From a virus: a stretch of 32,389 nt of DNA. Both the position numbers and the translations under genes were made by a program. Positions 1 to 32,389 of the stretch are shown here, piece after piece; position 1 is the stretch's first letter, and each line of letters opens with the position of its first letter. The stretch covers positions 1-32,389 of the IMG/VR virus record IMGVR_UViG_3300032282_001664. One strand, 5' to 3'. The notes beneath the pieces are model-generated. The model was given only the letters and a program-made list of their open reading frames with translations, had not been told where the DNA came from and did not search any database.

Positions 1-1
1 G

Positions 2-301
2 ATTTATGAAAAAGTCAAATCCCACCACGAAAGCTATCAAGCCCAAGTTGAAGAACTCCGCCTTGATAACGCATCAACCGATGATAAAGACATTTTATTA
101 TTGGATGAAAAAGGTGGTTACAAATTTACTAAAGAGAACATCAAGAAGCTAACTGCTCAAGTTAAAGAACTAGGAGAAAAGGAGTTTGAGTTTAAGCCTA
201 TTGAAGTGGTTAATTCTTCAGGACTTAAAGAATTTACATTCCTTCAATATTGGACAACAGGTATCGCATTTATAACAGAAGAAGAAGAAGAAGAATTATA
301 A
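2..301 (+). CDS. C-terminal part of unknown phage protein
   Basis: The frame is open from base 2, so the gene starts before the window; 99 residues and the stop are visible. The visible part is charged and probably helical (rich in K and E), contains EFEFKPIEVVNSSGL and ends in a run of six glutamates plus leucine encoded by a GAA repeat. Its TAA overlaps the ATG of the next gene by one base, so it is the upstream neighbour of the lysis cassette and probably in the same operon. I do not recognise the family. An internal ATG at 101 is unlikely to be the true start because the frame continues upstream without a break. Confidence 0.7.
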   Translation: MYEKVKSHHESYQAQVEELRLDNASTDDKDILLLDEKGGYKFTKENIKKLTAQVKELGEKEFEFKPIEVVNSSGLKEFTFLQYWTTGIAFITEEEEEEL

Positions 302-492
302 TGAATAACGATAGCAGTAATGCCCTAGTTAATACTGCAGTTTCTATGACTGCAGCTAGTTTAACACTAACACAGGTTCAACCTTTTGTAACATTGTTAG
401 CAGGTTTTACTGCTATTGTTTCAGGTATTTTTGCCATTCGTTATTATTATAACGCAACTAAAAAGATAAAAAATGATGAAGTTCCTAAATAG
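301..492 (+). CDS. Small membrane protein, holin-like
   Basis: 63 residues, starting at the ATG that shares one base with the preceding stop (TAATG). The first 20 residues are polar, followed by a hydrophobic stretch at about residues 25-47 (VQPFVTLLAGFTAIVSGIFAI) and a basic tail with KKIKN. One, perhaps two, membrane segments. Size, topology and position directly before a second holin-like gene, a spanin-like gene and an endolysin suggest a holin or antiholin. An in-frame ATG at 250 would extend it but lies inside the upstream gene and gives an unlikely basic N-terminus. The holin role is inferred from context only. Confidence 0.6.
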   Translation: MNNDSSNALVNTAVSMTAASLTLTQVQPFVTLLAGFTAIVSGIFAIRYYYNATKKIKNDEVPK

Positions 493-670
493 TATTTATG
501 GTTCTTGGGTAAAAATATTCCTATCTGCCATACTTACAATGATAATAGCCAAAGGTGATATCTATTCCGTAACACTAAAAGAATGTCTTAGTGCAGGAGT
601 AATATCCATTTTACCAATAATTATAAACTATCTTAATCCACACGATACAAGATATGGGAAACAAGACTAA
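473..670 (+). CDS. Holin-like protein with two membrane segments
   Basis: 65 residues overlapping the previous gene by 20 bases. Two hydrophobic segments are visible, about residues 12-27 (WVKIFLSAILTMIIAKG) and 40-54 (AGVISILPIIINYL), separated by a short polar loop, followed by a polar tail with NPHDTRYG. The FLNSIYGSW start and the INYLNPxDxRYG end are, as I recall, typical of small holins in Bacteroidota phages. It would form lesions in the inner membrane that release or activate the endolysin encoded 470 bases downstream. The other small membrane gene (301-492) may be its partner. Which of the two is the true holin cannot be told from sequence. Confidence 0.7.
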   Translation: MMKFLNSIYGSWVKIFLSAILTMIIAKGDIYSVTLKECLSAGVISILPIIINYLNPHDTRYGKQD

Positions 671-1166
671 GATATTTATAATATATTTAATATGTTTATT
701 TTTACTTATTGTATTAGGATGTAATCCAATTAAGAAGGCAGAACGTAGAGTATTAAATGATAGAGAAAGTAGTGAACGAGTATTTAGGGAATTGGAGAAA
801 ACAAGACCCTGTGCTAATGATACTACATTAATTACAAAATATGACACTACATTACTTATTGATACCATTACTAACTACAAAAGAGATACAATCAATATTA
901 ATGGGGTTGAATACATAACTATTAAAGAGCAGCCTAAAACCATTGTTAAGACTATTAAGGTTAAGGAATTACAAACAAGCTACATAGTAGATAATCGTAG
1001 ATTGAATATAATGGCTGATTCTTTGCGTTTTTACAGTACTTCTTTGCAGGATAGTATAAAGACTAGCAAAGATTGGAGATTTAAATTTTTGGCATTATTA
1101 GTGGGTTTAATTGGATTCGTAACTATTAAAAGACTTATATGCAGATTTCTGAACACCTTACCTTAG
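654..1166 (+). CDS. Lipoprotein with C-terminal membrane anchor, probable u-spanin
   Basis: 170 residues. The N-terminus has a lysine-containing start, a hydrophobic core (residues 7-21) and a lipobox-like VLGC with Cys23, as in lipoproteins processed by signal peptidase II. The middle (30-140) is polar with many threonines and predicted extended or helical structure. Residues 141-158 form a second hydrophobic segment (FKFLALLVGLIGFVTI) followed by basic residues. An outer-membrane lipid anchor plus an inner-membrane C-terminal segment is the architecture of unimolecular spanins such as T1 gp11, which join outer and inner membranes at lysis. The position between holin and endolysin genes supports this. 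It overlaps the previous gene by 17 bases and the next by 28. Alternative: a lipoprotein of other function. Confidence 0.6.
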   Translation: MGNKTKIFIIYLICLFLLIVLGCNPIKKAERRVLNDRESSERVFRELEKTRPCANDTTLITKYDTTLLIDTITNYKRDTININGVEYITIKEQPKTIVKTIKVKELQTSYIVDNRRLNIMADSLRFYSTSLQDSIKTSKDWRFKFLALLVGLIGFVTIKRLICRFLNTLP

Positions 1167-1597
1167 CAGAATTGATTCGTAGTGAGTCAGCTAAAAGAAA
1201 TGGCATTACCAATATGCCAACCGAAGAGCATATAGCAAATCTTAAATTATTAGCTGAAAACATATTTGAGCCTATTAGAGCCAATTTTAGATGCCCTATA
1301 CTAATTTCAAGTGGTTATAGGTCTAAGGAATTAAATGCCAAAATTGGGGGTGCTATGACATCACAACACTCATTTGGACAGGCTATTGATATTGATATGG
1401 ATGGCACTAACTATGGTGTTACTAATGCAGAGATATTTAATTACATAAAAACTAAACTACCTTTTGACCAATTAATATGGGAATTTGGTAATGAAACAAA
1501 TCCTGATTGGGTTCACGTTTCTTATTCAGATAGACATAGAAAGGAAGTTTTAATAGGATATAAACAAAATGCAACTACACACTACAAACACATTTAA
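1139..1597 (+). CDS. Endolysin, M15-family peptidase
   Basis: 152 residues. The zinc site of M15A peptidases is visible: SQHSFGQAID (His77 and Asp84 in the SxHxxGxAxD pattern) and DWVHVSY (His126). The substrate-side SSGYRS motif (58-62) and WEFG (114-117) also fit. Members cleave peptide bonds in cell-wall stem peptides (D-Ala-D-Ala or L-Ala-D-Glu type carboxy- or endopeptidases). There is no signal peptide, so export relies on the upstream holin genes. Full length for a single-domain phage endolysin; no binding domain is seen. The start overlaps the spanin-like gene by 28 bases and the stop shares a base with the next ATG. Confidence 0.9.
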   Translation: MQISEHLTLAELIRSESAKRNGITNMPTEEHIANLKLLAENIFEPIRANFRCPILISSGYRSKELNAKIGGAMTSQHSFGQAIDIDMDGTNYGVTNAEIFNYIKTKLPFDQLIWEFGNETNPDWVHVSYSDRHRKEVLIGYKQNATTHYKHI

Positions 1598-2331
1598 TGT
1601 TAAAAACAAAACGCAGAAGGCTATACTTTGATATTGAAGTATCGGCAAACATCGGTTTATTTTGGCAGTCAGGTTACAAATTACAAATAGCTACGGAGAA
1701 CATAATTAAGGAAAGAGCAGTCATTTGCATCTGCTATAAGTGGGAAGATGACAATAATATCTATTATTTGCAATGGGATAAAAAGCAATGTGATAAAAAA
1801 TTACTACAGGATTTTATCAACGTAGCAAATACTGCAGATGAGTTAGTAGGGCATAATGGGGATAAGTTTGATTTGTCTTGGATTAGAACAAGATGTTTAT
1901 TTCATAATATTCAAATGTTCCCTTCATATAATACAATAGATACTTTAAAAGTTGCAAGGTCTAAGTTTAGATTTAATTCAAATAGGCTTGATTACATAGG
2001 TAAGTTTTTAGGGTTAGGTCAAAAGAATCATACGAATTTTGACTTATGGAAAGATATAATGCTAAAGAATGATAAGACTGCAATGAACACTATGATAGAT
2101 TATTGCATTCAAGATGTAGTGTTATTAGAAAAGGTTCACAAGGCATTAAGCAATCATATTCCTGCTAAGACTCATTATGGGGTTATCTTTGGGCAAGATA
2201 AAGGTAGTTGCCCTGAGTGTGGAAGTGATGACCTAGTTATAAATAATAGAAGAGTAACTGCAGCAGGAACTAAAAAGATTCAATTCATTTGTAAAACGTG
2301 CAATAAGATGCACTCAAAAACTGATAAATAA
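1597..2331 (+). CDS. DEDDy 3'-5' exonuclease with C-terminal zinc ribbon
   Basis: 244 residues. RNase H-like exonuclease motifs appear in order: YFDIEVS (Asp12, Glu14), HNGDKFDLSWI (Asp92) and YCIQDV (Tyr169, Asp173), the DEDDy pattern of DnaQ-like proofreading domains and of the B-family polymerase exonuclease. There is no polymerase domain. After about residue 200 follows a zinc ribbon: CPECG (Cys205, Cys208) and CKTC (Cys232, Cys235). The protein probably degrades single-stranded DNA or RNA 3' ends in replication, recombination or nucleotide recycling; the ribbon may bind nucleic acid. Start and stop overlap the neighbouring genes by one base. Confidence 0.85.
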   Translation: MLKTKRRRLYFDIEVSANIGLFWQSGYKLQIATENIIKERAVICICYKWEDDNNIYYLQWDKKQCDKKLLQDFINVANTADELVGHNGDKFDLSWIRTRCLFHNIQMFPSYNTIDTLKVARSKFRFNSNRLDYIGKFLGLGQKNHTNFDLWKDIMLKNDKTAMNTMIDYCIQDVVLLEKVHKALSNHIPAKTHYGVIFGQDKGSCPECGSDDLVINNRRVTAAGTKKIQFICKTCNKMHSKTDK

Positions 2332-2534
2332 TGAGTAAACTAATGTATTCAATTATTGATGATTTGCTATTTAGAGAAGAGAAGGGTAAGATGGAGTATG
2401 GTACAACTATGGATAGGAAAGACCTAACTGAAGAACAATGGTTGCAACACGCATACGAAGAAGCATTAGACTTAGCAATATATTTAAAGAAGATTATAAA
2501 AACTAAACAAAATGAAAATGCCAAAGGGTTTTAA
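2331..2534 (+). CDS. MazG-like mini-protein (NTP pyrophosphohydrolase-like)
   Basis: 67 residues, probably all helical. The segment WLQHAYEEALDLAIYLKKII (residues 43-62) carries the EExxD helix of MazG/all-alpha NTP pyrophosphohydrolases, preceded by KMEYGTTMDRKDLTEEQ. Short phage proteins with this segment are common and are usually left hypothetical or called MazG-like. Full MazG enzymes have a second metal-binding helix (ExxD) that I do not see, so activity is uncertain; it may work as an oligomer. It follows the exonuclease gene with a TAATG overlap, consistent with nucleotide-metabolism genes transcribed together. Confidence 0.6.
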   Translation: MSKLMYSIIDDLLFREEKGKMEYGTTMDRKDLTEEQWLQHAYEEALDLAIYLKKIIKTKQNENAKGF

Positions 2535-2697
2535 CAAATGGTCAGCAAGTGAACAAGAATCTTTTTTAGTTAAAAAACTACAGGAGTTTCACGCAGTAGA
2601 ATCAGAGATTGCAAAAATGTTAGCTAAGATACGAGGTGGTCAAAGGTTAGAGTTCAAAGAGATTGAGAGACCTGATGAAGCAATTTTAAAATCTTGA
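2512..2697 (+). CDS. Hypothetical protein
   Basis: 61 residues, charged and probably helical: KMPKGFNKWSASEQESFLVKK is followed by a heptad-like stretch to residue 45 and the ending ERPDEAILKS. It overlaps the preceding gene by 23 bases and shares four bases with the TTG start of the following gene, so it is embedded in a tightly coupled string. A second ATG two codons later (2518) is equally possible as start. No family is recognised. The helical content suggests protein-protein contact, but no function can be assigned. Confidence 0.6.
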   Translation: MKMPKGFNKWSASEQESFLVKKLQEFHAVESEIAKMLAKIRGGQRLEFKEIERPDEAILKS

Positions 2698-2969
2698 AAA
2701 AGATAAAAGTCATATATAAAAAGTTAGGCAGACATAAGGTTTATGGATTTGCTAATTGTGGTTATAATGAAATAGAAATAGATAGTAGAGTTAAATCTAA
2801 AAAGCATTTAGAACTTATTATACACGAATCAATGCATATACTTTTTCCTGAGGCTGAAGAAGAGGAAGTAGAATCAAAAGCCATTATCCTTACCAATACA
2901 ATATGGGGGGAACATTATAGAAGGGTTGATAATTCAAAGTCTTTGCCATTACAGGATGGCAGTAAATAA
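2694..2969 (+). CDS. Small HExxH zinc metallopeptidase-like protein
   Basis: 91 residues from a TTG start that overlaps the preceding TGA (TTGA). The motif IIHESMH (HExxH, about residues 42-47) lies in a helix, followed at 53-62 by a glutamate-rich stretch (EAEEEEVESKA) that could give the third zinc ligand. The C-terminal YRRVDN is, as I recall, conserved in related phage proteins. The arrangement resembles minimal SprT/ImmA-like metallopeptidase folds. Substrate is unknown. No ATG offers a better start because the conserved N-terminal strand begins directly at the TTG. The next gene is convergent. Confidence 0.65.
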   Translation: MKKIKVIYKKLGRHKVYGFANCGYNEIEIDSRVKSKKHLELIIHESMHILFPEAEEEEVESKAIILTNTIWGEHYRRVDNSKSLPLQDGSK

Positions 2970-2998
2970 GTGCGTTAAGCAGTCGCACCCCTGCATAG
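2970..2998 (-). repeat. Hairpin element, copy 3 (minus orientation)
   Basis: Read on the minus strand, this starts directly after the stop of the gene at 3000-3236 and contains the core CAGGGGTGCGACTG shared with copies at 13707 and 14260. The arms GTGCG and CGCAC (2970-2974 and 2984-2988) form a 5-bp stem with a 9-nt loop. The loop half differs from the other copies (CTTAA instead of ACCAA) while the stem is intact. It lies between two convergent genes, so it may end or stabilise the minus transcript. A T-tract typical of intrinsic terminators is lacking. Confidence 0.65.
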
Positions 2999-2999
2999 T

Positions 3000-3236
3000 T
3001 TACTTATTGTAAACTGCTACATCATAACCTAGTTTAGTGTATTTTATCTTCTGCAATTTAAGTTCATCAGGTGTAGCTAAAAAATACAGGTAGCCATTTT
3101 CAATACCACCTTTTAATTCATTGCCTTGTTCATCGCACCACCATATATAATATACAGGGTACTTGTAACTTTCAATGTCTTTTTTAAACTTTACAATTGG
3201 GTTTGCTTTTTCAACAAATGTAAAATACTGACTCAT
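3000..3236 (-). CDS. Hypothetical small protein, minus strand
   Basis: 78 residues beginning MSQYFTFVEK, with aromatic-rich segments (YPVYYIWW, GYLYFLATPDELK) and a single cysteine; probably a small alpha/beta protein. No family is recognised. It is the only minus-strand gene in the first 23 kb and is read away from the control region at 3237-3561, so it is divergent from the early operon. Its leader resembles the leader of the gene at 13476, which suggests shared early control. It could be an early host-takeover or regulatory protein, but this is inference from position only. Confidence 0.65.
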   Translation of the reverse strand: MSQYFTFVEKANPIVKFKKDIESYKYPVYYIWWCDEQGNELKGGIENGYLYFLATPDELKLQKIKYTKLGYDVAVYNK

Positions 3237-3353
3237 TTTGAGTTGTACAGTTTTAAGTGTGTCTCACTTGTTTTTGGTTTATTCAAAGAGCATAATTAAT
3301 TTCTTAATTATAATACAATATACAACTTATAAACAACATATCCAAATTTATTA

Positions 3354-3387
3354 TACAAACGGTAATATTTAAGGATAAGTGGTAAAT
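3354..3387 (-). promoter_or_regulatory. Tandem 14-nt element pair facing the minus gene
   Basis: Two degenerate copies, 3354-3367 (TACAAACGGTAATA) and 3374-3387 (GATAAGTGGTAAAT), have starts 20 nt apart, as in the better-conserved pairs at 3448, 13329 and 24639. Its orientation relative to the minus gene at 3236 is the same as that of the other pairs relative to their promoters. The distance to the likely -7 region is about 62 nt instead of 52-53, roughly one helical turn more. Probably a binding site for the same regulator, but weaker. Confidence 0.5.
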
Positions 3388-3404
3388 ACTAAATTTTTTA
3401 ATAT

Positions 3405-3451
3405 GTCCGGTTTTCTGTCCGGACAAATTATCGGACAAATTTCAGACAAAT
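3405..3451. repeat. GTCCGG inverted repeat with triple (C)GGACAAAT
   Basis: GTCCGG (3405-3410) pairs with CCGGAC (3419-3424), and GTCCGGAC at 3417-3424 is itself an 8-bp palindrome. CGGACAAAT occurs at 3420-3428 and 3432-3440, and once with a mismatch (CAGACAAAT) at 3443-3451, spaced 12 and 11 nt. The motif is locally G+C-rich in an A/T-rich intergenic region and lies between the two oppositely oriented 14-nt pairs. It could be an operator for a second regulator or iterons. I saw no copy near the other two promoters. Confidence 0.6.
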
Positions 3452-3481
3452 ACCATTCATCATTAATATTTACCGTTCATC
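3448..3481 (+). promoter_or_regulatory. Activator-like tandem element upstream of early promoter
   Basis: Two copies of the ATTTACCGTTCATC element: 3448-3461 (three mismatches) and 3468-3481 (perfect). The copies start 20 nt apart, two helical turns. The proximal copy ends exactly 28 nt before the -33 position of the promoter at 3510, the same geometry as at 13329 and 24639. Location upstream of -33 with fixed spacing is what an activator site looks like, though a repressor cannot be excluded. Confidence 0.75.
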
Positions 3482-3509
3482 AAATTAATTAAAAATAATT
3501 GGTATAAGA

Positions 3510-3541
3510 TTAGGATAGTATGTTTATATCCTGTATATTTG
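3510..3541 (+). promoter_or_regulatory. Bacteroidota-type promoter of the early operon
   Basis: The -7 box TATATTTG (3534-3541) matches TAnnTTTG exactly. Twenty nt upstream the -33 box is TTAG (3510-3513), one change from TTTG, which could make the promoter dependent on the upstream tandem element. Transcription would begin a few bases after 3541 and read an A-rich leader with ACAAACAAAC into the ATG at 3562. Confidence 0.75.
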
Positions 3542-3561
3542 CTTTATAAAACAAACAAACT

Positions 3562-3663
3562 ATGAAAGAAAAATTATCAAAAGAACAAAAGTTAGAACTT
3601 AAAAATGCTAACAAATCATTTAATGAAATGATTAGAAAATTTAAACACGCATTAATTAATTAA
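3562..3663 (+). CDS. Small basic helical protein, first gene of early operon
   Basis: 33 residues: MKEKLSKEQKLELKNANKSF, then about a dozen more residues ending in HALIN. The ATG follows the leader ACAAACAAACT, the pattern seen before other genes here, and is the first start downstream of the promoter at 3510. It is highly charged and probably one amphipathic helix. No family is recognised. Very short early proteins of this kind often act on host functions, but nothing in the sequence shows a target. The stop lies in a TTAATTAATTAATT run. Confidence 0.6.
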   Translation: MKEKLSKEQKLELKNANKSFNEMIRKFKHALIN

Positions 3664-3676
3664 TTAAAAAAAAACT

Positions 3677-3814
3677 ATGACACAAACTGAAAAATTTGAA
3701 TTCTTTATTGCTGCACTTGTAAGACAATATGAAACATTTGAAGATAAAGAATCTACAACTGCTAAAGCTATTAAAGCAGTAATTGATTTTGCTTATGGAG
3801 TAAATAACATTTAA
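3677..3814 (+). CDS. Hypothetical small early protein
   Basis: 45 residues: MTQTEKFEFFIAALVRQYET, then a charged stretch and a hydrophobic helix ending AVIDFAYGVNNI. The ATG sits 13 nt after the previous stop behind AAAAAAAAACT, the usual A-rich leader. Composition suggests two short helices; no membrane segment. The coding-like amino acid pattern and the leader support a real gene. The function is unknown. Confidence 0.6.
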   Translation: MTQTEKFEFFIAALVRQYETFEDKESTTAKAIKAVIDFAYGVNNI

Positions 3815-3825
3815 AAATTAACAAA

Positions 3826-4101
3826 ATGCAAAAAGAATTAAACACTTATGTAGACCTTTGCACTAAATATGGCAAAGAAACAATTGACCATTTAGATAAT
3901 TTCATCTATTGGCAGATGCAATACAAAGACAGAGTTAATGTAAATAATACATTAGTATCTGTAGATGATTACTTTAAGTTTTACCACAAGAAACCAAAGT
4001 TGTTTGCAGGTTATGATTATCAAGATGATGCGTTTACATTCGGACAATGGATGCAACATCAGGCAGAATTAGAATATCACCAAATGGCTGAAATTGAATA
4101 A
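3826..4101 (+). CDS. Hypothetical early protein
   Basis: 91 residues, acidic, rich in aromatic residues and glutamine (NFIYWQMQYKDR, FYHKKPKLFAGYDYQDDAF, FGQWMQHQAELEYHQMAEIE). It starts at an ATG behind TTAACAAA in the early operon, directly before the ERF gene. Length and position fit the small accessory protein often found next to phage recombinases. No motif or family is recognised. Confidence 0.6.
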   Translation: MQKELNTYVDLCTKYGKETIDHLDNFIYWQMQYKDRVNVNNTLVSVDDYFKFYHKKPKLFAGYDYQDDAFTFGQWMQHQAELEYHQMAEIE

Positions 4102-4117
4102 CAATAAAAAACAAACT

Positions 4118-4663
4118 ATGAAATTAGTAAAAATTCAGGCTGAATTAAAAGCACCAAAAAACCAAACAAACTCATTCGGTAAATACAAATACCGAAGTGC
4201 AGAGGACATTGTAGAAGCAGTAAAACCAATATTGTTTAAATATGATACTGCATTAATAATTAGTGATGAAGTAGTACAGGTAGGTGATAGAATCTATATT
4301 AAAGCTACTGCCACTTTATTTGATGACTCAGATACTTATATGACTGCAACAGGATTTGCAAGGGAAGAGGAAATAAAGAAAGGAATGGATGCTGCACAAA
4401 TTTCAGGTGCTGCTAGTTCTTATGCTCGTAAATATGCATTGAATGGTTTATTTGCTATTGATGACACTAAAGATGCAGATGCTACAAATGACCATAAAGA
4501 TGAAGTAGGCGAAGAGAAAAGAATGGAGTTAATAGCACTATTAGAAAATACTATTTGGGATAGTACAACTAAAGATTCTATTGCAAATAAGATAAGTCAA
4601 TACACTACAAAGGAGCAATATAATAAGGCTTATAAATCTATCATTGAAAACCAAATTAAATAA
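4118..4663 (+). CDS. erf: ERF-family single-strand annealing protein
   Basis: 181 residues from the ATG at 4118, which has the leader ACAAACT; an in-frame TTG at 4094 is less likely. The ERF fold is recognisable: KIQAELKAPKNQTNSFGKYK with YRSAEDIVEAVKPIL (residues 5-45), then AAQISGAASSYARKYALNGLF (103-123), the conserved core of the family, then DDTKDADAT. The last 45 residues look helical. ERF proteins bind single-stranded DNA and anneal complementary strands during phage recombination and genome circularisation. Neighbouring genes encode an SSB-tail-like protein and a VRR-NUC nuclease, consistent with a recombination/replication module. Confidence 0.88.
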   Translation: MKLVKIQAELKAPKNQTNSFGKYKYRSAEDIVEAVKPILFKYDTALIISDEVVQVGDRIYIKATATLFDDSDTYMTATGFAREEEIKKGMDAAQISGAASSYARKYALNGLFAIDDTKDADATNDHKDEVGEEKRMELIALLENTIWDSTTKDSIANKISQYTTKEQYNKAYKSIIENQIK

Positions 4664-4664
4664 T

Positions 4665-4865
4665 ATGGAAAATATTTGGGGAATAAAGATAAGCAGAATA
4701 GCTTTACCTGAAGAAAGATTAAGCTATAACGAATGGATGAATGAATTAAAAGTATCTAGTAATTATCGTAAGAATACTAATGATAATGCAGATTTTTTAA
4801 ACAATCAATATAATTTTTCATTAATAAAAAACAGACAAAATGAGTCAACAAACAATGGTGCTTAA
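4665..4865 (+). CDS. Hypothetical protein
   Basis: 66 residues from the ATG at 4665 (TAATATGG directly after the ERF stop). It begins MENIWGIKISRIALPEERLS and is polar, with many asparagines in its second half. An in-frame TTG at 4644 would add seven residues but lies inside the ERF gene. It overlaps the next gene by 26 bases. No domain is seen. Confidence 0.5.
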   Translation: MENIWGIKISRIALPEERLSYNEWMNELKVSSNYRKNTNDNADFLNNQYNFSLIKNRQNESTNNGA

Positions 4866-5052
4866 CCACCTTAAAAGTCAACCGCTTACACCATTAGTAG
4901 CATTAAAAAAGTATGGTACATTAAGATTAGCAGCATTAATTTTTAACCTTCGTGATGAAGGTCATAACATTAATACAAAGATTGTTAATGTTGGAAGTAA
5001 AAAAATTCCAAAATATGTTGCAGAGTATTCACTTTTAAAAAATAAAAACTAA
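4840..5052 (+). CDS. Helix-turn-helix protein (HTH_39-like)
   Basis: 70 residues. The pattern LTPLVALKKYGTLRLAALIF (residues 16-35), followed by NLRDEGHNI, is characteristic of the small HTH_39 family: a first helix, the YGTxRLAARI recognition helix, then a wing with KIVNV and KKIPKYVAEY. Such proteins are common next to recombination genes in phages and are thought to bind DNA; regulatory targets are unknown. It is one of three candidate regulators in this operon, together with the DnaA-like and sigma-like genes, that could act at the tandem elements. The stop shares a base with the next ATG. Confidence 0.75.
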   Translation: MSQQTMVLNHLKSQPLTPLVALKKYGTLRLAALIFNLRDEGHNINTKIVNVGSKKIPKYVAEYSLLKNKN

Positions 5053-5249
5053 TGGAAGAGCAAGTAAAAAAGAAGTACGGTGCTTGGGAAAAGCAAACTA
5101 CTAAAGGAAATGTAATCAGTTTTACCATTGAAGGTAAAAAATATTCAATGTGGAAGAATCAATACAAAACTGAATCTAAGCATCCTGATTATCAAATCTA
5201 CGAAGACAATTATGTAATGAAGGCTGAAAAAACAGATTTACCATTTTAA
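5052..5249 (+). CDS. Small protein with SSB-like C-terminal tip
   Basis: 65 residues. GAWEKQTTKGNVISFTIEGK (residues 10-29) and KYSMWKNQYKTESKHPDYQI look like a compact beta fold. The chain ends in EKTDLPF, close to the DDDIPF/DDLPF tip by which single-stranded DNA-binding proteins recruit partners. It is too short for a full OB fold of the classical SSB, and only one acidic residue directly precedes LPF. The position between annealase/HTH genes and the DnaA-like gene supports a role in replication or recombination. The SSB comparison is inference. Confidence 0.55.
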   Translation: MEEQVKKKYGAWEKQTTKGNVISFTIEGKKYSMWKNQYKTESKHPDYQIYEDNYVMKAEKTDLPF

Positions 5250-5250
5250 T

Positions 5251-5676
5251 ATGCAAACAATAGAACAAAATATCATTGATTTTTATATCAATCAAAAGCA
5301 AAGTTTAAAACAATTAAGAAAAAGTTTAATTAAGTTTCATTTATTAGATGGTGAAAAAGATACAAATACTATTAATAGATTGACTTATGAAAAGATTATT
5401 GAATTAGTTGAAGATGTTTTTGATAGTAAAGTAAGAGCAAACAACAGGAGACAGAATACTATTTTTGCAAGAAAGGCTGCTGCTTACATATTAAAAATGA
5501 ATACTACTTTATCATTAAAAGAAATCTCAGAATATATAGGAGTAAAAGACCATTCAACGGTGTTATATAATATATCTACTGCTAAAGATTTAATGATAAC
5601 TGAAAGTTGGTATAAAGATAAAATCAATGAAATTGAACAAGAAATCAAAAATTACAATATCTTTGTAATGAATTAA
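5251..5676 (+). CDS. Stand-alone DnaA domain IV-like DNA-binding protein
   Basis: 141 residues. The second half carries the DnaA C-terminal signature: ARKAAAYILKMNTTLSLKEI, then SEYIGVKDHSTVLYNISTA (about 73-111). KDHSTVLY (99-106) corresponds to the GRDHTTVLHA motif that reads the DnaA box. The N-terminal 60 residues are helical and not AAA+; there is no Walker motif, so it cannot be a full initiator. Phages use such proteins as origin- or operator-binding factors. It sits just upstream of the initiator-type gene at 5770. It is a candidate binder of the tandem 14-nt elements, but this is untested. Confidence 0.8.
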   Translation: MQTIEQNIIDFYINQKQSLKQLRKSLIKFHLLDGEKDTNTINRLTYEKIIELVEDVFDSKVRANNRRQNTIFARKAAAYILKMNTTLSLKEISEYIGVKDHSTVLYNISTAKDLMITESWYKDKINEIEQEIKNYNIFVMN

Positions 5677-5681
5677 TCAAG

Positions 5682-5766
5682 GCTATGTCGCATATAGCTT
5701 ATCAAATTATATTGGGGGGATGATGAACTGCTAATGCGACTAGCAGGGATTCTGAACCCCATTTTT
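5682..5766 (+). promoter_or_regulatory. Structured leader before initiator gene
   Basis: Several pairings can form: GCTAT/ATAGC (5682-5686, 5694-5698), CTGCTA/TAGCAG with a 7-nt loop (5728-5733, 5741-5746), a long-range GGGG/CCCC stem (5714-5719 with 5757-5760), and an alternative GGGATT/AACCC hairpin (5746-5759) followed by ATTTTTATT. The last two exclude each other, as in attenuators. A tiny frame ATG ATG AAC TGC TAA (5720-5734) ends in TAATG. The loop of the middle hairpin holds the alternative ATG at 5734. Regulation of the downstream gene is plausible but unproven. Confidence 0.45.
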
Positions 5767-5769
5767 ATT

Positions 5770-6468
5770 ATGAAAAACAAATCATATTATTTTAGCCACG
5801 ATTATAACGCAGCTAATGATACAAAAGTATTATTCCTTAGACATCAATTAGGAATGGAAGGTTATGGCATTTATTGGTTTATAATTGAAAGATTAGCAGA
5901 TGCAGGAGGTAAGTTACCCATTGATTTAATACCTGTATTAGCTATGCAAATGCAATCTACTGATATAAAAGTAAAAGGAGTCATAATGCAGTTTGACCTT
6001 TTCAGAATTGATGAAGGTGAATTTTGGTCAGAAAGACTTAATGACCATTTAGGATTAAGAGCAAAACTTAGTCAAAGTGGTAAGAATGGAGCAATAAACA
6101 GATGGAAAAATGGGGAGGCTAATGGGGTGGCTATTGGGGAGGCTAATAGGGAGGGCAATGCAAAGAAAAGAAAAGAAAAGAAAATAAAAGAAAATATAAA
6201 TAATAATAATAATATAGATATATTAGTAAATAATATAAAAGATTATAAAGAAATTTTAGGTGATTCTTATGATGAATTTTTAGAATATTGGTGTGAACCA
6301 AATAAAGATGGTAAATTACGATATGAATTAGAGAAATTTTTTGATGTAAAAAGAAGAGTAAACACTTGGATAAAAAACAAATTAAGATATGGAAATTCAA
6401 AAACATTTAACGCAACCGCTTCAAGTCAACAAAGAATGGCAACCCTTAAAGAATGGGTTAATGGCTGA
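5770..6468 (+). CDS. Replication initiator-like protein, Lin1244/DUF4373 N-terminal domain
   Basis: 232 residues from the ATG at 5770 (MKNKSYYFSHDYNAANDTKV). This start matches how the family normally begins; an ATG at 5734 would add 12 unlikely residues. Residues 1-100 match the Lin1244/Lin1753-type domain: FLRHQLGMEGYGIYWFIIER and the FWSERL segment, a winged-helix DNA-binding region related to DnaD/replication-initiator N-termini. Residues 114-129 are four tetrapeptide repeats (NGEA, NGVA, IGEA, NREG), followed by a lysine-rich and asparagine-rich linker (132-149) and a C-terminal helical part. The coding DNA of the linker looks like an origin (see separate feature). The stop overlaps the next start. 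Confidence 0.75.
   Translation: MKNKSYYFSHDYNAANDTKVLFLRHQLGMEGYGIYWFIIERLADAGGKLPIDLIPVLAMQMQSTDIKVKGVIMQFDLFRIDEGEFWSERLNDHLGLRAKLSQSGKNGAINRWKNGEANGVAIGEANREGNAKKRKEKKIKENINNNNNIDILVNNIKDYKEILGDSYDEFLEYWCEPNKDGKLRYELEKFFDVKRRVNTWIKNKLRYGNSKTFNATASSQQRMATLKEWVNG
6109..6258 (+). other. Possible replication origin: four 12-nt repeats plus A/T-rich tract
   Basis: Four adjacent 12-nt units, each built on AATGGGGAGGCT, fill 6109-6156 and vary at one to three positions. They are followed by a purine-only A-rich run (6162-6184, mostly AAAAG steps) and then almost pure A/T up to about 6258. The G runs at regular 12-nt spacing could also form a quadruplex. Iterons followed by an A/T-rich unwinding tract inside the linker-coding part of an initiator gene is the lambda O/ori layout. 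Alternatively this is only a slippery linker-coding minisatellite. Confidence 0.5.
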
Positions 6469-7129
6469 TAATGAAATAGTTAATGCTTTCACAGGCAGTA
6501 AATTAAATCTAGTTTCACCAATAACTTTAAGAGAAAACCTTGCTTATATCTTTACTTTACTTGGTTTTAAGAACTATCCTGACAAAGAAGAAATGATTGT
6601 AATAGAGGATTTTATTAGAACAAGCTATCCATTATATACAATAGAAGAATTTAGATTAGCATTCAAAATGGCAGTACAGGGTAAGTTAGATTGCAGTACA
6701 GAACACTATGAAAAGTTTAGTGCAAAGTTTATTGGACAGGTTATGTTAGCATATACTAAAAAAGCTAATGATGTTAGGAAAATGGCTAAACCTATTGTAA
6801 ACGAAATAGAACCGCCTAAATTAACAGATGAAGAGATAGTATCGTTTACTAAGAAAGAATGGCTAGAATCGGCTAAAAATGACTTTAACAACGTTTTTAA
6901 TGCTGACAGAGTATTTGGTATTTTGTTTAAACAGGGTAAATTAAAACTTGAACCTGAAGAAATGATACAAATTATTAGGATAGTTAGAGAGGATAATACT
7001 CAAAGATTAGGCAAAATGTTTGGTAAGGATTATAAAGAATTTAAAGATAGATTAAAGGATGATGATTTTATTGATACACAATGTAAAAAATTAGCACTTG
7101 TCAAATACTTTGAAAGTTTATCAAGTTAG
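6461..7129 (+). CDS. Hypothetical protein in helicase-loader position
   Basis: 222 residues from the ATG at 6461, which overlaps the previous stop by 8 bases; the open frame reaches back to 6389, but that part overlaps the initiator gene. MADNEIVNAFTGSKLNLVSP is followed by helical segments (AYIFTLLGFKNYPDKEEMIV, IRTSYPLYTIEEFRLAFKMA, then KFSAKFIGQVMLAYTKK). The last feature resembles the conserved core of replication-associated proteins in phages of Bacteroidota. No Walker motifs. The gene directly after a lambda O-like initiator often encodes a helicase loader (lambda P), but the sequence itself does not prove this. Confidence 0.65.
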   Translation: MADNEIVNAFTGSKLNLVSPITLRENLAYIFTLLGFKNYPDKEEMIVIEDFIRTSYPLYTIEEFRLAFKMAVQGKLDCSTEHYEKFSAKFIGQVMLAYTKKANDVRKMAKPIVNEIEPPKLTDEEIVSFTKKEWLESAKNDFNNVFNADRVFGILFKQGKLKLEPEEMIQIIRIVREDNTQRLGKMFGKDYKEFKDRLKDDDFIDTQCKKLALVKYFESLSS

Positions 7130-7298
7130 ATATTTAGAATATGGTACAACCAAATGGTGTTACACTTCTAACTTTACAGACTGTTACCCAACACGAGATG
7201 ATACGATTAAAGGAAATAATCGGCTCACATTTAAAAAAGAATTTTACGATTTACTATGGATATTTCAGCAAACGAACTTACAAAATGGGCAAAGTTAA
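7098..7298 (+). CDS. Hypothetical small protein
   Basis: 66 residues from a TTG start inside the end of the previous gene (32-base overlap). KVYQVRYLEYGTTKWCYTSN is followed by FTDCYPTRDDTIKGNNRLTF and a helical end. It fills a 127-base space that would otherwise be empty and overlaps the VRR-NUC gene by 43 bases. There is no ATG alternative before the conserved-looking strand. The amino acid pattern is plausible for a real small alpha/beta protein, but no relatives are recognised. Confidence 0.5.
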   Translation: MSNTLKVYQVRYLEYGTTKWCYTSNFTDCYPTRDDTIKGNNRLTFKKEFYDLLWIFQQTNLQNGQS

Positions 7299-7570
7299 AT
7301 TTAGGTTACATTGGATTTAGACTTAACAGAGTTAACAATATACCTTATGGCAAACGCAAAGGAACTATTGAAAAAGGGTGGGCAGACTTACAAGGATATA
7401 CTTCAGAAGGTAAATATGTAGCAGTAGAAGTAAAAAAGATAGGAGACAAATTAAGTCCTGAACAAAAAGAAAGATTAGAAGATATTCACAAATGTGGTGG
7501 AATTGTTTATATTTGTACTGAAGTGGATAAAAAAGCTACTTTAGTTGAATGGTCAAAAATAAAATTATAG
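7256..7570 (+). CDS. VRR-NUC-type nuclease
   Basis: 104 residues. The PD-(D/E)XK core of VRR-NUC proteins is readable: GWADLQGYT with the catalytic Asp near residue 44, VAVEVKKIGDKLSPEQKERL with the ExK pair near 57-59 and the family's GDKLSPEQ motif, then CGGIVYICTEVD. Stand-alone VRR-NUC proteins are structure-selective nucleases, probably dimers, which cut branched DNA such as Holliday junctions. It sits behind the replication genes and would resolve recombination intermediates before packaging. The stop overlaps the next gene by 22 bases. Confidence 0.85.
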   Translation: MDISANELTKWAKLNLGYIGFRLNRVNNIPYGKRKGTIEKGWADLQGYTSEGKYVAVEVKKIGDKLSPEQKERLEDIHKCGGIVYICTEVDKKATLVEWSKIKL

Positions 7571-8031
7571 AGCAATATTGGCTTAATGATGAGGTCAATC
7601 AAGCATTTGCGAAGATGCAGCCTGAAGAATTGCAATATGATTTGAAGGTTGAAGTATTTTTGGTCTTGTTGGAAATGGATGAAGAAAAGTTATTTGGGAT
7701 GTACGAAAGGAATGAAATTAGATTTTACATAGTACGTACTATGCTAAATATGATTAAATCTGATAGAAGCCAATTTTGGAAAAAATACAGGAACTATACT
7801 GAATATGTAGAAAAGGATAGACCTGAAGAGAAACAAGAAAGTGTAATTGAAGTAATGGAACAGGGGATAGAAAAATTACATTGGTATCAGAAAGAGATTT
7901 TAAAATTATACACATTTGATTTTAATAAGAACGCAAAGGAATTAAGTAGGCAAACAGGGATTCCTTATATGTCAATTATTAGAACATTAAAACAAACAAA
8001 AACTGAACTTAAAAAACATATTCGGAAATGA
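7549..8031 (+). CDS. Sigma-70/ECF-like transcription factor
   Basis: 160 residues. Residues 20-80 resemble sigma region 2 (YDLKVEVFLVLLEM, IRFYIVRTMLNMIKSDRSQF, then WKKYR). Residues 108-157 resemble region 4 with a helix-turn-helix: LHWYQKEILKLY, NAKELSRQTGIPYMSIIRTL, KQTKTELKKHI. Region 3 is absent, as in ECF factors. Such genes are common in phages of Bacteroidota, and I infer they direct host polymerase to middle or late promoters. It lies late in the early operon, a sensible place for a late-gene switch. The start overlaps the nuclease gene. Confidence 0.72.
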   Translation: MVKNKIIEQYWLNDEVNQAFAKMQPEELQYDLKVEVFLVLLEMDEEKLFGMYERNEIRFYIVRTMLNMIKSDRSQFWKKYRNYTEYVEKDRPEEKQESVIEVMEQGIEKLHWYQKEILKLYTFDFNKNAKELSRQTGIPYMSIIRTLKQTKTELKKHIRK

Positions 8032-8267
8032 TTCAAATTATTATAACAAGTGTCTGTGCATCATTATTTTTTAATTCTATCCACAACCTTCACCGTAAGT
8101 GGAAACTCGACTTCAAGCCTTTCAGTTGCGGAAGTTGTTTGGCTTCGTGGATTGCGGTCATACTATATTTCTCACCTGAACTAATTGTAAATATAGCAAG
8201 TGTATTATTTATATCAGGATATGTAGCAGCTATTACTGAAACCTTAATGTATAAAATATGGAACTAG
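8028..8267 (+). CDS. Small membrane protein with CxxC motif
   Basis: 79 residues. An N-terminal hydrophobic stretch (residues 2-16) and a longer hydrophobic part from 38 to 70 (ASWIAVILYFSP, ELIVNIASVLFISGYVAAI) give two to three membrane segments. FSCGSCLASW (32-41) between them resembles the CxxCxxxW motif of DUF1360-type phage and bacterial proteins; the exact relation is uncertain. It starts four bases before the sigma-like stop (ATGA) and overlaps the next gene by 10 bases. The function is unknown. Confidence 0.65.
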   Translation: MIQIIITSVCASLFFNSIHNLHRKWKLDFKPFSCGSCLASWIAVILYFSPELIVNIASVLFISGYVAAITETLMYKIWN

Positions 8268-8569
8268 AACATAGAAAATTTTTAAAAGATAATTATAACA
8301 ACTATGAAACTGCAATTAGTGGTTATCTAAGAAATTTAGATTTAACATTAATGAGAACTTATGAGCATATATATAGAACATATGTTGACCCTAGTTTTAT
8401 TTTAACAATATGGTGTGGTCATTGTAGAATGGATATGGTATTAAGATTATATAATTACTATAATAGTTTACCAATAGAAAACATTATTAGTGAAAAAGGT
8501 GAAAAAAGTGAAGTAATTGAAACTGAACAAGTTATAATTAAAAAAACAAGAAAGAAAAAGAATGGCTAA
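8258..8569 (+). CDS. Conserved phage protein with CGHC motif
   Basis: 103 residues. The N-terminal two thirds are helical with LRNLDLTLMRTYEHIYRTYV and the motif WCGHCRMDMVLRLYNYYNSL (about residues 52-71); the C-terminus is a basic tail (KKTRKKKNG). Proteins with this WCxxCRxDM..LxxYY signature are frequent in Bacteroidota phages, in my recollection, and remain unnamed. The two cysteines could bind zinc or be redox-active. It lies just before the sugar cassette and overlaps it by 8 bases. Confidence 0.6.
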   Translation: MELEHRKFLKDNYNNYETAISGYLRNLDLTLMRTYEHIYRTYVDPSFILTIWCGHCRMDMVLRLYNYYNSLPIENIISEKGEKSEVIETEQVIIKKTRKKKNG

Positions 8570-9086
8570 TTATATACATCCAACTGCAATCATAGGTGAT
8601 AATGTTACTTTAGGTGATAACAATTATATAGGTGCTTATTGTATAATAGGTGACCCTGCAGAACATAAAGCATTTTGGAAATATGAACGAAATGTAAATA
8701 ATAAACATAATGGAATGAGAGAGGTTATTAGTGGTAGAGTTATAATTGGAAATAATAATATAATTACAGGATTAGTAACAATAGATGAAGGTACAGAACA
8801 AGCAACTTATATAGGGGATGATTGTTTTATTATGAAACACGCACATATAGGACACGATTGTACAATCAATAGTAATGTTACTATTAGTTGTGGTGCTAAG
8901 ATTGGAGGTCATTCTGTAATAGGTGGCAAATCTAACATAGGATTAAATGCAGTATTACATCAATTTAGTATCATTCATTTTGGTTGTATGATAGGAGCAA
9001 GTGCATTTTTTAAAGGTGAATCAGAACCATATACAAAATATGCAGGAGTACCTGCAAGAAAATTAGGAGAAAATAAGCCACGATGA
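8562..9086 (+). CDS. Hexapeptide-repeat acyltransferase, LpxA-like
   Basis: 174 residues made almost entirely of left-handed beta-helix hexapeptides ([IV]GxNxx repeats). The catalytic-looking AHIGHDC corresponds to AHIAHDC of UDP-GlcNAc acyltransferase LpxA, with His at the catalytic position. The following IGGHSVIGGKSNIG and the HQFSIIHFGCMIGASAFF segment also track LpxA. The C-terminal helical domain of cellular LpxA is missing (about 174 versus 260 residues), so the substrate may be another nucleotide sugar. It overlaps the neighbouring genes by 8 and 4 bases and is followed by two glycosyltransferases, suggesting modification of a surface glycan or a virion protein. Confidence 0.82.
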   Translation: MANYIHPTAIIGDNVTLGDNNYIGAYCIIGDPAEHKAFWKYERNVNNKHNGMREVISGRVIIGNNNIITGLVTIDEGTEQATYIGDDCFIMKHAHIGHDCTINSNVTISCGAKIGGHSVIGGKSNIGLNAVLHQFSIIHFGCMIGASAFFKGESEPYTKYAGVPARKLGENKPR

Positions 9087-9670
9087 ATGCAGTAATATAT
9101 TTAAACTATCAAAATAGAAACATAGATTCTCTGTTTCACAATATTAAAAATGCAGGTAAGCATATAGACTTAGTTAGTATTGTTGATGAAACAGGAATAT
9201 CAAATGCAATTAATAAAGGCTTAAGGCATATTAAGTTTAACTATATTGATTATGTTACCATTATTGGGAATGATATTTTAGAACCTGCTAATTGGTTAGC
9301 AATTAGAAATGAATTTTTACAGGATAAAACAATAGGCATATGTTCAATTCCTTTAGGTGGATTCAATGGTGATTCATTAGACTTGATTGGTAACTTCACT
9401 ATTACAAAAGAAACTATAAATAGAATAGGAGCATTTAATGAAGAGTTAGACCCATACGGAGCAATAGACTTAGATTACTGTACACGATGCAGAGCAGCAG
9501 GATTACATACAAAGTATATACCATCTATAAAAGCAACTCATATTGAGCAGAATGGTATTGATGTTTATGGTTATAACAAAAATGATTTAGTCAAAAAGAC
9601 TTGGAATTTACATAATGAAAATGTATCTAATTATTCAAACGGAAAAAAATCATACTATATTCCACTATGA
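9083..9670 (+). CDS. Glycosyltransferase, family 2-like
   Basis: 195 residues. GT-A features: an early VIYLNYQNR strand, ISNAINKGLRHIK (residues 39-51) as the usual asparagine-containing helix, then VTIIGNDILEP with a metal-site-like Asn-Asp. Then comes GNFTITKETINRIGAFNEEL with DPYGAIDLDYCTRCRAAGLH, the acceptor-side ED/DxDY motif of GT2 enzymes. It is shorter than most GT2 proteins (about 250-300), so it is a minimal domain. No membrane segment. It would transfer a sugar from a nucleotide donor in the cytoplasm, together with the adjacent GT-B enzyme. Confidence 0.8.
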   Translation: MNAVIYLNYQNRNIDSLFHNIKNAGKHIDLVSIVDETGISNAINKGLRHIKFNYIDYVTIIGNDILEPANWLAIRNEFLQDKTIGICSIPLGGFNGDSLDLIGNFTITKETINRIGAFNEELDPYGAIDLDYCTRCRAAGLHTKYIPSIKATHIEQNGIDVYGYNKNDLVKKTWNLHNENVSNYSNGKKSYYIPL

Positions 9671-10671
9671 GAATTTTAGCAATAACAAATAAATTTAGTG
9701 GTGTTGGTTATCATAGAATAATGATGCCATTAGTAAATATGCGTAAAGATTATTGTCTTATTACAGATACAATTAATGAAGCAGTATTTGATAATAACTA
9801 TGATATAGTAATATTTAATAGATTCTTAGCTGCAACAGATGCTAAGTTATTAGTACAAATGAAATTGAAGTATAATTTCAAATTGATAGTAGATAATGAT
9901 GACTATTGGATTTTACCACCTTCTCACGTTCTTGCTAAAAGATATAGTGAAAGTAATATAACAGATATAATTATTGAATATATGCGAGTTGCAGACCTTT
10001 GCACTTGTACTCACGAAAGACTTGCTGAAGAGATATACAAGTTTAATCCTAATGTAGAAATACTTCCAAATGCTTTACCTTATGGTGAAGAGCAATTTCA
10101 AGATAATAAGATTGAATCAGATTTAGTTAGATTGTTTTGGTCAGGTTCAGGTACTCACGTTCCTGATTTAGATATACTACGCAACCCAATGAAGAAGATT
10201 AACTTCCCTGTTAAGACAATCATAGCAGGATATAATCTAGGGGAAAAACATCTTTGGGATAGAATGATAGGAGTGTTTACTAATGGATTAAAGTTGAATC
10301 CAACTATATATGACTATGCAGAGATTACCAAATATATGGGTGCTTATGCAGATAGTGATATTAGTCTTATTCCTTTGGTAGATAATAAGTTTGGAGCAAT
10401 GAAATCTAATTTAAAGGTATTAGAAACTGCATCTAAGAAAAATCCTGCCATAGTTAGTAACGTACACCCATATAAGGATATGCCTGTATGCTACGTTAAC
10501 AAACAACAAGATTGGTATAAATGGATTAAACTATTGACATTTGATGAAGCAGCTAGGATAGAGTACGGTCAGAAGTTATTTGATTACTGCAATACCCATT
10601 TTAACTTACACAATATAAATAACAAAAGATTTGCTATTTATAATAAATTGATAGGCAATGCCAATATTTAA
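9667..10671 (+). CDS. Glycosyltransferase, GT-B fold (family 4-like)
   Basis: 334 residues. The N-terminal Rossmann half opens with MRILAITNKFSGVGYHRIMM and contains IVDNDDYWILPPSH. The C-terminal half has LVRLFWSGSGTHVPDLDIL, then YADSDISLIPLVDNKFGAMK and SNLKVLETASKKNPAIVSNV, the nucleotide-sugar binding E(x)nE-type region of GT4 enzymes. A short VPDLDILRNPMKK insert resembles phage-borne members of the family. No signal peptide. It overlaps the GT2 gene by 4 bases and the next gene by 14, so all three sugar genes are coupled. Acceptor unknown. Confidence 0.82.
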   Translation: MRILAITNKFSGVGYHRIMMPLVNMRKDYCLITDTINEAVFDNNYDIVIFNRFLAATDAKLLVQMKLKYNFKLIVDNDDYWILPPSHVLAKRYSESNITDIIIEYMRVADLCTCTHERLAEEIYKFNPNVEILPNALPYGEEQFQDNKIESDLVRLFWSGSGTHVPDLDILRNPMKKINFPVKTIIAGYNLGEKHLWDRMIGVFTNGLKLNPTIYDYAEITKYMGAYADSDISLIPLVDNKFGAMKSNLKVLETASKKNPAIVSNVHPYKDMPVCYVNKQQDWYKWIKLLTFDEAARIEYGQKLFDYCNTHFNLHNINNKRFAIYNKLIGNANI

Positions 10672-11092
10672 ATGTAGCAATGGGAAATATAGAATAGGTA
10701 CAGGAAGTTGTATTTATGACACACACGAAAAGGCTGCAGAAGTTTGGGCAGCAATATTAGCTAGTGGTAAGATGGCAGCAAAAAAAGTAAGTTATGACTA
10801 TGATGGGGTATTAAGTACAGATGCAGGTAAGTCTAAAGCATTAAGAGATTATCAGGCAGGAAACATAGTATATATTATTTCAGCTAGAAATGATAAGTCA
10901 GGTATGCTTAATGTCGCTAGTCAATTACATATACCTAATGACAGAGTTTATGCCACAGGTTCAAATAGAGAAAAGGTTAAGAAGATAGATTCACTTGGCA
11001 TTGAAATACATACAGATAATAATCCTGATGTTATAACACAAGTAAATGCATTACCCAATGCAAGGGGAGTAAAGTTTGAAGAAACACACTAA
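10658..11092 (+). CDS. HAD-like phosphatase fused to short phage N-terminal module
   Basis: 144 residues. Residues 1-36 (MPIFKCSNGKYRIGTGSCIY, then EKAAEVW) form a small module I know from head-region phage proteins. From residue 42 a HAD fold begins: VSYDYDGVLS (nucleophile Asp47, Asp49), IISARND (Ser75), a lysine near 106-109 and IHTDNN (Asp120). All four HAD motifs are present, with no cap domain, as in polynucleotide 3'-phosphatases. Substrate unknown; DNA ends are one possibility given the adjacent HNH and terminase genes. An internal ATG at 10772 could give the HAD part alone. Confidence 0.75.
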   Translation: MPIFKCSNGKYRIGTGSCIYDTHEKAAEVWAAILASGKMAAKKVSYDYDGVLSTDAGKSKALRDYQAGNIVYIISARNDKSGMLNVASQLHIPNDRVYATGSNREKVKKIDSLGIEIHTDNNPDVITQVNALPNARGVKFEETH

Positions 11093-11327
11093 AATATATT
11101 TAGACTATTTTGGTTATGGTATAGAAGATTTTATCCCTTGTGAATCGTGTGGAGCAAAGGCAGTAGATATACATCATATAGAAGCAAGGGGAATGGGAGG
11201 GAATGATAAGGCAGATAAAATAGATAATCTAATGGCACTATGCAGATATTGTCATACAGTTATGGGAGACACTAAGACACATATGGAACATCTTAAAAAG
11301 AAACATAAAGAGAAATTAAATGGCTAA
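11076..11327 (+). CDS. HNH endonuclease
   Basis: 83 residues from a TTG start that overlaps the HAD gene by 17 bases. The HNH core is complete: CESCGAKAVDIHHIEARGMG with the first zinc cysteines and the His pair, NDKADKIDNLMALCRYCHTV with Asn and the second CxxCH. HNH proteins beside terminase genes are needed for packaging cuts in several phages (such as HK97 gp74), and the gene order fits. The C-terminus is lysine-rich (KKKHKEKLNG). The stop overlaps the next gene by 8 bases. Confidence 0.88.
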   Translation: MKKHTKIYLDYFGYGIEDFIPCESCGAKAVDIHHIEARGMGGNDKADKIDNLMALCRYCHTVMGDTKTHMEHLKKKHKEKLNG

Positions 11328-11442
11328 AGTAAAAAGTGATGCAACCAAAGTTTCATTTGGCAAACGCAAAAGAGGTTCTGCAAAGAAATCCTTTAACAAA
11401 CATTCACCCAAACCAAAACCCTACAGAGGACAAGGCAAATGA
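11320..11442 (+). CDS. Very basic 40-residue phage protein
   Basis: 40 residues: MAKVKSDATKVSFGKRKRGS, followed by KKSFNKHSPKPKPYRGQGK. About one third of residues are basic. It starts inside the HNH gene end and its TGA overlaps the next ATG (ATGA). I recall short proteins with SFGKRKxGSAKKSxNKH upstream of terminase genes in Bacteroidota phages. It probably binds nucleic acid or a capsid/packaging component; nothing more can be said. Confidence 0.65.
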   Translation: MAKVKSDATKVSFGKRKRGSAKKSFNKHSPKPKPYRGQGK

Positions 11443-11792
11443 TAATACTACCTGCACAAATAGAAGGCTTAACTTCTAGGAAAGACAAAACTATAAAAGT
11501 AACATTTGGCACACAGGAACTATCACCAAATGATGCTGCACAGGTATTTCAACTTAACCAAAGGTTCTGCTACATAGCAATCAAAGAAGAATCATTTCAA
11601 AAAGAAGAACTAGATAACCTAGATAGTATTAAGACAGAACTAGAATCAAACAAGACTCCATCGCAAAGATTAAGGGGTATTTTGTATATCAGTTATCAGC
11701 AGAATGATGAAGGGTTTAAAGATTTTATGACTTACTACATATCTAAGATAAATAAACTTTGTGAGCATTTTAAGTCTAAATTAGATAAATAA
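11439..11792 (+). CDS. Conserved phage protein before terminase
   Basis: 117 residues. The first half looks like a beta barrel-type fold (IKVTFGTQELSPNDAAQVF, then NQRFCYIAIKEESF), the second half is helical (RLRGILYISYQQNDEGFKDF, YYISKINKLCEHFKSKLD). Helical C-terminus and position before terS fit an accessory of DNA packaging or replication, but the family has no assigned role that I know of. The ATG overlaps the previous stop. Confidence 0.6.
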   Translation: MIILPAQIEGLTSRKDKTIKVTFGTQELSPNDAAQVFQLNQRFCYIAIKEESFQKEELDNLDSIKTELESNKTPSQRLRGILYISYQQNDEGFKDFMTYYISKINKLCEHFKSKLDK

Positions 11793-11812
11793 AACAACAC
11801 AATATCAGCACA

Positions 11813-12178
11813 ATGGCAGCAGTAGATATAATAGAACATCAATTTCCTAAAGGAGTATCAGGCAATCCTAATGGCAGACCTAAAAAGTATGTTAGTTTAC
11901 TTATTGAGCAAGGGTATAAACTATCTGAAGTAAATGATACAGTACAGAATCTAATGGCAATGACTGAAGAGCAATTGAAATCAATTCAAGAGGATGTGTT
12001 AGCAACTGCATTAGAAAGAACCATCTGTAAGGCTATATTAAATTCAATGAGTAAGGGTAGCCTATATTCAATTGAAACATTATTGACTAGGGTATATGGT
12101 AAGCCTAAGGAACAGATGGATATTAAATCAGATAACAAAATAGAAGTTATATTTGTAGATGGTAAAACCATTTTATAA
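11813..12178 (+). CDS. terS: Terminase small subunit (DUF5681-type)
   Basis: 121 residues. FPKGVSGNPNGRPKKYVSLL (residues 11-30) is the glycine-asparagine motif of DUF5681 phage proteins found upstream of large terminases. The centre (VNDTVQNLMAMTEEQLKSIQ) and the ALERTICKAILNSMSKGSLY helix fit the helical oligomerisation part, and residues 98-121 a beta end. It would recognise phage DNA and recruit the large subunit. The stop directly adjoins the terL ATG (TAATG), supporting the pair. Confidence 0.78.
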   Translation: MAAVDIIEHQFPKGVSGNPNGRPKKYVSLLIEQGYKLSEVNDTVQNLMAMTEEQLKSIQEDVLATALERTICKAILNSMSKGSLYSIETLLTRVYGKPKEQMDIKSDNKIEVIFVDGKTIL

Positions 12179-13329
12179 TGCAGATATTTCTACCTAACCC
12201 ACACGCAAACCAACAGAAAATCCTTGAATGTGATAAACGATTTAGGGTAGTTATGTGTGGTCGAAGGTTTGGTAAGTCAGAACTATCACAGATACTTTCA
12301 GTCACATATGCGGTTAAAGGCTATTCTGTGGCTTATATTACCCCTACTTATGGATTAGCTAAGGTTTTCTTCAGTAAGTTAACAGAGTCCCTAGAATTGC
12401 CTAAAAACAAGTCAGACCTTAAAATAGATTTCCCCAATGGAGGACAGATAGAATTTTTTACAGGAGAACGATTAGATAACCTTAGAGGTCGAAAGTTCCA
12501 TTTGGTTATCATAGATGAAGCATCATTTATCCCTGAATTAGAAGCAGGATGGCAGAACAGTATCAGACCAACCCTAACAGATTATAAAGGGAAGGCAATA
12601 TTCCTATCCACACCTAGAGGTAAGAACTATTTCTATAGCCTGTTTATGAAGGCAGGGGAAAATGATTGGGCATCGTTCAAGTTTACGAGTTACGATAACC
12701 CATATATAGACCCACAAGAAATAGATGAAGCTAGGATGCAACTGCCAAACGTAGTATTTGAGCAGGAGTATATGGCTAACCCTAGTGAGAATAGTGCAAA
12801 CCCATTCGGAAACAAATTCATTGAGAATTGTATTAAGCCAATTAGCAACCAACAAATAGTTGCATTTGGTATTGACCTTGCTAAGTCTGTTGACCATACA
12901 GTTATCATAGGCTTAGATAATGCAGGAAACGTGGCTTATTTTGACAGGTATCAAATGGATTGGCATAACACTAAGGAGAATATAAAAAGGCTGCCTAGAT
13001 GCCCTATATTAGTAGATAGCACAGGTGTTGGTGACCCTATCCTAGAGGATTTACAAAGGGAAGGGATAGCCATTGAAGGTCTAAAGTTCACGAGTTCAAG
13101 TAAGCAACAGTTAATGGAGGGGTTAGCAACTGCCATACAACAGGGTAGGATAGGATTCCCTGAAGGTGCAATCACCAATGAGTTGCAAGTGTTTGAGTAT
13201 TTGTTTACTGCAAATGGGGTAAGGTACTCTGCACCTAGTGGATTCCACGATGACTGCGTTATGGCATTGGCTTTGGCTTGGAACAATTTCAGCATTAAAA
13301 GGGGGTCAGGTAGGTACTCTATGATGTAA
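12178..13329 (+). CDS. terL: Terminase large subunit
   Basis: 383 residues with both domains. ATPase: Walker A GRRFGKS (28-34), Walker B LVIIDEA (109-115), coupling motif STPRGKNYF (about 144-152). RNase H-like nuclease: FGIDLAKSVDHTV (Asp near 232), LVDSTGVGD (near 279-287) and GFHDDCVMALALA (near 361-373), giving three acidic sites. It is shorter than many terminases (400-550) but no motif is missing. It drives DNA into the prohead and cuts the concatemer. The first base of the upstream 14-nt regulatory element of the next promoter is the last base of this stop codon. Confidence 0.95.
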   Translation: MQIFLPNPHANQQKILECDKRFRVVMCGRRFGKSELSQILSVTYAVKGYSVAYITPTYGLAKVFFSKLTESLELPKNKSDLKIDFPNGGQIEFFTGERLDNLRGRKFHLVIIDEASFIPELEAGWQNSIRPTLTDYKGKAIFLSTPRGKNYFYSLFMKAGENDWASFKFTSYDNPYIDPQEIDEARMQLPNVVFEQEYMANPSENSANPFGNKFIENCIKPISNQQIVAFGIDLAKSVDHTVIIGLDNAGNVAYFDRYQMDWHNTKENIKRLPRCPILVDSTGVGDPILEDLQREGIAIEGLKFTSSSKQQLMEGLATAIQQGRIGFPEGAITNELQVFEYLFTANGVRYSAPSGFHDDCVMALALAWNNFSIKRGSGRYSMM

Positions 13330-13362
13330 TTTACCGTTCATCATTGTTATTTACCGTTCATC
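13329..13362 (+). promoter_or_regulatory. Tandem element pair, best copy
   Basis: Two identical copies of ATTTACCGTTCATC at 13329-13342 and 13349-13362, starts 20 nt apart. The proximal copy ends 28 nt before the TTTG box at 13391. Direction relative to the promoter is the same as at 3448 and (minus strand) 24639. This pair gives the clearest consensus of the element. Confidence 0.8.
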
Positions 13363-13390
13363 ACAAAGTTTAAAAATAGTTGGCAAAATG

Positions 13391-13423
13391 TTTGGAAGGT
13401 GTATATATCTTATACTATCTTTG
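13391..13423 (+). promoter_or_regulatory. Bacteroidota-type promoter of accessory operon
   Basis: TTTG (13391-13394), 21 nt, TATCTTTG (13416-13423), a full match to the Bacteroidota consensus. The segment from the element to the -33 box also shares TTGGCAAAATGTTTGGAA-like sequence with the minus promoter at 24610. It drives the genes from 13476 onwards, right behind terL, breaking the late gene string. Confidence 0.82.
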
Positions 13424-13475
13424 ATATATCAAAAACAAACAAGTGAGTCACACTTTAAAAACTGAAAAACTATTT

Positions 13476-13706
13476 ATGAAAAATTATCAATTATTTACTA
13501 CTTACAAATCAATTGGAAAAGAAAAAGAAAATGCTCGTTTAGAATTAAATTATAACGAATTAGAAACTGCTATTAAAAGATTTGAATCAGAATGTATTTC
13601 TGCAATTAGATTTATTAGTTCTGAATTATCATCTATTGAATGGTCAATAATTGAATTAATTGATGAAAAACATAATACAATAAAAGAAATAAGAATTAGT
13701 AAATAA
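13476..13706 (+). CDS. Hypothetical small acidic helical protein
   Basis: 76 residues from the ATG at 13476: MKNYQLFTTYKSIGKEKENA, then helices with NELETAIKRFESECISAIRF and SSELSSIEWSIIELIDEKHN. A GTG at 13443 in frame is less likely, because that segment (GTGAGTCACAC and following) matches the untranslated leader of the minus gene at 3236. The protein is probably a coiled helical bundle with no membrane part. It is the first gene after the promoter at 13391. Function unknown. Confidence 0.6.
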   Translation: MKNYQLFTTYKSIGKEKENARLELNYNELETAIKRFESECISAIRFISSELSSIEWSIIELIDEKHNTIKEIRISK

Positions 13707-13762
13707 CTAACCCCCGAAGTCAGGGGTGCGACTGACCAACGCACAAATTTAAAAAACCAAAA
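13707..13762 (+). repeat. Hairpin element, copy 1
   Basis: It starts directly after the stop of the previous gene and runs to the leader of the next. ACCCC/GGGGT arms (13710-13714 and 13723-13727) and GTGCG/CGCAC arms (13726-13730 and 13740-13744) give two adjacent, slightly overlapping hairpins. It is almost identical (about three differences in 55) to 14260-14314 and shares the core CAGGGGTGCGACTG with the minus copy at 2970. The element continues into ACAAATTTAAAAA and CCAAAA, i.e. into the leader of the gene at 13774. Confidence 0.75.
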
Positions 13763-13773
13763 ATAAACAAACT

Positions 13774-14256
13774 ATGAACAATCAATTTTTACAAGCGGAA
13801 AACAAATTTAGAAAGGGATTAATTAATTCAGGTGAATTTTATGAAGCAGGTAGCAAATGTACTTTAGCTGAAGTTTCTGAAGTTCGTGAATTTATCAGAA
13901 ATGCAGAAAAAAGATTAAAGAAGTATTTAGATGATAGACCAAAATTAAAGTATCCTGTTAAAAAGTACATTAGTTACTATATGTATTCTGATGTAGCGGC
14001 TTATGAAGTTGTAAGACAAGTTAGTCCTACTGTAGTTGAAGTTAGAGCATTAAATGCTAAACAAACTGTATTTCCAAAAGAATTTCATATTGGTGGTTTT
14101 TCTGCTCATTGCTCTGATAATTACAATCAAGCATATGAATATTCTAGCAATGAAAATGCAGGTGTAAAAAGAATACATTTATCAAGCAAAGGTTGGGGTA
14201 AAGGAAGATGGGGGATGACTGAAAAACCTTATATGCACTATGATTATAATTTCTAA
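13774..14256 (+). CDS. Accessory protein related to the minus-strand gene at 23558
   Basis: 160 residues. The N-terminal part is helical (KCTLAEVSEVREFIRNAEKR). From about 65 a beta-rich domain follows: KYISYYMYSDVAAYEVVRQV, VEVRALNAKQTVFPKEFHIG, then VKRIHLSSKGWGKGRWGMTE and an aromatic end. The pattern (aromatic-D-xx-x-Y-VV.V...VxxR.., later ...L...G...) matches the C-terminal domain of the 192-residue protein at 23558-24136, an accessory family common in phages (SWGYDQTNxDFYQV type). Both genes stand behind promoters with the tandem element. Function unknown. Confidence 0.6.
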   Translation: MNNQFLQAENKFRKGLINSGEFYEAGSKCTLAEVSEVREFIRNAEKRLKKYLDDRPKLKYPVKKYISYYMYSDVAAYEVVRQVSPTVVEVRALNAKQTVFPKEFHIGGFSAHCSDNYNQAYEYSSNENAGVKRIHLSSKGWGKGRWGMTEKPYMHYDYNF

Positions 14257-14259
14257 ATA

Positions 14260-14314
14260 CTAACCCACGAAGTCAGGGGTGCGGCTGACCAACGCACAAA
14301 TTTAAAAACCAAAA
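14260..14314 (+). repeat. Hairpin element, copy 2
   Basis: Second copy, starting four bases after the stop of the gene at 13774. The GTGCG/CGCAC stem (14279-14283 and 14293-14297) is unchanged, while a loop base (A to G) and one arm base of the first hairpin (C to A) differ from copy 1. It ends in the same ACAAATTTAAAAA leader before the ATG at 14318. Confidence 0.75.
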
Positions 14315-14317
14315 GCT

Positions 14318-14602
14318 ATGATAACAGAAATAAAAGAACCTAAAAACATTATTGACATTCCAAGAATATCAAATGAAGATATGTTTGAATCAAATAGAGA
14401 AAATGCAGATAGTAAAAATTTAAACCATTGTCCTTGTTGTGGCAAAGCAATAACTAATCCACAGTATTTTGTGAACTCTATTTATGGAGGTTCTGCTTAT
14501 CCATCTACAGATACAAATGAATATGATAATGCTTGGATAATGGGAGTTGGTTCAGAATGCCAAAAGAAATTTCCAAAAGGATATATTTATACATTAAAAT
14601 AA
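14318..14602 (+). CDS. Small zinc-binding accessory protein
   Basis: 94 residues. NHCPCCGKAI (about residues 36-45) gives a CPxC zinc knuckle and a later GSECQKKFPKGYIYTL has another cysteine in a GxECxKK context. Between them lies YFVNSIYGGSAYPSTDTNEY. The arrangement is typical of short phage zinc-ribbon proteins of unknown role. It is third in the accessory operon and follows hairpin copy 2. Binding of zinc is inferred from the cysteines. Confidence 0.6.
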   Translation: MITEIKEPKNIIDIPRISNEDMFESNRENADSKNLNHCPCCGKAITNPQYFVNSIYGGSAYPSTDTNEYDNAWIMGVGSECQKKFPKGYIYTLK

Positions 14603-14607
14603 TTAAT

Positions 14608-14688
14608 ATGAAAAACAAACATAACATAGAAGCAGCAATCATAGTAGTAGTAGCATTTTTACTAACTGCATTATTACAAAACATTTAA
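14608..14688 (+). CDS. 26-residue single-span membrane peptide
   Basis: MKNKHNIEAAIIVVVAFLLT followed by ALLQNI. A short basic start and one hydrophobic helix of about 16 residues. The ATG has a TTAAT leader five bases after the previous stop. Similar in type to the 33-residue membrane peptide that leads the minus operon (24444-24545). The small size makes the call uncertain. Confidence 0.5.
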   Translation: MKNKHNIEAAIIVVVAFLLTALLQNI

Positions 14689-14693
14689 GATAC

Positions 14694-14760
14694 TATCCCT
14701 GCTATAATCATAAATTAATAATCAAGGGTGGTTAGAGGTCTATGGGAGCAGGGATATTTT
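14694..14760 (+). other. Perfect 10-bp inverted repeat with large loop
   Basis: TATCCCTGCT (14694-14703) and AGCAGGGATA (14747-14756) pair over 10 bp around a 43-nt loop that is locally G-rich (AAGGGTGGTTAGAGGTCTAT), and TTTT follows. The T-tract permits terminator function, but the large loop suggests a folded regulatory RNA or protein site. It lies between the 26-residue peptide gene and the coding region at 14773. Confidence 0.55.
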
Positions 14761-14772
14761 AAAACTAACATT

Positions 14773-14946
14773 ATGAAGCCATATGAATTAAAGCAGTCAT
14801 TATTGGATAGAATGGAAATTGAAGCATTGATTGTTAAAATACAAAGACTAGAAAAGGAATTAGCTGAAAAGGAATTGACTATTAGAGTATTACAAAAAGA
14901 TTTAATCTATGAAAGAAGCAATGCAGATACTCATAGAGTTCACTAG
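14773..14946 (+). CDS. Short coiled-coil protein
   Basis: 57 residues: MKPYELKQSLLDRMEIEALI, then KIQRLEKELAEKELTIRVLQ in clear heptads and a polar end. The ATG at 14773 has an A-rich leader; an in-frame GTG at 14728 would read through the inverted repeat and is less likely. Probably a dimeric coiled coil. It is followed by an overlapping membrane-protein frame. Possible lysis- or tail-associated role cannot be shown. Confidence 0.5.
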   Translation: MKPYELKQSLLDRMEIEALIVKIQRLEKELAEKELTIRVLQKDLIYERSNADTHRVH

Positions 14947-15034
14947 GCTTATAATAGGTACAATAATAGGGATTGTATTATTAATAATAGTTGTATCTTT
15001 ATATAAATTTAATGACCTATGTGGGATAAAATAA
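14909..15034 (+). CDS. Small single-span membrane protein
   Basis: 41 residues: MKEAMQILIEFTRLIIGTII, then GIVLLIIVVSLYKF and NDLCGIK. A strong hydrophobic helix of about 20 residues spans positions 14-33. It overlaps the coiled-coil frame by 38 bases and the tail chaperone gene by 16, and would otherwise leave a 72-base space. The overlap with two frames lowers confidence; the membrane helix is nevertheless clear. Confidence 0.45.
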   Translation: MKEAMQILIEFTRLIIGTIIGIVLLIIVVSLYKFNDLCGIK

Positions 15035-15690
15035 GTGTTTGGCAGTACCAACAAATTTACAAGGTATTATCTTCAAAGGATAAAGAAACAACTGACCTAG
15101 ATATAAATGTTAAATTGGTGGCAATTGTCAATGATATGACTGAGATGCAAATAGATAGCTTAGGATTAGATGAATACGCAGAGTTAAGTAAAACCATAGC
15201 TTTCTTAAATGAACCGATTAAAGGGAAGCCTGTGAAGTATATAAGCATATCTAATAATAGAAGGTATAGAATAAACTATGATGTAAGTAAGATGCCATTC
15301 GCTAGATATATTGAGAGCAAGGTATTTAGTGAGGATTTGTATGGCAACCTGCATAAGTTAGCAGCTACTATGGTTATACCACAGAATAGGAAATATGGTT
15401 TTTGGATAGATGAAAAATATGATGCTAGTAAACATCAAGACTATTCTAACCATATGTTAGAGGCTAAATTTATAGATGTTTATCATTCGCTTGTTTTTTT
15501 TTATCAAGTATACAGAAATTGGATAGAAGTTTCACAGGATTATATGGCGAACAGATTGATAAAAGCAGGGATGAAGGAGGCAGAGGCGAAAGAGGTGGTA
15601 GCAAGTTTATTGAATATTTTGGATGGCAATATAGCACCAAACTTATTGCCGACTATGAAAATTGCACAGTTACGGAAGCATATGAAATGA
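15019..15690 (+). CDS. Tail assembly chaperone, lambda G-like
   Basis: 223 residues beginning MWDKISVWQYQQIYKVLSSK, with the helical LDEYAELSKTIAFLNEPIKG segment and a second part with MVIPQNRKYGFWIDEK. The pattern (QYQQIYKxLS... DEYAELSKxI.FL..PI) is that of chaperones encoded before tape measure genes in phages of Bacteroidota. In lambda, G and its frameshift product GT bind the tape measure and recruit tail tube subunits. Here an out-of-frame continuation overlaps the end, with a T9 run at 15494-15502. The chaperone role is inferred from sequence pattern and frameshift architecture. Confidence 0.6.
   Translation: MWDKISVWQYQQIYKVLSSKDKETTDLDINVKLVAIVNDMTEMQIDSLGLDEYAELSKTIAFLNEPIKGKPVKYISISNNRRYRINYDVSKMPFARYIESKVFSEDLYGNLHKLAATMVIPQNRKYGFWIDEKYDASKHQDYSNHMLEAKFIDVYHSLVFFYQVYRNWIEVSQDYMANRLIKAGMKEAEAKEVVASLLNILDGNIAPNLLPTMKIAQLRKHMK
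15494..15502 (+). promoter_or_regulatory. T9 slippery run, possible -1 frameshift site
   Basis: Nine consecutive T in the chaperone gene, read in frame as GTT TTT TTT TAT. Slipping back one base keeps both TTT codons paired, and the -1 frame is open from here to 15773. This is the strongest slippery sequence in the overlap. The distance to the zero-frame stop (188 bases) is long for a G/GT system, and a later weak site cannot be excluded. Confidence 0.5.
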
Positions 15691-15773
15691 GTACGATAGA
15701 ATGCCTAAATGCACTATCTTATCTAAAAGCAAAGACAGATTATGACAATGAGCAAATAAAGAAAGTACGTTAG
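15501..15773 (+). CDS. -1 frame extension of tail chaperone (GT-like)
   Basis: 90 codons in the -1 frame after the T9 run, giving a fusion of about 251 residues. The last 55 residues (KFIEYFGWQYSTKLIADYEN, then CTVTEAYEMSTIECLNALSY, LKAKTDYDNEQIKKVR) look like a genuine helical domain, while the first 30 (with DEGGRGERGG) look like an out-of-frame reading of the chaperone's MKEAEAKEVV. That points either to a shift site closer to 15600 or to unusual dual coding. A separate short gene from the ATG at 15687 would have only 28 residues. Confidence 0.5.
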   Translation, partial: LSSIQKLDRSFTGLYGEQIDKSRDEGGRGERGGSKFIEYFGWQYSTKLIADYENCTVTEAYEMSTIECLNALSYLKAKTDYDNEQIKKVR

Positions 15774-15791
15774 TTTTTTAGTTTTTGGTTA

Positions 15792-15828
15792 CTGACCCTG
15801 CCCTAAAAAGGTGGGGTTAGTTATTTTT
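15792..15828 (+). terminator. Probable intrinsic terminator after chaperone genes
   Basis: CTGACCC (15792-15798) pairs with GGGTTAG (15814-15820), including one G-T pair, enclosing a further imperfect pairing of GCCCT with AGGTG. TTATTTTT follows at 15821-15828. It lies between the chaperone extension and the next tail gene, so some transcripts may stop or be attenuated here. Confidence 0.65.
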
Positions 15829-15851
15829 AGACCATTGTCCTATTTATTGGT

Positions 15852-16520
15852 ATGAGTATTAGCAAGGCACAGGCTTCAGCATTAGCAGATGAATTCTTTA
15901 ATACATTAGGTGAGCAACCTATGAAAGAAGGAGAATTGCCTGTAGTTGAAAGATTGCTTAAAGAATTTGGTGCTGATTTTATACTAAATGCTCAAAAGAA
16001 TCTAAGAGATAATAAATCAATAGCAAGTGGTGCTATCAATGATATTCGTATGCAGTTCACAAAGTTTGGAACTAATTACACAATATCATTAGGTTATCCT
16101 AAAAGCGAACCTGCTTCAAAGTATTGGGATTTTATAAACAAAGGGGTAAAGGGTACTAAAAATATAAAGGCTGATTCAAAAACACCTTATAAGTTTAATC
16201 CTGCAAAGAAAAGCATCCCCATTTCAGCAGCACAGGGATGGTTAGGTTATAACAAATTAAAAGTGACTGCAGTAAAACCTTACAGAAAATTAGGAGTTGA
16301 AACTAAAGCAATAGATGAGAAAAAATCTTTAGCTTATGTATTAGCTAGGTCTATTCATAGAAAAGGTATTAGGTCAACTCATTACTTTGACAATGCTGAA
16401 AAGCAAACCTTTGGTAGAAACTTCTATGAAGTAATGGAAACTGCATTAGGTAAAGATATTCAAATTAAGATAAAACAAATAGGTAAAGAGTTAAGCAATG
16501 GCAATAACAATACAAAGTAG
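15852..16520 (+). CDS. Tail/neck protein, HK97 gp10-like candidate
   Basis: 222 residues. The N-terminal half is helical (ALADEFFNTLGEQPMKEGEL, FGADFILNAQKNLRDNKSIA) and is followed by a beta region (FTKFGTNYTISLGYPKSEPA), a lysine-rich segment and SLAYVLARSIHRKGIRSTHY, which ends with a helix. An alpha part followed by KGxxxT and AYxxARSIHRKGI is the layout I know from tail completion-type proteins of Bacteroidota phages, perhaps HK97 gp10-like. The stop overlaps the next gene by 23 bases. The exact role (tail completion or neck) is uncertain. Confidence 0.5.
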   Translation: MSISKAQASALADEFFNTLGEQPMKEGELPVVERLLKEFGADFILNAQKNLRDNKSIASGAINDIRMQFTKFGTNYTISLGYPKSEPASKYWDFINKGVKGTKNIKADSKTPYKFNPAKKSIPISAAQGWLGYNKLKVTAVKPYRKLGVETKAIDEKKSLAYVLARSIHRKGIRSTHYFDNAEKQTFGRNFYEVMETALGKDIQIKIKQIGKELSNGNNNTK

Positions 16521-17724
16521 TCCTGCACCTTATAGTAGTATGCACGATGACTTATGGTTCGTTTCTAGTTCAACCAATGTAGGTCAAACTGCATTTAAAT
16601 TCGTTTACGATGTTTATGTAAATGGTAATCAGGTAAGTAGAAACAAAATATACCCATCTCCTTCAGCAGAAGGTAGCTATGGAGTATTCAACGCATCACC
16701 AATGGTACGTTCATATGTTACTAATTACTTTGAGCCTTCAGGTTCATCTATATTAGTAGCATCTAATGATAAGATTAAGGTTGCATCACAAATTAGAATA
16801 GGGGAAGAATATGTTAGCGGTGGTAACTTAGTTACTACTTTTAACTTAGCTTCAGGTGCTTTAAGTGCTTACAACTACTATCCACCATTGTTTGCTGATA
16901 TTCTTTTTACTAATGATAATACTCCATTAGTCTTATCTGATTATTACGATAATTTATTATTAGAAAACTTTACAGATGATTGGATTACTGAAAGAGATAA
17001 TGATAATATTACAATAGAATATGGTGATAATTTTTATGCTACCTATTTTAAGATTACTGCAGGTACTTATAGTGCTTGGGTAGATGTAATTAATGAATCA
17101 GGTACAGTTATAGATACTGTTAGTGGTGGGATTACATTTAGTGGTGAGATGAACTTATTCAATTGTCAAGCAGGACATATTAACACATTTGCAGGTAGAA
17201 CACTTATTACAGAATCTACATATGGATATAATGTATATCTTAAAAGAGGTGTAGCTATATCTAGGAAACTAAAGTTTATTCAAAAATGCTATCCTAAATA
17301 CAAGCAATACAATCTTCATTTCCTTAATCGTTTAGGCGGTTGGGATACTATGAAGTTTGCATTAGTTAATAAACGAAGTACAGAATTACAAAGAGCATCA
17401 TATAGAAGAAATGATTGGCAGTTAAGTGGAAACACTATGACTAATATAGATTCATATAATAAGTATAATGAAACTACTTTAAACTATGCTATTCAGCATA
17501 AGGATAAATTTCATCTTATTTCAGATTGGGTTAGTGAGCAAGATTACGAATGGTTAGCACAATTATTTGCGAGTACAATTACTTATATGGAAGTTCAAGG
17601 AGCATATTTCCCTGTAACAATTAGTAGCACAAACTATGAGTATAAATTAGAAACTAGCGACAAGCTATTTAATTTTGAAATTGATATTGAGGTTGGTAAA
17701 TATTTAACAAGTCAATTTAGATAA
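16498..17724 (+). CDS. Tail structural protein (tail tip/distal tail candidate)
   Basis: 408 residues, almost wholly beta-rich, with repeated short strands. Features: LWFVSSSTNVGQTAFKFVYD at the start, FKITAGTYSAWVDVINESGT in the centre, LHFLNRLGGWDTMKFALVNK near residue 265, and a C-terminal KLFNFEIDIEVGKYLTSQFR. The LNRLGGWDxM motif is typical, as I recall, of tail proteins upstream of the tape measure in Bacteroidota siphophages. It precedes the 685-residue tail protein with a one-base overlap. Most likely part of the distal tail or baseplate. Confidence 0.65.
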   Translation: MAITIQSSPAPYSSMHDDLWFVSSSTNVGQTAFKFVYDVYVNGNQVSRNKIYPSPSAEGSYGVFNASPMVRSYVTNYFEPSGSSILVASNDKIKVASQIRIGEEYVSGGNLVTTFNLASGALSAYNYYPPLFADILFTNDNTPLVLSDYYDNLLLENFTDDWITERDNDNITIEYGDNFYATYFKITAGTYSAWVDVINESGTVIDTVSGGITFSGEMNLFNCQAGHINTFAGRTLITESTYGYNVYLKRGVAISRKLKFIQKCYPKYKQYNLHFLNRLGGWDTMKFALVNKRSTELQRASYRRNDWQLSGNTMTNIDSYNKYNETTLNYAIQHKDKFHLISDWVSEQDYEWLAQLFASTITYMEVQGAYFPVTISSTNYEYKLETSDKLFNFEIDIEVGKYLTSQFR

Positions 17725-19781
17725 TGATTAGTACAGAGATATATGTAGAAGATTATAAGTTAGACTTATTGCAAGATATTAGCACAGAGTTTAACTATGC
17801 TATTGATGATGTATCAGATTTTGGTTCTAAGAATACATCTTATTCTAAAACTATTAACATATCAGGTACTGCAAAGAACAATCAGATATTTGGATTTGTA
17901 TTTGATTTAGGTAATGCAAATTTTACAGATGATACGCAACCTAATGTTAATTATAACTTTAATGCTAGTAAGTCTGCTCAATGCAGAATCTTTATTGATA
18001 AGATACAGATATTTAAGGGTACATTAAGAATACTAGAAATAGTTATAGATGGTAAGACAATAGAATATCAATGCTCTGTATTTGGTGAGTTAGGTGGATT
18101 TATAACTAAACTTGCTAATGCTAAATTAGAGGATTTAGATTTTAGTGAATATAATCATACTTATAATGTAACTAATATTACAGGAAGTTGGGATTCAATT
18201 ATAGGTGCAGGTTATTATTATCCATTAATTGACTATGGAAATATTAGTACTAATAAAATAGATTTTAAATTATCAACATTTAGACCTGCTTTATATGTAA
18301 AAGAATATATTAAAAAGATATTTGAAGGTACTGATTATACATATGATTTAAATTTAAGTGCAGGTGATACTGCTTTATTTAATAGACTTATAATACCACA
18401 TAACCAAAAGACTTTAACAAAAAGTACAAGTAATTTATTAACATTAAATAAAACATCTACACAGGTAATTGGTAGTGGATTAAATTTTGCTGAAATAACT
18501 TTTAATTCATATACAGGTGGTTTATTTACACCTAATGGTAGTTTAAGTAAATTTACATATACAGGTTCACCTGTTACTTTAAATATATTTGTAGATATAG
18601 ATGCCGAATGTAATACAACTACTAATTTTGGTTTATGTTTGAGAAAAAATGATATAATAATTAGTGGTACATTAATAAACTATTCAGCAGGTAATTATGT
18701 TTTTAATTATAGCAATAGTTATTCTTTTGATTTAGTAAGTGGTGATATATTTTCAATAACATTTAATACTGTTGGATTTGTAGGTGGTGATACAATATCT
18801 GTAACTAATTCTTCATTAAATGGAGAATCAAATACACCTACTATTTCACCAATAGTTAATACAGATACAGTTGTAATTAATGATACAATACCAAAAGGTA
18901 TTTTTCAAAAAGATTTCTTTTTAAGTATTTGTAAAATGTTTAATCTCTATGTATATGATAATATCTATGATGATAAAAAGATAATCATTAAGCCTTACAT
19001 TGATTTCTATGCAGGAGTTAGTGATAATGCAATTGATTGGTCAAATAAAGTAGATAGGTCAAAACCATTGAGCATAAAGCCAATGAGTGAATTGAATGCA
19101 AGATATTACAATTATAAATTTAAAGAAGATAACGATTACTATAATGAAAGTTATAAAAAGAAATATAATGAAAGTTATGGTGATAGGTTATTTGATACTT
19201 ATTACGATTTCTCTAAAGATACAGAAGTACTTGATGTGATATTCTCACCATCTCCTTTATATCAAGCAAATGGAACTGATAAGATATATCCTGCTATTTA
19301 TAAATTATCAGACAACAATACTAAAGAGCAAGGAATGGATTTTAATATTAGAATCCTACAAGCTAAAAAGATAACAGGTAAAAATACTTGGTATATAGAC
19401 AAACAAGATGGCACAGGTCATTTATCTTCAGCATTAACAAGTTATGGTTATGCAGGTAATTTAGATGACCCATATACTCCTACTAATGATATTAATTTTG
19501 GAGTACCTAAAGAATTGTACTTTACTGCAACTTCATATCCTACAACTAATTTATTTAATGCTTATCATAGTGATTATATAGCAGAGATAACTAGCAAAGA
19601 TAGTAAGCTATTAACTTGCTATGCTTTATTAAATACAGTAGATATAATGAATCTTGATTTTAGCAAATACGTTTGGATAGATGGGATTCTATTCAGATTA
19701 AATAAGGTAGAGAATTTTAATCCTATGGAATATAATACAACGAAAATAAGTTTATTAAAAGTAATTGAAACAACATACTAA
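17724..19781 (+). CDS. Large tail protein (tail hub/baseplate candidate)
   Basis: 685 residues. The start (ISTEIYVEDYKLDLLQDIST, then FNYAIDDVSDFGSKNTSYSK) has the IDDxxDFGSxxTSYSKTIxI pattern of large tail proteins in Bacteroidota phages. A beta-rich middle (residues 230-390) with many N, T and G residues looks like an inserted surface domain: it has lower codon variety and repeated TNS/TGG-type loops. The C-terminal part resumes structured segments (KLLTCYALLNTVDIMNLDFS, KYVWIDGILFRLNKVENFNP). It probably forms the hub or a spike-bearing part of the tail end. It overlaps both neighbours by one base. Confidence 0.65.
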   Translation: MISTEIYVEDYKLDLLQDISTEFNYAIDDVSDFGSKNTSYSKTINISGTAKNNQIFGFVFDLGNANFTDDTQPNVNYNFNASKSAQCRIFIDKIQIFKGTLRILEIVIDGKTIEYQCSVFGELGGFITKLANAKLEDLDFSEYNHTYNVTNITGSWDSIIGAGYYYPLIDYGNISTNKIDFKLSTFRPALYVKEYIKKIFEGTDYTYDLNLSAGDTALFNRLIIPHNQKTLTKSTSNLLTLNKTSTQVIGSGLNFAEITFNSYTGGLFTPNGSLSKFTYTGSPVTLNIFVDIDAECNTTTNFGLCLRKNDIIISGTLINYSAGNYVFNYSNSYSFDLVSGDIFSITFNTVGFVGGDTISVTNSSLNGESNTPTISPIVNTDTVVINDTIPKGIFQKDFFLSICKMFNLYVYDNIYDDKKIIIKPYIDFYAGVSDNAIDWSNKVDRSKPLSIKPMSELNARYYNYKFKEDNDYYNESYKKKYNESYGDRLFDTYYDFSKDTEVLDVIFSPSPLYQANGTDKIYPAIYKLSDNNTKEQGMDFNIRILQAKKITGKNTWYIDKQDGTGHLSSALTSYGYAGNLDDPYTPTNDINFGVPKELYFTATSYPTTNLFNAYHSDYIAEITSKDSKLLTCYALLNTVDIMNLDFSKYVWIDGILFRLNKVENFNPMEYNTTKISLLKVIETTY

Positions 19782-21517
19782 TGGCAGAGAATTTAAATTT
19801 AAATGTAAACGTAAATACATCAGGTGCAGAAGTTTCAGTAGGTTCACTTAAAAAGCAACTTCGTGAGGCACAGGCAGAAGTGGTTGCATTATCTGATAAA
19901 TTTGGTGCAACTTCAGTACAAGCAACAAATGCAGCAAAGAAAGCAGCAGAACTTCGTGATAGAATTGGTGATGCTAAAGCATTAACTGATGCATATAATC
20001 CTGATGCTAAATTTAAGGCAGTAACTGCTTCATTAAGTGGAGTTGCAGGTGGATTTGGTGCGGTGCAAGGTGCTATGGCTTTATTTGGAGTAGAAAGTGA
20101 TAATGTTGCAAAAACATTATTAAAGGTTCAATCTGCTATGGCTATATCGCAAGGTTTAAATGCTTTTGGTGAAGCTATTGATTCATTTAAAACTTTAGGG
20201 AATCAAATTAAATTAACTACTTTTTATCAACAAGCAAATAATACAGTAAATGTAATTGCTACAACAATAATGAGAGCATTAGGTATTTCTGTTGATACAA
20301 CTTCTGTTGCATTTAATAGATTAAAAATTGCTATTGCTGCAACAGGTATAGGTTTATTAATTGCAGGAATATCAATAGCAGTAACTGCTTTTGAAAATTT
20401 TACAACTGCTACACAAAAAGCTGAAGATGCACAAAAAGAATTTAATAAAACAATTTTAAAAGGTTCAAATGCTGAAATTGAATCAAGATTAAAAGCATTA
20501 GATAAATTAGAAAAAATTAATATTGCAGAAGCTAAATTAAGAGGTGCTAGTGAAGAAGAAATATATAAAATTGAACAAAAATCTAGACAATTAAAAATAA
20601 ATGCTTTACAAGATTATTATAATGAAATTGTAAAAATAGATTCAGTAGCTGCAGAAAAAGCAAAACAACAACAAAAAGATATAATTGCAGAAGCAGAATT
20701 AGCAAGAATTAATGAATTAAATAGAATTAAAGATGCAAAAATTCAAGAACAAATTGAAAAACTTGAATTTGAAATTAAATTAGAAATTGATTCTGAAACA
20801 AAAAAATACGAAAGATTAAAAGAAGTTAGAGATAAAATTGGTAAACAAGAAATATTAGATTGGAAACAAATAAAAGAAAATCAACAAAAGGATAAAGATG
20901 ATAAAGAAAAAGAAATTGAAGATAGAACAAATAAAATAGTTGAAGACGGTTTAGGTAGAAGAACTGCAACTACATTTAATTGGATGCAAACATATACTGA
21001 TACTCAAAAAAAGAATCAGAATGATTTATTAGATGCTCAAAAACAATTTGAAAATGCAAAATTAGATATTGTATTTAATGGATTAGCTTTAATTGGTCAA
21101 TTGGCAGGTCAAAATACTGCAGTTGGTAAAGCTGCAGCACTAACTGAAATAGCTATTGGAACAGGAGTTGGATTTATTAATGCATTAAATATTGCTCAAA
21201 AGACAGCTAAATTAACACCTGCAGCAGCATTTACATTCCCAATATTTTATGCAACACAAATAGCAGCAGTATTAGGTGCTGCATCAAGAGCAAAAAGTAT
21301 ATTAAGTTCAGGTAATGCAAGTTCTATATCTGCACCATCTATGTCTTCACAAGCACCTGTAATGCCACAAGTGCCACAAGCACAAATGACTCAATTAAAT
21401 CAACAATCAATTAATGATATTAGTAATCAAGCAGTAAGAGCATATGTAGTTGAAAGTGATGTTACTAGCAACCAACAAAGAATAGCTGCAATAAGACAAA
21501 GAGCAAGATTTAGTTAA
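19781..21517 (+). CDS. Tape measure protein
   Basis: 578 residues. It begins MAENLNLNVNVNTSGAEVSV and then coils (GSLKKQLREAQAEVVALSDK) typical of tape measures. A hydrophobic region around residues 175-205 (LKIAIAATGIGLLIAGISIA) and another near 455-500 follow, with a long K/E-rich coiled coil between (215-400). The tail end has many Q, S and M (SAPSMSSQAPVMPQVPQAQM). It sets tail length by spanning the tube lumen; at about 1.5 angstrom per residue this predicts a tail of about 85-90 nm. It follows the tail-tip-like genes and is followed by head genes, an unusual order. Confidence 0.88.
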   Translation: MAENLNLNVNVNTSGAEVSVGSLKKQLREAQAEVVALSDKFGATSVQATNAAKKAAELRDRIGDAKALTDAYNPDAKFKAVTASLSGVAGGFGAVQGAMALFGVESDNVAKTLLKVQSAMAISQGLNAFGEAIDSFKTLGNQIKLTTFYQQANNTVNVIATTIMRALGISVDTTSVAFNRLKIAIAATGIGLLIAGISIAVTAFENFTTATQKAEDAQKEFNKTILKGSNAEIESRLKALDKLEKINIAEAKLRGASEEEIYKIEQKSRQLKINALQDYYNEIVKIDSVAAEKAKQQQKDIIAEAELARINELNRIKDAKIQEQIEKLEFEIKLEIDSETKKYERLKEVRDKIGKQEILDWKQIKENQQKDKDDKEKEIEDRTNKIVEDGLGRRTATTFNWMQTYTDTQKKNQNDLLDAQKQFENAKLDIVFNGLALIGQLAGQNTAVGKAAALTEIAIGTGVGFINALNIAQKTAKLTPAAAFTFPIFYATQIAAVLGAASRAKSILSSGNASSISAPSMSSQAPVMPQVPQAQMTQLNQQSINDISNQAVRAYVVESDVTSNQQRIAAIRQRARFS

Positions 21518-21537
21518 TATTTAAAAATACACTATTT

Positions 21538-22806
21538 ATGAGTATGGAATTACCTTTATATATGTTGGAAATATCTGATGATTTGAGTGATGATGCAGAA
21601 GTACAATTCGTATCATTAGTAGATAGACCTGCCATTCAAAAGAATTGGAATGCTTTTAAAAATGAACAAAAGTTTCAGATTATTAGTGAAGATAAGCATA
21701 TCATTAGCGGTTGTGCTATGTTGGCTGACACTCCTATTTTTAGAAGTGATGCTACTTTTGGTGATTACTATGTGGCTTTTTCTAAAGATACTATTGTTAA
21801 AATTGTACAGAAATACTTTAAAAAAGGTTATCAAAATAATGTAAACTTGATGCACGACCCTAACCAAATAGAAAGTGGTGTAACAATGTTTGAAAGTTTT
21901 ATTAGTGATAAATCACGAGGCATTGCACCAATGAAAGGATTTGAGGATGCACCTGATGGCAGTTGGTTTGTTTCTATGTTAGTAGAAAACGATGCAGTAT
22001 GGCAAAAAGTTAAGGAAGGTATGGTTAATGGTTTTTCTATTGAAGGTATATTTAATTATGCACCTAAAGTTCCAAAAGAACAACAGGTAATGAGTGAGAT
22101 ATATAAAATATTAAATGAAGTAGAATTAGGTGGACCGGGAAGTGGCAGGAGACCTGAAGGCGGTGGTGACAATGAGCCAACAGGTTCAGTAAAAACTGTA
22201 TCTGCTGAAGATAAAGAAGTAAAAGATTTAGTTTCTAAAGCACAGGCAGCAGCACCTGAAGTGGATAAATTAGGCAAAGATTTAGCAAATAAATATGGTG
22301 CAGTTGTTACTCCTATTAATATGAAATCAGCAGATTCTATTGTAAGAAAAACAAATACAGAAGAAGGTGGTAATTTAGGTAATATAAAAGATGCAGTTAG
22401 AAATACTATAATTACCGATGACCCAATTGCAATGCAAAATATTATTAAAGATTTAAGCAATGACCCTAGAGTAGCTAATGGTAATGGTAGAGTTAAAACT
22501 CAAACCCACGAATCTAATCCATTGGGATATAGTGGTAATTTGGTCAATATAAAGACATCTAATGGCTTAACTGCAGAAATACAGGTAAATACACCTAAAA
22601 TGATTTATGCCAAAGAAAAGCCTGAAAATGCCAAAATGATACTAGGCGAAGCAAAGTATAATCAAATTGCTAAACAAGTAGGAATTGAAGGTGGGAAAGG
22701 ACATGACTTATACGAAAAGTATCGTGTATTAGTAGTTGGTAAAGATGATAAACAAAGAAAACAAATAGAGCAAGAATCTAAAAAATATTACAGTAAATTT
22801 TTGTAA
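21538..22806 (+). CDS. XkdF-type prohead protease fused to RelA/SpoT-like domain
   Basis: 422 residues. Residues 1-175 match XkdF-type prohead proteases: VQFVSLVDRPAIQKNW, DKHIISGCAMLADTPIFR, NVNLMHDP (His106), VTMFESF and NGFSIEG (Ser167), the likely catalytic pair. GGPGSGRRPEGGG (198-210) is a hinge. Residues 240-398 follow the RelA/SpoT synthetase pattern: MKSADSIVRK (262-271), IKDAVRNTII (283-292; Asp285, Arg288), GYSG (330-333), AEIQVNTPKM (346-355; Glu347), LYEKYR. The His of the usual GYxSLH is absent. It could make alarmones or pyrophosphorylate tRNA, as toxSAS proteins do. Being joined to the protease, it would enter the prohead. Confidence 0.75.
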   Translation: MSMELPLYMLEISDDLSDDAEVQFVSLVDRPAIQKNWNAFKNEQKFQIISEDKHIISGCAMLADTPIFRSDATFGDYYVAFSKDTIVKIVQKYFKKGYQNNVNLMHDPNQIESGVTMFESFISDKSRGIAPMKGFEDAPDGSWFVSMLVENDAVWQKVKEGMVNGFSIEGIFNYAPKVPKEQQVMSEIYKILNEVELGGPGSGRRPEGGGDNEPTGSVKTVSAEDKEVKDLVSKAQAAAPEVDKLGKDLANKYGAVVTPINMKSADSIVRKTNTEEGGNLGNIKDAVRNTIITDDPIAMQNIIKDLSNDPRVANGNGRVKTQTHESNPLGYSGNLVNIKTSNGLTAEIQVNTPKMIYAKEKPENAKMILGEAKYNQIAKQVGIEGGKGHDLYEKYRVLVVGKDDKQRKQIEQESKKYYSKFL

Positions 22807-22835
22807 TAATCAAATAATATTAGTAAATTGTGTAT

Positions 22836-23054
22836 ATGAGAAATGAGAATCTACTTACTGAAATTGCCAATGGAAAAGAGGTATTCTTTGAAAACAGTTT
22901 TGAACAAATTGCTTTCAGAAATATTCCTTCAGGTGGTTATGAAGGTAAAGAAAAAGGTGCGACCCCATACAAAGTAGAAGGTGCACCAAACAAATTGGTT
23001 GAAGCTATTTTAGAAGGTAAAATGATTAGTAAGGAAGAATATCAAAAATACTAA
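22836..23054 (+). CDS. Small protein downstream of protease-RelA fusion
   Basis: 72 residues: MRNENLLTEIANGKEVFFEN, SFEQIAFRNIPSGGYEGKEK, then VEGAPNKLVEAILEGKMISK and EEYQKY. The FFENSFEQIAF motif recurs, as I recall, in small proteins near phage head genes. The ATG at 22836 is preferred to an in-frame GTG at 22830. Its position right after the RelA-like domain makes it a candidate immunity or regulatory partner, alternative to the HD hydrolase. The 3' end overlaps the convergent hydrolase gene by 29 bases. Confidence 0.6.
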   Translation: MRNENLLTEIANGKEVFFENSFEQIAFRNIPSGGYEGKEKGATPYKVEGAPNKLVEAILEGKMISKEEYQKY

Positions 23055-23550
23055 TTAACCTACCTTTTAAATAAAGTCTTTCTAATTTATTAGATAATGA
23101 CTTATTAGATTTAGAGTATATAATCTTGAATTTATTTGATTCAGATATATACTTTTTTAATTTGTGGTAGTTTCTATTCCTTATACATTCCCTAACATTA
23201 CATATCCTGTCACATAGCTTTACTATTGAAGCTATTTCACTTTTAGATATATCAATATAATATTTATCTAATGGTGGAATTTTAGTTAATAGTTTTACAT
23301 TAGTATAAACTTTATTACTTATCTGTTTAAGTTTACTTTCATATAATGTAGTATCTTCTAATATGTCGTGCAATGCAGATACAGACAGTATTGTATCCAT
23401 TTTTATACCTTTGATATTATTTTGATTACAGAACCTTTCTGCTTCAAACCATACATCTAATAAATGGTATAGATAAGGTTTAACCCCATACTGCTGATAC
23501 TTATGGTATTCAGCAGCAAGGGCAAGTGAGTTATATTTTATTTTATTCAT
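23026..23550 (-). CDS. MESH1/SpoT-like HD hydrolase (small alarmone hydrolase)
   Basis: 174 residues. The HD-domain motifs of (p)ppGpp 3'-pyrophosphohydrolases are all present: ALAAEYHKYQQYGVKPYLYH (His29), ALHDILEDT (His61, Asp62, Glu65, Asp66), LTK (88-90) and KLCDRICNVR (Asp114, Asn118). The spacing between the ED pair and the HD pair, and between Asp and Asn, equals that in MESH1. No synthetase, TGS or ACT domain is present, so it is a stand-alone hydrolase. It is the last gene of the minus operon and convergent with the protease-RelA gene. Probable role: degrade alarmone made by the host or by the fused domain. Confidence 0.8.
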   Translation of the reverse strand: MNKIKYNSLALAAEYHKYQQYGVKPYLYHLLDVWFEAERFCNQNNIKGIKMDTILSVSALHDILEDTTLYESKLKQISNKVYTNVKLLTKIPPLDKYYIDISKSEIASIVKLCDRICNVRECIRNRNYHKLKKYISESNKFKIIYSKSNKSLSNKLERLYLKGRLISIFDILPY

Positions 23551-23557
23551 ATTTTAA

Positions 23558-24136
23558 TTAAGCATACCAACTAGAGTAAACTCCTTTTTCTTCTTTGCTT
23601 TCAATGAAATTGCAGAAACAACCGTGTTTTGCTGATATGTGATAATTTATGTTTCCGCTATAATTAACTGAAGTTACGATTTTTTTAAGAATCGGTTCAC
23701 CTACAAAATAATCTTTAATAGGCTTAACATTTGCACACATAAAACCTTCAGAACCTTTAACATAACTACTAGCAATTGCTCTCAAAATTACTGACTTTGC
23801 TTTAACTTCTACGATTTGATAGAAGTCAATATTAGTTTGGTCATATCCCCAAGAATTGTAAATGATTGAACCTTCTACATAATTGTGGTTCATATTCTTT
23901 TGTGCTTCCTTCTTAATAGCTTTTCTTTCATTATCACTATTAATATTCTTTTCAACTCTTTCAATCCATTCAGAACAGTATTCAGCCATTCTTTCAGGAC
24001 TTTTAAACCTGTAATTAAATAATGCTTTAGGGAATCTAGCTTTAGTTTTAGCTTTCATACACAGGGCAATGTTTAATTCTTCTTTAACAGTTAGGACATA
24101 ACCTAGACTTTCATACTTTTCAATTAAATTTTTCAT
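23558..24136 (-). CDS. Accessory phage protein with SWGYDQTNxDFYQV domain
   Basis: 192 residues. The N-terminal 90 residues are helical and basic (KKEAQKNMNHNY), as in DNA- or RNA-contacting proteins. From about 95 a beta domain follows: SWGYDQTNIDFYQIVEVKAK, SVILRAIASSYVKG, then GEPILKKIVTSVNYSGNINY and a KHGCFCNF-containing end with YSSWYA. The family is widespread in phages and of unknown function. The beta part is related to the protein at 13774-14256. It lies 7 bases upstream of the hydrolase gene and is transcribed with it. Confidence 0.65.
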   Translation of the reverse strand: MKNLIEKYESLGYVLTVKEELNIALCMKAKTKARFPKALFNYRFKSPERMAEYCSEWIERVEKNINSDNERKAIKKEAQKNMNHNYVEGSIIYNSWGYDQTNIDFYQIVEVKAKSVILRAIASSYVKGSEGFMCANVKPIKDYFVGEPILKKIVTSVNYSGNINYHISAKHGCFCNFIESKEEKGVYSSWYA

Positions 24137-24141
24137 AGTTT

Positions 24142-24432
24142 TTATTTTAAATTGTTTATAATTTCTTCAGTTAATTCTTCTTTATTTTCAGCCATCTTCA
24201 TTAAACTCAATAAATTTTCAGGTTTATAAAGAGTGCAAATGAATTTTACTGCTTCATCTTTATTACCACCATTTGAACACATTAACATTCCAAAAGTGTT
24301 AGCAATAGAATTTTCTAAAGCAGTTGGTTCAAACCATTTCATTTGTCTTAATAAAGACCTTCTAGCAATTTCAAATCCCCTTTGATTTGTTAAATACTGA
24401 TAAAGTTCTTCAGGTGATTTTTGATTTTTCAT
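24142..24432 (-). CDS. Hypothetical helical protein
   Basis: 96 residues: MKNQKSPEELYQYLTNQRGF, EIARRSLLRQMKWFEPTALE, then SIANTFGMLMCSNGGNKDEA and a helical end with LLSLMKMAENKEELTEEIIN. Probably all helical with one cysteine. It is the second gene of the minus operon, between the membrane peptide and the 192-residue protein. The family is not recognised. Confidence 0.6.
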   Translation of the reverse strand: MKNQKSPEELYQYLTNQRGFEIARRSLLRQMKWFEPTALENSIANTFGMLMCSNGGNKDEAVKFICTLYKPENLLSLMKMAENKEELTEEIINNLK

Positions 24433-24443
24433 AATTGTGATTT

Positions 24444-24545
24444 TTATTTAATTAGTAATTGGATTAAAACTGAAGCAATAGCTGAAATAATTAAAGCAAG
24501 TGATAACTTAACTTCAATTGGCGGTGGTAGGATTTTGTGACTCAT
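24444..24545 (-). CDS. 33-residue membrane peptide, first gene of minus operon
   Basis: MSHKILPPPIEVKLSLALII followed by SAIASVLIQLLIN. A proline-rich start and one hydrophobic helix of about 18 residues. The start lies behind ACCAAAAACAAACATT, the leader type used at 3562 and 13476, and is the first ATG after the minus promoter at 24610. The encoded MSH start (ATGAGTCAC) echoes GTGAGTCAC in the 13443 leader. The function is unknown. Confidence 0.55.
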   Translation of the reverse strand: MSHKILPPPIEVKLSLALIISAIASVLIQLLIK

Positions 24546-24578
24546 AATGTTTGTTTTTGGTGTCTCTCAATGACATAG

Positions 24579-24610
24579 TAAAAGTACACAGGTTTTAAAC
24601 ACATTCCAAA
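24579..24610 (-). promoter_or_regulatory. Bacteroidota-type promoter of minus operon
   Basis: On the minus strand: TTTG (24610-24607), 20 nt, then TACTTTTA (24586-24579), one mismatch from TAnnTTTG. The -33 context GGCAAATGTTTGGAATGTG is nearly the same as at 13391. It is the start of the four-gene minus operon that includes the HD hydrolase. Confidence 0.72.
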
Positions 24611-24638
24611 CATTTGCCCCACTTTTTTTGATAAATAT

Positions 24639-24672
24639 GATAAACGGTAAATATTAAGGATGAACGGTTAAG
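24639..24672 (-). promoter_or_regulatory. Tandem element pair upstream of minus promoter
   Basis: GATAAACGGTAAAT (24639-24652) and GATGAACGGTTAAG (24659-24672), starts 20 nt apart, are the reverse complements of ATTTACCGTTCATC-like units. The proximal unit ends 28 nt from the TTTG box at 24610, matching the other two promoters. A further partial GATAAAC follows at 24674-24680. The pair sits 40 bases upstream of the scaffold gene start and could also affect plus-strand transcription. Confidence 0.75.
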
Positions 24673-24714
24673 TGATAAACTAGCCTATTTATTAACATTT
24701 AAAGAAAAATAAAA

Positions 24715-25311
24715 ATGAATCCAAAAGAAGCATTACAACAAATAAGAGCATTATTTGAAGATATGCCACAAGTAGCTGCACCTGTTGCTCCTGTAGAACC
24801 TACAGTAACAAAGGTGGAAATGGCTGAGTATTCTTTAGTAGATGGAACTAAGGTTCAAATTTCTGCTTTAGAAGTAGGTGGTATGGTTCAAATGGCTGAT
24901 GGTACTCCTGCCCAAATGGGAGAATATCAATTAATGGATGGCACATCTATCCAAGTTGATGAAATGGGAGCAATAGTAGAAATAGCTTCACCAAAAGAAG
25001 ATACAATTGTGGAAGAGCCTGTTGCACCTGCTGCACCTGTTGCTCCTGCACAAGATACAACTGCTATGGCTGAAGAATTAAAGGCTGAATTTGCAGAGCA
25101 AAAAAGCCAATTAGAAGCAAAGATTGCTGAATTAGAGAATAAAGTAAAACAAGGTTTTGCACAAGTAGCTGAATTAGTTGAAGCACTTTCAAATACCCCA
25201 ACTGCTGAACCAACTCAAAAAGCAGCAAACGCATTTCAATCTTATGTAACTACTAACGATAGCAAGTACGAAAGATTGGAGAAATATAGAAACGCAATTT
25301 TAAACAAATAA
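24715..25311 (+). CDS. Scaffold-like capsid assembly protein
   Basis: 198 residues, acidic. The N-terminus is helical (MNPKEALQQIRALFEDMPQV), then an alanine/proline/valine linker, beta-like repeats (SLVDGTKVQISALEVGGMVQ, and again QLMDGTSIQVDEMGAIVEIA), a second APVAPA linker and a long coiled coil (about 118-160: ELKAEFAEQKSQLEAKIAEL). The end is basic (KYERLEKYRNAILNK). Coiled coil plus basic tail directly before the major capsid gene is the layout of scaffolding proteins cut by the prohead protease. Two VDGT/MDGT repeats are unusual. Could also be a minor head protein. Confidence 0.7.
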   Translation: MNPKEALQQIRALFEDMPQVAAPVAPVEPTVTKVEMAEYSLVDGTKVQISALEVGGMVQMADGTPAQMGEYQLMDGTSIQVDEMGAIVEIASPKEDTIVEEPVAPAAPVAPAQDTTAMAEELKAEFAEQKSQLEAKIAELENKVKQGFAQVAELVEALSNTPTAEPTQKAANAFQSYVTTNDSKYERLEKYRNAILNK

Positions 25312-25321
25312 ATTTATAACA

Positions 25322-26272
25322 ATGGCATTTTCAGTATCTTCATTAAGCAACTATACAAAAGAAAACGAAGCATCATTAGTGACTTCATCTGTATTAGGTG
25401 CAAAAACTGCTGCTCTTATTAAGAGTGCAGGTAACGTAATGGTTGGAGTTAAATCCGCAGAAACCATTAATATTATGGACACAGATGCTTTTTTCCAAGC
25501 AGGTGGTACTTGCGGTTGGAACGCATCAGGTACAACTTCTTTCACACAAAGAACTGTAACAGTTGGAAAGATTAAAGTACAAGAGGCTTTATGTCCTAAG
25601 GCATTAGAAGCTAAGTATTTACAAAAGGCTTTACCTACAGGTAGCCAATATGATTCAATTCCTTTTGAGCAAGATTATTCTGATAGAAAAGCTAAGACTA
25701 TTGCTTCTCAATTAGAAACTGCTATTTGGCAAGGTGATACTACATCAGCTAATGGTAACTTAAACAAATTTGATGGTTTAATCAAATTAATTGGTGCTGC
25801 TAGTGGTGTTGTAGATGCTAACGTATCAGGATATATTTCAGGTGCTCCATTAACTTCTATCACTGCTGCTAACGTAATTAGCTTATTTGATGGTGTTTAT
25901 AAAGCAATCCCTGCTAAAGTAGTATCTGCAGATGATATGACTATTTTCTGTGGTATGGATACTTTCCGTACTTATACAATCGCATTAAAGAACGCAAATA
26001 TGTTCAATTATGCTTTTGATGGTAAGGCTGATAGCGAATTTACATTGCCGGGCACTCCTGTTAAAGTTGTAGCAGTACAAGGTTTAAACGGAACAAATGA
26101 TGTTTATGCTTTAAGATTAAGCAACTTATTCTTAGGTACAGACTTATTGAACGAAGAAGAGAAGTTTGAAATCTTCTTTGCTAAAGAAGCAGATGAGGTT
26201 CGTTTTGCAGCAGAGTTCAAAATGGGTGTGAATATCGCATTCCCTGATGAAATCGTTAAAGTAGCAATTTAA
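25322..26272 (+). CDS. Major capsid protein
   Basis: 316 residues starting MAFSVSSLSNYTKENEASLV. Centre: YDSIPFEQDYSDRKAKTIAS and LETAIWQGDTTSAN; later VVSADDMTIFCGMDTFRTYT and the ending EVRFAAEFKMGVNIAFPDEI. The size, the placement after a scaffold gene, the strong terminator right after it, and the typical W-x-G-D-T near residue 136 (matching capsid P-loop-like hairpins) identify it as the head subunit; I infer an HK97 fold. It has a higher share of G/C third positions (AAC, GCA, GCT) than neighbouring genes, fitting high expression. Confidence 0.85.
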   Translation: MAFSVSSLSNYTKENEASLVTSSVLGAKTAALIKSAGNVMVGVKSAETINIMDTDAFFQAGGTCGWNASGTTSFTQRTVTVGKIKVQEALCPKALEAKYLQKALPTGSQYDSIPFEQDYSDRKAKTIASQLETAIWQGDTTSANGNLNKFDGLIKLIGAASGVVDANVSGYISGAPLTSITAANVISLFDGVYKAIPAKVVSADDMTIFCGMDTFRTYTIALKNANMFNYAFDGKADSEFTLPGTPVKVVAVQGLNGTNDVYALRLSNLFLGTDLLNEEEKFEIFFAKEADEVRFAAEFKMGVNIAFPDEIVKVAI

Positions 26273-26278
26273 TTATAA

Positions 26279-26307
26279 GGGGAGTTGAAATATACTCCCC
26301 ATTTTTT
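26279..26307 (+). terminator. Intrinsic terminator after capsid gene
   Basis: GGGGAGT (26279-26285) pairs with ACTCCCC (26294-26300) around an 8-nt loop, followed by ATTTTTT. A perfect 7-bp stem with T-tract, 7 nt after the capsid stop. It probably reduces readthrough so that capsid protein is made in excess. Confidence 0.9.
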
Positions 26308-26327
26308 AATAGATAAAATAAACAAAA

Positions 26328-26846
26328 ATGGCGTGTGCATTAACACAGGGATATACCCTAGATTGTCGTGATTCCTTAGGTGGAATTACTGAAGTTTATT
26401 TTATTGCAAGTTCAGATGTAACTTCAACAACTGAAGCTAGTGGTGTAATTACTGCATTAGTTAAAGCAACAGGTAAGAAGTTCTATAAATACGAATTAAC
26501 TAAAGGAACATCAATGTTTACTGAGAATGTAGCATCTAATGTTCAGAATGGTACTTTGTATTTTACTCCTGAATTAACAATAATTTTAAATAAGTTACAA
26601 GCAAATACAAGAAACGAAATCTTGTTATTAGCTCAAAATAGACTTGTTGCAGTTGCTAAAGACAACAATGGCAAGTATTGGTATCTAGGTAAAACTAGAG
26701 CCTTAGATTTGACTGCAGGTAGTGCTGCCACAGGTACTGCTGAAGGTGATAGAAGCGGTTACACATTAACATTCGCAGGAGCAGAGCCTAGCTTAGCACC
26801 TGAAGTTAATAGTTCAGTAGCTGCTGCTCTAACAACCGCAGGTTAG
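26328..26846 (+). CDS. Tail tube-like structural protein
   Basis: 172 residues starting MACALTQGYTLDCRDSLGGI, then TEVYFIASSDVTSTTE and KFYKYELTKGTSMFTENVAS, LYFTPELTIILNKLQANTRN. In the last third are VAVAKDNNGKYWYLGKTRAL and SGYTLTFAGAEPSLAPEVNS. The MACxxTxGxxxxCxDxxGG start followed by FYKYELxxG..SxFTEN..S...G is known to me from abundant structural proteins of Bacteroidota phages; a beta-sandwich tail tube or capsid-stabilising protein are the options. It has its own terminator downstream, so it is expressed as a separate strong unit. Confidence 0.6.
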   Translation: MACALTQGYTLDCRDSLGGITEVYFIASSDVTSTTEASGVITALVKATGKKFYKYELTKGTSMFTENVASNVQNGTLYFTPELTIILNKLQANTRNEILLLAQNRLVAVAKDNNGKYWYLGKTRALDLTAGSAATGTAEGDRSGYTLTFAGAEPSLAPEVNSSVAAALTTAG

Positions 26847-26869
26847 TTTGTAGTTTTTCATAGTTAGTT

Positions 26870-26901
26870 CCCCTGCCTAGTTCTCTAGGTGGGGGTTTTT
26901 T
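26870..26901 (+). terminator. Intrinsic terminator after tube-like gene
   Basis: CCCCTGCCTAG (26870-26880) pairs with CTAGGTGGGG (26885-26894), with a small bulge, around TTCT; six T follow (26896-26901). A strong stem-loop with T-tract. Confidence 0.88.
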
Positions 26902-27090
26902 ATTATCCGTATATATTCGCATATATCCGTAATGTTATTCGTAATATGCATAATGTGTCATAAAATGCACTTTCTGATATGCTTTTGTTCCATATAAGTC
27001 AAGTTATGACTTTATTAAATTATGTTTTTTATCAAGTTATAGTTTTACTTATTGTTTTGCAAACATTCATAATTTCCCTATTTAATAGTA
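26902..27090. promoter_or_regulatory. Intergenic region with 10-nt and 20-nt repeats
   Basis: About 190 bases without a gene, the only sizeable gap in the structural block. TCCGTATATA, TTCGCATATA, TCCGTAATGT follow each other in 10-nt steps (26906-26935), then another CGTAAT. TCAAGTTAT occurs at 26999-27007 and again at 27032-27040 (33 nt apart). A full TTTG/TAnnTTTG promoter is not clear; TTGTTTTG near 27052-27059 is the nearest -7 candidate. Probably the start region of the portal transcript. Confidence 0.5.
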
Positions 27091-27465
27091 ATGATACATT
27101 TAACTAAAGGCGAAACAAATATTGTTGTGTTAACTTTAACTGAAAAGCAGTTATTGACTAACCCAAACTATTTATTTGTATTTACTAATAGAAGCAGTAA
27201 TGCAGTTATAAGTTTTGTTAAATTGAATGCAACAGATACAAGTGCTTATAAAGATAGATTTAATCAATTTAGTATTGTAACTAATACATACTTTAGTTCT
27301 TCATTAGAAGGTCAATACACCTATGAAATATATGAGCAGGTTAGTACATCAAATACAAATCCTAGTGGCTTAAATAAGCTAGAAACAGGTATTATGTGGC
27401 TTTCAGGTAGTATATTAACATATAACCAATTTACAACAACAGACACTTATACAATTAGACAATGA
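27091..27465 (+). CDS. Conserved structural-block protein
   Basis: 124 residues, all-beta: MIHLTKGETNIVVLTLTEKQ, NPNYLFVFTNRSSNAVISFV, SLEGQYTYEIYEQVSTSNTN, ending in a threonine-rich strand. The combination T-x-K..NPxYLFxF....G.Y.YExYEQ is frequent, in my recollection, in proteins encoded just before portal genes in Bacteroidota phages; an immunoglobulin-like or neck protein is likely. The stop overlaps the portal ATG (ATGA). Confidence 0.6.
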   Translation: MIHLTKGETNIVVLTLTEKQLLTNPNYLFVFTNRSSNAVISFVKLNATDTSAYKDRFNQFSIVTNTYFSSSLEGQYTYEIYEQVSTSNTNPSGLNKLETGIMWLSGSILTYNQFTTTDTYTIRQ

Positions 27466-29444
27466 TAGATTTAAGAGTATTAACATTCGCAGAAGCTAGG
27501 CAACCTGAATTTAAAGAAAAGAAAGGGGTTGATGGTGGGTACATTAAGTATGGCGAAAACAATGACTATCCTGAATATATAGTAGATTTATATAATAAGT
27601 CATCTAAACATAGTGCCATTATTAAAAGTAAGGTACATTATATTACAGGCAATGGTTGGTCAGGTCAACCTGATGCACAAGCATTTATTGACAAAGCAAA
27701 TAGAGTTGAATCTTTAAACGATTTGACTAGAAAGGTATCTTTAGATGTTGAGATATTTGGAGGTGCTTATTTAGAAATTATTTGGGATTTAGCAGGTAAT
27801 TTAGCTGAGATGTGGCATTGTGATTATGTTAAGATACGCACGAATAAAGATAATACGCAGTATTGGTATAAAGAAGATTGGAAAGATAACAAGGTTAAAC
27901 CTGATGTTATAACTGCATTTAATCCTAAACAACCTGTAGGAAAACAAATTTTGTACATAAAAGAGTACAGACCTAATATCGGTATCTATGGATTGCCATC
28001 ATATTTTGCTGCATTAAACTATATTGAATCAGATATTGAAGTATCTAAACATATTTTAGGTAATGCACAAACAGGGTTTTCTGCTAGTAAACTTATTACT
28101 TTACCAAATGGTGAGCCTAATGATGAAGAGAAACGTAATGTTGACCAAAGATTAAGAAAGACTTATAGTGGTGCAGATGGTAAGAAATATATGATTGCTT
28201 TTGTCAATGATATATCTAGGAAGCCTGTTGTAGATGATTTAGGTACAAGTGATTTAACTAAAGAAGATTTTAGCAGAGTAGATGAGTTAATTCAAACTAA
28301 TATATTTAGTGGACATCAAGTTACTACTCCATCTATTATGGGTATTGCAGAAGCAGGTAAGTTAGGAAGTAGAACAGAGATGAGAGATGGTTATGAGATA
28401 TTTAAAAACACTTATGTAAATGCTAAGCAAATGCACCTTGAAAGTGTATTTAATATGTTAGCTAAATTAAAAAATGTTACAAGTGAGATTAAGATTATCC
28501 CTACAGAACCTATTGGTATTGAGTTTAGCGAACAAACTATTGCTGCTATTGCTCCTAAAGAATGGATATTAGAAAAAATAGGAATAGATACAACTAAATA
28601 TGCACCTGCAGATATAACTGCTCCACAACAAGGATTATCAGTTAATGAGCATATCAAGGGTTTAAAAGGTAGAGAATGGCAGAATATGCAACGCATCATT
28701 CGTGAGTTTACTAAAGGTAAAATTAATAGAGACCAAGCTACTGCAATGCTTAAAACAGGATATGCTTTAAGTGATGAAGAGGTTAATACTTGGTTAGGTT
28801 CAGAAGAGTTAGATGCTCAATTTGCAGCACAAGATTTTAGTGTATTCTTTGAATTTGGTGAGAATAAAGATGCTTATAATATTTGGAAGTCTAAAAAGAG
28901 ATTTAGTGATGAGGCTGACTTTTATATGTTTGCAGATGTCAATCAATTAGAATCAGACATATTAGACCAAATTGCTAAGCAGAAGGATATTACTCCTGAG
29001 GTATTGGCTGAAGTTTTAGATGAAGATGTTAATACAATTAATACAGTTTTAAAAGATTTAGAAGATAGAAATATTTTAAAAACTACTGAAACTAAAATTG
29101 GTAAAGGAATTAATAGCAATATAATAATTACTAGAGAATTAGTACAACCATTGAGTAAGACAGTTGGTGATGTAAAACCACAGACTACAGAAATTATGGT
29201 TCGTTATTCTTATGGTTGGAAATCAGGATTTGATAATAGTGATTTAAAGAATAGCAGACCTTTCTGTAAGGCTTTAATTGATGCTAATAAATTATATAGC
29301 AGAAGTGATATAGAATCAATGAGTGCAAGATTAGGTTATTCTGTTTGGGATAGAGCAGGAGGATGGTGGACAATGCCTAGCGGTGAACATAGTGAATCTT
29401 GCAGACACGAGTGGAAAACAAATATAGTTACAAGAAAAAAATAA
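27462..29444 (+). CDS. Portal protein with C-terminal winged helix and Cys/His domain
   Basis: 660 residues. 1-370 is the portal: YGENNDYPEYIVDLYNKSSK, HSAIIKSKVHYITGNGW, DVEIFGGAYLEIIWDLAG, GLPSYFAALNYIESDIEVSK, SRTEMRDGYEIFKNTYVN. Residues 395-450 are helical. 492-545 looks like a winged helix (ILDQIAKQKDITPEVLAEVL, TVLKDLEDRNILK). 575-655 is a compact module with SRPFC (598-602) and GGWWTMPSGEHSESCRHEW (633-651), resembling the Cys/His end of MuF-type minor head proteins. Typical portals have 400-550 residues, so a minor head domain seems fused. It forms the dodecameric DNA gate. Confidence 0.82.
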   Translation: MIDLRVLTFAEARQPEFKEKKGVDGGYIKYGENNDYPEYIVDLYNKSSKHSAIIKSKVHYITGNGWSGQPDAQAFIDKANRVESLNDLTRKVSLDVEIFGGAYLEIIWDLAGNLAEMWHCDYVKIRTNKDNTQYWYKEDWKDNKVKPDVITAFNPKQPVGKQILYIKEYRPNIGIYGLPSYFAALNYIESDIEVSKHILGNAQTGFSASKLITLPNGEPNDEEKRNVDQRLRKTYSGADGKKYMIAFVNDISRKPVVDDLGTSDLTKEDFSRVDELIQTNIFSGHQVTTPSIMGIAEAGKLGSRTEMRDGYEIFKNTYVNAKQMHLESVFNMLAKLKNVTSEIKIIPTEPIGIEFSEQTIAAIAPKEWILEKIGIDTTKYAPADITAPQQGLSVNEHIKGLKGREWQNMQRIIREFTKGKINRDQATAMLKTGYALSDEEVNTWLGSEELDAQFAAQDFSVFFEFGENKDAYNIWKSKKRFSDEADFYMFADVNQLESDILDQIAKQKDITPEVLAEVLDEDVNTINTVLKDLEDRNILKTTETKIGKGINSNIIITRELVQPLSKTVGDVKPQTTEIMVRYSYGWKSGFDNSDLKNSRPFCKALIDANKLYSRSDIESMSARLGYSVWDRAGGWWTMPSGEHSESCRHEWKTNIVTRKK

Positions 29445-29447
29445 GAA

Positions 29448-30020
29448 ATGTCATTAAATACATTATTCATATCAGTACAGAGTATAAAAGATAGAACAGG
29501 TTTACACGCAAACGTAGATGAGAAATTAGTATTGCCTGAAATCAAAACTGCACAGGATATGTATATATTACCTGCTTTGGGTAGTACATTATATAATAAA
29601 TTACAAAGTGCTATTAATGGTTCAACATTAAATAGTAATGAAACACTTTTACTTAATAACTATGTAACTGATTGTTTGATTTATTATGTTATGAGTGAGT
29701 TACCTATGGGGTTATCATATCAGTTTTATAACAAAGGCTTATTAAGAAAGTCAGGTGATAATACAGAAAATCCATCTATGCAGGATATGATTGATGTTGC
29801 TAATAGATACAGAACAAGAGCAGAGTTTTATAAACAAAGATTGATTAAATATTTAAGACAAAACAATACGTTATATCCTGAATATTTAAACTTTACTAGC
29901 GGAATAGATACAATCGTTCCTGATTTAGAAGGATATACTTCATCATTATATTTAGAAGATGGTAGTTGTTATGAGAATAAAAACTTATCACAAAAGTATC
30001 AGGGTAAAATAGGATGCTAA
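29448..30020 (+). CDS. Head-tail connector candidate
   Basis: 190 residues: MSLNTLFISVQSIKDRTGLH, NVDEKLVLPEIKTAQDMYIL, PALGSTLYNKLQSAI, then NNYVTDCLIYYVMSELPMGL and a C-terminal RYRTRAEFYKQRLIKYLRQN helix. All-helical start with a long tail, the usual build of head-tail adaptor proteins. The ISxQxIKDRTxLHxNVDEKLxxPEI signature precedes connectors in Bacteroidota phages, as far as I know. It starts four bases after the portal stop. The exact adaptor type is not identified. Confidence 0.62.
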   Translation: MSLNTLFISVQSIKDRTGLHANVDEKLVLPEIKTAQDMYILPALGSTLYNKLQSAINGSTLNSNETLLLNNYVTDCLIYYVMSELPMGLSYQFYNKGLLRKSGDNTENPSMQDMIDVANRYRTRAEFYKQRLIKYLRQNNTLYPEYLNFTSGIDTIVPDLEGYTSSLYLEDGSCYENKNLSQKYQGKIGC

Positions 30021-30021
30021 T

Positions 30022-30150
30022 ATGAGTAAAGAGGCTAATATTAAAAATCAAAATAAGCTAAAAGTTTATTTAGACAAAAGCAAAAAGAATGACACTAAAT
30101 CAAATAGTAAAACAAATAACAACATTCGGAAACAATCACGAGCAAATTAA
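30022..30150 (+). CDS. Small basic protein
   Basis: 42 residues: MSKEANIKNQNKLKVYLDKS, then KKNDTKSNSKTNNNIRKQSR and AN. It starts right after the connector stop (TAATATG) and overlaps the next gene by 62 bases in another frame. It is strongly basic and polar, without a hydrophobic core. The start context is good, but because of the overlap the second half may be incidental; without it there would be a 68-base gap. Moderate-to-low confidence. Confidence 0.4.
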   Translation: MSKEANIKNQNKLKVYLDKSKKNDTKSNSKTNNNIRKQSRAN

Positions 30151-30523
30151 CTTTGTTTATTTCGGTGATGTTTGGGAAAGGTTAAGTAATGGTGAGGTAA
30201 CTTACCCTGCTATGTTTTTTACTTTAGGTGATGCTCAAATACTAACTAAGCAAATACAATACAATTTTTCTATCTATGTTATGGATAGAATGTTAATGGA
30301 AGAAACAAACGAAACAGAGGTTTTAAGTGATATGACTTTAATAGGTCAGGATTTAGTTGCTAAATTAAGGAGTCCTGAATATAATTGGTTGGCTAGTGAT
30401 AATATGCCAATTTCATTTTATACTGAAAGTGACCCTGATTATTTAGCAGGTATTAAAATAGATTTTTCTTTAACATTATCTTCATTAAACGACACTTGTC
30501 AAATACCTACGAATGGAATCTAA
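30089..30523 (+). CDS. Neck/tail completion protein candidate
   Basis: 144 residues: MTLNQIVKQITTFGNNHEQI, NFVYFGDVWERLSNGEVTYP, AMFFTLGDAQILTKQIQYNF, then SIYVMDRMLMEETNETEVLS and a beta-rich ending. VxFGDxWERLSNGxVTYPAxFxxL is a recurrent pattern, as I recall, in proteins between connectors and tail fibre of these phages, similar in build to tail terminator or neck proteins. It overlaps the tail fibre start by 11 bases. Role inferred from context. Confidence 0.6.
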   Translation: MTLNQIVKQITTFGNNHEQINFVYFGDVWERLSNGEVTYPAMFFTLGDAQILTKQIQYNFSIYVMDRMLMEETNETEVLSDMTLIGQDLVAKLRSPEYNWLASDNMPISFYTESDPDYLAGIKIDFSLTLSSLNDTCQIPTNGI

Positions 30524-32389
30524 AAAAATAAATCAATTGGCGACAGAAATGTCTCCTGCAACTAGTGACTTAACGATAATAGGTGACCCAATAACAGGTG
30601 TATCAAAGAAAATTACACTTGAACAAATTTCATCTTTATTCGCAGGGTCAGTTTCTTTTTATACTAATTTGGCATCATTTCCTTTAGTTGGTAGTATTGA
30701 TACTATATATTGTGCAAAGGATACTAATAAACTTTATTTATGGAGTGGTAGTGCTTATGTACAAACTTTTCCTAGTCAATCTTTATTAGATACTTATCAG
30801 TTAAGAAGTGAAAAAGGTGCATCTAATGGATACGCATCATTAGATAGTAGCGGTAAAGTTCCTATTTCTCAGTTACCTAGTTCTATTATGGAATATAAAG
30901 GTATGTGGAGTGCAGCAACAAATACACCTACATTAGCTAATGGAACAGGTGATACAGGTGATGTATATATATGTAATGCAGCAGGTAGTGTAAATTTTGG
31001 AGCAGGTGCAATAACTTTTGCAGTTGGTGATTATGTTATTTATAGCGGTTCAATTTGGCAGAGGTCAAGCGGTGCGGTGGGTACAGTTACAAGTGTTGGT
31101 TTATCTACTAATGGTAATTCAGTTACAATTGGTTCTTCACCTATAACAACAAGCGGTGTAATTTCTGCTAATTTCGTGGGGGATTCAACTCAATATATTA
31201 ATGGAGCAGGAAACCTTACTACATTCCCAACTTTACTTGCAAGTGATAGTTTAGTTAAATTAGTTCGTAATAATAGTGGTGCTACAATGACTGCAGGTAC
31301 TATTATTTATATTAATGGAGCATTAGGAAATAAGCCAACAATAGCTAAAGCATTAGCAACAGGTGATTCTACTTCAGCACAAACTTATGGATTATTACAA
31401 ACAGATATAGCAAACAATGCTGATGGTTATGTAGTAGTTATTGGTAATATAACTAATTTAGATACGAGTTCATTAACAGAAGGTCAGCAATTATATTTAA
31501 GTGGCACAACTGCAGGTACTTGGATAACTGCAAAACCACAAGCACCTGTACATTTAGTTTATGTTGGTATTGTTTTAAGAAGCCATCCAACACAAGGTAT
31601 CATTGGGGTTAAGATACAAAATGGTTATGAACTAGATGAAATACACGATGTTCAAATTATAAGTGTAGCTAATGGAAATATTTTACAATATGATTCTGCA
31701 ACTTCATTATGGAAAAATGTAACAGGTAGCACAACGAATATAACAGAAGGAACAAGACTTTATTATACTGATACAAGAGCAAGAGGTGCTTTAAGTTTTG
31801 TTGCAGGTAGTGGTGCTTATAATTCTACAACAGGTGTTATAACTATACCTACTAATAACAATCAAATAACTAATGGTTCTAATTACATTACTTTAACATC
31901 ATTAAGTTTTGCAGCAGGTTCAGGAGCATATAATAGCACAACAGGTGTTATTACTATTCCAACAAACAATACGCAAATTACTAATGGAGCAAACTATATT
32001 ACTTTAGCTAGTTTATCAGCAGGTGTAGGAATAAGTTATAACAATACAACAGGTGTTATAACATCTACAATTACTCAATATACCGATGCTTTAGCAAGAG
32101 CAGCTATTAGTTTAACAACAACAGGCACTAGCGGAGCAGCGACTTACAATTCAACAACAGGGGTATTAAATATACCACAATATACGGATGCTTATGTAGG
32201 TACTGTTACTTCGGTAGGTTTATCAGCACCAACAGGGTTTAGTGTATCAGGTTCTCCTGTAACATCAAGCGGAACATTGGCTTTAGCTTTTGCAACAGGT
32301 TATTCTTTACCTACAACGGCATCTCAATCAAATTGGGATACCGCTTATACTAATAGAATTACAAGTGCAACTGCACCTTTAAGTATTAC
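30513..32389 (+). CDS. Tail fibre protein, 3' end outside window
   Basis: Begins at ATG 30513 (MESKKINQLATEMSPATSDL) and is open to the window end: over 620 residues. The first 50 residues (TIIGDPITGVSKKITLEQIS) are an attachment-type start. Next come LASFPLVGSIDTIYCAKDTN and IYLWSGSAYVQTF-type beta segments (TNKLYLWSGSAYVQTFPS), a known carbohydrate/virion module. A glycine/serine/threonine-rich region with TSVGLS and ITTSGVIS repeats follows, then 37-residue repeats. Such fibres trimerise and recognise host surface glycans. Typical hallmarks: low charge, SVG/TTG-rich stretches. The stop is beyond the window. Confidence 0.82.
   Translation, partial: MESKKINQLATEMSPATSDLTIIGDPITGVSKKITLEQISSLFAGSVSFYTNLASFPLVGSIDTIYCAKDTNKLYLWSGSAYVQTFPSQSLLDTYQLRSEKGASNGYASLDSSGKVPISQLPSSIMEYKGMWSAATNTPTLANGTGDTGDVYICNAAGSVNFGAGAITFAVGDYVIYSGSIWQRSSGAVGTVTSVGLSTNGNSVTIGSSPITTSGVISANFVGDSTQYINGAGNLTTFPTLLASDSLVKLVRNNSGATMTAGTIIYINGALGNKPTIAKALATGDSTSAQTYGLLQTDIANNADGYVVVIGNITNLDTSSLTEGQQLYLSGTTAGTWITAKPQAPVHLVYVGIVLRSHPTQGIIGVKIQNGYELDEIHDVQIISVANGNILQYDSATSLWKNVTGSTTNITEGTRLYYTDTRARGALSFVAGSGAYNSTTGVITIPTNNNQITNGSNYITLTSLSFAAGSGAYNSTTGVITIPTNNTQITNGANYITLASLSAGVGISYNNTTGVITSTITQYTDALARAAISLTTTGTSGAATYNSTTGVLNIPQYTDAYVGTVTSVGLSAPTGFSVSGSPVTSSGTLALAFATGYSLPTTASQSNWDTAYTNRITSATAPLSI
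31794..32066 (+). repeat. 111-nt (37-residue) repeats in tail fibre
   Basis: Two units of 111 nt (31794-31904 and 31905-32015) encode nearly the same 37 residues: SF(V/A)AGSGAYNSTTGVITIP followed by TNNxQITNG(S/A)NYITL. A third, degenerate unit starts at 32016 (SAGVGISYNNTTGVITST). The DNA copies differ at many third positions, so the repeat is old and selected at protein level. They probably form successive turns of a beta-fibre shaft. Confidence 0.8.

What the first reader, a model, noticed from the sequence alone, without database searches (positions are those of the whole stretch)
21538..23550. Capsid protease carrying a RelA/SpoT-like domain, with an alarmone-hydrolase gene convergent to it
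Seen: an XkdF-type prohead protease (His106, Ser167) continues through a GGPGSGRRP hinge into a domain with KSADSIVRK, IKDAVRNTII, GYSG and AEIQVNTP, the ordered motifs of RelA/SpoT synthetases. Directly downstream, on the other strand, is a MESH1/SpoT-like HD hydrolase with every metal and catalytic motif. Known: toxSAS toxins of the RelA/SpoT fold stop growth by making ppGpp/ppApp or pyrophosphorylating tRNA, and some (FaRel) are neutralised by a stand-alone alarmone hydrolase. MuF-linked polymorphic toxins show that phages attach toxin domains to head proteins. Inference: the RelA-like domain is virion cargo delivered with the DNA or released in the cell, and the hydrolase (or the 72-residue protein at 22836) is its antidote. 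A head-protein toxin paired with an HD hydrolase is not a system I know as described.
Basis: partly seen in the sequence, partly recalled or inferred. Interest (0 to 1): 0.9.

Follow-up and report, generated by a model that had tools for sequence, protein, structure and literature searches.

The report
Phage head protease carrying swappable toxin
In freshwater phages the enzyme that matures the virus head carries at its end a swappable bacterial-toxin domain, here an ATP-consuming alarmone maker with its own two antidote genes; the toxin and antidotes are a known set from prophage and type VI weapons, but carried here on a different head protein in phages that seem to be strictly lytic.

Summary
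Residues 1-190 are an XkdF (S78_2) head-maturation protease; residues ~220-422 are a Tas1/Apk-type alarmone synthetase (PDB 6ox6_A: profile E 2e-51, model Z 23.4). This toxin-Tis1-hydrolase triad is already known as MuF-borne Apk2/IapK/Aph1, so the system as such is not new.

The carrier and its behaviour look new. Among 96 XkdF genes whose loci reach the scaffold gene, 24 carry the Tas1-like domain (24/24 with Tis1-like and hydrolase), 14 carry a Zeta toxin (14/14 with a different 56-57-aa convergent ORF, none with Tis1/hydrolase), 55 carry nothing (none of these genes), 3 carry other cargo. The cassette sits exactly at the XkdF stop codon, behind a GGPGSGRRPEGGG hinge, and has been swapped repeatedly. 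No integrase was found in 16 contigs of 29-36 kb.

XkdF is thus a second phage-head carrier of polymorphic toxins. Packaging and injection are inferred, not shown.

The parts
21538..22128 (+). XkdF / Peptidase S78_2 head-maturation protease domain, the carrier (His106, Ser167)
   Evidence: Pfam PF14550 53.8 bits over cut-off 24; His and Ser invariant in 9 relatives; followed by scaffold and capsid genes in all loci
22129..22173 (+). Hinge GGPGSGRRPEGGGDN at the natural C-terminus of XkdF; 62% GC in a 31% GC genome
   Evidence: 99.95th percentile of GC among 45-mers; lies in the pLDDT<50 stretch 167-217 of the model; no-cargo XkdF proteins end just before this point
22198..22806 (+). Tas1/Apk-type alarmone synthetase domain (toxin), catalytic residues kept (K263, K271, D285, R288, Y331, E347, Q349 in the 422-aa numbering)
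22836..23054 (+). Tis1/IapK-type immunity protein, 72 aa (GTG at 22830 would give 74)
   Evidence: Pfam Tis1_ImmP in 4 of 11 family members, best 2.4e-4, window itself 0.018; model pLDDT 88.6; Foldseek top hit 6ox6_B Tis1, prob 1.00, TM 0.71
23026..23550 (-). Small alarmone hydrolase (Aph1/MESH1-like HD protein), convergent; overlaps the immunity gene tail-to-tail by 29 bp
   Evidence: present only in Tas1-cargo loci
23558..24136 (-). g4, 192-aa protein of unknown function, present with either toxin cargo, absent without cargo
   Evidence: phrog_37844 1.4e-25
24142..24432 (-). g5, 96-aa protein, present in a few cargo loci of either type
24668..24714 (+). Right edge of cassette: ancestral XkdF stop plus scaffold leader (TTAAGTGATAAAC...TTAACATTTAAAGAAAAATAAA), same layout as in no-cargo phages
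24715..25311 (+). Scaffold-like protein (matches the C-terminal half of the protease-scaffold family phrog_24921)
   Evidence: in Nonlabens phage P12024S the XkdF-like gene is one 349-aa ORF
25322..26272 (+). Putative major capsid protein
   Evidence: phrog_1623 1.8e-11 virion structural, phrog_752 major head 0.008
27462..29444 (+). Portal protein
   Evidence: phrog_11226 1.2e-30

Best explanation
A polymorphic-toxin cassette mounted on a phage head protease. SHOWN by sequence and modelled fold: XkdF protease, flexible hinge, Tas1/Apk-type synthetase; directly behind it a Tis1-type immunity gene, then a convergent small alarmone hydrolase. SHOWN by comparison: the cassette sits at the XkdF stop codon, each toxin type has its own partner genes, and cassettes are exchanged between near-identical phages. 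INFERRED: XkdF, which must enter the scaffold-filled procapsid to process it, carries the toxin into the head; the Tis1-like protein (made from the same strand 30 bp downstream) blocks the active site and the hydrolase removes leaked product, so the producing cell survives until assembly is finished; the toxin, tethered or cut free at the hinge, travels in the virion and enters the next cell with the DNA, where it converts ATP into (p)ppApp-like nucleotide and arrests the cell. The incoming genome then supplies both antidotes. The likely benefit is host shut-off or denying the cell to rivals that lack the antidotes.
For: Toxin identity. Immunity fold. Hydrolase. Obligate, cargo-specific linkage 24/24, 14/14, 0/55: checked on whole contigs. 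Exact insertion at the XkdF stop codon. Repeated swapping: at least 7 changes of each label forced by well-supported branches, e.g. L016 (Tas1) sister to L070 (Zeta). Purifying selection on toxin 0.16, immunity 0.18, hydrolase 0.14. Toxin and Tis1-like protein co-diverge (rho 0.90) far more than toxin and carrier (0.38). A diverged allele (L045/L047/L049) shows toxin 55% and immunity 47-51% identity beside carrier 94% and hydrolase 78%; this fits the published specific IapK and interchangeable Aph1 (PMC12226406). The same triad occurs on MuF in Riemerella and on an Rhs protein in Vibrio.
Against: No virion proteomics, no injection data, no activity data. The acceptor-base motif syn3 reads G-N-L instead of the Apk G-x-N, so product identity is open. 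Maturation proteases are often degraded or leave the head, which would lose the cargo unless it is cut free. Most relatives do without cargo, so it is accessory. The benefit to a phage without lysogeny is not obvious, because the published rationale for MuF toxins rests on lysogens (PMC5576092).
Confidence: 0.6

Rival explanations
1. The toxin acts in the producing cell, not in the next one: late in infection the synthetase, released from Tis1 and the hydrolase or outrunning them, collapses ATP and macromolecule synthesis so that rival phages or prophages in the same cell cannot finish.
For: The fusion is encoded among the late head genes; the hydrolase is on the opposite strand and so need not be co-expressed with the toxin.
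Against: Two antidotes in 24/24 loci imply that the producer is meant to stay protected; diffusible antidotes would shield rivals in the same cell as well; exchange of whole domains at a head-protein C-terminus is the pattern of delivered polymorphic toxins.
Confidence: 0.2
2. Selfish addiction cassette: toxin plus antidotes keep themselves in the phage population, since recombinants that lose the antidotes but keep the toxin die; no benefit to the phage is needed.
For: Accessory, discrete, repeatedly exchanged cassette at one site.
Against: Carriage by a head protein and not as a free toxin-antitoxin pair; no-cargo phages are common and near-identical, so loss is clearly tolerated.
Confidence: 0.12
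3. Structural rather than toxic use: the C-terminal domain is an inert or regulatory appendage of the protease.
For: XkdF is essential head machinery and other short extensions exist (L122, L341).
Against: Catalytic residues invariant, dedicated immunity-type partner, replacement by an unrelated toxin with its own partner.
Confidence: 0.05

Closest known systems
Apk2 / IapK (Tis1) / Aph1 of prophages (S. pneumoniae, M. haemolytica, B. caccae; PMC12226406, and works cited there)
   Same: Phage head protein with a C-terminal Tas1-like synthetase, a specific small inhibitor next to it, and an HD alarmone hydrolase; same gene order toxin-inhibitor-hydrolase
   Different: Carrier is MuF there, XkdF protease here; hydrolase codirectional there, convergent and tail-overlapping here; temperate phages there, no integrase found here; syn3 motif differs
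Tas1-Tis1 (Apk1) of the P. aeruginosa type VI secretion system, PDB 6ox6
   Same: Toxin fold (Z 23.4, 36% identity) and immunity fold (TM 0.71)
   Different: PAAR/T6SS delivery; no phage carrier
MuF polymorphic toxins, including Bxa (PMC5576092, PMC11699363, PMC3482391)
   Same: Conserved phage-head N-terminus, variable toxin C-terminus, matching immunity genes; RelA-like and (PMC5512222) zeta-like cargo known on MuF
   Different: The carrier is the maturation protease rather than the minor head protein; no paper found that describes XkdF as a carrier
toxSAS toxin-antitoxin systems (FaRel, FaRel2, CapRel)
   Same: RelA/SpoT-fold toxin, antidote by inhibitor or hydrolase
   Different: Stand-alone TA genes; weaker structural match (CapRel Z 12.5, FaRel2 Z 7.8 against 23.4 for Tas1)

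Membership tests
Tas1/Apk adenosine 3'-pyrophosphokinase domain | Sequence and fold of the Tas1 toxin domain | tested here: met
   E 3.6e-29 / profile 2.1e-51 / Z 23.4
Tas1/Apk adenosine 3'-pyrophosphokinase domain | Catalytic Lys, KD..R, GY.G, E.Q residues | tested here: met
   Core residues invariant in 11 diverse homologues
Tas1/Apk adenosine 3'-pyrophosphokinase domain | Adenosine signature at syn2 (RxT), syn3 (GxN), syn4 | tested here: inconclusive
   RNT as in Tas1; syn4 VN as in Tas1; syn3 G-N-L where Tas1 has G-V-N
Tas1/Apk adenosine 3'-pyrophosphokinase domain | Makes (p)ppApp | not testable with these tools
   needs enzyme assay
Apk2 (MuF polymorphic toxin) | N-terminal MuF domain | tested here: not met
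   N-terminus is Peptidase_S78_2
Apk2 (MuF polymorphic toxin) | Carried by temperate phage | tested here: inconclusive
   No tyrosine or serine integrase in 16 related contigs of 29-36 kb, which speaks against it; other lysogeny routes and missing ends not excluded
Tis1/IapK immunity | Tis1 fold | tested here: met
   6ox6_B top hit, prob 1.00, TM 0.71/0.68, next hit E 0.8
Tis1/IapK immunity | Pfam PF24154 above its curated cut-off | tested here: not met
   15.6 against 27 bits for the window protein; best family member E 2.4e-4
Tis1/IapK immunity | Adjacent to and co-evolving with the toxin | tested here: met
   24/24 loci; rho 0.90
Tis1/IapK immunity | Binds and blocks the toxin | not testable with these tools
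   complex prediction and binding assay not available here
Aph1 / small alarmone hydrolase | HD-hydrolase motifs H, H, HD, ED, D..N | tested here: met
   Invariant H16, H29, H61-D62, E65-D66, D114, N118; profile hits SAH 3.5e-13, MESH1 about 1e-5, (p)ppApp hydrolase 7smg 7e-4
Aph1 / small alarmone hydrolase | Hydrolyses (p)ppApp | not testable with these tools
   needs assay
XkdF / Peptidase S78_2 | Family profile and catalytic His/Ser | tested here: met
Polymorphic toxin family (general) | Constant N-terminus, exchangeable C-terminal toxins, each with its own partner gene | tested here: met
   Tas1, Zeta, other, none on the same XkdF; partner genes follow the toxin
Polymorphic toxin family (general) | Delivery to another cell | not testable with these tools
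   needs virion proteomics and infection assays

The most novel reading that the evidence does not exclude
XkdF-type maturation proteases are a second, independent phage-head carrier of polymorphic toxins, and strictly lytic phages use it: they pack an exchangeable enzyme toxin in the head and inject it at the start of infection, each with its own antidote set, making lytic phages users of a weapon class so far tied to lysogens and secretion systems.
Probability: 0.45. Interest if true: 0.8.

Novelty: new variant of a known kind. Interest (0 to 1): 0.64.

Why it matters
What phage-head toxins are for is an open question, and the current model leans on lysogens protecting themselves and killing neighbours. 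Here the same toxin-antidote set sits in phages with no sign of lysogeny, next to near-identical sister phages that carry a different toxin or none. That gives natural with/without pairs in which the role of head-borne toxins can be tested directly, and a protease carrier that would place the toxin inside the procapsid and could also cut it free.

Tried and rejected
The FaRel/CapRel toxSAS reading: these rank far below Tas1 in structure. The hydrolase as sole antidote: the 72-aa protein matches Tis1 and tracks the toxin more closely. Search for the immunity protein in annotated phages: no match. Bacteroidetes-type promoters for the minus-strand genes: matches no more than chance; sigma-70 and terminator scan also at chance level. 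L168 cargo as an ADP-ribosyltransferase: my first impression from the sequence, no support in Pfam, PHROGs or PDB sequences, so left unidentified. The genome-contig scan found only 8 relatives of the toxin domain, none adding an XkdF carrier among the readable ones. The full-length model gives a poor XkdF half (pTM 0.49), so nothing is claimed from it for the protease fold.

Full report
What is in the window. The record is a virus contig of 32,389 bases with terminase, portal, capsid, tail, endolysin and replication genes. The finding's ORF, 21538-22806, is one uninterrupted 422-aa protein. Its first ~190 residues are an XkdF/S78_2 head-maturation protease (Pfam 53.8 bits, cut-off 24) with His106 and Ser167, both invariant in nine relatives. 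The last ~200 residues match Tas1, the type VI (p)ppApp synthetase of P. aeruginosa: it is the only PDB sequence hit (3.6e-29; family profile 2.1e-51), and the modelled domain (pLDDT about 89) superposes on 6ox6_A with Z 23.4 over 192 residues, against 13.6 for the next best, a Bacillus small alarmone synthetase. Catalytic residues are invariant in 11 diverse homologues. Between the domains lies a stretch of low confidence (167-217) holding GGPGSGRRPEGGG.

The two partner genes. The 72-aa protein at 22836 is the Tis1/IapK-type immunity protein. Pfam Tis1_ImmP is matched by 4 of 11 family members (best 2.4e-4; the window's own protein 0.018, below the curated cut-off). Its model (pLDDT 88.6) has as top Foldseek hit 6ox6_B, the Tis1 chain of the Tas1-Tis1 complex (prob 1.00, TM 0.71; the next hit has E 0.8). 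The convergent ORF 23026-23550 is a small alarmone hydrolase with all HD motifs (among the profile hits is 7smg, '(p)ppApp hydrolase', 7e-4). It overlaps the immunity gene tail to tail by 29 bp, and the same kind of overlap recurs in the relatives.

Linkage test. I fetched 80 of 354 viral contigs encoding a close relative of the XkdF part and further ones with more distant queries. Sorting distinct XkdF genes whose locus reaches the scaffold gene (96 of 97): Tas1-like cargo 24, all with the Tis1-like gene and the hydrolase; Zeta-toxin cargo 14 (PF06414 1.6e-24), none with those genes, all with a conserved 56-57-aa convergent ORF in the hydrolase's place; no cargo 55, none with any of these genes; other cargo 3. 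Whole-contig searches confirm that the hydrolase is absent from the contigs of 13 relatives with Zeta or no cargo and that g4 occurs only with cargo.

Cassette anatomy. XkdF proteins without cargo end exactly where the hinge begins. Just upstream of the scaffold gene, cargo phages keep the sequence TTAAGTGATAAAC...TTAACATTTAAAGAAAAATAAA that in no-cargo phages is the XkdF stop codon plus scaffold leader. So about 2.5 kb (22129-24668) sits at the XkdF stop codon. The hinge DNA is 62% GC in a 31% GC genome; inference: it may serve as a recombination joint. On an XkdF-core tree the cargo state changes at least 19 times in all, with at least 7 changes each for the Tas1-like and Zeta labels forced by well-supported branches; L016 (Tas1) and L070 (Zeta) are sisters, and L066/L067 (Zeta) lie inside a Tas1 group. 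Toxin, immunity and hydrolase are under purifying selection (median dN/dS 0.16, 0.18, 0.14). Toxin divergence tracks immunity divergence (rho 0.90) more than hydrolase (0.65) or carrier (0.38). Pairs are not independent, so these are descriptive. In L045/L047/L049 toxin and immunity are a diverged allele (55% and 47-51%) beside a 94% identical carrier and a 78% identical hydrolase. This is what the published division of labour predicts: IapK specific to its toxin, Aph1 interchangeable (PMC12226406).

Comparison with what is known. MuF-Apk2 toxins with IapK and Aph1 are published (PMC12226406; PMC11699363 cites the founding papers, which are not held), RelA-like cargo on MuF was noted in 2012 and 2017 (PMC3482391, PMC5576092), and zeta-like kinases on MuF too (PMC5512222). 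I found the MuF triad in Riemerella prophages and an Rhs-borne triad in Vibrio penaeicida. So the toxin-antidote set is known. I found no description of XkdF as a toxin carrier and no annotated phage record covering at least 80% of either fusion protein. The literature search covers open-licence papers only. MuF toxins were reported as tied to temperate phages (PMC5576092); here no tyrosine or serine integrase was found in 16 contigs of 29-36 kb, which suggests but does not prove a lytic life style.

Mechanism, with steps marked. Shown: domain identities, partner genes, cassette swapping. Inferred: entry of the fusion into the procapsid through the protease part, protection of the producing cell by two antidotes, presence in the virion, entry into the next cell, nucleotide poisoning there. 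The acceptor-base motif differs from the published adenosine signature at one of three sites (G-N-L for G-x-N), so the product could be (p)ppApp or a related nucleotide. The gain for a lytic phage is open: host shut-off, or making cells unusable to rivals lacking the antidotes.

Noticed in passing
L041:5001-6621 (and 13 other loci): Same XkdF carrier with a Zeta-toxin domain, followed by a conserved convergent 56-57-aa ORF without any family match; a candidate new antidote of a Zeta kinase.
   Followed up: partly
window 23558-24136 (-): g4 accompanies both toxin types and is absent from whole contigs of cargo-free relatives; function unknown (phrog_37844).
   Followed up: partly
L168:2229-2765; L122:2179-2529; L341: Other XkdF extensions behind the same hinge: one 179-aa domain with no partner gene and no family match, and a short ~115-aa one that ends in a copy of the XkdF tail.
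   Followed up: partly
L138, L186, L129, L153, L177 and others: The hinge GGPGSGRxPEGG recurs in apparently unrelated phage proteins ahead of variable C-terminal parts, twice or three times within some proteins; it may be a general joint for swapping domains in phage proteins.
   Followed up: no
L308, L031, L032: MuF-like proteins with the Tas1-like domain followed by a small ORF but no hydrolase nearby, so the hydrolase is not always needed.
   Followed up: no
L306:1487-5225: Vibrio penaeicida Rhs protein ending in the Tas1-like domain, followed by Tis1-like and HD genes.
   Followed up: no
L220:179-1228: In Nonlabens phage P12024S the XkdF-like gene is a single 349-aa ORF whose family (phrog_24921) joins protease and scaffold; in the window these are separate genes with the cassette between them.
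   Followed up: partly
window 8562-10671: Acyltransferase-like and two glycosyltransferase-like genes in the phage genome (phrog_5353, 2456, 7162), possibly for surface modification.
   Followed up: no
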